Source: Gammaproteobacteria bacterium (GTDB lineage Bacteria; Pseudomonadota; Gammaproteobacteria; Steroidobacterales; PWYM01). From it: a DNA stretch of 64,000 nt. The notes beneath the pieces were generated by a model. The model was not told the DNA's origin. It did no database searches and was given only the letters and a program-made list of their open reading frames with translations. Shown in pieces: positions 1-64,000 of this stretch (position 1 is the first letter of the stretch; each line of letters begins with the position of its first letter). Made by a program: the position numbers and the translations under genes. The stretch covers positions 1 through 64,000 of the forward strand of contig PWZL01000067.1 in assembly GCA_003567475.1 (NCBI GenBank). The letters run 5' to 3'.

Positions 1-115
1 GTCGCTCGACCCGCGTCTCCGGATCGGGGCCATCAAGAAACAGGGGGATCACCAGCACTGCCGCCAGTACCAGCAATACCGCACCGACGATGCGCTCCTT
101 CAGCTTTCTGTCCAT
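1..115 (-). CDS. dedD: DedD-like SPOR-domain cell-division protein, N-terminal fragment
   Basis: Only the first 38 residues lie in the window; the gene runs off the left edge. The start is MDRKLKERIVGAV followed by one hydrophobic segment (about residues 9-27) and then a charged stretch, which is the N-terminal anchor seen in DedD proteins. The C-terminal peptidoglycan-binding SPOR domain would be outside the window and cannot be checked. It follows folC on the same strand, as in the widespread accD-folC-dedD order, which supports the call. Expected role: an inner-membrane protein recruited to the septum through denuded glycan strands. Confidence 0.75.
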   Translation of the reverse strand, partial: MDRKLKERIVGAVLLVLAAVLVIPLFLDGPDPETRVER

Positions 116-137
116 GACACACGCCCGGGCTTTGGCC

Positions 138-1421
138 TCAGGCCTCCGATGATAGCCCAAGCCAGGCCATGGCGGGACCGGCGACGTGGAACGACCCTGC
201 CACCAGCACGCGATCGCCCGCCCGCGCGCGCTCGGCCGCGGCGGCACAGGCCTCGGCCACGCTCGGCCAGGCCGAGGCCAGCCCTCCGCCGACGTCGCCG
301 AGCGCCGCGCACAGCCTGGCCGTGGTCAGCGCCCGGGGTGAATCGGCCGGCACGAACAGCCATTCGTCGACCTGAGGCGACAGCGCGGCGAGCACCCCGT
401 GGACGTCTTTCGTCTCCAGTCCACCGAACACACACAGCCGCCGCCCGGGCACCGGCGTCGCCGCCAGGGTGTCGGCCAGCGCGGCGGCCGCCGCAGGGTT
501 GTGGGCCACATCGAGCCACCACTCCACAGCCGCCTGCCGCACGCGTTGTCCGCGCGCGGCCAGGCGCGCCCCACCCAGCGCCGGCGCGAGCTCAGCCAGA
601 CGCGCAAAGCCGAGACAGGCCTCCAGCAGCGCCATGGCGGACGCGGCGTTACCGTACTGCACCTGACCGGCCAGCGGGGGCGGCGGCAGGCCGGCGAGGC
701 GGCCGCCAGGAGACTCGTAGGCCCAGCGACCGTCCGCCTCCGGACGCACGTGGTACTCCCGACCAAGACACCAGAGCCTCGCGGCAATGGCATCGGCCTG
801 CGCGAGCAGCGAAGCCGGTGGCGCTGGATCGCCACAGATCGCCGGTCGGTCGGGACGAAAGATGCCCGCCTTCTCGCGGCCGATCGACTCGCGATCGGGC
901 CCAAGCCAGTCCATGTGATCCAGCGCCACCGAGGCCACCAGCGCCCCGGCCGGCGTGACGGCGTTGACCGCGTCCAGGCGCCCGCCAAGCCCCACCTCCA
1001 GCACCCAGGCCGTGCAGCCTGCCTGTGCGAAGGCGGACAGGGCCGCCAGCGTGCCGTATTCGAAGTAGGTGAGTGGCACCTCGCCGCGGGCCCGTTCAAC
1101 TTCGGCAAACGCGGCCAGCAGTCCCGCATCGTCGATGCACGCCCCGTCGATGACCACCCGCTCGTGGTAGCGCAGCAGATGCGGCGAGGTGTAGCGCCCG
1201 ACACGATACCCGCCCGCGGCGAGCATCGCCGCGAGATAGGCGGCGCACGAGCCTTTGCCGTTGGTCCCGCCGACCAGCAGCGTGAGCGCGCGCGAGCCTG
1301 CGGCAGGCAGACGGGACAGCACCGTCTCGACCCGCTCGAGCCCGAGTTCGATGCCGGCGGCGTTCAGACCCTCCTGCCAGGCGAGCCACTCCGCGACGTT
1401 CTCGAAGGGCGGCCGGTTCAG
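138..1421 (-). CDS. folC: Bifunctional folylpolyglutamate synthase / dihydrofolate synthase
   Basis: ATP-dependent ligase that adds glutamate to dihydropteroate and to folates. The Mur-ligase-type P-loop [11 protein letters not shown] is near the N-terminus, and a conserved [11 protein letters not shown] motif follows. The first GTG lies at 1322, but the same frame is open further upstream and encodes EWLAWQEG and [12 protein letters not shown], typical FolC N-terminal sequence. The real start is therefore probably upstream. The only candidate I see is a CTG at 1421 overlapping the accD stop codon, since a stop codon in this frame lies just beyond. The length is then about 427 residues, normal for the family. 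It is translationally coupled to accD and followed by dedD. The function is secure; the start is not. Confidence 0.93.
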
Positions 1422-2293
1422 ATGACCACCGCCTGTTCTGGCACCGGCCGGCCCGTGAGTTTACATAGCAGTGCCGCAATTTCGTCGCGCATGCTGCGCC
1501 GGTCGACGATCATGTCGAGCGCGCCGTGCTCCAGCAGGAACTCACTGCGCTGGAAGCCTTCCGGCAGCTTCTCGCGCACCGTCTGCTCGATCACGCGGGG
1601 GCCAGCGAAGCCGATCAGGGCCTTGGGTTCGCCGATATTGACGTCACCGAGCATCGCCAGGCTGGCTGAGACGCCACCGGTGGTCGGGTCGGTCAGGACC
1701 GAGACGAACGGCAGGCCCGCCTCCGACAGCTCCGCCAGCGCGGCACTCGTCTTGGCCATCTGCAACAGCGAGTAGAGGGCTTCCTGCATTCGCGCGCCAC
1801 CGCTGGCGGAGAAATTCACCAAGGGGGTTTGGTGTTCGATCGCGTGGCGCACGCCGCGCACGAACCGCTCTCCCACGACCGAACCCATGGAGCCACCCAT
1901 GAAGCGAAACTCGAACGCACTGGCGACGATCAGCTGGCCCTTGAGGGTCCCGGACATCACCACCAGTGCGTCACGTTCGCCGGTGGCCTTCTGTGCCTGG
2001 ACCAGACGATCACGGTATTTCTTGCTGTCGCGGAACTTGAGGGGATCGGTGGGCTCGAGTGCCGCGCCCAGTTCGCGGCCAGACTCCGGGTCGAGAAACA
2101 GCTCGAGGCGCAGACGCGCGCCGATACGCATGTGGTGATTGCACTTCGGGCACACGTGATAGTTGCGGTCAAGCTCCGGGCGGTAGAGCGGTGCACCGCA
2201 GGCCGGGCAGTTGATCCAGACGCCTTCGGGGACCGAACGCGTGCGTTTTTCCGTCTTGATGCGCGAGGGCATCAGTTTCTCGAACCAGCTCAT
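1418..2293 (-). CDS. accD: Acetyl-CoA carboxylase carboxyltransferase subunit beta
   Basis: Beta subunit of the carboxyltransferase half of acetyl-CoA carboxylase, which makes malonyl-CoA for fatty acid synthesis together with AccA. The protein is 291 residues. It begins [12 protein letters not shown], as AccD does, and has the N-terminal four-cysteine zinc ribbon (CPACGAPLY then CPKCNHH). This is followed by the crotonase-like carboxyltransferase fold with [15 protein letters not shown] and [15 protein letters not shown] at 2293 was chosen over a TTG two codons upstream because it gives the canonical N-terminus. In many gammaproteobacteria trpF or trpBA precede accD; here truA is the direct upstream neighbour. 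Confidence 0.97.
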
Positions 2294-2312
2294 CCACAAG
2301 CCCCCGTCAAGA

Positions 2313-2325
2313 TGCAGTCACTGCA
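2313..2325. promoter_or_regulatory. Perfect 6-1-6 palindrome upstream of accD
   Basis: The 13 bases TGCAGTCACTGCA form a perfect inverted repeat (TGCAGT / ACTGCA around one base). They sit 20 bases upstream of the accD start, in the 88-base gap after truA. The position fits an operator or an RNA hairpin in the leader. No regulator is recognised, and such a short palindrome could arise by chance. Confidence 0.3.
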
Positions 2326-2381
2326 ATGATACGGTCTCACCGCCACGCCGTGCATGCCGGTGTCGTCAACGCCTCTGACCC

Positions 2382-3176
2382 TCAGCGCCCCGGGCCACCC
2401 CAGCCGCCCACCGGGCCCGGCAACCCGAACTCCGCCGGGTAGTCGACCCCGACCAGGCAAAGCCCGTGGGCCGGCGCGGTGACCCCACGGTGGCGCCGGT
2501 CGCGCGCCTTCAGCACCTCGGCAGCCCAGCCTGCGCCGGCCTCCCCACGGCCGATGCGATACAGCACCCCGACCAGGTTGCGCACCATGTGATGCAGGAA
2601 CGCATTGGCCGTGAACTCCAGGTGCAGGCACTCACCGTCCTCGCGCAGCGCAATTCGCTGCAGACGCCGCCACGGCCGCTTCGCCTGGCAGGCTGCTGCG
2701 CGAAACGCGCTGAAATCGTGCTCCCCCAGCAGACTGGCCGCCGCCGCGGTCATCGCCGGCACGTCCAGCGGCTGATGCACCCACCAGGCCCGCCGGCGCA
2801 GCAGCGCCGAGCGAACAGGCGCCCGCAAAACGGTATAGCGGTAGCGCCTGGCGACGGCGGCGTAGCGGGCGTGAAAGCGGTCGTCCACCGGCCGCACCCA
2901 CTGCACGGCCAGGTCCTCGGGCAGCGCGCTATTGGCGCCCAGCAGCCAGGCGCGTTCGGGGCGTTGGGCAGTGGTCAGGAAATGGACCACCTGGCCGGTG
3001 GCGTGCACACCGGTATCGGTGCGTCCGGCCGCCACGACCTCCACCGGGTGATCGGCGACGCGGCTCAGCGCGGCCTGCAGCACATCCTGCGCATTGCGCG
3101 CATGCGGCTGCGTCTGCCAGCCATGGAAGCTCGCGCCGTCGTACTCGACGCCGAGCGCGAATTTCACCTGAGCCAT
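2382..3176 (-). CDS. truA: tRNA pseudouridine(38-40) synthase
   Basis: Isomerises uridines 38, 39 and 40 of the tRNA anticodon stem to pseudouridine. The 264-residue protein starts MAQVKFALGVEYDGASFHGWQ and carries the catalytic-aspartate motif AGRTDTGVHATGQVVHF around residues 51-67. The C-terminal motif FLHHMVRNLVG is also typical of TruA. Its ATG lies six bases beyond the fimV stop codon, so the two are probably cotranscribed; fimV-truA linkage is common in pseudomonads and relatives. The C-terminus ends in a glycine-rich tail (about GLPGPVGGWGG) that looks non-essential. Confidence 0.96.
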   Translation of the reverse strand: MAQVKFALGVEYDGASFHGWQTQPHARNAQDVLQAALSRVADHPVEVVAAGRTDTGVHATGQVVHFLTTAQRPERAWLLGANSALPEDLAVQWVRPVDDRFHARYAAVARRYRYTVLRAPVRSALLRRRAWWVHQPLDVPAMTAAAASLLGEHDFSAFRAAACQAKRPWRRLQRIALREDGECLHLEFTANAFLHHMVRNLVGVLYRIGRGEAGAGWAAEVLKARDRRHRGVTAPAHGLCLVGVDYPAEFGLPGPVGGWGGPGR

Positions 3177-3182
3177 GACGAA

Positions 3183-6100
3183 TCAGTCGCCAAGGGTCTC
3201 CATCAGCTGGCGCGCTTCCTGACGGTGGGCACCGTCGCCTTCCTCGATGACTTCTTCGAGAATACTGCGGGCACCTTCCGGATCGCCCATGTCGATGTAG
3301 GCACGCGCCAGGTCGAGCTTGGTACCGAGTTCGGTGAGCGTCTCCGGCTCGGCCGACGGATCGATTTCACCGGTGGGCTCATCGGCGGCACCGCCCTCGA
3401 ACAGCTCGCCTATTTCCAGGTCGAAGTCATCACCGTCGGCGCCTGCTGCGGCCGCATCCCCCCCGAAGACATCGGCGGCAAAGCGCTCGTCTTCATCCCC
3501 GGACAGTCTCGGTCGTGGCTGTTCGACCGTGCTTTCGCCCGCCTCCTCAGAGATGGCCTGGAAGAACGCCGTGTCTGAGGTCTCATCGACAGCCTTCGGG
3601 GACGCCTCGACTGCCGGCAATTCACCGATATCGATGCGGGCCGTCGCGGCGCCACGGTCGACACCGGCATCGTCCGACAGCGTGCCGGCCAGACGTGTCG
3701 CCTCGTCATCCCACAACGATTCCGCCAGCCGGGTCTCGTCATCCTCCGACAGCGAGCCGGCGAACAGCGTCGCGTCGTCTTCAGGCAGGGTACCGATCTG
3801 GCGCGTCAGGTCGTCCTCGCCCGCCAGTGAGGGTGCCAGGCGCGTCGCGTCACTGTCGTCGAGCCTGTCGTCGTCGTAGCTTGCGGCAAGTTCCCGCTCG
3901 TCGAGGACCTGCGTGATCCCGGTTGCCGAGAGCAGATCGTCGTCATCATCAAACGAGGCCTCGGCAGACGCCTCTCGCCCCTGGGCTGCGGGAGCCTCCG
4001 GCTCGCCGATATCGACCAGGGTCTCTCTGGCGCCGGGCGGATCACCCTGCGTCGGGGCCTGCTCCGCCTGATCGGCATCACCAAGATCGATGACCACCTC
4101 GCCAAGCCCGGTCACCTCGAGATCCTCGTCGGAGAGCTCGACATCAAGGCCTTCGAGATCGAGTCCAAGATCATCGAGATCGATTTCGGCAGTCGCGCCG
4201 CCATCGAGCTGCTCGAGACGGCCGTCGAGATCCTGCGAACGGGGTTGCTCCAGGGTCGGCGATTCGACAGTCGCCGCGGTATCCGGCCGCGGCGACTCCA
4301 CGGTATCGTCACCCTCCCAGCCCCCCGGCGCTGGCGACTCCGCCGTCGCGGAGAGCTCCGGCGACTCGATGGTCGGGGTTTCCATGGTCGGCGAATCGGC
4401 TCCAGCCTCCTCATCGTCCAGCAAGCCCCGCTCGATATTGGTTGCGGTCCGCGAGCCGATGTCCAGCATGAACGCCTCTTCGGCGGCGGCCTCCGCCGCC
4501 TCGGCATCGTCCTCGAACTGCATGTCGAGTCCGGCGCGGTCCGCGGTGGGCGAGGCACCTTCGGCGTCCTCTTCCACCTCGAAGTCCAGCGAGTAGATTC
4601 CCGTATCCTCCCCGCCCTCGAAGTCGAGTTCGAGGTCGCCGCTGGCGGTCTCGCCGGCGAACAGCGGCTCGTCCGGGCAGATCTGGCGCGCCATGATCAG
4701 CGTCTTGTCCCACTCGGCCCCGTCGCCCACCTGGTCCTTCAGGGCACGTGCGGCTTCGAGGAAGCCGGCCTGGTTACCCCAGACGAAATAGATTTCGACC
4801 AGCTTGAGATGCAGGTCCGATCGTGCCGGTGCCTCGGCCAGCGCCTGCTGCACGAGATCGGCAGCCTGGTCGTACAGCCCATAGGCCATATGGAAATCAG
4901 CCTCGGCCAGAGGATCGCCGTCAGCCACCTCCTGGGCATGTACCCCGGCCTCAGCCGCCACATCGGCACGCTCCGCGCGCGCACCCTGGGCAGCAGTGGC
5001 CGCCGCGGCAGCGGCGCCGCCGGCAGCCGCCATCCGCTGGGTCCGCTCCCCCTCGAGGACGTCGGGCACAGGTTCGGCGGTCTGCGCCGGCAACGACTGA
5101 TCTTCGGCGAGGTCCTCGGCAGTGGCCGAGGCCCAGGGGTCCACTTCCGCGGCGCGCTCCCGGCGACGACGCATGAAGACCGCCAGGGCGCCGAGCAGGG
5201 CCACAACCCCCAGGCCGATCCAGAGTAACGGCGTGGTCAACGCGCCCATGATGTGTTGCATGAGCCCGGGCGAGGCCGGCGGGGGGGTCGGGGTCGCTGC
5301 CGGGCGCGGCGTCTCGGCCACCGAGGGCGCCGGGGCGGGCGCTGCTTCAGGGGTTGGCGCGTCATCCACGAAGATGCGGTCCTCGTCGCCGGGCACGCCC
5401 GGCACTGGCGCGACCGCGGGCGTATCCGCCTCGGCGCGCTGCGCTGCCAGCTGCCGCTGCAGCTCCGCCAGCTCCGCATCACGCAATTCGAGCATTCGGC
5501 GGGTGTCCGCGAGTTCGTCACGCAGACCTGCGGCCTCGTCGCGCAGGCGCCCGGCCTCATCACGCAGCGTCGCCGCCTCGGCCCGCGCGTCCTCCGCCGC
5601 CTGCCCCGCGCCGCTGGCCGCCGCGGCGTCCGGCGCGACCAGGCGCAGGCGCGGGGCAGGCTCGGCTGCCGCTGCCGCTGGCGGTGCGTCACGCCAGGCC
5701 CGATGCTGCGAAGCCACGCGTGCGCTCGCCTCGGCAGCGGTCATGCGTCGCAGCGCCTCGGTGGAAGGGATCGCCAGCCGTGCACCGGCACGCAGCCGGT
5801 TGATGTTGCCGTCGAAGGCCTCCGGGTTGGCCTCGAAAAGCCCCATCATCATCTGATTGAGGCTGACGTCGCCGGCCGGGCGCAGTTGCCGGGCCAAACC
5901 CGACAGCGTGTCGTTACGCTGGACGAGGTAGGTGCCGTCGTCCGCCAGGGTCGGTGCGGGGAGGCGGGCGCCAGGCGCTTGTGGCTGCTGCGCAGGCGCC
6001 GGACGCGCCACTCGCCCGGTGCGCTCCTCGGGTGCCAGGGCGGGTGTACGGGGGGCGGCCACCGGCGCTTCGCGCGCCGGGGTTTCCGTGAACGTGGGCG

Positions 6101-6485
6101 GATCCAGCAGCACCGTGTATTCGCGCAGAACGCGTCCACGCGCCCAGCGGGCTTCCACCAGAAACGTCAGGAACGGCTCGCGGGCAGCCTGGGTCGAGGT
6201 CACCCGCAGCGCAGGCGCGCCGTCGGGCCGCCGAATCACCGCGAAGTTCAGGCTCTCCAGGAAGGGCGGGCGCTCGAGCCCCTGGCGCTGGAAAGCCTCG
6301 AGAGAGGCGAGTTCCACCCGCAGGGATGCGAGGTCCTCATCCGAGGCGCTGGTCAGCGGGATCTCGGCATTCAGCGGCTGGTTGAGCGCCGAGCGCAACT
6401 CGATACTGCCCAGCCCGAGTGCCCACGCGATTTGCGGCAGGGCCAGCAGCAACGCCGCGCCCCAGAAGGCCATTCTTCGTGCCAT
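3183..6485 (-). CDS. fimV: FimV/HubP-type polar landmark protein
   Basis: Large (1100-residue) inner-membrane protein of the FimV/HubP/TspA family, which organises type IV pili, chemoreceptors and chromosome origins at cell poles. Domains in order: signal peptide (1-22); FimV N-terminal domain starting LGLGSIELRSALNQPLNAE; periplasmic LysM (about 180-245) that should bind peptidoglycan; coiled coil with LRDEAGRLRDEAAGLRDE heptads (about 295-352); one membrane helix (about 415-440) followed by RRRRE; a very long acidic cytoplasmic region; and the conserved C-terminal TPR-like FimV domain (LDLARAYIDMGDPEGARSIL). The cytoplasmic region holds two repeat types, reported separately. ATG at 6485 follows GGGAG. 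It sits between asd and truA, the usual fimV position. Confidence 0.96.
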   Translation of the reverse strand: MARRMAFWGAALLLALPQIAWALGLGSIELRSALNQPLNAEIPLTSASDEDLASLRVELASLEAFQRQGLERPPFLESLNFAVIRRPDGAPALRVTSTQAAREPFLTFLVEARWARGRVLREYTVLLDPPTFTETPAREAPVAAPRTPALAPEERTGRVARPAPAQQPQAPGARLPAPTLADDGTYLVQRNDTLSGLARQLRPAGDVSLNQMMMGLFEANPEAFDGNINRLRAGARLAIPSTEALRRMTAAEASARVASQHRAWRDAPPAAAAAEPAPRLRLVAPDAAAASGAGQAAEDARAEAATLRDEAGRLRDEAAGLRDELADTRRMLELRDAELAELQRQLAAQRAEADTPAVAPVPGVPGDEDRIFVDDAPTPEAAPAPAPSVAETPRPAATPTPPPASPGLMQHIMGALTTPLLWIGLGVVALLGALAVFMRRRRERAAEVDPWASATAEDLAEDQSLPAQTAEPVPDVLEGERTQRMAAAGGAAAAAATAAQGARAERADVAAEAGVHAQEVADGDPLAEADFHMAYGLYDQAADLVQQALAEAPARSDLHLKLVEIYFVWGNQAGFLEAARALKDQVGDGAEWDKTLIMARQICPDEPLFAGETASGDLELDFEGGEDTGIYSLDFEVEEDAEGASPTADRAGLDMQFEDDAEAAEAAAEEAFMLDIGSRTATNIERGLLDDEEAGADSPTMETPTIESPELSATAESPAPGGWEGDDTVESPRPDTAATVESPTLEQPRSQDLDGRLEQLDGGATAEIDLDDLGLDLEGLDVELSDEDLEVTGLGEVVIDLGDADQAEQAPTQGDPPGARETLVDIGEPEAPAAQGREASAEASFDDDDDLLSATGITQVLDERELAASYDDDRLDDSDATRLAPSLAGEDDLTRQIGTLPEDDATLFAGSLSEDDETRLAESLWDDEATRLAGTLSDDAGVDRGAATARIDIGELPAVEASPKAVDETSDTAFFQAISEEAGESTVEQPRPRLSGDEDERFAADVFGGDAAAAGADGDDFDLEIGELFEGGAADEPTGEIDPSAEPETLTELGTKLDLARAYIDMGDPEGARSILEEVIEEGDGAHRQEARQLMETLGD
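3667..3860 (-). repeat. Tandem 12-residue acidic repeats within fimV
   Basis: Within FimV (about residues 875-939) at least five back-to-back units follow the pattern (D/E)-(A)-T-R-L-A-x-S/T-L-x-x-D-D. Examples are DATRLAPSLAGEDD, LTRQIGTLPEDD, ATLFAGSLSEDD, ETRLAESLWDD and ATRLAGTLSDD. At DNA level this gives roughly 36-base periodicity with considerable divergence, so the units are old rather than a fresh expansion. Each contains one conserved threonine in an acidic setting. Confidence 0.75.
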
Positions 6486-6618
6486 TGCTACTCCCGTCCC
6501 GCTGCCCCTGGTGCCAGCCGGGAACCCCGGCGGTCATTGTCGTCGATCACGTCGGGAAACCTGACGTAAGCCGATAAGTTTACTGATCTTATGTCGACAA
6601 TACCGTGAAGTGCAGCGT

Positions 6619-7641
6619 TTACAAGTGCTGTTGTACCAGAATTTCTGCGATCTGGACGCTATTGAGTGCGGCACCCTTGCGTATATTGTCCGAGACGACC
6701 CACAGACACAGGCCGTTCGGGTGACTCAGATCCTGGCGGATCCGCCCGACGAAGACCTCATCGTGGCCGCTGGCGTCGCTGATGGCCGTCGGGTAACCGC
6801 CTGTCTCACGGGTATCGATCACCCGCACCCCCGGTGCCGCCTCGAGCAGCTCGCGGGCCCGCACGGCATCCAGCGGTTCGCGGGTCTCGAGGTGGATCGC
6901 TTCGGAATGTCCGAAGAACACAGGCACGCGCACGGCCGTCGGATTCACCTCGATCCGCTCGTCCTCGAGGATCTTGCGCGTTTCCCACACCATCTTCATC
7001 TCCTCACGGGTGTAGCCGTTATCCATGAAGACGTCGATATGGGGCACCGCGTTGAAGGCCACCTGCCGGGTCTGGCCCTCGAGCTCGAGCGGCCGGGCAT
7101 TCAGCAGGTCGGCCGTTTGCCTCGCCAGCGTTTCCAGCGCGGTGCGCCCGGCCCCGGAGACGGACTGATAGGTCGCCACGTTGATCCGGCTGATCCCCGC
7201 AGCGGCATGGATCGGCTTCAGCGCGACGACCATCTGAATGGTGGAGCAGTTCGGATTGGCGATAATGCCCCGCGTGCGGTAGTCGGCGATCCGCGCCGGG
7301 TTGCACTCGGGCACCACCAGCGGGATGTCGGGATCGTTGCGGAAATGCGAGGTGTTGTCGATCACCACGCACCCGGCCGCCGCAGCCCGCGGGGCATAGT
7401 CGGCCGAGACCGAGCCGCCAGCGGAAAACAGGCCGACCTGTACTTTGGAAAAATCGAAGTCGGCGAGATGACCCACGGTGATCTCGCGGCCGCGGAAACT
7501 CACCGTACTGCCCGCCGAGCGCTCGCTGGCCAGCGGGTAGAGGGTGCCGACGGGGAACTTGCGCTGCTCGAGAATCGACAACAGGGTCTCGCCCACCAGC
7601 CCGGTGGCGCCAACGACAGCAACGTCTACGGTCTTGTTCAT
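6619..7641 (-). CDS. asd: Aspartate-semialdehyde dehydrogenase
   Basis: NADPH-dependent reduction of aspartyl phosphate to aspartate semialdehyde, the branch point to lysine/diaminopimelate, threonine and methionine. The 340-residue protein starts MNKTVDVAVVGATGLVGETL with the nucleotide-binding GATGLVG motif. The catalytic-cysteine region IIANPNCSTIQMV and the later SEAIHLE region are present. ATG at 7641 is preceded by GGGAGA at good spacing; the frame is open 24 codons further upstream but that extension is not protein-like. asd directly upstream of fimV is the pseudomonad-type arrangement. Confidence 0.97.
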   Translation of the reverse strand: MNKTVDVAVVGATGLVGETLLSILEQRKFPVGTLYPLASERSAGSTVSFRGREITVGHLADFDFSKVQVGLFSAGGSVSADYAPRAAAAGCVVIDNTSHFRNDPDIPLVVPECNPARIADYRTRGIIANPNCSTIQMVVALKPIHAAAGISRINVATYQSVSGAGRTALETLARQTADLLNARPLELEGQTRQVAFNAVPHIDVFMDNGYTREEMKMVWETRKILEDERIEVNPTAVRVPVFFGHSEAIHLETREPLDAVRARELLEAAPGVRVIDTRETGGYPTAISDASGHDEVFVGRIRQDLSHPNGLCLWVVSDNIRKGAALNSVQIAEILVQQHL

Positions 7642-7681
7642 GACTCTCCCTGTGAGTTCAGGTGTCTGGCCAGACGCACAC

Positions 7682-8794
7682 TCAATCGGTGTGCGTGACG
7701 GCGCGTGCGGCAATTGCCGGCGTGTCCGTGCGGACGTCGGCGTTTTGGGCGCGATGGCGCAGGTAGTGATCGAGCAGCGTCAGTGCAAGCATCGCCTCGG
7801 CGATCGGCGTGGCGCGCAGGCCGACGCAGGGGTCATGGCGCCCGGTCGTGCGGATCTCCACAGCCTCGCCAGCCGCGTCGATGGTCTGCCCGGGCAGATG
7901 GATGCTGGAGGTCGGCTTGAGCGCGATACTGACCACGATGTCCTGCCCGGAAGAAATGCCGCCGAGCGTGCCGCCGGCGGAGTTCTTCGCAAAGCCGGAG
8001 GGGGAGAGCTCATCGCGGTGCTCGGAGCCGCGCTGCGCGACGCAGTCGAAGCCGTCGCCAATGGCCACGCCCTTGACGGCGTTGATGCCCATCATGGCAT
8101 GTGCGATATCGGCATCCAGCTTGTCGAACACGGGCTCGCCGAGGCCGGCAGGCACGCCACGGGCCACCACCGTGATGCGGGCCCCGATGGAATCGCCCTC
8201 CTTGCGCAGGCGGGTCATGAAGGCGTCGAGTTCGCCGACCCGCGCCGGATCGGCACAGAAGAAGGGGTTGTCGTCCGCGCTGGCCGGGTCGACGCAGTCG
8301 AGCACCAGCGGCCCGAGTTGCGACAGGTGACCCCGAATCTCCACGCCAAGACGCTCGCGCAGATACTTGCGGGCAATGGCGCCGGCCGCCACCCGCATCA
8401 CCGTCTCGCGGGCGGAGGCCCGGCCGCCCCCGCGATAGTCGCGCAGCCCATATTTCTGCAGGTAAGCATAATCGGCATGACCGGGCCGGAAGCGGTCCTT
8501 GATCTTGTCGTAGTCGCGGGAGCGCTGGTCGGCGTTCTCCACCAGCAGACCGATCGGCGTGCCGGTGGTGACCCCCTCGAACACACCGGAGAGGATGCGG
8601 ACCCGATCGGGCTCGCGGCGCTGCGTGACGTGCCGGGATTTGCCGGGCCGACGGCGCTCGAGATCATGCTGGATATCCGCCTCGACCAGCGCCATCCCCG
8701 GCGGGCAGCCATCGACAATGGCACCGAGCGCCGCACCGTGGCTCTCGCCAAAGGTGGTGACGGTGAACAGCTTGCCAAAGGTGTTACCGGACAT
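7682..8794 (-). CDS. aroC: Chorismate synthase
   Basis: Last step of the shikimate pathway: 5-enolpyruvylshikimate-3-phosphate to chorismate, using reduced FMN. The 370-residue protein opens [20 protein letters not shown] and contains the signatures [14 protein letters not shown] and [14 protein letters not shown], plus [12 protein letters not shown]. The frame stays open upstream into the prmB 3' end, but the family N-terminus clearly begins at ATG 8794. It lies eight bases after prmB, the conserved prmB-aroC pair. A C-terminal tail (about the last 20 residues) is slightly longer than usual. Confidence 0.97.
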
Positions 8795-8802
8795 GGTTTC
8801 GC

Positions 8803-9732
8803 TCAGAGCTGATGGAGCGGGGACAGAGACTCGGCCTCGAGCAGGAACACGCCCGAACCGCCATGTTCGAATTCGAGCCAGGTGAACGGCAGCTCCGGCC
8901 AGGTGCGGGCGACGGCCTCTTCGACCTCGCCGACCTCGACCACGAGCACGCCCCCTGGGCGAAGGAACGACCCGGCATCTTGCAGGATCGCGCGGACTGA
9001 ATCCAGCCCGTCCTCCCCAGAGACCAGCGCCATGACAGGTTCGTGGGCGTACTCGGGTGGCAGGTCCTGCAGCCGTGCAGCCGGCACATAAGGCGGGTTG
9101 GACAGGATCAGGTCGTAGCGCTCGCCGACCAGCCCGGCAAAATGGTCGGAGACCACAGGCCGCACTCTCGCCTCGAGCCCGTGACGACGCACGTTCGCCG
9201 TGGCCACGGCGAGAGCATCCCGGGACAGGTCCACGGCATCCACCCGGGCCTGAGGGAACGCCATGGCCGCAGCAATGGCCAGGCAACCCGAGCCTGTTCC
9301 CAGGTCGAGCACCCGCATCACGCGCGCAGGGTCGAGCCAGGGCGCGCCCCCCGCCGCCAGAAACTCCGCCAGCGGTGAACGCGGGATCAGCACCCGCTCA
9401 TCGACCTCGAACTCGAGCCCGGCAAACCAGGCGCGGCCCACCAGATAGGCGGCCGGGCAGCGCCGTGTCAGGCGCGCAGCCAGCAGCGCCGCGAGCCGTG
9501 CGCGGGCTTTGGGCTCAAGCCGCCGCGCCGCCTCCGCCATCAGCACTTCCAGGGGCAGTCCGGTCGCACCCGCGAGCAGGATGATGGCTTCACTGTGCGG
9601 ATTGTCGGCACCATGACCGAAATGCAGTTCCGCCTGCTCCAGCCGCGTGGCCGCCCAGTCGACGGCCTCGTCGACACGGGCAGGCACCTCCTCGGCGGAG
9701 GCCTGAACAAGGCTGTCAGGGGAATCGCTCAT
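8803..9732 (-). CDS. prmB: Ribosomal protein uL3 glutamine methyltransferase
   Basis: SAM-dependent N5-methylation of a glutamine in ribosomal protein L3. The 309-residue protein has the N-terminal helical domain of the HemK/PrmB family, then a class I methyltransferase fold with [16 protein letters not shown] and the glutamine-binding NPPYV motif. The insert [19 protein letters not shown] and the neighbouring aroC point to PrmB rather than the release-factor enzyme PrmC. It is divergent from the Sco gene, with a gap of 66 bases that must carry both promoters. Confidence 0.94.
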
Positions 9733-9798
9733 GGCTGCAGATCAAGCCCTCGTCACACGCGCCGGGCGGCTGGTGGCGGATGATACTGCATCGGCGCT

Positions 9799-10434
9799 AT
9801 GGCAGAATCCGCGGCCATGAACCTGCCTCGTGCTCACCTGCTGATCGTTGCCGCCGCCCTGCTCGCCGCGGTGGCCGGCTTCCTGGTCTTCCGGGATGCC
9901 CCACCGGCGGCGCCGACCCAGCAGGCCGTCACCCTGCTGCCCGAGCCGCGGCCCCTGCCGGCGTTTACCCTGCTGGACCAGCACGGCGCACCGATCGACG
10001 AGCAGGCGCTGACCGGACGCTGGCAGCTGATGTTCTTCGGCTTCACCCACTGCCCCGACATCTGCCCGATGACGCTGCAGACCCTCGCCGCGGTCCGCGG
10101 ACGCTTCGACGGCCCGGACCAGCCGGGCGTCGTGTTCGTGTCCATCGATCCGGCGCGCGACGGACCCGAGATGCTCGGCGACTACCTCGCCTACTACGAC
10201 CCGGACATCATCGGCATCACCGGCGCGGAGGCCGCGGTGGCGGCGTTCGCCCGCGCACTGGGGGTGGCGGTGGTGATGGGTGAGGCCGACGCGCACGGGC
10301 ACTACGCGGTCGATCACACCACGGCCGTGTTCCTGGTCGATCCCCAGGGTCGCCTGGCCGGGCTGTTCCGGTTGCCGCACCGCGTCGATGCCATGGCCCG
10401 GGACCTGGAACGCCTCCTCGGCGCCCGCGGATGA
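9799..10434 (+). CDS. Sco1/SenC-family copper chaperone
   Basis: Thioredoxin-fold periplasmic protein that delivers copper to, or reduces, the Cu-A site of cytochrome c oxidase. The 211-residue protein has an N-terminal membrane anchor (about residues 12-30), then FGFTHCPDICPMTL with the metal-binding CPDIC pair, and the distal conserved histidine in AVDHTTAVFLVDPQG. A second in-frame ATG at 9817 would shorten the pre-anchor region by six residues, and I cannot decide between them. The stop codon overlaps the next start as ATGA, so it is coupled to the PCuAC gene. The pair suggests aa3- or ba3-type oxidase assembly encoded elsewhere. Confidence 0.92.
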   Translation: MAESAAMNLPRAHLLIVAAALLAAVAGFLVFRDAPPAAPTQQAVTLLPEPRPLPAFTLLDQHGAPIDEQALTGRWQLMFFGFTHCPDICPMTLQTLAAVRGRFDGPDQPGVVFVSIDPARDGPEMLGDYLAYYDPDIIGITGAEAAVAAFARALGVAVVMGEADAHGHYAVDHTTAVFLVDPQGRLAGLFRLPHRVDAMARDLERLLGARG

Positions 10435-10877
10435 ACCGGGCCCTGGCAGCTGCGCTGGCGGCGCTGGCCCTGCTGCTGGCAGGCTGCGCGCCCAGCCCGG
10501 ACGACGGCGTGCTGATCGAGGACGCCTGGGTGCGCGAGGCGCCGCCCGGCGCCCGGGCACTGGCCGGCTATCTGCAGCTGCGCAACCGGAGTGACGCGCC
10601 CCTCGCCCTGCTGTTTGCCAACAGTGACGCCTTCGATCGCATCGAACTTCACCAGACCCTGCACGATGACGGACGGATGCGCATGGTCGAGGTGGATCAT
10701 GTGCCCTTGCCGCCGGGCGAGACGGTGGTCTTTGCCCCTGGCGGCCTGCATCTGATGCTGTTCGCCCCCCGGGCGCCGCTGCAGGACGGCGACGCGGTGA
10801 TGATCGAACTGACTTTCAGCGACGGCACAGCGCGGGATCTGCGCTTCGAGGTGCGTGATGTCCGCGACCGACGCTGA
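10431..10877 (+). CDS. PCuAC-family periplasmic copper chaperone (lipoprotein)
   Basis: Small copper(I) carrier that works with Sco in loading oxidase copper sites. The 148-residue protein has a lipoprotein signal, ALALLLAGC, with the lipidated cysteine near residue 20. The mature domain has the family metal motif: His in ELHQTLHDDGRMRM, followed by the methionines, and later GGLHLMLF with the second His and Met. It overlaps the upstream Sco gene by four bases and the downstream psd gene by 20 bases, which implies one transcript. Confidence 0.9.
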   Translation: MNRALAAALAALALLLAGCAPSPDDGVLIEDAWVREAPPGARALAGYLQLRNRSDAPLALLFANSDAFDRIELHQTLHDDGRMRMVEVDHVPLPPGETVVFAPGGLHLMLFAPRAPLQDGDAVMIELTFSDGTARDLRFEVRDVRDRR

Positions 10878-11772
10878 CCCGGCGACCCGGTCGCCGGTGC
10901 CGGACACCCCGCGGCTGCGTGAACGCGCTTTCCTGGCGCTGCAGCACCTGTTGCCCCGCCGGCGACTCAGTGCCCTGGTCCATCGCCTGGCGCGCAGCCG
11001 GAAACCCTGGCTGAAAAACCTGCTGATTCGCGGCTTCATGCGCTATTTCAGGATCTCGCTGGAGGACGCCGAAGTCCGCCAGGCCGAGGGCTTTGTGAGC
11101 TTCAATGCATTCTTCACGCGCGCGCTGGTGGCGGGGGCGCGCCCGCTGCCGGAAGACCCGGACGTCATCGTATCGCCGGCCGACGGCCGGCTCTATCATG
11201 CCGCCACGCTGGACGGCGACCGCATGCTGCAGGCCAAGGGCCACGACTACTCACTGGCGGCCCTGCTGGCCGATCATCCGCGCGCGGCGGCGCTCGCCGA
11301 CGGCCTGGCCCTCACGATCTACCTGGCGCCCTACAACTACCACCGGTTCCACATGCCGCTGGATGGACAGCTGGTGGCGATGAGTCACGTGCCCGGCGAC
11401 CTGTTCAGCGTCAATGAGACCACCGCCCGCCTGCTGCCTGGACTGTTCGCGCGTAACGAGCGGGTGGTCTGTCACTTCGACACCGATTGCGGCCCGGTCG
11501 CGGTGGTGCTGGTCGGCGCCCTGAACGTCGGCAGCATCGAGACCGTGTGGGCAGGCGAAGTCACCGGTTGGGGCGGGCGCGAGGTCCGCCACTATGATTA
11601 CGCCGCACAGGGTGGGGTCCGGCTCGCCCGCGGTGAGGAACTCGGCCGGTTCAACATGGGCTCGACCGTCATCGTGGTGCTGCCACGCGGCGGGGCGCAA
11701 GTCGACGGGGACGTGGTCGCTGGACAGGTCGTGCGGGTCGGCCAGGCGCTCGCACGACGCCACCGCGGATGA
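10858..11772 (+). CDS. psd: Phosphatidylserine decarboxylase proenzyme
   Basis: Makes phosphatidylethanolamine from phosphatidylserine at the inner membrane. The 304-residue precursor shows SPADGR, the YLAPYNYHRFHMP block with the catalytic histidine, and near the C-terminus FNMGSTVIV. Self-cleavage before the serine of the GST motif should generate the pyruvoyl group. The usual residue before GST is Leu; here it is Met, which should be tolerated. ATG 10858 is preceded directly by an in-frame GTG. The gene overlaps PCuAC upstream and epmA downstream (ATGA). Confidence 0.96.
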   Translation: MSATDADPATRSPVPDTPRLRERAFLALQHLLPRRRLSALVHRLARSRKPWLKNLLIRGFMRYFRISLEDAEVRQAEGFVSFNAFFTRALVAGARPLPEDPDVIVSPADGRLYHAATLDGDRMLQAKGHDYSLAALLADHPRAAALADGLALTIYLAPYNYHRFHMPLDGQLVAMSHVPGDLFSVNETTARLLPGLFARNERVVCHFDTDCGPVAVVLVGALNVGSIETVWAGEVTGWGGREVRHYDYAAQGGVRLARGEELGRFNMGSTVIVVLPRGGAQVDGDVVAGQVVRVGQALARRHRG

Positions 11773-12725
11773 CCCTCGCGGGGGTGGCGCCACGCGCGCT
11801 GCTGCGCCGACGCAGCGCCCTGCTCGCTCGACTGCGGGACTTTTTCGCCCGCCGCGGCGTCCTGGAAGTCGACACGCCGCTGCTCGCCGCGACCACCACG
11901 CCGGACCCGGCGATCGCCAGCCTCGAAGTGGTGAGTCCCCTGCAGCCCGACTGGCGCGGCTACCTGCAGACCTCGCCGGAGTTTGCGATGAAGCGCCTGC
12001 TGGCCGGCGGCAGCGGCGACATCTACCAGCTCGGCCATGTCTTCCGCGATGGTGAGGCCGGGCGCCGGCACCTGCGGGAGTTCACGCTGCTCGAGTGGTA
12101 CCGGCTCGGTTACGATGAACACCGCCTCATGGACGAGGTCGCCGAACTGCTGGCGGCACTGCTGCCCGACGCGGCCACCGGCGGCGAGCGGCTGAGCTAC
12201 CGCGCCGCCTTCGAGCGGGCCACCGGCGTCGACCCGCTGGCGGCCGATGCCCAGGCACTGTCGCGCTGCCTGACCGCGGCCGGGGTCGAGGTGCCGCCAG
12301 GGCTGCCCCTGCGGGCACGGCTGGATCTGGCCATGGGCACGCTGGTGATTCCTGGCCTCGGCCATGCCGGGCCCTGCTTTGTTCATGACTACCCGGCCGA
12401 CCAGGCGGCACTCGCAGCGATCAACCCCGGGGAACCTCCGACCGCGGCGCGCTTCGAAGTGTTTCTTGCCGGCCTCGAACTCGGCAATGGCTTTCGCGAA
12501 CTCACCGATGCCCGCGAGCAGCGCCGGCGCTTCGAGCAGGAACGGACCTGGCGGGCAGCGCAGGGGTGGCCGGTACCGCCACTGGACGAAGCGCTGCTCG
12601 CCGCGCTGGCTGCCGGGCTGCCGGCCTGTGCAGGGGTGGCCATGGGTGTGGACCGGCTGTTGATGCTGGCCCTGGAAACCGACGACATCCGGCAGGTGGT
12701 GCCGGTGGAGCCCGATGATGTTTGA
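11769..12725 (+). CDS. epmA: Elongation factor P--(R)-beta-lysine ligase
   Basis: Truncated lysyl-tRNA-synthetase paralogue (PoxA/GenX) that attaches (R)-beta-lysine to a lysine of EF-P. The 318-residue protein consists of the class II catalytic core only, with no anticodon-binding domain. It shows EVDTPLL, the YLQTSPEFAMKRLL block, YQLGHVFRDGEAG, HLREFTLLEWYR and the final motif GVAMGVDRLLML. efp and the aminomutase gene epmB lie within 2 kb, so all three parts of the pathway are here. It overlaps psd by four bases and the next gene by 11 bases. Confidence 0.96.
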   Translation: MTLAGVAPRALLRRRSALLARLRDFFARRGVLEVDTPLLAATTTPDPAIASLEVVSPLQPDWRGYLQTSPEFAMKRLLAGGSGDIYQLGHVFRDGEAGRRHLREFTLLEWYRLGYDEHRLMDEVAELLAALLPDAATGGERLSYRAAFERATGVDPLAADAQALSRCLTAAGVEVPPGLPLRARLDLAMGTLVIPGLGHAGPCFVHDYPADQAALAAINPGEPPTAARFEVFLAGLELGNGFRELTDAREQRRRFEQERTWRAAQGWPVPPLDEALLAALAAGLPACAGVAMGVDRLLMLALETDDIRQVVPVEPDDV

Positions 12726-13221
12726 CAGCGACTTCGAGACCGCTCGCCTGCCGCGCGGCGACTATGCCCCGCTGCTGTCGCAGCTCGACGGCCTGCTCGC
12801 CGGTGAAGCCGACCTCGGCGCCAACGCCGCGAACCTGGCAGCGCTGGCTTTCCACGCCCTGCCCGATATCAACTGGTTGGGCTGCTACTGGCTGCGCGGC
12901 GACACCCTGGTGGTCGGCGCCTTCCAGGGCCGACCGGCCTGCACCCGCATCGCCCTCGGCCAGGGCGTCTGCGGGACGGCGGCGGCGCGGCGGGAGACGG
13001 TGATCGTCGAGGACGTCCACGCCTTCCCGGGCCACATCGCCTGCGATCCGGCCTCACGCTCGGAGATCGTCGTGCCGCTGATCCGCGGGGACCGGCTGCT
13101 CGGGGTGCTGGATGTCGACAGCCCACTGCCGGCGCGTTTCGATGCGCGCGACCGGACAGGTCTGGAGGCGATGGCGGCGCGCCTGCTGGCCGCCTCGGGC
13201 GAGGCCCCGCCGCTGCCCTGA
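12715..13221 (+). CDS. msrC: Free methionine-(R)-sulfoxide reductase (GAF domain)
   Basis: Reduces free L-methionine-(R)-sulfoxide. The 168-residue protein is a single GAF domain with the three cysteines expected of fRMsr enzymes: ACTRIALGQGVCGTAA supplies two and HIACDPASRSEIVVP the third, the resolving or catalytic pair. The end motif LGVLDVDSP is also typical. The start overlaps the end of epmA by 11 bases (ATG at 12715 or 12718). It is the last gene of a five-gene overlapping run and faces efp convergently. Confidence 0.93.
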   Translation: MMFDSDFETARLPRGDYAPLLSQLDGLLAGEADLGANAANLAALAFHALPDINWLGCYWLRGDTLVVGAFQGRPACTRIALGQGVCGTAAARRETVIVEDVHAFPGHIACDPASRSEIVVPLIRGDRLLGVLDVDSPLPARFDARDRTGLEAMAARLLAASGEAPPLP

Positions 13222-13222
13222 A

Positions 13223-13259
13223 GCCGCGCTGAAGCCCCTCGAGGTGTGGCCTGCGCGGC
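13223..13259. terminator. Possible bidirectional terminator between msrC and efp
   Basis: Seven-base perfect arms GCCGCGC (13223-13229) and GCGCGGC (13253-13259) flank a 23-base loop in the 43-base gap between two convergent genes. There is no U-tract on either strand, so this would be a weak or Rho-assisted terminator at best. Confidence 0.3.
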
Positions 13260-13264
13260 GTCGC

Positions 13265-13834
13265 TCAGCCTTTCACACGCGAGACGTATTCGCGACTGCG
13301 TGTATCGACGCGGATGACTTCCCCTTCCTCGAGGAACAGCGGCACGCGCACCGTCGCGCCGGTCTCGAGCTTCGCCGGCTTCACCCCCCCCTGGGCGGTG
13401 TCACCGCGCACCCCCGGATCGGTCTCAACAATGCGCAGTTCGACGAAGTTCGGCGCGGCGACCTGCAGCGGCACGCCGTTCCAGAGGGTGACGCGACACA
13501 GGTCGCCGTCTTTCAGAAAATCCGCCGCCTCTTCCACACAGTTGGCATCGGCACTGAACTGCTCGAAGGTGTCGGGCACCATGAAATGCCAGAACTCCCC
13601 GTCGGTGTAGAGATACTGCATGTCGGTCTCATGCACGTCCGCTGACGCCACCGTCTCGTTGGACTTGAAGGTCTTGTCGACCACCCGGCCGGTCTTGAGA
13701 TTGCGGATGCGCACGCGATTGAACGCCTGGCCCTTGCCCGGCTTCACGAATTCATTCTCGACGATCGTGCAGGGATCGCCGTCAATGAGTATTTTCAAGC
13801 CGGCGCGGAATTCGTTGGTACTGTAGCTGGCCAT
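13265..13834 (-). CDS. efp: Translation elongation factor P
   Basis: Rescues ribosomes stalled at polyproline. The 189-residue, three-domain protein matches EF-P over its whole length. The domain I loop reads [10 protein letters not shown], placing the modified lysine at residue 34, the lysine targeted by EpmA in E. coli. The domain III signature TDPGVRGDT and the end [12 protein letters not shown] are present. It is divergent from epmB (69-base gap) and convergent with msrC. The lysine at the loop tip plus both modification enzymes nearby indicates a beta-lysylated rather than rhamnosylated EF-P. Confidence 0.98.
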
Positions 13835-13903
13835 TCAGGTGCCCCGTTGAGCTGACTGGCCCTATGATAGCAGGCCCTCGCGCAGACTCCGCAGCCCTCC
13901 GCC

Positions 13904-14959
13904 ATGTCCGATCCCGCCATGCCATCGACTCTCGACTCCAGGACCCCCACCGCGCAGCCCGCCCGCACACCGGTGGCTGCGACCGACTGGCAGCTGGCCA
14001 TGCAGTCCGCCATCCGCAGCCTCGACGTCCTGCTCGCAGCCCTGTCGCTGTCGCCGCGGGACGTCGCCGTCAGCGCCGCCGCCGCCGAGCAGTTCCCCGT
14101 CCTGGTGACGCCGTCGATGCTGGCGCGCATGCGCCGCGGTGATCCGCGGGATCCGCTGCTGCTGCAGTTCCTGCCACGGCTGGAGGAAACCCTGCCCCAG
14201 CCTGCCGGCTATCGCGGCGATCCGCTGGACGAGCGCACCGCGCTGCGGGGTGAGGGCCTGCTGCAGAAGTATGCGGGTCGACTGCTGGCCGTCGCGACGG
14301 GGGCGTGTGCGGTCCATTGCCGCTACTGCTTTCGTCGGCACTTTCCCTACAGCGAACAACAGGCCAGCGCCGGCCGATGGCAGGGGGTGCTCACGCGACT
14401 GCGCGAGGACCCGTCGCTGCACGAGCTGATTCTGAGCGGTGGCGACCCGCTGATGCTCACGGATCGTCGGCTCGCCGACCTGCTCGAACCGCTGGCCGGC
14501 ATCGCGACCCTGCGTCGTCTGCGGATTCACACCCGTCTGCCGGTGGTCCTGCCAGCGCGCATCGATGCCAGTCTGACCGCGCTGCTCGCCGGCTTCCCCG
14601 GTACCCTGGTGGTGGTGGTCCATGTCAACCACCCGCGGGAACTCGATGCAGCAGCGGGCACTGCCCTGTGCCGGCTCCGGCAGGCCGGCGCACTGCTGTT
14701 CAACCAGGCGGTGCTGCTGCGCGGCATCAATGATGATCTGGCGACCCAGATGGCACTCTGGCAGACCCTCGCCGACACCGGCGTCATGCCCTATTACCTG
14801 CACCTGCTGGACCCGGTCGCGGGCGCTGCGCACTTCGACGTCCCCGAATCCGAGGCGCGTACCCTGATCAGCGCGCTGCGCGAACGCCTGCCCGGTTACC
14901 TGGTCCCCCGGCTGGCCCGAGAAGTGCCCGGCGAGCCGGCAAAAACCGTGCTGGCCTGA
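13904..14959 (+). CDS. epmB: EF-P beta-lysylation protein, lysine 2,3-aminomutase family
   Basis: Radical SAM, PLP-dependent enzyme that converts (S)-alpha-lysine to (R)-beta-lysine for EpmA. The 351-residue protein has the radical SAM cluster motif CAVHCRYC (CxxxCxxC), followed by FRRHFPY and SGGDPLML. The C-terminal region has VMPYYLHLLDPVAGAAHF. It is shorter than catabolic lysine 2,3-aminomutases, as EpmB proteins are. The start at 13904 (an alternative ATG at 13919) has only a poor ribosome-binding site. It is divergent from its substrate gene efp. Confidence 0.95.
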   Translation: MSDPAMPSTLDSRTPTAQPARTPVAATDWQLAMQSAIRSLDVLLAALSLSPRDVAVSAAAAEQFPVLVTPSMLARMRRGDPRDPLLLQFLPRLEETLPQPAGYRGDPLDERTALRGEGLLQKYAGRLLAVATGACAVHCRYCFRRHFPYSEQQASAGRWQGVLTRLREDPSLHELILSGGDPLMLTDRRLADLLEPLAGIATLRRLRIHTRLPVVLPARIDASLTALLAGFPGTLVVVVHVNHPRELDAAAGTALCRLRQAGALLFNQAVLLRGINDDLATQMALWQTLADTGVMPYYLHLLDPVAGAAHFDVPESEARTLISALRERLPGYLVPRLAREVPGEPAKTVLA

Positions 14960-15074
14960 GCGTCGAAAACGGAACGGGTTCACAAAGCTGTGGACTGCGT
15001 CGCGGTCCCCGCCACCCTGCACTGCCAGACTTTCGGCCTGTCCCCATGGTGCCGGTTCCACGGCGCCACTGGCC

Positions 15075-17165
15075 ATGGAGTCCAATGTCTTGAACAGCCA
15101 GGTCGGCGTCCCGGTCATCGTCCTGACACGCAAGCAGGATCACGTCGAAGCCATCAATCGCGGTCTGCGCGACGCTCGCCACCCCGCGCACTGCAGCTGG
15201 CTGTCCGATCCCAGTGAACTGGCGGATGCCCTGGTGCAGATCGCCCCGGAACTGATGCTGTATTTCGCGGATGAGTTCCCTGGAGGCGTCGCGGCGATCG
15301 CGACGACCCGAGACCACGCCACACCAGGGCTGCCGCTGGTGTGCGTCCGCCGCAGCGTCGACGAATCGGCCATTGCCCGCGACCTCGCTGCCGGCGCGCA
15401 GGACACCCTTTCACTGGCCCACACCCGGCGGCTGCAGGCCGTGGCCTCCCGTGAGTTGCGGGCCTATCGCCTCGAGCGGGCACTGAACACGACCCAGCGC
15501 TCAGCGAGCCGCTACCGCCAGCAGCTCCAGGCGTTCATGGAGGGTTCGGCGGACGCCATTGCCACCGTGCAGGAAGGCATCGTCGTGGAGGTCAATCCCG
15601 CGTGGCTGGAACTCTTCGGCTATGCCGAAGAGGAGGCCCTGGTCGGTCAACCGCTCATGGACCTGTTCGAGTCCGGCAGCCACACCGCACTCAAGGGTGC
15701 GCTGGTCGCAGCCATGCAGGGCAAATGGGAGGACCAGTCTTTACGCGCCCAGGCGGCGACGTCGGACGGCTCCGCGCTCACGCTGGAGCTGCAACTCGAA
15801 GCCGCGAGTTTCGATGGTGACGCCGCCGTACAGCTGACCGTCCCGAGGGCACACCGCGACGACGACAACCCGGGCACCCTGGTCGCCGAGATGGTGCAGA
15901 AAGATGCCGTGACCGGTCTGTACCACCGACGAGCGTTGCTGGAGGCCATGGGCACGCGTCTGGAACAGCCGAGTCGCGGCGGGGTCCGCGTGCTGGTCTG
16001 GCTGCGGCCGGACAAGCTGCTCGAGCTGCGTATCGGCCTCGGTCCGCTGGCCACCGAGACCCTGCTCGACCGCCTGGCCTGTCTGCTCGCCGCCGCGCTG
16101 GGGCCGTCCGACCTGGCCGGGCGAATCACCGGTAACGGCCTGGCCGTACTGCTGGAGCGAGGCACACTGCGAGACTGTCAGGCCTGGACGGAAAACCTGC
16201 TGCAAAGCATTGCGGGCGAAGTCTTCGAAATCGGCGAACAGTCGTTATCGCTGACCTGCAGCGCCGGCCTGGCCCTGGCCGGCCGCCAGACCGCCACCCT
16301 CGACAGCCTGCTCGACGTGGCCGAGCGCTGCTGCCGGGAAGCGCGCGCGCGGGGCAACTGCCTGCGTGTCCCTGAGGCGGTGGCCGACGACACCCGAGCC
16401 ATGGAACAGGATCAGCTGTGGGTGCGGCGGATCAAGGCCGCCTTGCTGGAAAACCGCTTCCGGCTGGTTCATCAGCCGATCGTCAGCCTCCAGGACAGTC
16501 ACCAGGGGCTTTACGATCTGCTGGTGCGGATGGTGGACGAAGCCGGCGAGGAGATCCTGCCCGGTGAGTTCCTGCCCGCCGCGCAACGGCACAAGCTGAT
16601 GAAGAACATCGACCGTTGGGTGATCGGCGCTGCGGTCACCTTCGCCTTGAGTCGTAAACCTTCGCGGATCTTCATCAGGCTTTCCGCCGACAGTGTCCTC
16701 GACGACACTCTGCCGAAATGGCTGCAACACCAGTTGCGGACCGCAGGTGCGCCCCCGCAGCGTCTCTGTTTCCAGCTCACCGAAGAGCTCTGCCACCAAT
16801 ATCTCAAGCAGGCCAAGCGAGTCGCCGAGGCGCTGCGCAAGATCGGCTGTCAGTTTGCCGTCGATCATTTCGGGATTGGCCGCGATCCGCTTCAGGTGCT
16901 CCACCACCTGCCCATGCATTACGTCAAGATCGACGGCTCGCTGATGCAGGGGCTGGCCGGGAACGATGCCCTGCAGCAACAGGTCCGCACCCTGGTCGCC
17001 GCGGCCCGTGACCACAAGGTCCTGACCATCGCCGAGCGGGTCGAGGATGCCAACACCATGGCCGTGCTGTTCCAGATCGGTGTCAGCTACATGCAGGGCC
17101 ATTATGTCCAGGAACCGGAAGTCGTCCTCGAGGACGATACCAGCATGCTCCGTACCATCGCCTGA
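15075..17165 (+). CDS. FimX-like protein: receiver-like, PAS, degenerate GGDEF and degenerate EAL domains
   Basis: A 696-residue multidomain protein with the same order and size as FimX, the c-di-GMP receptor that controls type IV pilus assembly and twitching. Segments: receiver-like fold (about 1-125), PAS (about 150-265), GGDEF-like (about 275-440), EAL-like (about 455-690). The GGDEF signature is replaced by TGNGLAVLL, and no active-site half remains. In the EAL domain the EAL motif is YDLLVR, the asparagine strand reads IRLSADS, and the usual DDFG is DHFGIG. FQLTEE, VKIDGS and AERVED are retained. Both domains are therefore probably catalytically dead, with the EAL a likely ligand sensor. 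It begins 115 bases after epmB and is followed closely by a FimV-like gene. Confidence 0.85.
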   Translation: MESNVLNSQVGVPVIVLTRKQDHVEAINRGLRDARHPAHCSWLSDPSELADALVQIAPELMLYFADEFPGGVAAIATTRDHATPGLPLVCVRRSVDESAIARDLAAGAQDTLSLAHTRRLQAVASRELRAYRLERALNTTQRSASRYRQQLQAFMEGSADAIATVQEGIVVEVNPAWLELFGYAEEEALVGQPLMDLFESGSHTALKGALVAAMQGKWEDQSLRAQAATSDGSALTLELQLEAASFDGDAAVQLTVPRAHRDDDNPGTLVAEMVQKDAVTGLYHRRALLEAMGTRLEQPSRGGVRVLVWLRPDKLLELRIGLGPLATETLLDRLACLLAAALGPSDLAGRITGNGLAVLLERGTLRDCQAWTENLLQSIAGEVFEIGEQSLSLTCSAGLALAGRQTATLDSLLDVAERCCREARARGNCLRVPEAVADDTRAMEQDQLWVRRIKAALLENRFRLVHQPIVSLQDSHQGLYDLLVRMVDEAGEEILPGEFLPAAQRHKLMKNIDRWVIGAAVTFALSRKPSRIFIRLSADSVLDDTLPKWLQHQLRTAGAPPQRLCFQLTEELCHQYLKQAKRVAEALRKIGCQFAVDHFGIGRDPLQVLHHLPMHYVKIDGSLMQGLAGNDALQQQVRTLVAAARDHKVLTIAERVEDANTMAVLFQIGVSYMQGHYVQEPEVVLEDDTSMLRTIA

Positions 17166-17201
17166 GCTGGCAGGCGCAGCAAGCGACAGGAAGATCGTGT
17201 G

Positions 17202-19079
17202 ATGCAGTTCTCAGTTCAAGCCTTTGACCCGGCAGGCCGCCCGGAAACCCGGAACGACGCACGGCCGGAGCAGAGCACCGGGCTTATGCTGACGGCCATG
17301 ACACGACGCCGCTCCAGAGCCGCCCCGCTGGCCGCCGCGATTGCCGCCCTGCTCGCGAGTGGCAGTGCGCTGGCCCTGTCGCTCGGCCCCATTGAAGTCG
17401 GTTCTGCACTCGGTGAGCCGCTGCGCGCGGAGCTTGCCCTCGGCATTGCCCCCGGCGAACGCATCGTGCCGGAGTGCTTCAGGCTGAGCACGGATGCCTC
17501 TGCCGGCGCGCGTGCCGGCCTGCCCTATGAAGCCAGCCTGCGGATCCTGGGGAGTGGCCCCGCGCAGCGGCTGGCCATCACCGGTCGAACCCCCTTGCGC
17601 GAACCGCTCGTGGATCTGGTGGTTGCGGTGGAGTGCGCCGGCGCACCACGGCTACAGCGCGGCTACACGCTCCTGCTCTCACCAGGCGGGCTGGCGGCAC
17701 CGGCACGACCAGCCGCAGCCGCGACAGCGGTCACGCCGCCGCAGACCGCGGCCGACTCGACGGCCGCCGCCACGCGCAGCGGCGCGGCGCCGAGGCCAGC
17801 CCGCACGCCGGCACGCCCGCCAACCCGGCGCCCGGACACGCCGCTCGCGGCCGGCGAGCCGTATCGTGTCCGCCCCGGCGATACACTCTCGACCATCGCC
17901 GAGCGGGTCCGTGACCGTGACCTCTCGATCTGGGCCCAAGCGGAGGCGATCTTCAGCGCGAACCCGGATGCCTTCATCAATGGCGACCCGAATCGCTTGC
18001 GCGCTGGCAGTCTGCTGGTGATTCCGCCGGCCGCCGGCAGCGGCGCGACTCCCGCGACGACGATGTCGTCACGTCCTCGCGAGACGCTCACGGCAGTGGT
18101 ACCCCGCATTGGCGAGCGCCCCGAGATCATCACGACGGCAGGGGTTACCAGCACAAGCCCCGTCGCAGCCATCGCTGGCGCTGCGACGACAGCGCCCCGT
18201 CAACCCGCTCAGCCGATGGGACCGCCGCGACCGGAGCGCCTGGTCGCGACGACTCCGCGACCGGCCACGCCGCCCCCGGCAGCGGCCGCGATGACACCCT
18301 CGGCTGAGACCACAGGTCGATTGCGTGGCTGGCTGGCCGGGCTGCTCGTCGGTCTGGGCTTCATCAGCCTGGGCGCCCTGTTGGGCTGGACGGCATTGCG
18401 GCGTCGCCCGGTCGATGGTGCCCATGCGGATCTCGAGACCACGATTCAGGCAGGCCGTCCCCCGCAGGGCGTCCGGCTGACCCCACCGCCCTCGTTCGAT
18501 CGCGGCCTGCAGCCGACGGGCAGTTACACCGTCGAGATCACCCCGCCGGACGACAACCTGGCGGCGGCCCGGGCCGGCGGCCTGGTCGATGACACCCCCA
18601 CCGACGAGGTCACCGTTCTCGGCGAAGCCACAGGCACGGCCGACGGCGACGACGCCCTGGATGACCTGCTGTCGGCCGCCGCGCCCGACGACACGGACCG
18701 CGCAGCGGTGCAAGGCGCTGACCCGCGGTCCGCACCCGTCAACCCGCGGGCGGGTGACACGACGATCGAGCACCGCTTCGAAGGCTTCAGCGACACCCAG
18801 GCCCTCGACGTGCAGATGGCCGAAGCCATGGCCATGCTCGAACAGGATTACACCAGCCGCTTCGAGGCCGCCGTCTCCCTCGATGACTCCGGTGAGCAGG
18901 ATGCCACCGATACCCTGCACGCGCTGCCCGGCGACGTGACCCAGAGCCTCGAGGACCTGCGTCGTCAAGCGGGCGAGGACGCGGCTGCCGACGCAGGTCT
19001 CGCAGACGACGAGCCCGCCGACACCCAGGAGCGCACAGCGCTGATGGAAACGCCCCCGGGCCGCGTCGGCACCGGTTGA
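17202..19079 (+). CDS. Short FimV-like LysM membrane protein
   Basis: A 625-residue protein that resembles only the front half of FimV. It contains a signal sequence, then LSLGPIEVGSALGEPLRAEL (compare the opening of the mature FimV), a periplasmic LysM (about 219-275, YRVRPGDTLSTIAERV), Pro/Ala/Thr-rich linkers, one membrane helix (about 374-397) and an acidic cytoplasmic tail. The C-terminal FimV TPR domain is absent. The best ribosome site (AGGAAG, eight bases before ATG 17202) gives 32 residues ahead of the signal sequence. ATG 17298 would give a classic signal peptide start, MTRRRSRAAPL. It starts 36 bases after the FimX-like gene and should be cotranscribed with it. The role is not known; a partner of the FimX-like protein is my inference. 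Confidence 0.8.
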   Translation: MQFSVQAFDPAGRPETRNDARPEQSTGLMLTAMTRRRSRAAPLAAAIAALLASGSALALSLGPIEVGSALGEPLRAELALGIAPGERIVPECFRLSTDASAGARAGLPYEASLRILGSGPAQRLAITGRTPLREPLVDLVVAVECAGAPRLQRGYTLLLSPGGLAAPARPAAAATAVTPPQTAADSTAAATRSGAAPRPARTPARPPTRRPDTPLAAGEPYRVRPGDTLSTIAERVRDRDLSIWAQAEAIFSANPDAFINGDPNRLRAGSLLVIPPAAGSGATPATTMSSRPRETLTAVVPRIGERPEIITTAGVTSTSPVAAIAGAATTAPRQPAQPMGPPRPERLVATTPRPATPPPAAAAMTPSAETTGRLRGWLAGLLVGLGFISLGALLGWTALRRRPVDGAHADLETTIQAGRPPQGVRLTPPPSFDRGLQPTGSYTVEITPPDDNLAAARAGGLVDDTPTDEVTVLGEATGTADGDDALDDLLSAAAPDDTDRAAVQGADPRSAPVNPRAGDTTIEHRFEGFSDTQALDVQMAEAMAMLEQDYTSRFEAAVSLDDSGEQDATDTLHALPGDVTQSLEDLRRQAGEDAAADAGLADDEPADTQERTALMETPPGRVGTG

Positions 19080-19086
19080 GCCGGGG

Positions 19087-21345
19087 TCAGCTGCCGGTGC
19101 GCTCGACCAGCAACCGCTCCACACGGCGCCAGCCGCGCGGCAGCAGGCTGCCGCGGCGCCCGCGACTGCCAGCGTAAGCTTCGAGATCCCGGTAGCGCAG
19201 CGTCATCCGCCGCTGGCCGCTGTATACCGCCAGCACCTCGTCCGGCGCCACCGCCGCCACCGCCACCATCCGCTCCTCGCCATCGCGGTGCTTCGCCGCG
19301 TTGATCGCCTGGATCCTGTTGCCCTTCCCGCGAGCCAGCTGCGGCAGATCTGCGACCGGGAACACCAGCATCTGGCCCCCCTCACTCACCGCGGCGAGCA
19401 GGGCAGCATCCGGCTGCACCACCGCCGAAGGAATGAGCACAGCCGCGCCACGCGGCACTGTCAACACGGCCTTGCCGGCCTTGTTGCGCGAGTGCAGATC
19501 GCCCAGCCGGGCAATGAACCCGAACCCGGCATCGGTGGCCAGCAGCCAGAGACTGTCATCATCGCCCGTCATCACGCCACGAAAGGTCGCGCCATCGGGC
19601 GGGTTGAAGCGTCCGGACAGCGGCTCGCCCTGACCGCGCGCCGAGGGCAGCGTGTGCGCCGGCAGGCTGTAAGCGCGACCGGTGCTGTCCAGGAAAACCG
19701 CCGGCTGGTTGCTGCGCCCGCGACTCGCGGCAAGGAACTCGTCACCACTGCGGTAGTTCAGTGCCGGGGCATCCACCTCGTGCCCGCGCGCAGCGCGTGC
19801 CCAGCCACGGGCCGACAGCACCACCGTCACCGGTTCAGCGGCCACCAGCTGAGTCTCGTCGAGCGCCTGTGCCGCGGCGCGCTCCACCAGTCGCGTCCGG
19901 CGTGCATCGCCATGTTTTGCCGCGTCCTCGAGGATCTCGTCGCGGATGAGACGGCGCAGCCGCGTGCGGCTGCCAAGCGTTTTCTCCAACTGGGCGCGCT
20001 CGGCCTCGAGTTCGGACTGTTCGCCACGGATCTTCATCTCTTCGAGCTTGGCCAGATGACGCAGTTTCAGCTCGAGAATCGCTTCGGCCTGTATATCGGA
20101 CAGTCCGAAGCGCGCCATCAGCACGGGTTTCGGCTCATCCTCGGCGCGGATGATGGCAATGACCTCGTCGATGTTGAGATAGGCCACCAGCAGGCCATCG
20201 AGAATGTGCAGACGCTCACGCACCTTGCCAAGGCGATGTTCGAGCCGGCGCACCACGGTATCGGTACGAAACTGCAGCCACTCGGCGAGCAGGCGCTTGA
20301 GATCCAGCACGCCGGGGCGGCCATCCATGCCGATGACGTTCATGTTCACCCGCACCGTGCGCTCGAGATCGGTCGTGGCGAACAGGTGATTCATCAGCTG
20401 CGCCACATCGACGCGGCTGGACCGCGGGCTGATGACCAGACGGGTCGGATTCTCGTGATCGGATTCATCCCGGAGATCCTCGACCAGTGGCAGCTTCTTG
20501 GCGCGCATCTGCCCGGCGATCTGCTCGAGCACACGGCTGCCCGAGACCTGCCACGGCAGTTCGGTGACGATGATGTCACTGCCCTCAAGCTCATAACGCG
20601 CGCGCACACGCAGGGTGCCGCCGCCCGTCTGATAGATCCTGAGCAGTTCATCGCGCGGCGAGATGACCTCGCCACCGGTCGGGAAATCCGGGCCCTGGAT
20701 ATGCTCGCAGAGCGCGGCGACGCTGGCCTTCGGATCCTCCAGCAGGTGCACCAGTGCAGCCGTCACCTCACGCAGGTTATGCGGGGGGATATCGGTGGAC
20801 ATGCCCACCGCAATCCCGCTGGTCCCATTCAGGAGCAGGTTCGGCAGCCTCGCCGGCAGCCGCACGGGCTCAGTCAGCGTGCCATCAAAATTCGTGGTCC
20901 AGTCGACCGTCCCCTGGCCGAGCTCGGTCAGCAGCAGCGCGGCATAGGGCGTGAGCTTGGCCTCGGTGTAGCGCATGGCCGCGAAGCTTTTCGGGTCATC
21001 GGCACTGCCCCAGTTGCCCTGGCCGTGGACGATGGGGTAGCGGTAGGCGAAGGGCTGGGCCATGTGCACCATGGCCTCATAACAGGCGGCATCGCCGTGC
21101 GGGTGATACTTGCCGATGACGTCACCGACCGTACGCGCCGACTTCTTGGGCTTGGCAGTGGCCGAGAGCCCCAGCTCGCGCATGGCGAAGACGATCCGTC
21201 GCTGCACCGGCTTGAGGCCGTCGCCGACGAACGGCAACGCCCGGTCGAGGATGACGTACATCGAGTAGTCGAGGTAGGCCTTCTCGGTGAAGCTCCGCAG
21301 CGGCTGGCGCTCCACGCCCTCGAAATTGAGTTCCGGTTCGTCCAC
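19087..21345 (-). CDS. parC: DNA topoisomerase IV subunit A
   Basis: Cleavage-and-religation subunit of topoisomerase IV, which decatenates daughter chromosomes. The 752-residue protein, the same length as E. coli ParC, has the catalytic tyrosine in [11 protein letters not shown] and the ParC-type sequence [13 protein letters not shown]. The start is GTG at 21345, one base after the parE stop codon; no upstream ATG gives a ParC-like N-terminus. The quinolone-determining segment reads [12 protein letters not shown], with Ala at residue 86 where E. coli has Ser80. It faces the FimV-like gene convergently with seven bases between stop codons. Confidence 0.97.
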
Positions 21346-21346
21346 G

Positions 21347-23239
21347 TCAGACCTCGATCTCGGCCAGGTTGCCCTTGGCCTGCAGCCAATCGCGGCGGTC
21401 GGCCGCGCGTTTCTTGGCAAGCAGCATGTCCAGCAGCTGCTCGGTGTCGTCACTCGCCGTCACCGTCAGCTGCACCAGCCGACGGGTATCCGCGGCCATG
21501 GTGGTCTCGCGCAACTGGGACGGACTCATCTCTCCGAGGCCCTTGAACCGGGTGACACTGACCTGCCCCCGGCGCTTTTCGGCGGCAATGCGGTCGAGCA
21601 GGATGTCGCGCTCGGCGAGGTCCAGCGCGTAGAACACCTCCTTGCCCACATCGATACGAAACAGCGGCGGCATCGCCATATAGACATGGCCGGCCGCCAC
21701 CAGCGGCCGATAGTGGCGCACGAAGAGGGCACAGAGCAGCGTGGCGATATGCAGGCCATCGGAATCGGCATCGGCGAGCACGCAGACCTTGTGGTAGCGC
21801 AGCCGCGAGAGATCCGGCGAGGCCGGATCGACACCCAGCGCAACGGAAATATTGTGCACCTCCTGGGAGGCAAGGATGTCTCCGGACTCCACCTCCCAGG
21901 TGTTGAGGATCTTGCCACGCAACGGCATCACGGCCTGGGTCTCACGGTCGCGTGCCTGCTTGGCCGAGCCGCCGGCCGAGTCGCCCTCCACCAGGAAGAG
22001 CTCGGAGCGCGCTGGATCCTGCGAGGTGCAGTCGGCCAGCTTGCCCGGCAGCGCCGGACCGCTGACCACGCGCTTGCGCACGACCTGGCGGGCCGCTTTC
22101 AGCCGGCGCTGGGCATTGCCGATGGCGAGCTCCGCAATCTGCTCACCGGCCTCGGGATGCTGGTTCAGCCACAAGGCGAAGTGGTCTTTCACCACCCCGG
22201 AGACAAACCCTGCCGCCTCGCGCGAGGACAGGCGCTCCTTGGTCTGGCCGGAGAACTGCGGCTCGGCGAGCTTGACGGAGAGCACGTAGCTGACCTGCTC
22301 CCAGACATCCTCCGGCGCCAGGCGCAATCCGCGCGGCAGCAGGTTGCGGAACTCGCAGAACTCGCGCAGCGCCTCGGTGAGGCCCGAGCGCAGACCGTTC
22401 ACGTGGGTACCTCCCTGCGCGGTGGGAATCAGGTTCACATAGCTCTCGGCGACCACGCCCCCCTCGGCGACACGCCAGGCGACCGCCCAGTCCACCGCCT
22501 CACGCGCAGCGGCCAGCGTGCCGGAGAGCGGCGACTGGGGCACCCGCTCGACGTCGCCCATGGCCTCGTGCAGATATTCCTCCAGCCCCCCCTCATAACA
22601 CCAGTCGTGCGTCTCACCGCTCTTCTCGACGGTGAAACGTACGCGCAGGCCGGGGCAGAGCACCGCCTTGGCACGCAGCACATGCGTGAGACGGCCGACC
22701 GAGAACTGCGCGGAATCGAAGTATTTCGGATCGGGCCAGAACCGCAGTGTGGTCCCGGTATTGGCGCGGCCTACCTTGCCGACCGGTTCGAGGTCTCCGG
22801 CCTTGTAGCCGTCACGGAAACTCATGTTGTATTCAACCCCGCCGCGACGGATCCAGACCTCCAGCGCACTGGACAGGGCGTTGACCACCGACACCCCGAC
22901 GCCGTGGAGGCCGCCCGAGAACTGGTAGTTGCTGCCGGAGAACTTGCCGCCGGCGTGCAGGCGGGTGAGGATCAGCTCAACCCCGGGGATGCCCTGCTCC
23001 GGATGAATGTCCACCGGCATGCCCCGGCCATCGTCGGCCACTTCCAGCGAGCCGTCGCGATGCAGGGTGACACTGATGCTGCGGGCGTGGCCGGCGAGGG
23101 CCTCGTCGACGCTGTTGTCGATGACTTCGTGCGCCAGGTGGTTCGGACGGCTGGTGTCCGTGTACATGCCGGGACGACGGCGCACGGGATCGAGGCCGCT
23201 CAGGACCTCGATATCGGAGGCGTTGTAAGTGCTGCTCAT
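21347..23239 (-). CDS. parE: DNA topoisomerase IV subunit B
   Basis: ATPase subunit of topoisomerase IV. At 630 residues it equals E. coli ParE. The GHKL ATPase motifs are [23 protein letters not shown] and [15 protein letters not shown]; the TOPRIM motifs are [19 protein letters not shown] and [16 protein letters not shown]. It is followed without a real gap by parC. The upstream gap to the M14 peptidase gene is 90 bases on the same strand, so read-through from the rubrerythrin operon is possible, although an own promoter is more likely. Confidence 0.97.
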
Positions 23240-23329
23240 GGGTGGGCGCCTTGCGAGTGCGAAGACGGCCGGCCCCGCAGGGCCAGCCGTCGTGCAAAGA
23301 CCCCGATTATAGCAATGGCTGCGGACGGC

Positions 23330-25930
<2,601 letters not shown>

Positions 25931-25935
25931 GGCGA

Positions 25936-26523
25936 TCAACTCACGAAATCGGCGCGCAGCGCCTCGGCCGTCGCGGCATCGACAGGGTCGACGGCGACGC
26001 GGTAGTGGTCATGATCGATGCCCGCCGACAGCGCGGCACCGCCACGGAAGGCTGCGACCATCTCCGGCGTGAACTCGAAGCGTGCGAAATGCACTGACGA
26101 GGTTTTCTCTTCGGTGGTGCGGTCGAGATCTTCGTTGCAGATGGGCGTTACGCGATCGAAGCCCTCGATCTGCAGCCAGACCCTGTGCTCGATGTCGATG
26201 AGCTCGGCCAGCCGTCGCCGACGCTCCTCGATATCAGGGAATTCCAGCATGAACGTCGCCTTGAGATTGCTGCCGTCGGGGATCAGCGGGTTGTAGGCGA
26301 GCAGTTCGTCTTCAATCCCCTCCGGCTCGAAGATCCGCTCGATCCGCAGCATCTCCTGGACCTGGTATTGCAGGGTCAGGCGGTCTTCGAAATACAGCGT
26401 GGCGTTGGCACCGAGATGGATCTTGCGGTGCTGTTTGTGGGCCAACACCTTCGCCCGGAACTCGGGCCGGATCCGGGCGTATTCCTCGAGGCTGTAGAGA
26501 TCCTGGTGTGTCAGCTTGTCCAT
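25936..26523 (-). CDS. DUF3501 family protein
   Basis: A 195-residue soluble protein of the conserved uncharacterised DUF3501 family, starting MDKLTHQDLYSLEEYARIRP. It has KQHRKIHLGANATLYFEDRLT and YNPLIPDGSNLKATFMLE, a charged middle (DIEERRRRLAEL) and a FARFEFTPEMVAAFRGG segment. There is no signal peptide, membrane helix or cysteine cluster. It always seems to travel with an Fe-S protein and rubrerythrin, as here: nine bases after the Fe-S gene and five before the peptidase gene. A role in peroxide or iron-sulfur metabolism is inferred from context only. Confidence 0.88.
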   Translation of the reverse strand: MDKLTHQDLYSLEEYARIRPEFRAKVLAHKQHRKIHLGANATLYFEDRLTLQYQVQEMLRIERIFEPEGIEDELLAYNPLIPDGSNLKATFMLEFPDIEERRRRLAELIDIEHRVWLQIEGFDRVTPICNEDLDRTTEEKTSSVHFARFEFTPEMVAAFRGGAALSAGIDHDHYRVAVDPVDAATAEALRADFVS

Positions 26524-26532
26524 GATGGCTCC

Positions 26533-27879
26533 TCAGATGCCGTAGGCGCGCCGCAGCAGGCTGATCGGATGACTGGCGGTGACGCCCTCGGCGCCGCTGG
26601 CGATCTGCTCGGCGGCCATCGGACAGTCACTGGCGAAATGATCGGCCTTGGCGTTGCCGACCCGGCGCACCACGGGCTGCGCGATCTTGCGCGACACTTC
26701 GTGGAATTCCTTTTTGACCGCATAGGTGCCGTCATGTCCGGAACAGCGCTCGATGGCGTCGACTTCAGTCTCCGGCACGAGTTTCAGCACGTCGCGGGTT
26801 TTCAGGCCGATGTTCTGGACCCGGAGGTGACAGGGCACCTGGTAGGCGATCTTGCCGAGACGCTCGGGGAACTCGGTGTTGAGCTTGCCGGCGCGGTGCC
26901 GGGTCATCAGGTAGTTGAACGGGTCCCACATGGCGGCGGCCACCTTCGCCACCTGCTCATCTTCCGGGAACATCAGCGGCAGTTCCTGCTTGAACATCAG
27001 CACGCACGAGGGTACCGGCGCGACGATGTCCCAACCGTCGTCAACCAGCCGGGCCAGCTCGGGGACGTTGACGTTCTTGGCCTGCTCCACCGCCTCCAGA
27101 TCCCCCAGCTCCAGCTTCGGCATGCCGCAACATTTTTCCGTGGCGGCCAGGCGCACGGGAATCGAGTTGTGCCGGAACACCGCCACCAGATCCTCGACCA
27201 CTTCCGGCAGATTGCGGTTGCCGTAACAGGTCGTGAACACGACAACCCGGCCGCGGGTGACTTCATCGGGCTCGGCGCCATCACCCGTGGCATCGACCAG
27301 CGCGGCCAGGCGCTTGCGCGCGGTCCGGCTGTGATACTCGGGCACCGGGGCATCGGCATGCACGCCGAGTGCGCCCTGCAAAAGCTTGCGCGCGGTGGCA
27401 TTGCGATTGGCGGCATTGACCGCCTGCACCACCACCGGGATTCCAGCCAGGCTGCCCACGGTGTCGGTGGCGGAGAGAATCTTGTCGCGGGTGGACACCT
27501 TGCCGTCCTTGAACTTCTTCACCTTGGCGCGAAGCATGAGGTGGGGAAAGTCGACGTTGAACGGGTGTGGCGGCACATACGGACACTTCGACATGTAGCA
27601 CATGTCGCAGAGATAACAGTGGTCCACGACCTCCCAGTAGGCCTTCTTCGGGACGCTGTCGAGTTCGCCCGTGTCCGACTCGTCCACCGCGTCGAACAGC
27701 GTGGGGAAGGCGTTGCAGAGGTTGAAACAGCGTCGGCAGCCGTGACAGATGTCGAATACGCGCTCAAGTTCGCCGAACAGCGAGGACTCTTCGGTGAACT
27801 CGGGTGACCGCCAGTCCAGGGGGTGGCGCGTCGGGGCGTCGAGGCTGCCCTCGCGCCGGGAGTCGGGAGGCGTGGCCAT
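26533..27879 (-). CDS. GlpC/HdrD-like (Fe-S)-binding protein
   Basis: A 448-residue protein with two ferredoxin-type CxxCxxCxxxC clusters near the N-terminus ([12 protein letters not shown] and [14 protein letters not shown]) and CCG-domain cysteine motifs later: TTCYGNRN with EKCCGMPK, then PCHLRVQN with ERCSGHDG. The second CCG is degenerate (CSG). This is the architecture of electron-transfer subunits such as GlpC and heterodisulfide reductase subunit D. No flavoprotein partner is adjacent, so the electron donor or acceptor is probably rubrerythrin or a diffusible carrier. It lies 87 bases after rubrerythrin and just before DUF3501. Confidence 0.9.
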
Positions 27880-27966
27880 GGGTGTCGGTCCTGGGTAACG
27901 CGAAACAGGGAAGCGGGATGAGCCGGGTCTCGGCCCACCCCGCCGCCAAGGCCTGTGGGCCGGGGA

Positions 27967-28386
27967 TCAGGCGTCGAGCTGATCCAATGCCTTCTGGAAA
28001 CGGTTGGCGTGCGAGCGCTCGGCCTTGGCCAGCGTTTCGAACCAGTCGGCGATCTCGTCGAAACCCTCGTCGCGGGCGGTCTTCGCCATGCCCGGGTACA
28101 TGTCGGTGTACTCGTGGGTCTCGCCGGCAATGGCGGCCTTGAGGTTCTCGGCCGTCGCGCCCATCGGCAGCCCGGTGGCCGGATCGCCGACGCCCTCGAG
28201 GTACTCGAGGTGACCGTGCGCATGGCCAGTCTCGCCCTCGGCGGTCGAGCGGAACACGGCCGCGACGTCGTTGTAGCCCTCGACGTCGGCCTTGGCGGCG
28301 AAATACAGATACCGGCGGTTGGCCTGGGACTCGCCGGAGAATGCCTCCTTGAGGTTCTGCTCGGTCTTGCTGCCCTTCAGTTCCAT
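27967..28386 (-). CDS. Rubrerythrin (diiron domain only)
   Basis: Non-haem diiron peroxidase-type protein of 139 residues. It starts [26 protein letters not shown], with the metal-ligand glutamates in [26 protein letters not shown] and [11 protein letters not shown]. There is no C-terminal rubredoxin domain, so it needs an external electron donor; the Fe-S protein downstream is a candidate. AAGGAG lies seven bases before ATG 28386, which makes that start more likely than the ATG two codons upstream. It is the first gene of a four-gene run and has a well-formed promoter. Confidence 0.93.
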
Positions 28387-28451
28387 GATCATGCTCCTTG
28401 CTGGCTGCGGTTGAGACCGACACACGTCGCTCACGCCGCGCGCCGGCCGGT

Positions 28452-28466
28452 TTAGACTCAGTCTAA
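28452..28466. promoter_or_regulatory. Perfect 7-1-7 palindrome at the rubrerythrin start site (probable operator)
   Basis: TTAGACTCAGTCTAA is a perfect inverted repeat of two 7-base arms around one base. It lies from about +2 to +16 of the promoter described at 28475-28503 (minus strand), where a bound repressor would block transcription. The 7-1-7 geometry is that of Fur/PerR-family boxes, and PerR-type regulators often control rubrerythrin. The regulator itself is not in the window. Confidence 0.65.
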
Positions 28467-28474
28467 GCGTGAGA

Positions 28475-28503
28475 AATCTAGCCCTCGCCTGCGGGCTTGT
28501 CAA
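28475..28503 (-). promoter_or_regulatory. Sigma-70-type promoter of the rubrerythrin operon
   Basis: Reading the minus strand: a perfect -35 hexamer TTGACA (28498-28503), a 17-base spacer and the -10 hexamer TAGATT (28475-28480, four of six consensus bases). The start site is predicted near 28468, giving a leader of about 80 bases before the rubrerythrin ATG. Confidence 0.65.
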
Positions 28504-28564
28504 CTTGACACCCCGGTCCATAGCGCGGCGAGGCAGGACGCCCGGACCGCACCGACCGGGCGCG

Positions 28565-28593
28565 TTGACCACCACGCGGGCGCTGTGTAGTGT
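28565..28593 (+). promoter_or_regulatory. Candidate promoter for xseB-ispA
   Basis: TTGACC (28565-28570), a 17-base spacer and TAGTGT (28588-28593) on the plus strand, about 65 bases before xseB. The -35 is strong and the -10 weak (three of six). It faces away from the rubrerythrin promoter about 60 bases to the left. Confidence 0.4.
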
Positions 28594-28659
28594 CTCGCCG
28601 GGGCGAGGCCGCTGCGCGGCTTCCGCCCGCCCCCGACCGACCCCGCCGGAGCGAACCGC

Positions 28660-28932
28660 ATGTCGCGCAAACGCGTTGCCCCCGAACCCGCCCCAGGTGC
28701 AGAGCCCCCCGCGGCTATCGATTTCGAGCAGTCGCTTGAAGCCCTGGAAGCCCTGGTCGAGCGCCTCGAGGGCGGTGAACTGCCACTGGAACAGGCGCTG
28801 TCGGCGTTCGAAGAAGGGGTGCGACTGACGCGCGAATGCCAGCGTGCCCTGCGCTCGGCGGAGCAGAAGGTCGCGATGCTCACCGGCGAGGGGGAGCATG
28901 CCGAGCCCGAGCCGTTTCAAGCCGCAGACTGA
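28660..28932 (+). CDS. xseB: Exodeoxyribonuclease VII small subunit
   Basis: Small subunit of the single-strand-specific exonuclease VII; several copies bind one XseA, which is encoded elsewhere. The 90-residue protein has the conserved core [26 protein letters not shown] followed by [22 protein letters not shown]. The N-terminus has a Pro/Ala-rich extension. GGAG precedes ATG 28660. The stop codon is one base before the ispA start, the classic xseB-ispA-dxs order. Confidence 0.95.
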
Positions 28933-28933
28933 C

Positions 28934-29857
28934 ATGGCCCGCGACGGGAGCCGCGACCGGATGCCGGACAGCCAGGACCTGCTCGCCGCCACCGCGACGC
29001 TGCGCGCGCGCGTCGAGGCGACACTTGAGGCGGCTCTCGCGCCGGGCAGCCAGCGGCCGGCGCGGCTGCTGGAGGCGATGCGCTACAGCGTGCTGGCGCC
29101 TGGCAAACGGCTTCGGCCCGTCCTCTGTTATCTGGCCGGCCAGGCCCTGGCGGTGCCGCTGGAGCAGCTCGACGCGCCGGCCTGCGCCGTCGAGATGATC
29201 CATGCCTATTCGCTGATTCACGACGACCTGCCGTCGATGGACGACGACGATCTGCGCCGCGGCCGCCCGACCTGCCATCGGGCTTTCGACGAGGCCACGG
29301 CCATTCTTGCCGGGGACTCGCTGCAGGCGCTGGCCTTCGAGCTGCTCGCCACCGAGGTCACCGGCGTCGCCCCGGCCGCCCGGCTGGCACAGCTCAGGCG
29401 ACTCGCGGCCGCCAGCGGGATCGACGGGATGGCCGGCGGCCAGGCGATGGATCTCGAAGCCGAAACCCGGCAACTCTCCCTGACGGCGTTGGAGGGCGTC
29501 CATCGCCACAAGACCGGTGCGTTGATCGAGGCCAGCGTGCTGATGGCCGCGGATCTCGCCGCATCCGACGCGTCTGTCGTCACGGCCCTGGCACGCTATG
29601 CCAGCTGTGTCGGGCTCGCCTTCCAGGTGCGCGACGACATTCTCGACGTGGAAGGTGACGAAGCCGCCACGGGCAAGCGCGGCGGCGCGGATGCGCGACT
29701 GAACAAATCCACCTATCCAGCCCTGCTCGGCCTGGAAGGTGCCAAGCGCCAGGCCGAGCGCCTGCTTGAAGACGCACAGGCCGCGCTCGAGCCGCTGGGG
29801 GAGGCCGGCGCGCCGCTGCGAGCGCTGGCGCGGTTCGTGGTCGAGCGGCGCCACTGA
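28934..29857 (+). CDS. ispA: (2E,6E)-farnesyl diphosphate synthase
   Basis: Condenses isopentenyl diphosphate onto dimethylallyl and geranyl diphosphate. The 307-residue all-helical prenyltransferase has the first aspartate-rich motif in LIHDDLPSMDDDDLRRGRP, the second in FQVRDDILDVEGDE, and GKRLRPVL near the N-terminus. ATG 28934 lies one base after the xseB stop. The frame is open further upstream inside xseB, but that part is not IspA-like. It supplies quinone and undecaprenyl precursors, directly upstream of dxs. Confidence 0.96.
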   Translation: MARDGSRDRMPDSQDLLAATATLRARVEATLEAALAPGSQRPARLLEAMRYSVLAPGKRLRPVLCYLAGQALAVPLEQLDAPACAVEMIHAYSLIHDDLPSMDDDDLRRGRPTCHRAFDEATAILAGDSLQALAFELLATEVTGVAPAARLAQLRRLAAASGIDGMAGGQAMDLEAETRQLSLTALEGVHRHKTGALIEASVLMAADLAASDASVVTALARYASCVGLAFQVRDDILDVEGDEAATGKRGGADARLNKSTYPALLGLEGAKRQAERLLEDAQAALEPLGEAGAPLRALARFVVERRH

Positions 29858-29886
29858 GCGTCCGCCGAGCACTGCGGTAAGCCACA

Positions 29887-29915
29887 TTGGCAGAGACGCT
29901 GCTCTGTCCCATAAT
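29887..29915 (+). promoter_or_regulatory. Sigma-70-type promoter of dxs
   Basis: TTGGCA (29887-29892), a 17-base spacer and CATAAT (29910-29915), each five of six consensus bases. The predicted start is near 29922, giving a 50-base leader. An inverted repeat CAGAG (29891-29895) / CTCTG (29902-29906) lies between the two hexamers and could bind a regulator. dxs can therefore be transcribed separately from xseB-ispA. Confidence 0.6.
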
Positions 29916-29936
29916 GTTGACACATGCATGTTGCCT

Positions 29937-29952
29937 GAGCGCGACAGCGCTC
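29937..29952 (+). promoter_or_regulatory. Short hairpin in the dxs leader
   Basis: GAGCGC GACA GCGCTC: a six-base perfect stem with a four-base loop, 22 bases upstream of the dxs start and just before its ribosome-binding region (GGGGGTGAG). It might affect leader stability or translation. There is no riboswitch-like conservation that I recognise. Confidence 0.4.
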
Positions 29953-29974
29953 GGTGAGGCGGGGGTGAGAAAGC

Positions 29975-31876
29975 ATGAGTGAACAGGACCAGTTTCCGCT
30001 GCTGTCGACGATCGACAGTCCGGAAGATCTGCGCCGGCTCGATGAGGATGCACTGCACACTGTCGCCGACGAGCTGCGGCAGTTCCTGATCCACACGGTC
30101 AGCGCCAAGGGCGGCCACTTTGCGGCCGGACTCGGTACGGTCGAGCTGACCTGTGCCCTGCATTACGTGCTGGACACCCCGCGGGACAAGCTGGTGTGGG
30201 ACGTCGGTCACCAGGCGTATCCGCACAAGGTGCTCACCGGTCGGCGCAGACAGCTGCCGACCATCAAGCGACACAATGGTCTGGCCCCCTTTCCCAAGCT
30301 CAAGGAAAGCCCTTACGACACCTTTGGGGTGGGCCACTCGAGCACCTCCATCAGCGCCGCGCTGGGGTATGCCATCGCTGCGCAGCGCCTCGGACAGGAT
30401 CATCACACCGCCGCGGTCATCGGCGACGGCGCGCTCACCGCGGGCATGGCTTTCGAGGCCCTGAATCACGCCGGCAGCCTGAACGTGAACCTGCTGGTGA
30501 TCCTGAACGATAACGACATGTCGATTTCCGAGAATGTCGGCGCCATGTCGAACTACCTGGCACGACTGCTTTCCGGCAAGCTCTACACCCACGTGCGCGA
30601 GGGCAGCAAGAAAGTCCTGGAGCTGATGCCGACCGTCTGGGAACTCGCCCGGCGCTCCGAGGCGGCCGCCAAGGGCATCATCCTGCCCGGCACCATCTTC
30701 GAGGAAATGGGCCTGAACTACATCGGCCCGGTCGACGGACACGATCTCGACACCCTGATACGCACGCTGCGCAACGTCGTCGATCTGCAGGGGCCGCAGC
30801 TGCTGCATGTGGTCACGCGCAAGGGCAAGGGTTACAAGCCGGCCGAACTCGATCCGATCACCTGGCACGGCCCGGGTCCTTTCGATCCCGCCACCGGCGT
30901 GATCAACAAGAAAAAACCGAGTTCGCCGACCTACTCGCAGATTTTCGGGAAGTGGCTGTGCGATATGGCCGAGCGCGATGCGCGGGTCGTCGGCATTACC
31001 CCGGCCATGCGCGAAGGCTCCGGCATGGTGGAATTCGAACGCCGCTTCCCGGATCGCTATTTCGATGTCGCCATCGCGGAACAGCACGCGGTGACGCTGG
31101 GTGCGGGCCTCGCCTGCGGCGGCATGAAGCCGGTGGTGGCGATCTATTCGAGCTTCCTGCAGCGGGGGTATGACCAGCTGGTGCACGATGTCGCCATCCA
31201 GGATCTCCCGGTGGTGTTCGCCATCGATCGGGCCGGACTGGTCGGCGGCGACGGTGCCACCCACCAGGGTGCCTATGATCTGTCGTTCATGCGCTGCCTG
31301 CCCAATCTGGTGATCATGGCACCGGCCGATGAAAACGAATGCCGCCAGATGCTCTACACCGGCTACACCCTCGAAGGGCCCTCAGCCATCCGCTATCCAC
31401 GCGGGCAGGGGCCAGGCGTCACGATTCATGAGGACATGACGCCACTGGCGATCGGTCAGGGTGAACTCCGCCGGCGGGGACACGGGCTGGCCTTGCTGGC
31501 ATTCGGCGCCATGGTGCCTCCCGCCGAGCAACTTGGCGCGGAGTTCGGCGCCAGCGTCTGCAACATGCGCTTCGTGAAGCCGCTGGACGAGGCCTTGATC
31601 CTGGAGATGGCCCGCACCCACGAGGCGCTGGTGACACTAGAGGACAACGTGGTCGCCGGAGGCGCCGGCAGCGCCGTCAATGAACTGCTCGCGGCGCATG
31701 GGGTCCAGGTGCCGGTGCTCAACATCGGGATCCCCGACAGCGTGATCGAGCACGGCTCGCGGGATGACAATCTCCGTGATGCCGGACTGGACCTTGACAG
31801 TCTGCGCATGAAAATCGCCGACTGGACCCGGATCGAGGAGCGCCCTGCCCTGAAGCCGGCCTCGCCCGCAGTGTGA
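29975..31876 (+). CDS. dxs: 1-deoxy-D-xylulose-5-phosphate synthase
   Basis: Thiamine-diphosphate enzyme joining pyruvate and glyceraldehyde 3-phosphate, the entry step of the MEP isoprenoid pathway. The 633-residue protein contains [17 protein letters not shown], the ThDP-binding [18 protein letters not shown] with downstream [10 protein letters not shown], and the transketolase motif [22 protein letters not shown] 29975 is preceded by a GGGGGTGAG-type site. It follows ispA by 117 bases that include a good promoter, so both genes feed the same pathway but can be regulated separately. Confidence 0.98.
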
Positions 31877-31878
31877 AC

Positions 31879-31908
31879 GCCGCCGCGCCGCTTTCGCGGG
31901 GCGGTGGT
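31879..31908 (+). terminator. Strong GC hairpin just after dxs
   Basis: Starting two bases after the dxs stop codon, arms 31879-31891 and 31896-31908 pair over 13 positions with two weak ones (a mismatch, a G-U), capped by a TTTC loop. The next bases are TTATACT, so there is no proper U-tract; TATACT (31910-31915) could be a folE2 -10 element. It may end dxs transcription or protect its 3' end. Confidence 0.5.
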
Positions 31909-31946
31909 TTATACTGGGGCGACACGCTTTCAGGCAAGGACGCAAC

Positions 31947-32771
31947 ATGAAGCAGAGTCACATGGCAGAGCGCGCCGCATCCCAGCCGCCCGATGTCCAG
32001 GGTGAGGCTGATCCGCGGCAGATCCCTATCGACCGCGTGGGTGTACGCGGCCTCAGGCATCCCCTGCAGGTGGAAGACCGCTCGGGGCACCGCCAGGCCA
32101 CCGTCGCTGAGCTGACCATGACGGTCTCCCTGGCCCACGACACCAAGGGCGCGCACATGTCGCGCTTCGTCGAGATGATCAACGAACTCGGCGAACCGCT
32201 GTCCGTGCGCAGTTTTCGGCGACTGCTCGAGGGCATGACCGAACGTCTCGAGGCGCCGAATGGCGAAATCGAGATCCGCTTCCCCTACTTCCGCCAGAAA
32301 CACGCGCCGGTGTCAGGGGTGGCGAGCCTGATGGATTACCGCGCCGCGTTCATCGGCCGGCGTCAGCACGGCCACACCGACATCTGGCTGCAGGTTGCCG
32401 CACCGGCCACCAGCCTCTGTCCATGTTCGAAAAAGATCTCCGAGTACGGTGCGCACAACCAGCGCTCAGAGATCATGATCGAAGCGCGGATCGAGGACAT
32501 CATCTGGCTCGAGGAGCTCATCGAGATCGCGGAGGGCGCTGCCTCCGCGGAGGTCTATGGCGTGCTCAAGCGCACCGACGAGAAATACGTCACCGAGCGG
32601 GCTTACGACAACCCCAAGTTCGTCGAGGACATTCTCAGGGAGCTGGCCATCGCCCTGGACGGTGACGAGCGCATCCGGGCGTTCCGGATCAGCTGCGAGA
32701 ACTTCGAGTCGATCCACAACCACTCGGCCTTCGCCGAGTTGGCCCGCGACAAGGACGCCGCGCTCAGGTAG
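31947..32771 (+). CDS. folE2: GTP cyclohydrolase FolE2 (type IB)
   Basis: Converts GTP to dihydroneopterin triphosphate for folate and pterins using the tunnelling-fold type IB enzyme, which can use metals other than zinc. The 274-residue protein has the signature block SLCPCSKKISEYGAHNQRSE with the active-site cysteine, FPYFRQKHAPVSG, and a C-terminal SCENFESIHNHSAFA. AAGGA precedes ATG 31947. I see no Zur-type palindrome in the 70 bases upstream. Its stop codon overlaps the end of the convergent kinase gene by eight bases. Confidence 0.95.
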   Translation: MKQSHMAERAASQPPDVQGEADPRQIPIDRVGVRGLRHPLQVEDRSGHRQATVAELTMTVSLAHDTKGAHMSRFVEMINELGEPLSVRSFRRLLEGMTERLEAPNGEIEIRFPYFRQKHAPVSGVASLMDYRAAFIGRRQHGHTDIWLQVAAPATSLCPCSKKISEYGAHNQRSEIMIEARIEDIIWLEELIEIAEGAASAEVYGVLKRTDEKYVTERAYDNPKFVEDILRELAIALDGDERIRAFRISCENFESIHNHSAFAELARDKDAALR

Positions 32772-34068
32772 AGCGCCCGTCGCTCTGCAGACGCTGGATC
32801 AGCGAACGGAGAAACACCTTATTGAAGCGCAGCTGGCAGGCGGCAGAAGCCTGCTCCAGCAGCGTCGCGCTCACCCGGATGAGCGTGACCGGCGCCTCAC
32901 TGGCTTCGATGGTGGCGCTGCGCCGTGCGCCGCGGACGTAACTCGATTCGCCGAAACAGTCGCCGCTGGTCAGCGTCCCGACCTGTCGGCCACCGGTCAT
33001 CACCTTGACGCTGCCCGACACGAGAATATAGAAGCGCTCGTCCAACTCGCCCTCACGGACGATTTCCTCGCCCGCTGCGTAATCCTGCCAGGCACTGGCA
33101 CGCAGAATCTCCCAGATCTCCTCGTGTGAGAAATCATGGAAAAAGCGCAGGCGGCGCATCAGGTCAAACTGCTCCTGGCGCTCGATGCGCATGCTGCGCT
33201 TGCGCAGCTGCTGGTAGATCCCGGTCAATGCAGCCGCAAAGGCCATGCCGTTGGCATGCCGTTTCGCCGGACTCTTCTGCAGGGCCACCATCACCGCGGC
33301 CTCGAGCTCCTCGGGGATCTCCGGGCGCAGCGAATGTAGCGGTGGCGGCGAAGCATAGACGATCTGGTGCAGCAGCTTGGAGAGGTTGTTGCCGCGGAAG
33401 GGTCGGAAGCCGGTGAGCAGCTCGTAGGCCACGGCGCCGAGCGAGTAGAGATCGGAGCGCTCCGTCAGGTCCTCCGACTGCACCTGCTCGGGCGACATGT
33501 AGCTGGGCGAACCGGCGATCCCCTCGATCCGCGAGATCTCCGAGTCCTTCACCAGCGCGATACCGAAATCGATAATCCGGACGTCGTTGTCCAGCGTCAG
33601 CATGATATTGCTGGGCTTGATGTCGCGGTGAATCACGCCACGCGAGTGGGCGTAGTGCAGCGCCCGGGCACACTTGAAGAGGATCTCGATGACATCCTCG
33701 ACCGGCAGCAGGTTATCCGGCCGGCAGTAGGCCGAGAGTGTCCGCGCACCGTGAACATGCTCGGTCACGATGTAGTACTTGCCCTGCTCGTCACCGGCAT
33801 CGAAGATCGGCAGGATATTCGGATGCTGCAACTTGCCCACCATGTGGGCCTCGTTGAAAAACATCTTGCGGGCCACTCGCGCCCGCGCCGGATCGAGATC
33901 AGCCTCCACATGGTAGAGCTTGATGGCCACGTCACGGCCGTAATAGGGATCGTGCGAGAGGAAGACCCGGCCGGTGCTGCCCTGGCCGACCTCATTGATG
34001 ATCACGTATTTGCCGATCTTGTCCGGCGTCGGGACAGGCGGGGCTGTTGCCAATTCGGGTCTGGCCAT
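32764..34068 (-). CDS. Ser/Thr protein kinase with C-terminal cyclic-nucleotide-binding domain
   Basis: A 434-residue soluble protein. The Hanks-type kinase domain is complete: GQGSTGRVF glycine loop, VAIKLY lysine, GVIHRDIKPSNIM catalytic loop, IIDFGIA, and GSPSYMSPEQ activation segment end (about residues 18-275). A linker then leads to a CRP-like cNMP-binding domain (about 300-420) with YAAGEEIVREGELDERFYILVSGSVKV and GDCFGESS. There is no membrane helix. ATG 34068 (MARPELATAPP) was chosen because the longer frame runs into pgpA. The natural ligand cannot be judged by eye. It is the last gene of the glyA-to-pgpA run. Confidence 0.92.
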   Translation of the reverse strand: MARPELATAPPVPTPDKIGKYVIINEVGQGSTGRVFLSHDPYYGRDVAIKLYHVEADLDPARARVARKMFFNEAHMVGKLQHPNILPIFDAGDEQGKYYIVTEHVHGARTLSAYCRPDNLLPVEDVIEILFKCARALHYAHSRGVIHRDIKPSNIMLTLDNDVRIIDFGIALVKDSEISRIEGIAGSPSYMSPEQVQSEDLTERSDLYSLGAVAYELLTGFRPFRGNNLSKLLHQIVYASPPPLHSLRPEIPEELEAAVMVALQKSPAKRHANGMAFAAALTGIYQQLRKRSMRIERQEQFDLMRRLRFFHDFSHEEIWEILRASAWQDYAAGEEIVREGELDERFYILVSGSVKVMTGGRQVGTLTSGDCFGESSYVRGARRSATIEASEAPVTLIRVSATLLEQASAACQLRFNKVFLRSLIQRLQSDGRST

Positions 34069-34079
34069 GGGGTCGCCGG

Positions 34080-34574
34080 TCAGCTGATCAGGAGGCTCGC
34101 GAGAAACAGCGGCACCCACGCGTAGAGTGCTGCCACCAGGTCATCGAGCATAATCCCCGTACCACCGTGGATTCTGTGATCCATCTCGCGTATCGGCCAG
34201 GGCTTCCAGATATCGAACAGCCGGAAAAGCAGAAAGGCGGCGATCAGCCAGCCCATGCCCTGCGCGGGCAGCAGCAGCGCCAGCAGCAAAAACGCCGCGA
34301 TCTCATCCCAGACGATGGCCGGGTGATCATGGACGCCCAGGCGCCGGGCACTGATACCACACACGCTCACCCCACCGATACAGGCCACCGCGACGACCGC
34401 CGCATGGCCGGCCCAGGGCAATTGCAGCAGCAGCAGATGCAATGGCACGGCGGCCAGGGTGCCGAACGTACCGGGCGCGCGTGGCGCCAGCCCACTGCCG
34501 AAACCCAGGGCGAGCCAGTGCACCGGGTCGGCGGCAAACTCGCGAAAGCTGATCGGTCGGCGTGCGCTGGCCAT
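34080..34574 (-). CDS. pgpA: Phosphatidylglycerophosphatase A
   Basis: Dephosphorylates phosphatidylglycerol phosphate to phosphatidylglycerol in the inner membrane. The 164-residue protein has the PgpA signature LALGFGSGLAPRAPGTFGTLAAVP, VWDEIAAF, and RLFDIWKPWPIREMDHRIHGGTGIMLDD with the conserved acidic residues, plus several hydrophobic helices. A TTG four codons upstream (34586), overlapping the thiL stop codon, is an alternative start. thiL-pgpA linkage is standard. Confidence 0.95.
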   Translation of the reverse strand: MASARRPISFREFAADPVHWLALGFGSGLAPRAPGTFGTLAAVPLHLLLLQLPWAGHAAVVAVACIGGVSVCGISARRLGVHDHPAIVWDEIAAFLLLALLLPAQGMGWLIAAFLLFRLFDIWKPWPIREMDHRIHGGTGIMLDDLVAALYAWVPLFLASLLIS

Positions 34575-34582
34575 GATCGGAC

Positions 34583-35536
34583 TCAAAAATGACGGAAACC
34601 GCCGGCCGGGGCGAGCACCTCACCCCCCTCACCGAGCAGACGCACGCCGGGGGCCTCGCAGAGCTGCCCGATGCGTGTCAGCGGAACGTCCTGGGCCTCG
34701 GCCGCGGCTGCGAGCACCGCGTGGGCCGCGGCAGGGCAGGTCAGCAGCAGCTCGTAGTCGTCGCCCCCGTAGAGCGCGTCGTGGCGCGCCTGAGCCGGGC
34801 CCCGCATGGCCCGCAGCGCGTCTGACAGCGGCAGACGGGAGAGCTCGACCTCCGCGCCACAGCCGCTGGCGGCGGTGAGGTGACCGAGATCGGCGAGCAG
34901 GCCGTCGGAGATGTCGATGGCCGCACTGGCCACGCCCAGGGCCGCCTGGCCGAGGGCCACGCGCGGCTCCGGTCGCAGGTAACGGCGCACGAGATGATCC
35001 CGCGCCAGCGACGGCGCGGCCTCCCAGAGCGCCAGGCCCGCGGCGGCCTCGCCCGGCCAACCGCTGACCAGCAGGACATCGCCGGCACGCCCGCCATCGC
35101 GGCCCAGCCAGCGACCCTGCGGCAGCGTGCCGGTGACCTGCACAGTGGCCATCAGCGGGCCCCGGCTGAGATTCCCCCCGACCAGCGCCATGGCATGGCG
35201 TTCGGCCAGCGCGCGGAAGCCCGCCGCAAACGCCGCCAGCCAGGGCTCGTCGGCGCTCGGCAGGGTCAGCGCCAGCAGCCCCCAGAGCGGCGTCGCGCCC
35301 ATCGCCGCGAGGTCGCTGAGATTCACGGCCAAAGCCCGGTGGCCCACGTCCGCCGCGGGGGCTGTCACCGGGAAATGCGTACCCGCCACGAGGCTGTCGA
35401 CGGTCATCGCAAGATCGTGCGCCAGCGGCGGGCGCAACACCGCGGCATCATCGCCGATCCCGAGCATCACCCCCGGCCCGCGGTCGAAACCGCTCAGCCA
35501 TCTGCCAATCAGCTGGAACTCTTCCAGGCGCTCCAT
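34583..35536 (-). CDS. thiL: Thiamine-monophosphate kinase
   Basis: Phosphorylates thiamine monophosphate to the active diphosphate coenzyme. The 317-residue PurM-like protein has GIGDDAAVL near the N-terminus, VNLSDLAAMGATPLWGL, GGNLSRGP, AIDISDGLLADLGH and YGGDDYELLLTCP. The start ATG shares one base with the nusB stop codon. It sits in the conserved nusB-thiL-pgpA order and supplies ThDP used, among others, by Dxs. No thiamine riboswitch is visible nearby. Confidence 0.96.
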   Translation of the reverse strand: MERLEEFQLIGRWLSGFDRGPGVMLGIGDDAAVLRPPLAHDLAMTVDSLVAGTHFPVTAPAADVGHRALAVNLSDLAAMGATPLWGLLALTLPSADEPWLAAFAAGFRALAERHAMALVGGNLSRGPLMATVQVTGTLPQGRWLGRDGGRAGDVLLVSGWPGEAAAGLALWEAAPSLARDHLVRRYLRPEPRVALGQAALGVASAAIDISDGLLADLGHLTAASGCGAEVELSRLPLSDALRAMRGPAQARHDALYGGDDYELLLTCPAAAHAVLAAAAEAQDVPLTRIGQLCEAPGVRLLGEGGEVLAPAGGFRHF

Positions 35537-35964
35537 CAGCGGGTTCGCGCGAGGCGCGCGCGGTCGAGCAGGGCATTGACGAAGCGGTGGCTGTCGGTGG
35601 GGCCGAATCGCTTGGCAAGCTCGACGGCCTCATTGATGGCGACACGTTCGGGCACGTCGGGCCGCTCGCTCAGCTCGTGCAGCCCGATCCAGAGAATCGC
35701 ACGGGCCACGGGGTCGAGCTGCTCCTCTCCCCGGCTGGCAAATCGGTCGATCTCGGCATTCAGCGCGGCGCGGGCGGCCAGCACGGCCGCCAGAACGGTA
35801 TCGAAATACAGCTGGTCGGCACGGGCAAAGGGTTCGCGCTCGGCAAACTGGCGGCGCAGCTCGCCGGCATCATGTCCGGTCAGCTGATGCTGATACAGGG
35901 CCTGCACCAGGCATTCGCGCGCCCGGCGGCGCGCCTTGAGACCGGCGGCGCGCTGTTCATTCAC
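35536..35964 (-). CDS. nusB: Transcription antitermination factor NusB
   Basis: Forms the rRNA and lambda-type antitermination complex with NusE (S10). The 142-residue all-helical protein shows RRRARECLVQALYQHQLTGHD, a middle helix around ELRRQFAERE, and the conserved end RVAINEAVELAKRFGPTDSHRFVNALLDR. The start is a GTG at 35964; an ATG four bases further in is out of frame. It sits between ribH and thiL, as in E. coli. Confidence 0.95.
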   Translation of the reverse strand: MNEQRAAGLKARRRARECLVQALYQHQLTGHDAGELRRQFAEREPFARADQLYFDTVLAAVLAARAALNAEIDRFASRGEEQLDPVARAILWIGLHELSERPDVPERVAINEAVELAKRFGPTDSHRFVNALLDRARLARTR

Positions 35965-35975
35965 CGGTGGCGACC

Positions 35976-36452
35976 TCAGGGGGCCAGACGGCGCAGCAGG
36001 TTCGCCATCTCCAGCGCGGAGAGCGCAGCCTCGGCCCCCTTGTTACCCGCCTTCGTCCCCGCGCGCTCGATGGCCTGCTCGATGGAATCGACCGTGAGCA
36101 CGCCGAAGCCGACCGGCACGGCGTGACCCCGCTCGACCTGCCCCGCGCCGCGCACGCACTCGCCAGCGACATACTCGAAGTGTGGCGTGGCGCCGCGGAT
36201 CACCGCGCCGAGCGCGACCAGGGCGTCGAAGCGCCCGGAGCGGGCCGCAGCCTCCAGTGCCAGCGGGATCTCCCAGGCGCCGGGGACCCGCATGACGTCG
36301 ATGGCGCCACGCGCCACCCCGTGCCGCACCAGGGCGTCAACGGCACCGCGCAGCAGGCTGTCGACGATGAAGTCGTTGAAGCGCGCGGCCACGATGCCGA
36401 TACGCAGGCCCTCGCCGGCAAGTGCGCCCTCGATGGTGTTGATGTCGTGCAT
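35976..36452 (-). CDS. ribH: 6,7-dimethyl-8-ribityllumazine synthase
   Basis: Penultimate step of riboflavin synthesis: condenses the pyrimidinedione with the butanone phosphate made by RibB. The 158-residue protein has [51 protein letters not shown] and the C-terminal [24 protein letters not shown], all lumazine-synthase hallmarks. It is 52 bases downstream of ribB and 11 bases before nusB. Confidence 0.97.
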
Positions 36453-36504
36453 GGCCTTGCTTCCGCTTCGCTGAGTCAGCCTGAATTATCGCATGAGCCG
36501 GGGC

Positions 36505-37662
36505 TCACTCGGGGTAGACGTAGTCCACGACCTCGAGACCGAAGCCGGAAATACCGTGCATCTGCTTCGGCGCCGAGAGTACACGCATCTGGCGCACGCC
36601 GAGCTTGCGCAGGATCTGGGCACCGGTGCCGTAGGTCCTGAGCACCTCCCCGCGATCGCGCCGCGGGTCGGTATCGCTCGAGGCCGCCGCGCCGTCAGCC
36701 AGGGCGTTGACCATACCCATCAGCTCGCGTGGGCTCTCGGGGGTGCGCAGCACCACCAGCACACCGGCCGGCTCAGCGGCGATCCGGCGCAGGGCATCGC
36801 GCAGCGGCCAGCCGAGCCGCGGGCTCTGCACCCCGATCACGTCACCCAGGGTGTCGGAGACATGCACCCGCACCAGCACGGGCTCGGCGGGATCGGGGGT
36901 GCCGTGGACCAGGGCGATATGCACGTTGCGGTTCACATGGTCTTCAAAGCAGGCCATGCGGAACCGCCCGAACTCGGTATCCACCGGCTGCTCACTGATC
37001 AGCTCGACGGACTCTTCTTTCTCAAGTCGGTAGCGGATCAGGTCGGCAATCGTGCCCATGCGCAGGCCGTGACGCCGCGCGAACACCTCGAGTTGCGGAC
37101 GCCGGGCCATGGTGCCGTCGTCGTTGAGGATTTCGACAATCACCGCGGCGGGTGAGAGGCCGGCGAGCCGAGCGAGATCGCAGCCCGCCTCGGTATGACC
37201 GGCCCGGGTGAGCACCCCCCCCGGCTGGGCCATCAGCGGGAAGATATGCCCGGGCTGGCGCAGGTCTTCAGGCCTGGCGCCTTCGGCGACCGCAGCCTGC
37301 ACGGTGCAGGCACGGTCGTGTGCCGAGATACCGGTGGTGATGCCTTCCGCGGCCTCGATCGACACCGTGAAATTGGTGGTCTGGTGCACATCCGTATCGC
37401 GCACCATCAACGGCAGACGCAGCTGACGGCAACGCTCACGGGTCAGCGTCAGGCAGATCAACCCGCGACCGTAGCGCGCCATGAAATTGATGTCCTCGGC
37501 GCGCACACAACTCGCCGCCATCACGAGATCGCCCTCGTTCTCCCGATTCTCGTCGTCCATCATGATCACCATCCGCCCGGCGGCGAGGTCGGCGATGATG
37601 TCCTCGATGGAATCCAGCCCGCGACTGGGGTCGCGGTTGATGTCAGTCACGTGTCTGGCCAT
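36505..37662 (-). CDS. ribB: 3,4-dihydroxy-2-butanone-4-phosphate synthase with degenerate GTP cyclohydrolase II domain (RibBX type)
   Basis: The N-terminal half (about 1-215) is a complete Rib[16 protein letters not shown], the catalytic GRGLICLTL region and [14 protein letters not shown]. It makes the four-carbon unit of riboflavin from ribulose 5-phosphate. The C-terminal half (about 216-385) has the RibA fold but lacks the zinc cysteines. Where GTP cyclohydrolase II has a cysteine-rich VRVHSEC...CDCG stretch, this protein reads [20 protein letters not shown]. That half should not have cyclohydrolase activity, so a separate RibA is expected elsewhere. It overlaps ribE by 20 bases. Confidence 0.94.
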
Positions 37663-38302
37663 AGCCCATACTCCTCACGCTGGCGGCGTCCAGACCCTTG
37701 GGACGGTCGGCGCCGGCCTCGAGCAACCGCTCCAGATAGCGGGCGAGCAGGTCGACTTCGAGATTGACCTGCGACCCCACCCGGTAGCCGGAAAAAGTGG
37801 TGACCTCCCAGGTGTGCGGCACAATGTTCACACCGAAGCCGGCATCCTCGACCTCGTTGACGGTGAGGCTCACGCCGTCGATACAGATCGAGCCCTTTCG
37901 GGCGATGTAACGGGCGAGTTCGGGCGGCACCTCGAATCCGACACGCCAGGAACGGGCGTCGCGGGCGAGGCTCCGCACCCGGCCGATGCCATCGATGTGG
38001 CCGCTGACCAGGTGGCCGCCGAGCGGTGCGCCAGCTTTCAGTGCGCTCTCCAGGTTGACCCGGTCGCCCACGCCCAGGCGACCCAGCGTGGTCAGCGACA
38101 ACGTCTCGCGTGAGACATCGGCCGCGAAGGCGCTGGTATCGAGTTCGACCGCGGTCAGGCAGGCACCGTTGACCGCGATGCTGTCGCCGAGCGTGGCCCG
38201 GGAGAGATCCAGGCCCGGGCAGGCGATGCGCAGGCGCAGATCGCCGTCGCGGGGCGTGATGGCGGCCAGCGTGCCGGTGGTCTCGATGATGCCGGTGAAC
38301 AT
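37643..38302 (-). CDS. ribE: Riboflavin synthase (alpha subunit)
   Basis: Dismutates two lumazines into riboflavin and the pyrimidinedione. The 219-residue protein is two internally repeated barrels, each opening with a similar motif: MFTGIIETTGTLAAI at residue 1 and a second copy beginning GHIDGIGRVRSLAR near residue 100. SIAVNGACLTAVEL and SICIDGVSLTVNEV are the paired substrate-binding segments. The C-terminus has a slightly long tail after LARYLERLLE. It is part of the ribD-ribE-ribB-ribH run. Confidence 0.97.
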   Translation of the reverse strand: MFTGIIETTGTLAAITPRDGDLRLRIACPGLDLSRATLGDSIAVNGACLTAVELDTSAFAADVSRETLSLTTLGRLGVGDRVNLESALKAGAPLGGHLVSGHIDGIGRVRSLARDARSWRVGFEVPPELARYIARKGSICIDGVSLTVNEVEDAGFGVNIVPHTWEVTTFSGYRVGSQVNLEVDLLARYLERLLEAGADRPKGLDAASVRSMGYGQTRD

Positions 38303-38329
38303 TTGCGGGGATATCCGATTCCAGAAGAT

Positions 38330-39436
38330 TCAGCCCGCCGCGGTGGCGGCAAGCGTCAGGCGCAGGTCGTCGCCAACCCGGCGGCAGTCGCGCCAGGCCA
38401 GCCGCGGCGCTGCGGCCAGGCGTTCCAGCCCCGGCAGCGCAAGCATGCCGCGGGCGAGGTCGCCGAGCAGACAGGGCGCGAGGTAAATCACCCAGACGTC
38501 GACCAGTCCGGCCCCGGCAAGCTCGCCAACCAGCGTCGGCCCGGCCTCGACCAGCACGTCATTGGCACCGAGCTCGCCGAGCTGCCGGAGCACCTCGGGC
38601 AAGGCACAGCCGCCATGACCGCCCGCCACTCGCAGCACGCGGGCGCCGGCGCCCTCCAGTCGGGCCTGCGCGCCGGCCTCCGCGCCCGCCGTGGCAAACA
38701 CCACCGCACGCCCGTCGGCGCCGATGATACGCGCCTCTGGCGGCGTGCGCAGCGTGCTGTCCACGACGGCCCGCAGCGGCTGCAGGCAGGTCGCAACCAG
38801 ATCCGCACGCCGCACGTCCAGCCGCGGGTCATCGGCCAGCAGCGTGCCGCTGCCCGTCAGCACCGCGCCGCTGCAGGCGCGCCACCACTGGACATCTGCG
38901 CGGGCCGCAGGCCCGGTGATCCACTGGCTTTCGCCGTCGGCCATGGCGGTGCGCCCGTCCAGACTGGCGGCAAGCTTGACCGTCACCCGCGGTCGGCCCG
39001 TGCGCATTCTTTGGATGAACCCCGCATTCAGGTCACTGGCCTGCGCCGCCAGCACCCCCCCCAGGACCTCGATACCCGCAGCGCGCAAGCGCGCGGCACC
39101 GCGCCCGGCAACAGCCGGATTGGGATCGTCGTGGGCATACACCACCCGAGCCACGCCGGCACGGATCAACGCGTCGGTACAGGGCGGCGTGCGCCCGTGG
39201 TGATTGCAGGGCTCGAGCGACACGTAGGCGGTCGCGCCGCGGGCGCGCGCGCCGGCTGCATCCAGGGCCACGGCCTCGGCATGGCCTTCACCCGCGCGCC
39301 GGTGCCAGCCCTCGCCCACGACCTGCTCACCGGCCACCAGCACGCAGCCCACGCGCGGATTGGGGTCCGTCCCGGTGACGCCGCGGCGGGCCAGTGCGAG
39401 GGCCCGCGCCATCCAGGCTTCATCCGCGGAAGTCAC
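38330..39436 (-). CDS. ribD: Bifunctional riboflavin deaminase / 5-amino-6-ribosylaminouracil reductase
   Basis: Carries out the deamination and reduction steps after GTP ring opening. The 368-residue protein has the N-terminal deaminase with zinc motif GHAEAVAL and [14 protein letters not shown], and a C-terminal reductase with [23 protein letters not shown] and a late [21 protein letters not shown]. The start is a GTG that overlaps the nrdR stop codon as GTGA, so translation is coupled. No FMN riboswitch is seen upstream. Confidence 0.96.
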
Positions 39437-39942
39437 GAGTCGCCGTCGTCAGGCAGCAGGGACATCTGGCGACGGGCGGCGCTGGCGCGCGCAAGCTGCT
39501 GCAGGCGCTGGATTTCCTCTTCGAATTCGGTGACGTCCTGGAAACTGCGGTACACCGACGCGAAGCGCACATAGGCGACCTCGTCGAGCTCGCGCAGGGC
39601 CTCCATCACCAGATCCCCCAACCGCGCCGCCGGGATTTCGCGCTCGCCCATGGTCTGCAGGCGGTGCACGATGCGTTGAATCGCCGCCTCCATGTCTTCG
39701 ACCGCCACCGGGCGCTTTTCGAGAGCACGGGTCATGCCGGTCCGCAGCTTGCCTTCGTCGAAGGGTTCACGACGGCCATCGCGCTTGACCAGTCGCGGGG
39801 CGACCAGCTCGGGCGATTCGAAGGTGGTGAAGCGCTCACTGCAGTTCAGGCATTCGCGCCGCCGCCGCACCTGGCGCCCCTCCGCGGCCAGCCGCGAATC
39901 GATGACCTTGGTCTCGTCGTGGCCGCAGAAGGGACAATGCAT
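39433..39942 (-). CDS. nrdR: Transcriptional repressor NrdR
   Basis: Zinc-ribbon plus ATP-cone repressor of ribonucleotide reductase genes. The 169-residue protein starts [17 protein letters not shown], has the second cysteine pair in [15 protein letters not shown], and carries the ATP-cone segment [20 protein letters not shown]. The C-terminus extends about 15 residues beyond the usual length. GGAG lies seven bases before ATG 39942. It lies between glyA and ribD, a common arrangement. No NrdR boxes are expected here because no nrd genes are in the window. Confidence 0.97.
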
Positions 39943-39964
39943 GCGCGATCTCCGCCGAGCCCGC

Positions 39965-41227
39965 CTACCGCCTCGGCGCGTACACCGGGAAGCGGGCACA
40001 CAGCTCGACCACCCGCTCACGCACCTCGTCGATGCGGCTGTCATTGCCGATGTCGTCCAGCACATCAGCGATCCAGCCGCTCATCTGTGCCGTCTCCTCT
40101 TCACCAAATCCGCGGGTGGTGATCGCCGGCGTGCCCATCCGCAAGCCGCTGGTGACAAACGGCGAGCGCGGATCGTTGGGCACCGCGTTCTTGTTGACGG
40201 TGATGTTGGCCCGACCCAGCGCCGCCTCGGCATCCTTGCCGGTGATGTCCTTGTCGACCAGGTCGACCAGGATGAGGTGATTGTCGGTGCCGCCGGAGAC
40301 GATGCGATAGCCACGCTCGGCAAGCACCTGCGCCATGCAGCGGGCATTGGCGATGACCTGGTACTGGTACTCGGTGAAGGCCGGCTCCAGCGCTTCCCGG
40401 AAGGCCACCGCCTTGGCCGCGATGACGTGCATGAGCGGCCCGCCCTGGGTCCCCGGGAATACCAGCGAGTTGAACTTTTTCGTGATCTCGTCGTTGCGCC
40501 GGGCGAGGATCAGGCCGCCACGCGGCCCACGCAGGGTCTTGTGGGTCGTGGTGGTGACCACGTCAGCCACGGGCACGGGACTCGGATAGGCACCGGCGGC
40601 CACCAGCCCCGCGATGTGCGCCATGTCGACCATGAACCACGCACCCACACTGTCGGCGATGTCACGGAAACGCTGCCAGTCGACGATACGCGAATAGGCC
40701 GAGAAGCCAGCAATGATCAGCTTTGGACGGTGTTGCTCCGCCAGTGCGGCAACCTGATCGTAGTCGATCTTGCTGCCCGAGGCCTCGAGACCGTACTGAT
40801 GGGCATCGAACAGCTTGCCGGAGAAGTTGACCTTCGCGCCGTGGGTCAGATGGCCACCATGATCGAGGCTCATGCCCAGGATGCCATCACCCGCGTTCAG
40901 CAGGGCGAGATAGACCGCCGCGTTGGCCTGCGAGCCAGAGTGAGGCTGGACGTTGGCATAGTCGGCGCCGAACAGCTGACAGGCCCGTTCGATGGCCAGC
41001 CGCTCGGCCACGTCGACGTACTCGCAGCCGCCGTAGTAGCGTTTGCCGGGATAGCCTTCAGCGTACTTGTTGGTCAGGACCGACCCCTGGGCTTCAAGCA
41101 CCCGTGGGCTGGCATAGTTTTCCGAGGCGATGAGCTCGAGGTGATCCTCCTGGCGGCGCTCCTCGTCGCGGATCGCGGTGGCAAGTTCGGGATCGAACCC
41201 GGCGATGGTCATATCGGCGTCGAACAC
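39965..41227 (-). CDS. glyA: Serine hydroxymethyltransferase
   Basis: PLP enzyme interconverting serine and glycine with one-carbon transfer to tetrahydrofolate. The 420-residue protein shows [38 protein letters not shown] and the PLP-lysine motif [18 protein letters not shown]. The start is GTG 41227, six bases after AAGGAG; an ATG five codons in is possible but has a worse site. It is upstream of nrdR on the same strand with 22 bases between. Confidence 0.98.
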
Positions 41228-41324
41228 GGTGCGCTCCTTGGGACGGTGCTGCCGGACGGCGTCCCTGCCGCCGGCTCAGGTGGCAATTGTAACAGTGACG
41301 CCGGGCGGCGCGGCGCAGCCCGCC

Positions 41325-42314
41325 TCAGTCGGCCGCCTCGCCGTAGGCCGCGAAGGCGGCGAGCACGGCGGTCCACGCCCGGCCCAGGTTGTCGCGGTTG
41401 TAGCCTCCGCCGCCCATGGCGACCACGCGGCCCTGGGCATGGCGCTCGGCCAGCACGCAGAGCCGCTCGGCGGCGTGCGCATGGGCGGCCTCGGAGAAGC
41501 GCAGATGCGTGATCGGGTCGCCGGCCAGGCTGTCGGCGCCGCACTGGAACAGAATGAATTCCGGGCGCGACGACTCCAGGTACGCCTCGATCTCGGCCCA
41601 GGCGGCGAAGAATTCGGCATCCCCCGCGCCAGGCGGCAACGGCAGGTTGAGCTTGGTGCCGGCGGCCGGGCCGCGGCCGGATTCCACCCGCGCACCGGTG
41701 CCGGGATAAAGGTAGCGACCGTCTTCATGGGTATCGGCGAACAGCATGCCGGGATCGTCTTCAAAGCCGTAGAACACCCCGTCGCCATGATGGGCATCGA
41801 TGTCGACATAGGCCACGCGCGAGAGCCCATAGCGTTGCCGCAGGACCTCTGCAGCGATGGCGCAGTCGTTGAACACGCAGAATCCGGCCGCCGAACTGCG
41901 CGAGGCATGGTGCAGCCCGGCAATGGGCACGAACGCCCGCCCGCCGGTGACCATGACCTGTTCCACCGCGCGCAGCGTCGCGCCCACCACCCAGCAGGCC
42001 GCTTCGTAGATTCCGGGGACCGCTGGCGTATCACCACCATCCAGGTACCCCGCGCCCTCGCGCGAGCGCCGCTCCACCAGATCGACGTAAGCGGAGGTGT
42101 GGAACAGGGCCAGTTCCTCGCGCGTCGCCTGCCGGGGCTGCAGATGCGCCACCCGCTCGAGCAGGCCCGCCGCGCGGGCGGCACGCATGAACGCCTCGTG
42201 GCGGTCGGGGCCGAACGGATGCCCATGGCCAAAGCCGTACGCGGCAATCTCCGGCCCGGACACGAGCACGGTGGCGCCAGGGACAATGTCGCGGGTCTCG
42301 ATCGGCTGGTGCAT
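41325..42314 (-). CDS. Histone-deacetylase-fold amidohydrolase
   Basis: A zinc-dependent deacetylase of the HDAC / AcuC / acetylpolyamine amidohydrolase superfamily, 329 residues. It has GHGHPFGPDRHEAFM near the N-terminus, IAGLHHASRSSAAGFCVFND with the paired catalytic histidines, VAYVDIDAHHGDGVFYGF with zinc ligands, LFQCGADSLAGDP and MGGGGYN. ATG 42314 was chosen because a longer frame would run into the divergent ettA promoter. The substrate (acetyl-lysine protein, acetylpolyamine or other) cannot be told from sequence alone. Divergent from ettA. Confidence 0.9.
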   Translation of the reverse strand: MHQPIETRDIVPGATVLVSGPEIAAYGFGHGHPFGPDRHEAFMRAARAAGLLERVAHLQPRQATREELALFHTSAYVDLVERRSREGAGYLDGGDTPAVPGIYEAACWVVGATLRAVEQVMVTGGRAFVPIAGLHHASRSSAAGFCVFNDCAIAAEVLRQRYGLSRVAYVDIDAHHGDGVFYGFEDDPGMLFADTHEDGRYLYPGTGARVESGRGPAAGTKLNLPLPPGAGDAEFFAAWAEIEAYLESSRPEFILFQCGADSLAGDPITHLRFSEAAHAHAAERLCVLAERHAQGRVVAMGGGGYNRDNLGRAWTAVLAAFAAYGEAAD

Positions 42315-42433
42315 GGCCAGGGACTGGGTGACGGGAAGGCGCGAGTGTATCAGCTTGGCCACCAGACGCCGTGACAAGCGGCGCATCCAGGGTCGATAAT
42401 GACGGGTTTACATCGAGCCCGAGCCCAGAACCC

Positions 42434-44101
42434 ATGGCCCAGTACATCTACACCATGAACCGGGTGGCCAAAGTCGTGCCACCCAAGCGTTACATCCTCC
42501 GCGACATCTCACTGTCGTTCTTTCCCGGCGCCAAGATCGGCGTACTCGGCCTGAACGGCGCGGGCAAGTCGACGCTGCTGCGGATCATGGCCGGCATCGA
42601 CCGTGACTTCGAGGGCGAGGCGCGCCCGCAGCCCGGGATCAAGATCGGTTATCTCTCGCAGGAACCCGAGCTCGATCCGACCAAGAACGTGCGCGGCAAT
42701 GTCGAGGACGGCATCGCCGAACTGGTCGAGGCGCAGCAGGCGCTCGAGCAGGTGTACGCCGCCTACGCCGAGCCCGATGCCGACTTCGATGCGCTGGCGA
42801 AGAAACAGGGCGAGCTCGAGAACCTGCTCCAGGCCGCGGACGCCCACAACCTCGACCGCAAGCTCGAGGTTGCCGGCGATGCCCTGCGTCTGCCGCCCTG
42901 GGAGGCGGACGTGACCAAACTCTCCGGCGGCGAGCGCCGGCGGGTCGCGCTGTGCCGCCTGCTGCTGTCGGCGCCGGACATGCTGCTTCTCGACGAACCG
43001 ACCAACCACCTGGACGCCGAGAGCGTGGCCTGGCTCGAGCGTTTCCTGGAAGAGTACCCGGGCACGGTCATCGCAGTGACCCATGACCGCTATTTCCTCG
43101 ACAACGTGGCGGGCTGGATCCTCGAGCTCGATCGTGGACACGGTATTCCGTGGCAGGGCAACTACTCCTCATGGCTGGAGCAGAAAGAACAGCGCCTGGC
43201 CATCGAGGAGAAGCAGGAAGAAGGCCGGCGCAAGGCCATGCAGGCCGAACTCGAGTGGGTGCGCCAGAACCCCAAGGGCCGCCAGGCGAAGAGCAAGGCA
43301 CGCCTGCAGCGTTTCGAGGAGCTCTCCTCGCAGGAATACCAGCAGCGCAACGAAACCAACGAGATCTACATCCCGCCGGGTCCCCGGCTCGGCGATCTCG
43401 TCATCGAGGCGCGTGGCGTGGCCAAGGCCTTCGGCGAGAAGGTGCTGTTCGACGGGGTGGATTTCCAGATCCCACCCGGGGCCATCGTCGGCATCATCGG
43501 CCCGAACGGGGCCGGCAAGACCACCCTGTTCCGCATGATCACCGGTCAGGCGGAACCCGATCGCGGCGAGATCCGGATTGGCGACACCGTCCAGATGGCC
43601 TACGTCGATCAGTCCCGCCAGGACCTCGACGACGCCAAGACGGTCTGGGAGGAAATCTCCGAGGGCGCCGACATGATCCGGGTCGGCAGTTACGAGACCC
43701 CCTCGCGCGCCTATGTCGGGCGCTTCAACTTCCGGGGCAGTACCCAGCAGCAGAAAATCGGCCTGCTCTCGGGCGGCGAGCGCAATCGGGTCCATCTGGC
43801 CAAGGTGCTGAAGTCGGGCGGGAACGTCATCCTCCTGGATGAGCCCACCAACGACCTCGATGTCGAGACGCTGCGGGCGCTCGAAGAGGCGCTGCTTGAG
43901 TTCCCCGGCTGTGCCATGGTCATTTCTCATGACCGCTGGTTCCTGGACCGCATCGCCACCCATATCCTCGCCTTCGAGGGCGACAGTCAGGTGGTCTGGT
44001 TCCAGGGCAACTACGCCGACTACGCCGAGGATCTCAAGCGCCGTCGCGGCGGCGACGCCGAGCAGCCCCACCGCATCCGCTACCGGCGTCTGGAGGGCTG
44101 A
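42434..44101 (+). CDS. ettA: Energy-dependent translational throttle protein EttA (ABC-F)
   Basis: ABC-F ATPase that binds the ribosomal E site and gates the first elongation steps according to energy level. The 555-residue protein starts [19 protein letters not shown] and has two ATPase domains: Walker [12 protein letters not shown] and [11 protein letters not shown], signatures LSGGERRR and LSGGERNR, and [11 protein letters not shown] and [11 protein letters not shown]. The characteristic arm and the PtIM linker with [21 protein letters not shown] lie between them. This matches EttA rather than Uup or YheS. It is monocistronic as far as visible. Confidence 0.97.
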
Positions 44102-44156
44102 GCGCGGGCCCCAGGAGGCTGGCGCCCCACGCGTAGGCTGCATAGACTCGCCCGGC

Positions 44157-44490
44157 ATGTGGATTCTCACGCCGACCGGACTGCAGTCTCCCGCCGTACA
44201 GGCGCTGCCGGCGGACAGCCGAGGCGGCGTTTGACGAACTCGGTGAGGCTGGCCGACTGCGCATGTTCGACACGCTCGAGGAGATCGTCCGCCTCTGCGA
44301 GCTCGACGGGGACACCGCCCAGCGACTGCAGACGGTGATCTTCGACGGCGGCCAGCGACCCGAACCCCTGCCGGCCCTCGAGGCCGATAGTGCGGCCGTG
44401 CTGCTGGGGACGATGAAAGACCTGCTCTACCAGACCTTCATCCGCCGCGAGAAGCTGCTCCGCACCCTGCGCATGCGGCGATTTTTCGCC
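44157..44490 (+). pseudogene. Unidentified reading frame, apparently frameshifted, between ettA and the carotenoid oxygenase
   Basis: The 554 bases between ettA and the oxygenase hold a coding-like segment I cannot identify. From ATG 44157 a frame reads MWILTPTGLQSPAVQALPAD and stops at 44234. One frame over, without a start codon, the sequence reads AAFDELGEAGRLRMFDTLEEI and then LLGTMKDLLYQTFIRREKLL, with codon use like real genes here, until about 44480. Removing one C near 44219-44220 would join the two parts. This looks like a gene broken by a one-base change, a sequencing error or, less likely, programmed frameshifting. Bases 44490-44655 look non-coding and contain the leader of the oxygenase gene. 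The second part is in frame with the oxygenase. Confidence 0.4.
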
Positions 44491-44655
44491 AGGCAGGGGG
44501 ACGACGGGCCGCACGCAACCTGCTGCAGCGCAACATACCGGGCGCTTGCAGCCGGCCAGAGTCCTCCTCTACACTGGGGATACTTTCATAAACAGACTGA
44601 CTGGTCCGCAGGCGCCCCGAAACGGGCCGCGGCGCAGTCGGGGGGACGGACAGCG

Positions 44656-46137
44656 ATGGCACAGACAGCCCTGCATACCCGCAACGACACCGAGTTCGCG
44701 CCTGACGCGCCGTTCGGCGACGCCTGGGGGCCGGCCCTCATGGGCCCCTTCGCCCCGGTCGCGGATGAATCGGTATGGGACCGCCTCGAAGTCCATGGCG
44801 AAATCCCCGCCGACCTGAACGGCGTGTACCTGAGAAACGGCCCCAACCCCCGCTTCGCGCCACAGGGGCGCTACCACCCCTTCGACGGCGACGGGATGAT
44901 CCATGCGGCGCACTTTGCAGACGGACGGGTGGTCTATCGCAACCGCTGGGTACGTACCGATGCCTGGCAGGAAGAAGACCGCGCCGGCCAGGCCACCTAC
45001 TACGGCATTCGCGAGACGCTCAAGGGCCGCACCGACAAGCGGCTCAAGGACGCGGCGAACACCGATGTCATCGGCCATGGCGGCATCGCGCTGGCCAGCT
45101 GGTACATGTCCGGCGACATCTACATGCTGGATCCGATCACCCTCGAGACCCTGGGCAAGGCGCCGTACGCCAAGCGCCACGGTGGCGGCTTCTCCGCGCA
45201 CTCGAAGGTGGACGAGCAGACCGGCGAGCTGATGTTCTTCGATTACTGGAACGAAGCCCCGTACATGAGCTACGGCGTGGTGGCGGCGGATGGCACCGTG
45301 AAAAATCATGTGCCCATCGAACTGCCCGGGCCGCGCCTGCCCCATGACATGGCGATCACCGAGCACTATTCGATCCTGCATGACCTGCCGCTGTTCCATG
45401 ACGAAGCGGCGATGGCGCTGGGCCGACACAAACTGAGATTCCACCCGGAAATGCCGACCCGCTTCGGCGTGATTCCGCGCCACGGGGCCGCCCACGACAT
45501 CCGCTGGTTCGAGTTCTCGCCCTGCTTCCTCTATCACGTGGTCAATGCCTGGGAGGAAGGTGACGAGGTGGTGATGGTCGCCTGCCGGTATATGCCGGAA
45601 CGCACCGCCAGCGGCGATATCGACGCCGAGCGCACCGCACGCAACATCGCCGAACTCAAGATGCGGTCGCGCCTCTGGCGCTGGCGCATGAACATGAAGA
45701 CCGGCGAGACCCGCGAGGAGCAGCTCGATGATCGTTACAACATCGAGTTCCCGAGCCTGCGCGCCGAGCAGACGGGTCGCAAGACCCGTTGGGGCTACGT
45801 GGTGGATCACGACCCCGACATCCTGCACTGGACGGGCATTCGCAAGTTCAACACCGATACTGGCGAGTGCGTGGGCGAGTTCAGCGACGGCGCGGCGCAC
45901 ACCTGGTATTCCGAGCCCTGGTTTGCACCGGCCGACGGCGGCACCCGCGAGGACGATGGCTACGTGGTCGCATTTGCCTGGAACCAGGCCGACCGCCAGC
46001 AGCAGCTGCAGGTGTTCGATGCCCGCGACCTCAGTGCCGGACCGGTGGCGCGGGTGATGCTGCCGCGACGGGTACCCGTCGGCTTCCACGCCTGCTGGAT
46101 CGCACAGAAGAACATCGGCCGCGCGCGCAGCGCCTGA
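44656..46137 (+). CDS. Carotenoid cleavage oxygenase (RPE65/CCD family)
   Basis: Non-haem iron dioxygenase of 493 residues with the family opening PADLNGVYLRNGPNPRF and FDGDGMIHAAHF. The four iron-ligand histidines can be placed in FSAHSKVDEQTGEL, HDMAITEHYSILHDLPLF, CFLYHVVNAWEEGDEV and the C-terminal PVGFHACWI. ATG 44656 is preceded by a GGGGGA-type site. The frame is open upstream into the unidentified sequence, but CCD homology starts at this ATG. Substrates could be carotenoids, apocarotenoids or stilbene/lignin-type phenylpropanoids; no carotenoid genes are nearby to decide. It faces purL convergently. Confidence 0.93.
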   Translation: MAQTALHTRNDTEFAPDAPFGDAWGPALMGPFAPVADESVWDRLEVHGEIPADLNGVYLRNGPNPRFAPQGRYHPFDGDGMIHAAHFADGRVVYRNRWVRTDAWQEEDRAGQATYYGIRETLKGRTDKRLKDAANTDVIGHGGIALASWYMSGDIYMLDPITLETLGKAPYAKRHGGGFSAHSKVDEQTGELMFFDYWNEAPYMSYGVVAADGTVKNHVPIELPGPRLPHDMAITEHYSILHDLPLFHDEAAMALGRHKLRFHPEMPTRFGVIPRHGAAHDIRWFEFSPCFLYHVVNAWEEGDEVVMVACRYMPERTASGDIDAERTARNIAELKMRSRLWRWRMNMKTGETREEQLDDRYNIEFPSLRAEQTGRKTRWGYVVDHDPDILHWTGIRKFNTDTGECVGEFSDGAAHTWYSEPWFAPADGGTREDDGYVVAFAWNQADRQQQLQVFDARDLSAGPVARVMLPRRVPVGFHACWIAQKNIGRARSA

Positions 46138-46153
46138 GGACACCGCACCCAGC

Positions 46154-46188
46154 CCGGCGCCAGCGCGCGCGGGGTGGACGCTGGCCGG
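46154..46188. terminator. Inverted repeat between the oxygenase gene and purL
   Basis: Arms CCGGCGCCAGCG (46154-46165) and CGCTGGCCGG (46179-46188) pair with one bulged base around a 13-base loop, in the 58-base gap between two convergent stop codons. The position suits a bidirectional terminator, but neither side has a U-tract. Confidence 0.4.
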
Positions 46189-46195
46189 TCGGCGC

Positions 46196-49100
46196 TCAGC
46201 CGACCCAGCGGCGTGCGTTATACCAGAGCTGCATCCAGGGGCCGTCCTCACCCCAGTCGGGCGGATGCCAGGAATGCTGGACCGTGCGGAACACCCGTTC
46301 GGGATGCGGCATCATGATGGTGACCCGGCCGTCAAGGTTCGTCAGACCGCAGATGCCCTCGGGAGACCCGTTCGGATTCTCCGGATAGTGCTCGGTGGCG
46401 CGGCCCTCATGATCGACATAGCGCAAGCCCACCAGGCCCGACGCCAGCGCCTGTTGCTGCGCGTCCGGCGCCGTGAACACCGCCCTGCCCTCGCCGTGGG
46501 AACTGGCGATCAGCAGTCGCGAGCCCTGCATGCCGGCCAGCAGCACCGACGGCGAATCCAGCACCTCGACCAGTGACAGGCGTGCCTCGAACTGCTCGGA
46601 ACGGTTGCGCACGAAGCGCGGCCAGTGGGCCGTCCCGGGAATCAGCTCATGCAGTGCCGAGAGCATCTGACAGCCGTTGCAGACGCCGAGCGTGAAACGG
46701 TCGGTCCGCTCAAACCAGGCAGCAAACTGTTCGCGGGCGCGCGCATTGAACAGGATCGTCTTCGCCCAGCCCTCGCCGGCACCGAGCACATCGCCATAGC
46801 TGAAGCCGCCACAGGCGACCAGCCCCCGGAAACCGTCGAGCGTCCGCCGACCCTCGAGCAGATCGCTCATGTGCACATCCACGGCACTGAAGCCCGCGCG
46901 GTCGAAAGCTGCCGCCATCTCGACGTGTGAATTGACCCCCTGTTCACGCAGGATCGCAACCTCCGGCCGTGTCCGGCCGATGATCGCAGGCGCCTGCGGC
47001 CGAAATGACACGGCCACGCTGAGTCCCGGGTCGCCGTCATCAAGGCACAGCTCACGCGCCTCGTCCGCGCAGGCCGGGTGATCACGCAAGCGCTGCAGCC
47101 GCCAGCTGGTGTCAGACCAGGTGGCACGCAAGGCCAGGCGATCGGCCTCCAGCACGAGCTGCCCGCCCTGACGGACACGGATCGCGCGTCCCGGACACGC
47201 GTGTCCGAGCGGCACGAGCGCTGCGGCGAGCCCCGCGGCGGCAAACAGCTCGCGGGCTGTCTCCACGGCCCCGCCACGCAGTTGCAGGACGGCGCCGGGC
47301 TCCTCAGCAAACAACATTGCCAGGGCATCGGCCTCATCGGGCAGATCGATCTCCAGGCCACAGTGCCCGGCAAAGGCCATTTCCACCAGGGTCACCGCCA
47401 GTCCGCCATCGCTGCGGTCGTGGTAGGCGAGAATGGCCTCCTGCTGACGCAGCGCGGCGATGACCCGGAAGAACCCCGCCAGCGCCGCCGGGTCGTCGAG
47501 ATCCGCTGGCCCCTCACCGAGCGCGCCATACACCTGGGCAAGAATCGAGCCGCCGAGGCGGTTCTGGCCGGCAGACAGATCGACCAGCATCAGGGCACTG
47601 TCACCGGTGTCGAGACGCAGCCGGGGATCGAGGGTGCGGCGCGCATCACCGACGGGCGCGAAAGCCGAGATGATCAGCGACAGCGGCGCCAGCACCGTGT
47701 GCTCCTCGCCTTGCTCGGACCAGCGCATGCGCATGGACATCGAGTCCTTGCCCACGGGAATCGCGATCCCCAGGGCCGGGCAGAGGCTCTCGCCGAGCGC
47801 CCGCACCGTGTCATACAGCACGGCATCCTCGCCCGGGGCGCCCGTCGCGGCCATCCAGTTCGCCGACAGACGAACCTCCGCAAGACTGGCCACATCCGCC
47901 GCAGCGAGATTGGTGATCGCCTCGGCGACCGCCAGCCGTGCCGAAGCCGGCCCGGACAGCAGGGCCACCGGCGCACGCTCGCCCATGCTCATGGCCTCGC
48001 CGGCATAGCCGTCGAAGTCGGCGAGGGTCACGGCCACGTCGGCCACCGGCACTTGCCACGGACCGACCAGTTGGTCACGGGCGCTCAGGCCACCCACCGT
48101 GCGATCGCCGATGTGAATCAGAAAGGACTTGTCGGCGACCGCCGGATGGCTCAGCACACGGTGCAGCGCCTCGACCGGCGAGAGTCCGGCCGGCGTCCAG
48201 GGAACTGTCTGCACGGCTTGGTGGCGCACGTCGCGCAGCATCTTCGGCGCCTTGCCAAGCAACACGTCCATCGGCAGATCGACCGGACGGTTGTCGAACA
48301 CCGGATCGGTCACCGTCAGAAGCTGCTCGGCGGTGATGTCGCCAAGCACGGCGTACGGACAGCGCTCCCGTCGACACAGGGCATCGAAGGCCTCCAGCGC
48401 CGCAGGCGAGACCACCAGCACGTAGCGTTCCTGCGCCTCGTTACACCAGATCTCCATCGGCGACATGCCCGGCTCGTCGCTCGGGATGGCACGCAGGTCA
48501 ACCCGCGCGCCGCGGGCGCTGTGATCCACGGCCTCCGGCACGGCATTCGAAAGCCCGCCCGCGCCCACGTCGTGGATGAGCAGGACCGGGTTCGCGTCGC
48601 CCAGCGCCCAGCAGCGGTCGATCACCTCCTGGGCGCGACGCTGCATCTCCGGGTTGTCACGCTGCACGGAAGCGAAATCCAGCGCCTCGTCCCCCTCCCC
48701 GGCCTGCTTGGAGGAGGCTGCACCGCCACCCAGGCCGATGAGCATCGCCGGGCCGCCCAGCACGATCAGCTTGCCGCCAACCGGCACCTCGGCCTTCTCG
48801 ACATGCCTCTCGCGGATGTTTCCCAATCCGCCTGCGATCATGATCGGCTTGTGATAGCCGCGGGCGACCCGTGGATCGCCCGTCAGCTGTTCAAAGCTGC
48901 GGAAGTAACCGGCGAGATTGGGACGGCCAAACTCGTTGTTGAAGGCTGCCGCACCGATCGGCCCCTCGAGCATGATGTCGAGTGCTGAGGCGATGTGGCC
49001 CGGACGGCCGAAATCGAACTCCCAGGGGCGCGCTGCCCCCGGGATCCGCAGGTGCGAGACGGAGAACCCGCACAGTCCGGCCTTCGGCCGAGCGCCCCGG

Positions 49101-50068
49101 CCCGTCGCCCCTTCGTCGCGGATTTCGCCACCGGCGCCGGTCGCGGCGCCAGCATAGGGCGCAATGGCAGTCGGGTGGTTGTGAGTCTCCACCTTCATGA
49201 GGATATGGATGGCTTCCTCGTGAGCGGCATAGCGGCCGGTCGCGGGATCAGCAAAGAAGCGCCGGCCGTGCGTGCCGGTGATCACGGCGGCGTTGTCCTT
49301 GTAGGCCGACAGGACGCCATCAGGCGCATGCCGATGGGTGTTGCGAATCATGTCGAACAGGCTGTGCGTCCGGGCTTCACCGTCGATGACCCAGTCGGCG
49401 TTGAAAATCTTGTGGCGACAGTGCTCGGAGTTCGCCTGAGCGAACATCATGAGCTCGACGTCGGTGGGATCCCGCGCCAGCCGCGTGAAACTCTCTACGA
49501 GATAGTCGATCTCATCGGCGGACAGCGCCAGACCCAGCGCCGCATCGGCCTCCTCCAGCGCCGTGCGCCCGCGCGCGCCCAGCTCGACGCGGACCAACGG
49601 CCGGGGCCTGTGTTCGGCGAAAATCTCCTCGCCCCGCGGCGGCTGACAAAGCAGCGACTCGGTCATCCGGTCATGCAGCATCGCCCCCAGGTGTTGCAGG
49701 CGCTCTGGCGACAGCGCCCGCGTGGCGGCAAGCTCGAAGCGCACGCCGCGCTCGATCCGCAGGACGTCATCCAGCCCGCAGAGCTGCGCGATATCGGTGG
49801 CCTTGGACGACCAGGGTGAGCGCGTGCCCAGCCGGGGCACCACCCAGAGGGCCTGCCCGCAGCCGCCAGCGCGCGGAACTTCGACGCCATAGGCCAGGAG
49901 CTGAGCAAGTACAGCCGCATCGGCCTGCGTCAGGGCCTGCCGAGTATTCACGTAGTGCTCGAAATCGGCGCGCACGGCCTTGACGGCGGGCTCGAGGGCC
50001 CGGATACGCCGCAGCGCCTTCTCGAGACGAAAACCCGACAGGGCGGGCGGACCCGCGATCAACAGCAT
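46196..50068 (-). CDS. purL: Phosphoribosylformylglycinamidine synthase (large, single-chain)
   Basis: ATP- and glutamine-dependent step of purine synthesis. The 1290-residue protein starts [19 protein letters not shown], has a long synthetase with [37 protein letters not shown] and [14 protein letters not shown], and ends with a class I glutaminase domain showing [14 protein letters not shown], the nucleophile in LGVCNGCQM and the late HPERVFRT. This is the fused proteobacterial type, so no PurQ or PurS is needed. A GTG three codons upstream is an alternative start. mltF, its frequent neighbour, lies 14 kb away here. Confidence 0.97.
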
Positions 50069-50168
50069 GAAGCGCACTCTCGATTGGCGGCAGGCAGCGG
50101 GCCAGCGCGATGATCTTCGCGTCGCATGATACCGGATGACGGCACGGCTGACGAAGGCCGAGTCGCGC

Positions 50169-50936
50169 TCATGGCACCAGCGTGAGCCAGTCCGTGCCCC
50201 CATCCTGGTCGGCGAGCAGCACCCGGGCAGGCGCCGTCCCCAGCGCCGTCTCCAGGGCCCTGCGGGCCAGCGCTGGCGTGTTGTTCTGTTCGGACAGATG
50301 CACCCCGACCAGCCATTGCAATCGCCCCGGATCCTGAAGCGCGGCCAGTTCGGCGGCCTGGTCGTTGTTCAGATGTCCGAGCTGCCCACCGACTCTGCGC
50401 TTCAGCGCCGGGGGATAGGCACCGGCGTGCAGCATGGCGAGATCATGATTGCACTCCACTGCCAGGCCGTCGCAGACGGCCAGACGCTCACGCAAAAACG
50501 GGGTGATGTGGCCGGTGTCGGTGAGCACGCCCAGCCGACAGCCGCCACCCTCGAACAGGAACTGGCAGGGCTCGCGCGCGTCGTGCGGCACGGGCAGCGG
50601 ATGGACCATCACCGCCCCGAGGCGGAATGGCGCATGCGCACTGATGCACTCGACCCGGGCACGATGGTCGCCGGCACCGATCGCCCAGGCGGTGCCGGAC
50701 GTCAGATAGACGGGGATGTCGTGGGTGGCCGCCAGGCGCAGCACGCCGCTGGCATGATCGCTATGCTCATGAGTGACCAGCAGCGCCGAGAGATCAGCGG
50801 GCGTGCGGCCGAGACGCGCCAACCGCCGGGTAGCCTCGGCCAGCGAGAACCCGCAGTCGATCATCAGCAAGGTGTCGCCGCATTCCACCAGCGCGCCGTT
50901 GCCGCGGCTGCCGCTGCCGAGATAGGCCAGACGCAT
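50169..50936 (-). CDS. MBL-fold metallohydrolase (YycJ/WalJ-like)
   Basis: A 255-residue metallo-beta-lactamase-fold protein starting [19 protein letters not shown], with the zinc motif [12 protein letters not shown], later LTDTGHIT and ECNHD, and [11 protein letters not shown] and HLSEQNNTP near the C-terminus. These match the YycJ/WalJ-type MBL proteins, some of which act as 5'-to-3' nucleases. The exact substrate is unknown. It is close behind the DUF1820 gene (14 bases) on the same strand and probably cotranscribed with it. Confidence 0.88.
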
Positions 50937-50950
50937 GGCCACAGGACCTG

Positions 50951-51316
50951 TCAGCCACCCACCCCTGGCCCCCCGCTGCCCGAGCCGCCACCGCCGCCTC
51001 CTGGCGGATACATCGGCACCGGGAACTGGGCCACGTTGCTGCCCTCCGCGCCGGTGATCTTGCTCACACCCTGCTTGTCGACCTCGTCGATCCGGATGAT
51101 CGAGTGCATCGGCAGATAGCTGCGCTTGACACCGTCGAATTCGGCCTTGATGCGCTCTTCCGTCGGGTCCACGACGACGCTGGAGCGCGCCCCGAAGACC
51201 AGTTCCTCGATCTCCACGAAACCGAACATCGCGCCCTGCGAGATGCTCCTGGCGTAGATCTCGTAGACCTTCCCCTGGTTGACGAAAATCACCCGGTAAA
51301 TCTGTCTGTTGGCCAT
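50951..51316 (-). CDS. DUF1820 family protein
   Basis: A 121-residue protein of a gammaproteobacterial family of unknown function. The conserved core begins MANRQIYRVIFVNQGKVYEIYA, continues with GFVEIEELVFGARSSVVVDPTEER, and has a YLPMHSIIRIDEV motif. The last 20 residues are a Pro/Gly tail (PPGGGGGGSGSGG) that is probably disordered. AAGGGA precedes ATG 51316. Divergent from the FHA gene across 180 bases. I know of no established function. Confidence 0.88.
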   Translation of the reverse strand: MANRQIYRVIFVNQGKVYEIYARSISQGAMFGFVEIEELVFGARSSVVVDPTEERIKAEFDGVKRSYLPMHSIIRIDEVDKQGVSKITGAEGSNVAQFPVPMYPPGGGGGGSGSGGPGVGG

Positions 51317-51463
51317 GCAGGTCCCTTGCCGCTGAGTACGCTGACTGCAAGCATAACGGCTCGCGCTGGTGCGGGCACGTGTTGGCCCCCGTCGCGCGCC
51401 GCCGGGGTGAGACCGACATCACAGAACAGCACACCGGATGCGCGCGGCGTGCGGCCTGCGGCC

Positions 51464-51481
51464 TATACTGCCTGCAGGCAG
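51464..51481 (+). promoter_or_regulatory. -10 element with overlapping 14-base palindrome before the FHA gene
   Basis: TATACT (51464-51469) is a good -10 hexamer 28 bases before the FHA start. A perfect palindrome CTGCCTGCAGGCAG (51468-51481) overlaps its last two bases and covers the predicted start site. No convincing -35 is seen, so an activator, another sigma factor or a weak promoter is possible. The palindrome is a likely operator or a 5'-end hairpin. Confidence 0.45.
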
Positions 51482-51496
51482 CCTGGTGGAGCGGCA

Positions 51497-52765
51497 ATGG
51501 CCCTGACGCTGGAGATCATCAGTCAACAGCGCGCCGTGCTCGGCGAGCGCGCCCGGTGTGTATTCGAGTCCGCGGGTGGCAACATCGGGCGGGCCCTCGA
51601 ATGCGACTGGGTGCTGCCCGACACCCAGCGCTATGTCTCCAGTCGCCATGCCGCCATCGACTTTCGTGGGGGCAGCTATTACCTCGTCGATCTCTCCACC
51701 AACGGCGTCTATGTCAACGATGCCGAGCAGCCCATTGGCCGCGGACGGCCGCAGCGTCTGTTCTCAGGGGATCGCCTGCGCATGGGCGAATACCTGATGG
51801 TGGTGCGCATCGACAGCGAGGATGACCTCGCCGCGGAACTGGAGGCGGACAGCCGCGATCCGCTTGCCCGTGCCCAACGGGTCGAGGCGCCGGAAACACC
51901 CGACACCACGCTCCTCGACGTCTTCGAAATGACCGGCGCGGTCGACCTGAGCCTCGATACCGGCGAACCTGCCTTCAAGCCGGGAACCACCCAGCCGGTA
52001 GACGCCGCACGACGGCGCCGGGCGAGCTTCGCGGTCGTCGAAGGGGGCGCCGGGGCGATCGGGGCGGCCGGCGCCCCGCGACCACCCGGCCGTCCCGATG
52101 GGCGGGCGGGCGCCAGCGGTGGACGCAAGCCGGCGATGCGCAAGGGTCAGGAAACGGCCGCGGAGGCGCCGATGGTCCAGGCTTTCCTGCGCGCGGCAGG
52201 ACTGGAAGCCGACAGTGTCGCAGGCCTGGACCCCGAGACCCTGATGGGCACGCTGGGCCAGTTGCTGCGCGAGACCGTGGTCGGCCTGCGCGAGGTGCTG
52301 CAGGATCGTTCAGCACACAAGGCAACGCTCGGACTGGGCAATACGGCCATCCAGCCACGGGAAAACAACCCGCTCAAGCTCACTGGCAGCACGCAGGACG
52401 CCATGAGCAGACTGCTGCGCGACGGCAGCCCGGAATATCTGGCGCCGGTGAGCGCGCTGCGAGAGGCCTTCCGCGACATCAAGGAACACCAGGCCGCGAC
52501 CTGGCAGGCCACCCATCAGGCGTTTTTCAATTTCATCGAGCATCTCGACCCGGGCATGCTGGAAGAGCGCTTCGCCGAGGGCCAGACACGCCGGCCGCTG
52601 CTGCCCGGAGCGGCACGCGCGCGACGCTGGGAGCAGTATGCCGAGCTCTACGAGGCGCTGACGCGGCATGCTGGCGATCACTTCCCGCCGCTCTACGATG
52701 AAGCCTTCACCGAGGCTTACAGACACGCTCTGGCGGCGCTGCAGACCTCACGTCGGCGCGCCTGA
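51497..52765 (+). CDS. tagH: TagH-type FHA-domain protein (type VI secretion associated)
   Basis: A 422-residue cytoplasmic protein. The FHA domain (about 1-115) has GNIGRALECDWVLPD, the SSRHAAI motif and LSTNGVYVND for phosphothreonine binding. After a long disordered middle comes the TagH C-terminal domain (about 225-420), with FLRAAGLEADSVAGLDP, REVLQDRSAHKATLGL, the highly typical RENNPLKL, and WEQYAELYEALTRHA. This family is normally coded in T6SS clusters together with a Thr kinase and a PP2C phosphatase, which are found here 3-5 kb away on the other strand, but no T6SS structural genes are in the window. Confidence 0.88.
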   Translation: MALTLEIISQQRAVLGERARCVFESAGGNIGRALECDWVLPDTQRYVSSRHAAIDFRGGSYYLVDLSTNGVYVNDAEQPIGRGRPQRLFSGDRLRMGEYLMVVRIDSEDDLAAELEADSRDPLARAQRVEAPETPDTTLLDVFEMTGAVDLSLDTGEPAFKPGTTQPVDAARRRRASFAVVEGGAGAIGAAGAPRPPGRPDGRAGASGGRKPAMRKGQETAAEAPMVQAFLRAAGLEADSVAGLDPETLMGTLGQLLRETVVGLREVLQDRSAHKATLGLGNTAIQPRENNPLKLTGSTQDAMSRLLRDGSPEYLAPVSALREAFRDIKEHQAATWQATHQAFFNFIEHLDPGMLEERFAEGQTRRPLLPGAARARRWEQYAELYEALTRHAGDHFPPLYDEAFTEAYRHALAALQTSRRRA

Positions 52766-52801
52766 GCGCCGTTAGGCGCATCGCGACCGCCGGCCCAAGC
52801 C

Positions 52802-54187
52802 TCAGGGCTCGGCGGTGAATGCCTCGGCGAGTTCCGCCAGCGAATCGAGTGCCGGCAGATTCAGGGTCCGCTCCCGCAACTCGTCGACCGCCTGGTCAGG
52901 CATGATCCGCGCGGCATTGTTCTCGAACTTGGCGATGATTTCGGCGGCCGACAGCGGGCGTCCATCCGCGCCCCGGTTGATCGCCTCCCGCTGGGTCAGC
53001 CGCCGCCCATCGCGGGTCTCGATCACGACTTCGCCGGGAAACACCCGCGGGTAGTCCGAGTCCGGATCCGCCTCATGGTGACAGCGCGCGGCCAGTGCCA
53101 GCACCGTCTCATCGGCCAGCACCTCCGGCTCGAGCTCCGCAAGCGTGAGCTGGCCCCGCGCCAGCACCGCGGCCACAGCGAACTGCGCGCTGAATTTCGC
53201 CTCGTAGTCGCTGCCGGGTCGGCGCTTGGCCTCAGCCGGATCGCAAACCACCGGCATCTGTCCAGGATGCAGACGCAGGGTGATGCGTTCAATGTCCGCG
53301 GGGGTCAGGCCGTGCTCGGCCCGCAGCGCCAGCGCGGCGTCGGCGAGCGCGTGGTTGAAGTGACATACGGGGTAGGGTTTCACACCCACCCGCAGCATCT
53401 CCCACGCCTCGCCCAGAGACTCCAGCCGATCGGCCAGCGCATCGCCGCCGTCGTACCCGAGATAGCTGCGATACAGGCCGTAGCGCCCTTCGTAGGGCTT
53501 GGCCGGGCCGGTAAAGCCACCGCCCGCCAGCGCGACGGCCTGCAGCGCCGCCGCTGCGGCCCAGCCGGGATGCATGCGCTTGGTCCACGCGCCGTCCTCG
53601 AGAAACTGCAGGCTGCCACTGGCCATGCTGAGCACAATGCCCTGGGCATGGTTGAGGGCCGGGAAATCCAGGGCCATCAACCGGCCCGCAGCCAACGTCG
53701 CCCCAAACGCACCGACCACCCCGGTCGGATGGAATCCCTGTTTCTGGAAGCGCCCGTCGACGGCGCCAATACGCGCATCCGCCTCGATCGCCACCAAATA
53801 GGCCGCGAGGGCCTGACCACCACTGGCGCCTCGCGCCAGCCCCGCGGCGAGCACCGCCGGCACGGCACTTGCTGAGGCGTGGACGATACTCGCGCCGTGT
53901 GTGTCGTCGTAGTCGAGGCCGTGGATCAGCAGACCGTTCAACCACGCCGCATCACGCATCGGCAGGCGGTCAGGCCAGCCAATCACCGGTGAGTCGCCCG
54001 ATCCGGCGAGGCCGACGATGGCCGCGCGACTGCGTTCGGCGAAGTCATACCCGGTGGCCGCCAGGGCCACGCCGAGCGCATCCAGGATATGCAGGCAGGC
54101 CCGGTCGATCACGGGCTGCGGCACACGACCCAGATCAAGGCCGAGTGCGAAGCCTGCAAGGCGGTGGGCACTCTGTGCGGGGGGCAT
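52802..54187 (-). CDS. MmgE/PrpD-family enzyme
   Basis: A 461-residue member of the family that includes 2-methylcitrate dehydratase (PrpD), MmgE and cis-aconitate decarboxylase. Typical segments: DALGVALAATGYDFAER, LIHGLDYDDTHGASIVHASA, GFHPTGVVGAFGATLAAGRL, MASGSLQFLEDGAWTKRMHPGWAAA and the KPYPVCHFNHALADA block. There is no methylcitrate synthase or other propionate gene nearby, so the substrate is open. ATG 54187 shares one base with the stop codon of the GntR gene, so a regulator-enzyme pair is likely. The stop lies 36 bases from the convergent FHA gene. Confidence 0.88.
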   Translation of the reverse strand: MPPAQSAHRLAGFALGLDLGRVPQPVIDRACLHILDALGVALAATGYDFAERSRAAIVGLAGSGDSPVIGWPDRLPMRDAAWLNGLLIHGLDYDDTHGASIVHASASAVPAVLAAGLARGASGGQALAAYLVAIEADARIGAVDGRFQKQGFHPTGVVGAFGATLAAGRLMALDFPALNHAQGIVLSMASGSLQFLEDGAWTKRMHPGWAAAAALQAVALAGGGFTGPAKPYEGRYGLYRSYLGYDGGDALADRLESLGEAWEMLRVGVKPYPVCHFNHALADAALALRAEHGLTPADIERITLRLHPGQMPVVCDPAEAKRRPGSDYEAKFSAQFAVAAVLARGQLTLAELEPEVLADETVLALAARCHHEADPDSDYPRVFPGEVVIETRDGRRLTQREAINRGADGRPLSAAEIIAKFENNAARIMPDQAVDELRERTLNLPALDSLAELAEAFTAEP

Positions 54188-54954
54188 CAATCGCCGATCG
54201 CGGGCTGGGTCGGATCAGGGTGGAACCCGAGGGTGTAGGTGATCCGATCCGCGGGATGATCGGTGACGGACACTTCGTAGAGCCGGTCGCCGGCATTGCG
54301 GTAGCGACGCACCACCCGCAGTGAAGAACTGCCCTCCGGCACATCCAGTGCGCGCGCCTGCTCGTCCGTCATCTGCGCCGCACCCAGCTGGACTTCGATA
54401 TGCCGCGGATGCTCGCCGAAGCGCTCCTCGATCAGCTGGTAAACCGGCCTCGCATCCTGGCCGATCATGCCGGCAATCGCACCATAGGCGGGCAACAGGT
54501 AGACCTCCGTCCAGCAGATCGCCATGCCGTCATCGATACAGCGGCGCACACCGCTCAGGCGCAGGCGCTGCTCACCCTCCGGGCAGTGCAGCAGTTCGGC
54601 CTGTCCAGCATCCAGCGTCAGCAGCGCAGAACCGCGCATGTGCAATCGGGTTTCTCCCGGGTAGCGCAGGAATTCGTTGATGGAGACCAGGCGGTGCTGG
54701 GTACTCACGGGGGCCGTATCGTTGCGCACCACCGTGCCGACGCCCGGACGCCGACCCACCATGCCGAGCTGCTCGAGCAGGCGCAACGCCTCACGCACCG
54801 TGTGCCGGCTGACGCCGAACCGCTGCGTCAGTTCCAGCTCTCCCGGCAGGCGATCACCGACAGCCACCTGGCCTGCGCTGATCTCGCCGATGAGCGTATC
54901 CGCCACCTCGCGATACCTCGGTTCGCGACGGCCACGAGCGTCGTCGTTGGCCAT
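54187..54954 (-). CDS. GntR-family regulator with UTRA ligand domain (HutC type)
   Basis: A 255-residue repressor-like protein. The N-terminal winged helix-turn-helix (about 10-75) has GDRLPGELELTQRFGVSRHTVREAL and EQLGMVGRRPGVGTVV; the C-terminal UTRA domain (about 90-250) has the ligand-pocket segments typical of the HutC subfamily, ending RVVRRYRNAGDRLYEVSVTDHPADRITY. ATG 54954 was chosen because GGAG lies eight bases upstream; an ATG four codons earlier overlaps that site. Coupling to the MmgE/PrpD gene suggests it senses that enzyme's substrate or product. Confidence 0.9.
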   Translation of the reverse strand: MANDDARGRREPRYREVADTLIGEISAGQVAVGDRLPGELELTQRFGVSRHTVREALRLLEQLGMVGRRPGVGTVVRNDTAPVSTQHRLVSINEFLRYPGETRLHMRGSALLTLDAGQAELLHCPEGEQRLRLSGVRRCIDDGMAICWTEVYLLPAYGAIAGMIGQDARPVYQLIEERFGEHPRHIEVQLGAAQMTDEQARALDVPEGSSSLRVVRRYRNAGDRLYEVSVTDHPADRITYTLGFHPDPTQPAIGD

Positions 54955-55044
54955 GCAGGTCTCCATGTATCGCCTTACAGCACAGCCTTGTGTTTAACCG
55001 AGGCCGCAGGGCAAGTCCAGTCCCGTTTCCGGGTTTCGAGGGGT

Positions 55045-55965
55045 TCAGCAGGCGTCAGCCGTGCTCAGCCAGTCGCGTGTGGCCGGCTCGTGCATGCGCC
55101 AGTCGCGCGCGCTGACCGGCGAATGCCGACGGAACAGCAGCACCCCCAGATCATCGGGCTTGCTGGGCAAGAGCCTGCCGTTATGGACGGCCGGCCCCCG
55201 CATTCGCGCGGCCACCTGGCCCTCCAGACGGCCCATGGCTGCGCCGAGTTCGCCGCAGCGCACAGCCTCGACGACTTCCTCTACGAACAGGTTGTCGAAC
55301 AGACCGTCACTGGCCAGCACAAGCGTATCGCGCGCCGCAAACGGCAGCTCCGGGCCGACCTCGATGCGCATGTCGGCGCTGCCGATCACGTTCGAGATCA
55401 CATGCCGCAGTTCGTGGTGGATGGCCTCGGTGGCATCGAGCAGACCGGCTTCCACTGCGAAGCCCACCGGCGAGTGCGGTACGGTCTGCAGCTTGAGACG
55501 GCCACGCTGACCCACCAGCAGCACGGCGGAATCGCCCACATGGTAGGGGCGGATGTACTCCTCACCCACCTCGGCCACTGCCAGGGTGGTGGCTGCACCG
55601 CCGCCGAGCGCAAGCACCGCGGCATTGGCCCGCTCGATGCCGTCGAGCACGGCACCGCGCATGCGTTGCGGGTCCCCGCCGATCGACGCCAGCGCATCGC
55701 CCATCGCCGCCAGCGCCGCCAGCGCCGCGTCGCGCCCCCCGGCCTGCCCGCCGACCCCGTCGGCGACTGCCAGCACCCAACAGCGGTCACCGACGCGAAA
55801 CACGCCGAGGGCATCCTCGCCCGCGGTATCCTTGCTGGGACTGCGCCGGACATGCGCGCACAGCTGACCGCTGCGGACGAGGAAATTCCCGCCTGCGGGC
55901 TGCCCGTCACCGGCTTCACTGAACAGTCGGGTCTCGTCGAGGTAGGCGTGTACGCGGGCGCTCAT
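55045..55965 (-). CDS. PP2C-family Ser/Thr protein phosphatase
   Basis: A 306-residue metal-dependent phosphatase. The metal-binding aspartates are in GEDALGVF, AVADGVGGQAGGRDAAL, VGDSAVLLV and LASDGLFDNLF, and the last aspartate in SKPDDLGVLLFRR. An extra N-terminal segment (about 1-45) precedes the catalytic core. ATG 55965 was chosen; a GTG eight codons earlier is possible. It is 54 bases downstream of the second kinase gene on the same strand, a kinase-phosphatase pair that could set phosphothreonine levels read by the FHA protein. Confidence 0.9.
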   Translation of the reverse strand: MSARVHAYLDETRLFSEAGDGQPAGGNFLVRSGQLCAHVRRSPSKDTAGEDALGVFRVGDRCWVLAVADGVGGQAGGRDAALAALAAMGDALASIGGDPQRMRGAVLDGIERANAAVLALGGGAATTLAVAEVGEEYIRPYHVGDSAVLLVGQRGRLKLQTVPHSPVGFAVEAGLLDATEAIHHELRHVISNVIGSADMRIEVGPELPFAARDTLVLASDGLFDNLFVEEVVEAVRCGELGAAMGRLEGQVAARMRGPAVHNGRLLPSKPDDLGVLLFRRHSPVSARDWRMHEPATRDWLSTADAC

Positions 55966-56019
55966 CGCGGTGGACCGCCCCGGCGCCACGCCTCATCCTG
56001 CTGCATCATGGCCTGTTCC

Positions 56020-56820
56020 CTAGGCGCCACGGCTCCGCGTCTTGCCGCGCAGCCGCCTGAACGCATTTTCCATCTGTACTGCATCGCGAAACCGCGCCTG
56101 CGGACGAAGCTCCAGCGCCCGTCGCAACCAGGCGATCATCGGGGATCGCAGGCGCTGGCGAAGGCGGGCCTGCCCGGCAGGTGGCCAGGCATAGGGCCAC
56201 TCCGGCAGGGTGCCGCTGAACATCCGATAGATCACCAGCCCCAGCGAAAACACGTCCGACTGGAACATCGGGCGCCCCAGGGCCTGTTCCGGGGCGAGAT
56301 AGCCCACCGTACCCGAGCCCGACGCTTTCACCGTACGCAAGGCGATCTTCGAGAAACCAAAGTCGGTCAGCCGGACGCGATTGTCCGGGAAAAGAATGAA
56401 ATTGTCCGGTTTCACGTCACAGTGAATGATCCGACGGCTGTGCGCATGGGCCAGCGCCGAAAGCATCTGCGAGGTGTAGTCCAGCGCCTTGTCGGTGGAA
56501 ATGCGCCGAGCGAGGCGATCGGCCAGCGACTCCTCTCCCAGTGGCATGGCGATCACGAAATGCTCATCGATGAAGCTGGCGTTCAGGATCGGCAGGACAT
56601 TGGGATGTTCCATGCGGGTCGCCAGCCGGGCTTCACGCCGGAAATCCGCCAGAAAATAATCATCCATCATGTCCGGATGCGGAATCTTCAGCGCCACCCG
56701 GCAACCGTGGATGGTGTCGTAGGCCTGGTAGACCGCACAGCGCGGGCCGTCGGCGAGACGCCGCTCGATCCGGTACTTGCCCAGCTTCTGCCGGGCCCGC
56801 AGCAGCTTGGACCTGACCAT
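56020..56820 (-). CDS. Ser/Thr protein kinase (minimal, soluble)
   Basis: A 266-residue kinase with little outside the catalytic domain. It has VALKIPHPDMMDDY (invariant lysine), RRIIHCDVKPDNFILF, LTDFGFSKIAL, GYLAPEQALGRPMFQSDVFSLG and a C-terminal helix region. The glycine-rich loop is degenerate (RRLADGPRCAVYQAYD, lacking the usual GxGxxG). GGGGAG precedes ATG 56820. Immediately upstream of the PP2C gene, so probably an operon. The kinase is of the PpkA/Hanks type but lacks the membrane and periplasmic parts of PpkA. Confidence 0.9.
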   Translation of the reverse strand: MVRSKLLRARQKLGKYRIERRLADGPRCAVYQAYDTIHGCRVALKIPHPDMMDDYFLADFRREARLATRMEHPNVLPILNASFIDEHFVIAMPLGEESLADRLARRISTDKALDYTSQMLSALAHAHSRRIIHCDVKPDNFILFPDNRVRLTDFGFSKIALRTVKASGSGTVGYLAPEQALGRPMFQSDVFSLGLVIYRMFSGTLPEWPYAWPPAGQARLRQRLRSPMIAWLRRALELRPQARFRDAVQMENAFRRLRGKTRSRGA

Positions 56821-56973
56821 TCCGCGGCTCCCCTGGGCACTGCGGCAACCTGCACCGCCCTGCAGCAGAATTCTACATGGATATAATCAGCAAATCGCTT
56901 CGGCACGGCGCGGCGGCGCCGGACAGCGCGAAGTCCCGTCACCGACGCCGCGCCGGCGTCCCGGAGAGCTGCC

Positions 56974-57546
56974 ATGCCCCAGTCTGCAACGCGCCTTCCC
57001 CTCGGAGCAGCACTGCTCGCCGCTCTGGCCCTGACGCTCGCCGCGCTGGGGGCGGTCCGCCCGGCCCAGGCGGCCACAGCCGCCGAAATCGAGGTGTCCG
57101 TCGACGCCGCCCTGGATCGTTTCCGCGCCGAGGTGAAGGGTGCGGAGAGCTTCCTCTCCTCTGCCAGCGGGCTGCTGGTGTTTCCCAGAGTGATCAAGGC
57201 GGGCATCGGTATCGGCGGGGAGTATGGTGAGGGCGCGTTACGGGTCGGCGGCAGCACCGAAAGCTATTTCCGCACCACCGGGGCCTCGATCGGCTTCCAG
57301 CTCGGCGCGCAGACACGCACCATCATCATCGCGTTCATGGAAGACGAGGCGCTCGAGACCTTCCGTAACAGCCGTGGCTGGGAGGTCGGTGTCGACGGCT
57401 CGGTGGCGTTGGTCAACCTCGGTGCCGGGGCCGACCTCACCACCACCAACATCCGCGATCCGATCGTCGGCTTCGTCTTCGGCAATCGCGGGCTGATGTA
57501 CAACCTCACACTCGAAGGCACCAAGGTGTCACGGATCGACCGCTGA
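56974..57546 (+). CDS. SYLF (Ysc84-like) lipid-binding protein, exported
   Basis: A 190-residue protein with a signal peptide (about 1-33, core LLAALALTLAALGAV), then a SYLF domain. It shows ALDRFRAEVKGAESFLSSASGLLVFPRVIKAGIGIGGEYGEGAL, SYFRTTGASIGFQLGAQTRT, DGSVALVNLGAGADLTT and the ending GFVFGNRGLMYNLTLEGTKVSRI. SYLF proteins bind membranes or phosphoinositides in eukaryotes; the bacterial role is not established. GGAGAG precedes ATG 56974. A perfect TATAAT (56882-56887) lies 87 bases upstream but has no good -35. Divergent from the kinase gene. Confidence 0.88.
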   Translation: MPQSATRLPLGAALLAALALTLAALGAVRPAQAATAAEIEVSVDAALDRFRAEVKGAESFLSSASGLLVFPRVIKAGIGIGGEYGEGALRVGGSTESYFRTTGASIGFQLGAQTRTIIIAFMEDEALETFRNSRGWEVGVDGSVALVNLGAGADLTTTNIRDPIVGFVFGNRGLMYNLTLEGTKVSRIDR

Positions 57547-57570
57547 GGCGCTCGAACCCCCTGCAGAAAC

Positions 57571-57640
57571 CAGGCATCAACACAGGCATCCTGGGAACAT
57601 TGCACTGATCCAGCAGTCTTAACGGGCGGGGGCAGTGCAA
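57571..57640 (+). repeat. Direct and inverted repeats in the cydA leader region
   Basis: In the 151-base gap upstream of cydA, CAGGCATC occurs twice (57571-57578 and 57583-57590, 12-base spacing). Just after, TTGCACTG (57600-57607) and CAGTGCAA (57633-57640) form a perfect 8-base inverted repeat with a 25-base loop. No ANR/FNR-type TTGAT-N4-ATCAA site is seen. The repeats are candidates for regulator binding or an mRNA stem. Confidence 0.4.
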
Positions 57641-57697
57641 GGACGCCAGCCGGTCCGGGCGAGGAATCTCGCGGTCGGCATGCAGCAGGAGCAGGCA

Positions 57698-59104
57698 ATG
57701 GAGTTGGACCCGGTTCTTCTCTCGCGAATCCAGTTCGCATTCGTCGTTTCTTTCCATGCGATCTTTCCGGTGTTCACCATCGGACTGGCCTCGTATATCG
57801 CCTTTCTCGAGGCGCGGTTTTACCGCACAGGGCACCCGGTTTACGAGGAACTCTCGCATTTCTGGATTCGCGTTTTCGCCGTGGTTTTCGGCATGGGCGT
57901 GGTCTCCGGCATCGTCATGTCGTTCCAGTTCGGAACCAACTGGAGCGTGTTCTCCTTCGCCGCCGCGAACTTCCTCGGACCGGTGCTGAGCTATGAGGTG
58001 GTCACGGCCTTCTTCCTCGAAGCGGTGTTCCTGGGTGTGCTGCTGTTCGGTCGCCACAAGGTGCCCGCAGGCACGCACCTGTTCGCCGCGATCATGGTGG
58101 CGCTTGGGACGTTCATCTCCTCGTTCTGGATCATCTCGGCGAACAGCTGGATGCATACGCCCGCCGGTGTCGAGCTGCAGGACGGCATCTTCCGCATCAC
58201 GTCCTGGGGTGAAGCGATCTTCAACCCCTCGTTCTGGCCGCGGTTTTTCCATATGGCCCTGGCCTCGTTTCTCACCGCGGGCTTCGTCGTCGTCGGCGTG
58301 AGCGCCTGGTACCTGCGCCAGGGCCGCGTGCGCGAGTCTGCCAGCCGTGCGCTGGCCATGACCATCGTACTGCTGGCCGTCATCGCGCCGGCCCAGCTGG
58401 TGGTCGGTGATCTTCATGGCCTCAACACCTTCGAGCACCAGCCTGAGAAAGTGGCTGCGATGGAGGGCTTGTGGGAGACCACCGAGGGGGCGCCACTGTT
58501 GTTGTTCGCGTTACCGAGCCAGTCCCAGGAACGGAATTTTCTGGAGATCGGCATCCCCAAGCTGGCGAGCCTGGTACTGACACACCAGCTCGACGGCGAG
58601 GTGCGTGGTCTCAAGGAGTGGGCCCCTGAGGACCGCCCCCCCGTCGCCCCGGTGTTCTGGAGTTTCCGCATCATGGTGGCGATTGGTCTGCTCATGATCA
58701 CGGTGGCCATCACGGGTCTGGTGCTGCGCCTGCGGGGTCGGTTGACCGAGTCGCCGCGTTTCCTGAGGCTCTGCACCTGGATGATCCCGACGCCTTTCGT
58801 TGCCGTGCTCGCCGGCTGGTTCACCACCGAAGTCGGCCGTCAGCCCTGGGTGGTACACGGCATGATGCGCGTCGATGAGGCGATCACCCCGTCGCTCACC
58901 GGGCCGATGGCGCTGTTCTCACTGGTTGGTTTCATCCTGGTCTACTCGCTGGTGTTCATCGCCGGGGCGTACTACCTCGTGCGCGTCATCCGCTCGGGCC
59001 CGGAAGCCTACCGGCCGCAACGTGAAGAAGAAGGACGCCCGAAGCGGCCCCTGTCGGCTGTCGATACCCCACTGGATGAGGCGCCCATGGGCGCCAGTTC
59101 CTGA
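57698..59104 (+). CDS. cydA: Cytochrome bd-type ubiquinol oxidase subunit I (CIO type)
   Basis: Haem-bearing subunit of bd oxidase. The 468-residue protein has nine or so membrane helices, haem ligand His20 in VVSFHAIFP, a second haem histidine in RFFHMALASFL, and the methionine region GRQPWVVHGMMR. The Q-loop is short, with LNTFEHQPEKVAAMEGLWE, which marks the cyanide-insensitive (CIO/CioA) subtype. ATG 57698 has AGGAG eight bases upstream; an upstream in-frame ATG (57680) is weaker. It starts the cydABDC run. Confidence 0.96.
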   Translation: MELDPVLLSRIQFAFVVSFHAIFPVFTIGLASYIAFLEARFYRTGHPVYEELSHFWIRVFAVVFGMGVVSGIVMSFQFGTNWSVFSFAAANFLGPVLSYEVVTAFFLEAVFLGVLLFGRHKVPAGTHLFAAIMVALGTFISSFWIISANSWMHTPAGVELQDGIFRITSWGEAIFNPSFWPRFFHMALASFLTAGFVVVGVSAWYLRQGRVRESASRALAMTIVLLAVIAPAQLVVGDLHGLNTFEHQPEKVAAMEGLWETTEGAPLLLFALPSQSQERNFLEIGIPKLASLVLTHQLDGEVRGLKEWAPEDRPPVAPVFWSFRIMVAIGLLMITVAITGLVLRLRGRLTESPRFLRLCTWMIPTPFVAVLAGWFTTEVGRQPWVVHGMMRVDEAITPSLTGPMALFSLVGFILVYSLVFIAGAYYLVRVIRSGPEAYRPQREEEGRPKRPLSAVDTPLDEAPMGASS

Positions 59105-59114
59105 GGACCGGCGT

Positions 59115-60119
59115 ATGGAGCTGATCGACCTGACGCTGATCTGGCTGGTGATCATCGGCCTTGGCGTATTCATGTACGTGCTCATGGACGGTTTTGACCT
59201 GGGCGTTGGTATTCTCTTTCCGTTCGCGCCGAGCGACCAGGCGCGCAACGCGATGATGAACTCGGTGGCCCCGGTGTGGGACGGCAACGAGACCTGGCTG
59301 GTCTTGAGCGGGGCTGGACTGCTTGCCGCCTTCCCGCTGGTCTACGTGGTGTTTCTGCCGGCACTCTACATCGGCGTCTTTCTGCTGCTGACCGGCCTGA
59401 TCTTCCGGGGCGTGGCGTTCGAGTTCCGCTTCAAGGCACGGACCTCACGCTATCTCTGGGATCGCGCCTTCAACATCGGCTCGACCATCGCCGCGTTCGC
59501 GCAAGGCGCCGTCGTCGGCGCCTACATCCAGGGGTTCCGGGTCGAGAACTTCCAGTACGTGGGCGGCGCCTTCGACTGGCTGACGCCGTTCACGGTGATG
59601 ACCGGGCTTGGCGTGGTGGCCGGCTATGCACTGCTGGGCGCAGCCTGGGTGATCATGAAGACCGAGGGCGAGGTGCAGGCGTGGGCGTGGCGCACGCTGC
59701 CCTGGCTGCTGGCCGCGGTGATGATCGTATTCGTCGTGGTTTCGGTATGGACGCCACTCGCGCAGCCACGCGTACTCGAACGTTGGCTGGACAACGCGTA
59801 CGTGCTCTGGGTATTCCCCACGGCCACGGTTCTGGTGGCAGGCTATGTCTGGCGTGCTATTCGACTGCGGCACGAGGGGACGCCCTTCGTCGCCGCCATG
59901 ATTCTCTTTGCGCTGTTCTATCTTGGGCTGCTCATCAGCATGTGGCCGTATGCCGTGCCGCCGGAGCACACGTTCTGGGATGCTGCCTCGGCGCCGGAGT
60001 CCCAGCTCTTTCTGCTGATCGGCTTCCTGTTCGTCATCCCCATCGTGCTGGGCTACACCGCCTGGACGTACTGGGTGTTCCGCGGCAAAGTCTCGGACAA
60101 GGTCGGCTACGGCCACTGA
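59115..60119 (+). CDS. cydB: Cytochrome bd-type ubiquinol oxidase subunit II
   Basis: Partner membrane subunit of the bd oxidase. The 334-residue protein starts MELIDLTLIWLVIIGLGVFMYVLMDGFDLGVGIL and has NSVAPVWDGNETWLVLSGAGL, AFEFRFKARTSRYLWDRAF and a string of transmembrane helices to VFRGKVSDKVGYGH. It begins 10 bases after cydA. No CydX-type small subunit is evident between cydB and cydD (four-base gap). Confidence 0.97.
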   Translation: MELIDLTLIWLVIIGLGVFMYVLMDGFDLGVGILFPFAPSDQARNAMMNSVAPVWDGNETWLVLSGAGLLAAFPLVYVVFLPALYIGVFLLLTGLIFRGVAFEFRFKARTSRYLWDRAFNIGSTIAAFAQGAVVGAYIQGFRVENFQYVGGAFDWLTPFTVMTGLGVVAGYALLGAAWVIMKTEGEVQAWAWRTLPWLLAAVMIVFVVVSVWTPLAQPRVLERWLDNAYVLWVFPTATVLVAGYVWRAIRLRHEGTPFVAAMILFALFYLGLLISMWPYAVPPEHTFWDAASAPESQLFLLIGFLFVIPIVLGYTAWTYWVFRGKVSDKVGYGH

Positions 60120-60123
60120 TCCG

Positions 60124-61872
60124 ATGACCGGCGCCCCGCCTCCCAGCGCCGCCCCTCGGCGTGGGGACACGCCGGAGCAGTGGCTGCTGTCGCTGGTCCC
60201 CCGCCCGGCGCTTGCGGGGGTCATCGCTTGGCGGGCGGCCGAGACACTGGGCCTGCTGACCCTGCTGGTCGGCCTCGCGCTCGCCCTGGCGGCCGTGGTC
60301 GGGCTGGCGGCCGCGGCCGCGCCAGCGTGGCCCGTGCTGCTCGGGATCGCCGTCGCCGGGGCCCTGCTGCGTGCACTCGGTCTGTACTGCGGAGAACGCG
60401 CGGGTGCCCGGCTCTCCAGTGACCTGATCATCCGCCTGCGGGAACGCCTGCTGGCGCAAGCGGTGACGCCGCAGTGGCAGTTGCAGCAGACAGCGGATCC
60501 GGCAGCCCTGACCCTGCGGCTGACCCGGGAACTGGAGACGCTGGAACCCTATTATCGCCGGTACCTGCCGGCCCTCGGCGTGGCGCTGCTCCAGCCCCTG
60601 CTGATTCTCGTGCTGGTATTGCCGCTGGACTGGCTGGCCGGACTGGTCCTGCTCGGTACCGCGCCGCTGATTCCCCTGTTCATGGTGCTGATCGGCATGG
60701 GCAGTGCGCGGCTGGCGGAAGAGCAGCAGTCGCGGCTCGCCCGGATGGGCGCCATGTTCCTGGATCGTCTGCGCGGGCTGCAGACCCTGCGGCTGTTCAG
60801 ACGCACCAACAGCGCCGTGCAGGACATCAGTCGCGCCGCCGAGGCCTGGCGGCACGCCACCATGCGGGTCCTGCGCGTGGCCTTTCTCTCCTCCGCGGTG
60901 CTGGAGTTTTTCGCCGCCGTGGCCATCGCCACGGTCGCCATCTACATCGGTCTGGCACTCCTGGGGTTCTTCACCCTGGGGCCCGCGCCGGAGATGACCC
61001 TGGCGGCCGGCCTGGTGATTCTCATCCTGGCGCCCGAATACTTCGCGCCGCTCAGGCGACTGGCTCAGCACTATCACGACCGGGCTGCGGCGCTGGCCGC
61101 GGTGCCCGCCCTGCGTGACATGGCCCCGGCACCCGGGGGGGCACCGGGTGACGATCGGCATGCTCGACCCGCCGCCATCCCGGCGCGCCGACCCGCGCAG
61201 CGCTGGTCGGCACCGCCGGCGGTGCGGCTGGAACGCGTCACCCTGCGCTGGCCTGGCGCCAGGCGACCCGTCGTGCAGCACCTGTCGCTGACCCTCGCTC
61301 AGGGCGAGTGGGTCGCACTCACCGGGCCCTCGGGCTGTGGCAAAAGCACCCTTGCGGCCGCCCTGCTCGGCTGGTTGCCAGTCGAAACCGGACAGATATG
61401 GATCGACGATCAGGCGCTCGACGCTTTCGCCCCGGAGGCGCTCGCCGCGAATCTCGGCTGGCTCGGCCAGCAACCGCAGCTTCTGAACGCGGCGCTGCGC
61501 ACCAATCTGGCACCGTCCGGCGAGGCCGACGCCAGCGCTATCGCGGCACTGGTCGAACACTGCGGCCTGGCCGGCGTGGTCGCGGCACTGCCGGCAGGAC
61601 TCGACACCCGGCTCGGCGAAGATGGTGCCGGTCTCTCCGGCGGCGAAGCCCAGCGGGTCGCGCTGGCGCGCGCGCTGCACCGGGCACCCCGAGTGCTGGT
61701 GCTCGATGAGCCGACCGCGAGCCTGGATGCCGACCACGAACGTGCGCTGCTCGAGCGTCTGGGTGCACTCCGCGGTGCCGCCACGATCATCATGCTCACC
61801 CATAGCGAGACCGCCGCGGCAGCAGCCGATCGACGGATCGAGCTTCCGATGCTCGAGAGGCGGGCACCATGA
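60124..61872 (+). CDS. cydD: Thiol-reductant ABC exporter subunit CydD
   Basis: ABC half-transporter that, with CydC, exports glutathione and cysteine and is required for bd oxidase assembly. The 582-residue protein has six N-terminal membrane helices with an ELETLEPYYRRYLPAL stretch typical of CydD, and a C-terminal ATPase: GPSGCGKSTLAAALLG, signature LSGGEAQRVALARAL, LVLDEPTASLD and the switch histidine in LTHSE. It starts four bases after cydB and overlaps cydC by four bases. Confidence 0.95.
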   Translation: MTGAPPPSAAPRRGDTPEQWLLSLVPRPALAGVIAWRAAETLGLLTLLVGLALALAAVVGLAAAAAPAWPVLLGIAVAGALLRALGLYCGERAGARLSSDLIIRLRERLLAQAVTPQWQLQQTADPAALTLRLTRELETLEPYYRRYLPALGVALLQPLLILVLVLPLDWLAGLVLLGTAPLIPLFMVLIGMGSARLAEEQQSRLARMGAMFLDRLRGLQTLRLFRRTNSAVQDISRAAEAWRHATMRVLRVAFLSSAVLEFFAAVAIATVAIYIGLALLGFFTLGPAPEMTLAAGLVILILAPEYFAPLRRLAQHYHDRAAALAAVPALRDMAPAPGGAPGDDRHARPAAIPARRPAQRWSAPPAVRLERVTLRWPGARRPVVQHLSLTLAQGEWVALTGPSGCGKSTLAAALLGWLPVETGQIWIDDQALDAFAPEALAANLGWLGQQPQLLNAALRTNLAPSGEADASAIAALVEHCGLAGVVAALPAGLDTRLGEDGAGLSGGEAQRVALARALHRAPRVLVLDEPTASLDADHERALLERLGALRGAATIIMLTHSETAAAAADRRIELPMLERRAP

Positions 61873-63590
61873 GCGATTTCCGTCGCCTGTTCGCACTCAC
61901 CTGTCGCCCGCAGTGGCCCTGGCTGCTGGCGACGGTGCTGCTGGCGACCCTCGCTGCCGGGGCGGCGACCGGACTGGTGGCCACCGCGGGCTGGCTGCTG
62001 ACGGCCAGCGCCGTCACCGGTGCCGTGCTCGCCGCCGGCGGCAGTGCACGGCTGGAAATCTTCGGCCCGGGCGCGCTGATCCGTCTGTTCGCAGTCACCC
62101 GTACCGTCACTCGATACGGCGAGCGGCTGATCGGTCACGAGAGTATTTTTCGACTGCTGAGCCGATTACGGCCCAGGGTGTTCGCCGGGCTCGCAAGCCA
62201 GCCCTGGGCGGTGATCGGTCGCCTGCGGCGGGCACTGGTGCTGAACCGGCTGATCGGTGACGTGGAGGCGCTCGAGGGATTTCCGGCGGGCATGCTCAGC
62301 GCAGCGCTGGCGGTCCTGCTGGCGGGCGGTGGTTTCAGCCTCATACTGGCCTGGCTGCTGCCGGCACCGCTCGCCTGGACGGCCCTGGCGCTGACGCTGA
62401 TGCTCGCCGGGGTGCCGGTGCTGGCCGGCTGGTGCGCTCAGCCCCGCGAATATCGCGCCGCTCTGCTGCGCGAGCGTCTGCAGCGCGATCTGCTGGAACG
62501 GGTGGCCGCCAGTCGCGAGCTCGTTTTCGCGGATCCGACGGACCATCGCCGACGCGCGCTGGGTCGGCTCGACGCGCGTCTTGCCGCCGCCTCGATGGCG
62601 CGCGCGTCGCGCGCCGGCGCCGCGGATGCCATGGCGGGGTTGCTCCTGCATCTCGCGCTCTGCGCCGCCGTGGTGGTCGTGGCCGGCTGGCTTGCGGCCG
62701 AGCTGCTCACGCCCGCGCGCGCAGGGCTCGCCCTGCTCGGGCTGCTGGCCCTGGGCGGCGTGACCGCTGGACTGGCGGACAGCTGGCAGGGACTCGCCCG
62801 GACCCGGTTGGGCTTGCGCCGGCTCACCGCGGACCCCGAACTGATCCCGCAAGACAGGGGGGGCTGCGCTCATGTCACCGACCCGACCGACGCCGACGCC
62901 GAGTCGGCGAGTGCAGCCGACCACGTGGCCCACGCCGCCATGCCAGCTGCGGCCGGCTGGTGTCTGGACGGGGTGACGCTCCGACAGGGGGTCGCCGACC
63001 GCCCGGTGCTCGATGGCCTGATGCTCGACATCGTCCCCGGCGAGGTGTTGTGTATCACGGGACACTCCGGCTGCGGTAAGAGCAGCCTGCTGAGTGTGCT
63101 GGCGGGACTGCGCCGGCCCGACCGGGGGCAGGTGCTGTTCGACGGGCGGGAGGCGAGCGACTGGCCGGAGGCGACACGGCTGTCGCGGTTGGCGATCTGT
63201 GAGCAACGGACCACACTGCTGGCCGGGACGCTGGCGGAAAATCTGACGCTGGGGGTGCCCCGCGCAGACCGTGACGAACTGCAGGCCGCGCTCGCGGCCG
63301 TCGGCCTGGCTGCGCTGATCGGCGAGCTCGACACGTGGCTGGGACCGGGCGGGCGTCAGCTCTCCGGCGGCGAGGCCCGGCGGGTGGCGGTGCTGCGGGC
63401 GGCGCTGTGTCCGGCGGGCGCACTGCTGCTGGACGAGCCGTTCAGGGGCCTCGATGACGCGGCCTGCCACGCCTTGAGCGGCTGGCTGGCTGAGCGCTGG
63501 CGCGACCGGACCGTGGTGATCTTCGATCACCAGGCCCGCGGCGGCTGGGCAGGGCGACGGGTGTTGACCCTGGCCGAAGGGCGGCTGTGA
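61869..63590 (+). CDS. cydC: Thiol-reductant ABC exporter subunit CydC
   Basis: Second half of the CydDC transporter. The 573-residue protein begins MSDFRRLFALTCRPQWPW, has the membrane-domain motif RLFAVTRTVTRYGERLIGHE that is typical of CydC, and an ATPase domain with GHSGCGKSSLLSVLAGL, LSGGEARRVAVLRAAL and LLLDEPFRGLDD. The linker before the ATPase is longer and acidic (about 335-355). ATGA overlap with cydD. It ends the operon just before tRNA-Ser on the opposite strand. Confidence 0.95.
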   Translation: MSDFRRLFALTCRPQWPWLLATVLLATLAAGAATGLVATAGWLLTASAVTGAVLAAGGSARLEIFGPGALIRLFAVTRTVTRYGERLIGHESIFRLLSRLRPRVFAGLASQPWAVIGRLRRALVLNRLIGDVEALEGFPAGMLSAALAVLLAGGGFSLILAWLLPAPLAWTALALTLMLAGVPVLAGWCAQPREYRAALLRERLQRDLLERVAASRELVFADPTDHRRRALGRLDARLAAASMARASRAGAADAMAGLLLHLALCAAVVVVAGWLAAELLTPARAGLALLGLLALGGVTAGLADSWQGLARTRLGLRRLTADPELIPQDRGGCAHVTDPTDADAESASAADHVAHAAMPAAAGWCLDGVTLRQGVADRPVLDGLMLDIVPGEVLCITGHSGCGKSSLLSVLAGLRRPDRGQVLFDGREASDWPEATRLSRLAICEQRTTLLAGTLAENLTLGVPRADRDELQAALAAVGLAALIGELDTWLGPGGRQLSGGEARRVAVLRAALCPAGALLLDEPFRGLDDAACHALSGWLAERWRDRTVVIFDHQARGGWAGRRVLTLAEGRL

Positions 63591-63601
63591 CGGGGAAAAA
63601 A

Positions 63602-63693
63602 TGGCGGAGAGGGTGGGATTCGAACCCACGTGGGGCGTAATGCCCCCAACCGATTTCGAGTCGGTGCCGTTATGACCGCTTCGGTACCTCTCC
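63602..63693 (-). tRNA. tRNA-Ser (anticodon CGA)
   Basis: The minus strand reads GGAGAGGTACCGAAGCGGTC at the 5' end and closes with the complementary acceptor CCTCTCC, discriminator G and an encoded CCA (63602-63604). The anticodon loop CTCGAAA gives CGA, decoding UCG. A long variable arm (GGGGGCATTACGCCCC) marks a class II, serine-type tRNA, and the T-arm GTTCGAATC is intact. Total 92 bases. It is 11 bases from the end of cydC on the opposite strand. Confidence 0.96.
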
Positions 63694-63784
63694 GGCGCAG
63701 GCTTCACACGGGTCATCGACGCCCGAGCAAGCAGAAAAGTATACTGCAATTGCGCGGCGCGGTCACCGCCAGACTGGCGTTCAG

Positions 63785-63839
63785 GCCCGCCTGCCGGCAA
63801 GCCGGTAAACCGCAGCGGTATACTCCCGGCAGGGCGGGC
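63785..63839 (+). repeat. Long imperfect inverted repeat upstream of mltF
   Basis: Arms 63785-63797 (GCCCGCCTGCCGG) and 63826-63839 (CCGGCAGGGCGGGC) pair with a single bulged base. Inside, CCGGC-AA-GCCGG (63794-63805) makes an alternative small hairpin, and TATACT (63819-63824), a possible -10 of mltF, lies in the loop. It may be a REP-like element, or a terminator/attenuator. Confidence 0.45.
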
Positions 63840-63869
63840 TGACCGCTCAGCGCGGAGGCGGCATCCACC

Positions 63870-64000
63870 TTGCGGCACCTGTTGATCATCCTGGCCTGTT
63901 CCGGGCTGCTGACCTGTTCCCAGACGCCGCCGCTGCTCGCGCAGATCCAGGCGCTCGGCGAGCTGCGGGTGGTCACGCGTAACAGCCTGACAACCTATTT
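63870..64000 (+). CDS. mltF: Membrane-bound lytic transglycosylase F, N-terminal fragment
   Basis: Only the first 43 residues are in the window. From TTG 63870, preceded by GGAGG 11 bases upstream, the sequence reads MRHLLIILACSGLLTCSQ, a short hydrophobic export signal, then LGELRVVTRNSLTTYF. The latter is the start of the solute-binding-protein-like domain of MltF (compare LRVVTRNSPTTYY in relatives). The catalytic transglycosylase domain would be beyond the edge. The call rests on a short stretch. Confidence 0.7.
   Translation, partial: MRHLLIILACSGLLTCSQTPPLLAQIQALGELRVVTRNSLTTY

Follow-up and report, generated by a model that had tools for sequence, protein, structure and literature searches.

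The polar landmark proteins FimV of Pseudomonas and HubP of Vibrio and Shewanella share a periplasmic FimV_N domain and LysM, one membrane helix and an acidic cytoplasmic region (PMC12918733). In Shewanella putrefaciens, the C-terminal FimV domain of HubP was reported to bind the inactive GGDEF domain of PdeB (PMC9061725). FimX-PilZ-PilB of Xanthomonas citri was located at the PilM-PilN membrane platform in a study whose abstract does not name a FimV-type anchor (PMC8389850). A truncated FimV has been described from Acinetobacter baylyi, in which the C-terminus is kept and the periplasmic part is gone, and the Acinetobacter form positions pili (PMC9596432). How FimX and PilB are trafficked to the pole has been described as poorly understood (PMC12533971). 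A short FimV linked to fimX was not found in the open-licence PubMed Central literature, although this does not prove its absence.

The window, i.e., the whole stretch of 64,000 nucleotides analyzed here, stems from an uncultured bacterium of the Steroidobacterales (GTDB), referred to below as the order, with its families and genomes given as f- and G-numbers. It contains such a gene, and we use sFimV as a working name for its product, the short FimV paralogue behind fimX. The following genes are relevant:

3183 to 6485, reverse strand: full-length FimV, the paralogue of sFimV, 1100 residues with FimV_N, FimV_core and FimV_Cterm
15075 to 17165, forward strand: fimX, a c-di-GMP receptor-type protein with PAS, degenerate GGDEF and degenerate EAL domains
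17199 to 19079, forward strand: sfimV, the FimV paralogue lacking the TPR; longest open reading frame, with the coding start possibly at ATG 17298 or 17286
19087 to 21453, reverse strand: parC, the convergent neighbour of sfimV in relatives

The fimX product comprises 696 residues, and a domain scan placed PAS at 150-239, GGDEF at 276-427 and EAL at 452-681. Its best solved relative is FimX 4j40 (1.6e-61), and alignment to this protein revealed RITGNGL at the GGDEF site and YDLLVR at the EAL site, where 4j40 has YEVLLR. The protein therefore has the composition expected of a FimX, and its degenerate sites suggest that it would bind c-di-GMP without catalysis. A type IV pilus context is given by PilB (TIGR02538), which scores over the cut-off in the same genome, so that a GGDEF-EAL FimX and PilB occur together as in X. 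citri (PMC8389850).

Within and upstream of sfimV, the following features were assigned:

17198 to 17213, palindromic, inside the fimX-sfimV gap: CRP/Vfr-like site TGTGATGCAGTTCTCA, one mismatch
17298 to 17375, forward strand: signal peptide MTRRRSRAAPLAAAIAALLASGSALA, judged by eye and aligned in relatives
17376 to 17684, forward strand: FimV_N Ig-like periplasmic domain with Cys93 and Cys146 (numbering of the open reading frame)
17862 to 18026, forward strand: LysM/FimV_core domain, likely peptidoglycan-binding
18327 to 18383, forward strand: single transmembrane helix, residues 377-395, from hydropathy and helical in the AlphaFold model
18384 to 19076, forward strand: acidic cytoplasmic tail, predicted to be mostly disordered, without the FimV C-terminal TPR
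18816 to 18899, forward strand: tail motif, window form AMLEQDYTSRFEAA, a predicted helix with the order consensus LLEQDYExELTATQxL

The open reading frame of sfimV encodes 626 residues. Since its GTG at 17199 overlaps the CRP-like site, this start is doubtful and translation may instead begin at ATG 17298 or 17286, before the signal peptide. An initial annotation of this DNA had placed the gene 36 bases behind fimX; its close position holds, whereas the gap amounts to 33 bases from the fimX stop to the GTG and to about 120-132 bases with either ATG. FimV_N (PF25800) was found at residues 60-162 (E 1.6e-10, 41.5 bits, cut-off 27). FimV_core (TIGR03505, residues 228-278, E 7.3e-11) reached 41.7 bits against a cut-off of 43.45 and Pfam LysM (residues 222-276) 20.8 bits, slightly below its cut-off of 20.9; TIGR03505 matched 18/18 sFimVs at E <= 0.01, and the domain was counted as present. 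One hydrophobic helix starts at residue 377 (hydropathy 2.0) and is followed by a tail of 230 residues with 20% D+E versus 7% K+R. The C-terminal FimV TPR (TIGR03504) was detected in none of the 18 sFimVs scanned, as opposed to 77 bits at residues 1055-1098 of the full FimV, which is why we treat sFimV as a paralogue without TPR rather than as a FimV. This bears out the earlier description of a FimX-like gene followed by a FimV paralogue without that domain, and the full-length FimV is indeed about 11 kb away (10.7 kb, start to start). The domains of sFimV also fit the membrane and peptidoglycan anchor proposed there. A search of solved structures with the sFimV profile yielded only LysM matches, to Kbp.

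sFimV thus resembles FimV and HubP in its layout and differs from them in lacking the TPR, in two extra periplasmic cysteines and in a tail motif of its own, as well as in its CRP-like site, its position behind fimX and the presence of a full FimV in the same genome. At least two cysteines in the N-region occur in 49/49 sFimVs and in 0/21 FimVs; in the window their codons lie at 17475-17477 and 17634-17636. All sFimVs form one clade separate from FimV (SH-aLRT 100), and as part of the reading favoured below, we tentatively regard them as a separate FimV/HubP subfamily within this order. In comparison to the truncated FimV of A. baylyi, which is likewise shortened, sFimV represents the converse (PMC9596432).

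The tail motif (also written LLExDYExELTATQ) is a single helical motif inside the acidic tail. Its core was present in 46 of the 52 sFimV tails (1.6 expected from shuffles) and its strict form in 34 (0.01 expected), while none of the 21 full FimV tails contained it; the sFimVs of f14 show a core match at best and no clear motif. In 21 genomes of the order, all 12 matches of a motif profile at E <= 1.1e-9 were sFimV, and the idea that other proteins carry the motif was dropped on this ground. Across 274 genomes of the class, the profile matched just the window, one order member and a stretch of 12 residues at E 0.005. The motif was modelled as a helix in both of two AlphaFold read-through FimX-sFimV fusions, with averages over 10 residues reaching 75 and 82; docking was not seen in these fusions, which omitted the first 140 residues of FimX for length (pTM 0.49).

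sFimV is found beside fimX in the source bacterium and in dozens of relatives, and in seven families of the order it lies between fimX and parC. Besides the window, 46 loci have sFimV on the same strand and at most 400 bases from fimX. The pair is hence conserved, on which the initial annotation had made its proposal depend. sFimV was present in 56/108 FimX-bearing and in 0/39 FimX-less genomes of the order (partial copies taken as present, a FimV_N score > 100 bits as FimV; the genomes counted across the order are related species and not independent). The pairing is more than chance. In family f6, both proteins occur in 20/23 genomes, and the three without FimX (G095, G100, G144) also lack sFimV, with PilB matches under the curated cut-off; G100 and G144 retain a FimV-type protein. 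The anticipated co-occurrence with type IV pilus genes was observed as well, as PilB exceeded the cut-off in 49 of the 56 sFimV genomes; one of the seven others, G089, is 98% complete. On the other hand, 24/78 FimX loci are without sFimV and the FimX tree requires eight changes of its presence, with repeated loss where FimX remains, and therefore FimX often works without sFimV. Moreover, since the neighbourhood from fimV to parC is kept with or without sFimV, the adjacency of fimX and sfimV alone is weak evidence.

A class-wide distribution of the pair was rejected, since in other families of the class, 40 FimX loci (found in 40/93 such genomes; parC lies on the stretch in 28, and a few stretches end shortly after fimX) were without a FimV-like gene adjoining fimX. 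Confinement of sFimV to the order was rejected, too: six of 20 short FimV-like proteins of other orders, chosen by their short open frame among the matches listed, score as sFimV. These at least six proteins are all located away from fimX, and four of their genomes lack FimX at E <= 1e-110, so that no general link of the subfamily to FimX exists and the expected dependence on FimX holds only within the order. Neither the strict motif nor the CRP-like site occurs in these six, the best site having 2-5 mismatches. PA4961 of PAO1 was dropped as a short FimV, since a PAS/Cache-type domain is given for it (PMC8694187) and fimX is followed by HAMP plus class III cyclase proteins in relatives from other orders.

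The gap between fimX and sfimV often holds a CRP/Vfr-like palindrome (TGTGAN6TCACA-like), and sFimV therefore probably has its own cAMP-responsive promoter. Sites with at most one mismatch were found in 30 of the 52 gaps, including the window (0.26 expected), whereas 14 lack a site even at two mismatches, f4, f7 and f16 among them. Among 80 loci of the order, 1.44 Mb in total, there are 20 perfect sites; every one falls into the interval from FimX to sFimV, and f6 accounts for 19. CRP scores over the cut-off in the window's own genome; the window's site deviates at one position and is not accompanied by an obvious -10, and two further sites of such quality occur elsewhere in the window (0.78 expected, equalled in 6/100 shuffles). 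A simple two-gene operon, as originally suggested, is not supported given this site and the intervening genes between fimX and sfimV in f14 (G014) and f16, among them an opposite-strand M48 peptidase.

Taken together, the reading that we favour, with a confidence somewhat short of even, is that sFimV in this order is a FimV/HubP subfamily serving as a cAMP-induced, peptidoglycan-anchored adaptor for FimX and type IV pili. A rise in cAMP upon surface contact would let CRP turn on sfimV, and the LysM part would hold the protein in the peptidoglycan, so that the pilus machinery may have in it a wall anchor of its own; its binding and polarity we infer. HubP-PdeB is a possible precedent for a FimV-type protein paired with a GGDEF protein, as both cases combine a FimV/HubP family protein with a GGDEF-EAL protein whose GGDEF domain is inactive, but HubP binds via the FimV domain, which sFimV lacks, and in the FimX of the window, degeneracy extends to the EAL site (PMC9061725). 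The proposed recruitment of FimX to the pole remains conjectural, as sFimV is devoid of the C-terminal FimV domain and does not occur in about half of the genomes with FimX, and the fusions did not dock; the initial interpretation as a whole is thus partly supported.

It is possible, albeit doubtful, that sFimV instead acts in the periplasm, as a factor for type IV pili or the envelope whose FimV_N/LysM part helps to seat the PilQ secretin or remodels peptidoglycan, with the adjacency to fimX reflecting gene order without FimX contact. Among the folded parts, conservation is highest in FimV_N and LysM, and the preserved neighbourhood, the intervening genes in f14 and f16 and the remote sFimV-like proteins of other orders all agree with this; it leaves unexplained, however, why most of the cytoplasmic tails share a motif that full FimVs lack. 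A role in cAMP signaling, in which sFimV is a CRP target with feedback on Pil-Chp/adenylate cyclase rather than a FimX anchor, appears unlikely. FimV of Pseudomonas feeds back on this pathway, the CRP-like site is enriched at sfimV, and in the complete f6 genome G064 the sfimV site is one of nine perfect ones (reversed pattern: two), but linkage and co-absence within the order point to fimX, and sFimV is without the C-terminal FimV domain, which is thought to bind FimL. A decaying or idle FimV duplicate is highly improbable, since absence from scattered lineages and a copy truncated by an internal stop in G110 are outweighed by the separate clade, the conserved cysteines, the motif absent from FimV and the conserved promoter site.

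As a candidate membrane- and wall-anchored partner beside fimX, sFimV gives the question of FimX and PilB trafficking a small test. With its cAMP-type promoter site, it may connect cAMP and c-di-GMP control of pili. More generally, sFimV shows that FimV-type proteins can be retained over long periods although they lack the family's hallmark TPR domain.

Behind the FimX-like gene of the window lies a short FimV paralogue without the C-terminal FimV TPR (sFimV, gene sfimV), and a full-length FimV is encoded on the opposite strand:

15075-17165, + strand: fimX, with PAS, GGDEF and EAL domains
17199-19079, + strand: sfimV, longest open reading frame (ORF), with domain matches
3183-6485, - strand: full-length FimV, scoring 77 bits for the C-terminal FimV domain (TIGR03504)

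Alignment of the FimX with a solved FimX structure (4j40) places YDLLVR at the EAL site and RITGNGL at the GGDEF site, both of which look degenerate, as in known FimX. Its closest relatives come from gammaproteobacterial MAGs such as DLM2.Bin61 and CSSed162cmB_305, with Steroidobacteraceae among the next ones; the window genome itself is a 3.06 Mb draft, probably of the GTDB order Steroidobacterales, judging from these relatives. Between the fimX stop codon and the GTG of the sfimV ORF 33 bases were counted, which corrects the 36 given in the initial annotation. fimX and sfimV are in frame with each other and separated by only one TGA (15075-19079), an arrangement also present at loci L039, L051, L052, L083, and L084.

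sFimV comprises a signal peptide (judged by eye), FimV_N, a LysM domain (20.8 bits, slightly below the Pfam cut-off), one membrane helix (approximately residues 377-395) and a 230-residue acidic tail, with a FimV_core score slightly below its own cut-off. TIGR03504 was found in none of 18 sFimVs scanned, compared to 77 bits in the full FimV of the window, which bears out the described lack of the C-terminal TPR. Aligned members of the window's genus agree at the 5′ end of the longest ORF, at a CRP-like site, and then diverge until an aligned ATG before the signal peptide, which favours a coding start at 17298 (or 17286). In a quick tree of N-terminal regions (three sFimVs being skipped by the cutting rule), 49 sFimVs and 21 FimVs form two groups apart (SH-aLRT 100). 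At least two cysteines occur in this region in all 49 sFimVs versus none of the 21 FimVs, and an 18-row alignment contains two invariant cysteine columns.

The gene order accD-truA-fimV-asd-aroC-prmB / sco-psd-epmA / efp / epmB-fimX / parC-parE is wholly or partly kept in 39 of 40 loci compared from the order, L055 being the sole exception. Beyond parC-parE, a cluster encoding DUF3501, GlpC-like and rubrerythrin proteins (25936-28992, - strand) recurs in many of the order's loci. FimX was present in 78 of 80 fetched loci, and in 46 of these sFimV follows at no more than 400 bases in the same orientation (once through overlapping longest ORFs), so that the proposed pair is indeed conserved in relatives. 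Four further loci (L041, L042, L043, L110) carry sFimV downstream with other genes between, in L089 it adjoins fimX by search coordinates but is masked by a longer ORF, three loci at contig ends (L053, L106, L111) count as neither, and sFimV is absent from 24; since positives were taken more fully than negatives, these counts are not rates.

According to the search tables, 108 of 147 genomes of the order encode FimX, excluding G036 and G100, whose weak best matches were taken as other GGDEF-EAL proteins. sFimV was found in 56 FimX-bearing genomes and in none of the 39 FimX-less ones (up to eight candidates scored per genome), counts which ignore kinship between related genomes, include partial copies (G042, G043, G062, G110), treat G019 as negative although its contig stops after fimX, and assign matches with FimV_N above 100 bits to FimV. 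In G082 (family f5), sFimV and FimX lie on separate contigs. Among the 23 genomes of family f6, those without FimX (G095, G100, G144) also lack sFimV and PilB above the cut-off, with G100 and G144 retaining a FimV-type protein; G089 (f6, 98% complete) has both FimX and sFimV and no PilB above the curated cut-off. Two further kinds of FimV-like protein were noted. Six f5 genomes without a FimX match (G088, G094, G115, G123, G131, G139) encode FimV_N proteins in frames of 433-510 aa, scoring 68-107 bits, higher than the sFimV range. In family f8, fimX has no sFimV behind it, and another contig encodes an additional FimV-like protein with strong FimV_N, about 810 aa long:

G008:C35:25620-26441: second FimV-like protein, f8
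G022:C28:18376-19407: second FimV-like protein, f8

Mapped on a FimX tree (84 rows, 80 scored), in which long branches may be meeting (e.g., f14 with G083), the presence of sFimV needs eight changes; among the families possessing it are the early branches f14, f7, f4, and f16. One old gain followed by about seven losses is the simplest reading, though other readings are possible.

The CRP consensus is TGTGAN6TCACA, and a similar site overlaps the GTG start of the sfimV ORF:

17198-17213: CRP-like site, TGTGATGCAGTTCTCA, one mismatch

As the window holds three sites of this level versus 0.78 expected, this one would be weak taken alone. Across relatives, sites with at most one mismatch precede 30 of 52 sFimVs (0.26 expected) and with at most two mismatches 38 (4.1 expected); the remaining 14 include f4, f7, and f16 members. 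All 20 perfect sites in the 80 loci (1.44 Mb) lie between FimX and sFimV (19 in f6, one in f15). Of 19 one-mismatch sites, eight are located there, six are scattered or unclear, and five lie upstream of fimX (four between FimX and efp, one between FimX and epmB), so that CRP may also target fimX itself in some of the order's genomes. Several f6 members show a AAACATAGAATAG-like element 3′ of the site, and at 31 sites TANNNT was counted 17 times with its start 53, 54 or 59 bases away from the centre. The complete genome G064 contains nine perfect sites, including the one before sfimV; the reversed pattern occurs there twice. CRP is encoded above cut-off in the window's own genome. With such sites recurring in the fimX-sfimV gap, many sfimV genes probably possess a separate cAMP-CRP promoter, which makes a two-gene operon too simple a description.

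Conservation in the cytoplasmic tail is strongest along LLExDYExELTATQxL. Against 1.6 expected from shuffles, 46 of 52 sFimV tails contain its core pattern, among them truncated L087, with a match away from the motif position, and L041 (f14), with a weak one; a stricter pattern is present in 34 (0.01 expected). As both patterns were derived from part of the same tails, the shuffle comparison is somewhat overstated; the FimV control, with neither pattern in 21 tails (core: 1.5 expected), is unaffected. Inspection by eye reveals a variant in four of the six tails without the core (L046, L086, L098, L104) and none in two f14 members (L107, L108). A motif profile, which misses the divergent f4, f7, and f16 forms, gave 12 matches in 21 genomes of the order at E ≤ 1.1e-9, all sFimV, and in 274 genomes of the class only the window, one order member and one 12-residue match (E 0.005). 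Two predicted folds place the motif in a helix (means over 10 residues reaching 75 and 82; rest of the tail mostly below 50). A second, weaker patch, TxxME...GxVxT, closes several f1 and f6 tails by eye (window 19035-19076).

Outside the order, no FimV-like gene adjoins fimX in 40 fetched loci, part of 93 FimX-bearing genomes of the class. Genes after fimX in other orders include a TPR lipoprotein and a HAMP plus class III nucleotide cyclase protein, the latter identified by Pfam at one locus and assigned from a similar sequence start in L140, L146, L153, L158, L166, and L172; therefore, cyclic-nucleotide signalling lies beside fimX there too:

L163:9730-11289: HAMP and class III nucleotide cyclase protein (Pfam)

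Short FimV-like frames occur elsewhere in the class among the matches listed, and six of 20 fetched score higher on an sFimV N-region profile than on a FimV profile, a test that sorts all 52 sFimVs and 21 FimVs of the order, most of these being its training set:

L283 (G279), L284 (G391), L286 (G160), L288 (G232), L295 (G265), L296 (G206): sFimV-like, 554-741 aa

Five of the six have at least two cysteines. All six lie away from fimX and from the remaining genes of the window's locus and lack the strict tail motif; their best CRP-like sites have two to five mismatches. FimX is encoded elsewhere in G160 and G206; a search at E ≤ 1e-110 yields none in G279, G391, G232, and G265, so that outside the order the subfamily is not generally linked to FimX. 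These proteins may represent an older form of the subfamily, which is probably older than the order; features special to the order are then probably the tail motif, the CRP-like site and the position of sfimV after fimX.

As a mechanism, the LysM part would bind the cell wall, as reported for FimV of P. putida (PMC12918733), the tail motif would dock FimX or PilB-PilZ-FimX, cAMP would control sFimV, and the protein would be placed at the cell pole. The closest working precedent is Shewanella HubP, in which the FimV domain is the part that binds PdeB, at its inactive GGDEF domain (PMC9061725); sFimV would do similar work through a different part. Predicted folds of FimX/sFimV read-through fusions, lacking the first 140 residues of FimX with its N-terminal domain, and an interface score, gave no sign of docking (pTM 0.49), which speaks neither for nor against binding. 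The existence of sFimV-like proteins away from fimX lowers our view of sFimV as a cAMP-induced, peptidoglycan-anchored adaptor working with FimX and type IV pili from evenly balanced to tentative, slightly on the doubtful side. What the sequences document is the domain layout with the lost TPR, the separate clade, the cysteines, the tail motif, the CRP-like site, the linkage to fimX and, inside the order, the joint absence with FimX; a functional link between sFimV and FimX appears plausible. No description of a TPR-less FimV subfamily was found in the literature searched; sFimV is a real, conserved subfamily of this kind, linked within this order to fimX and, in many cases, to a CRP-like site.
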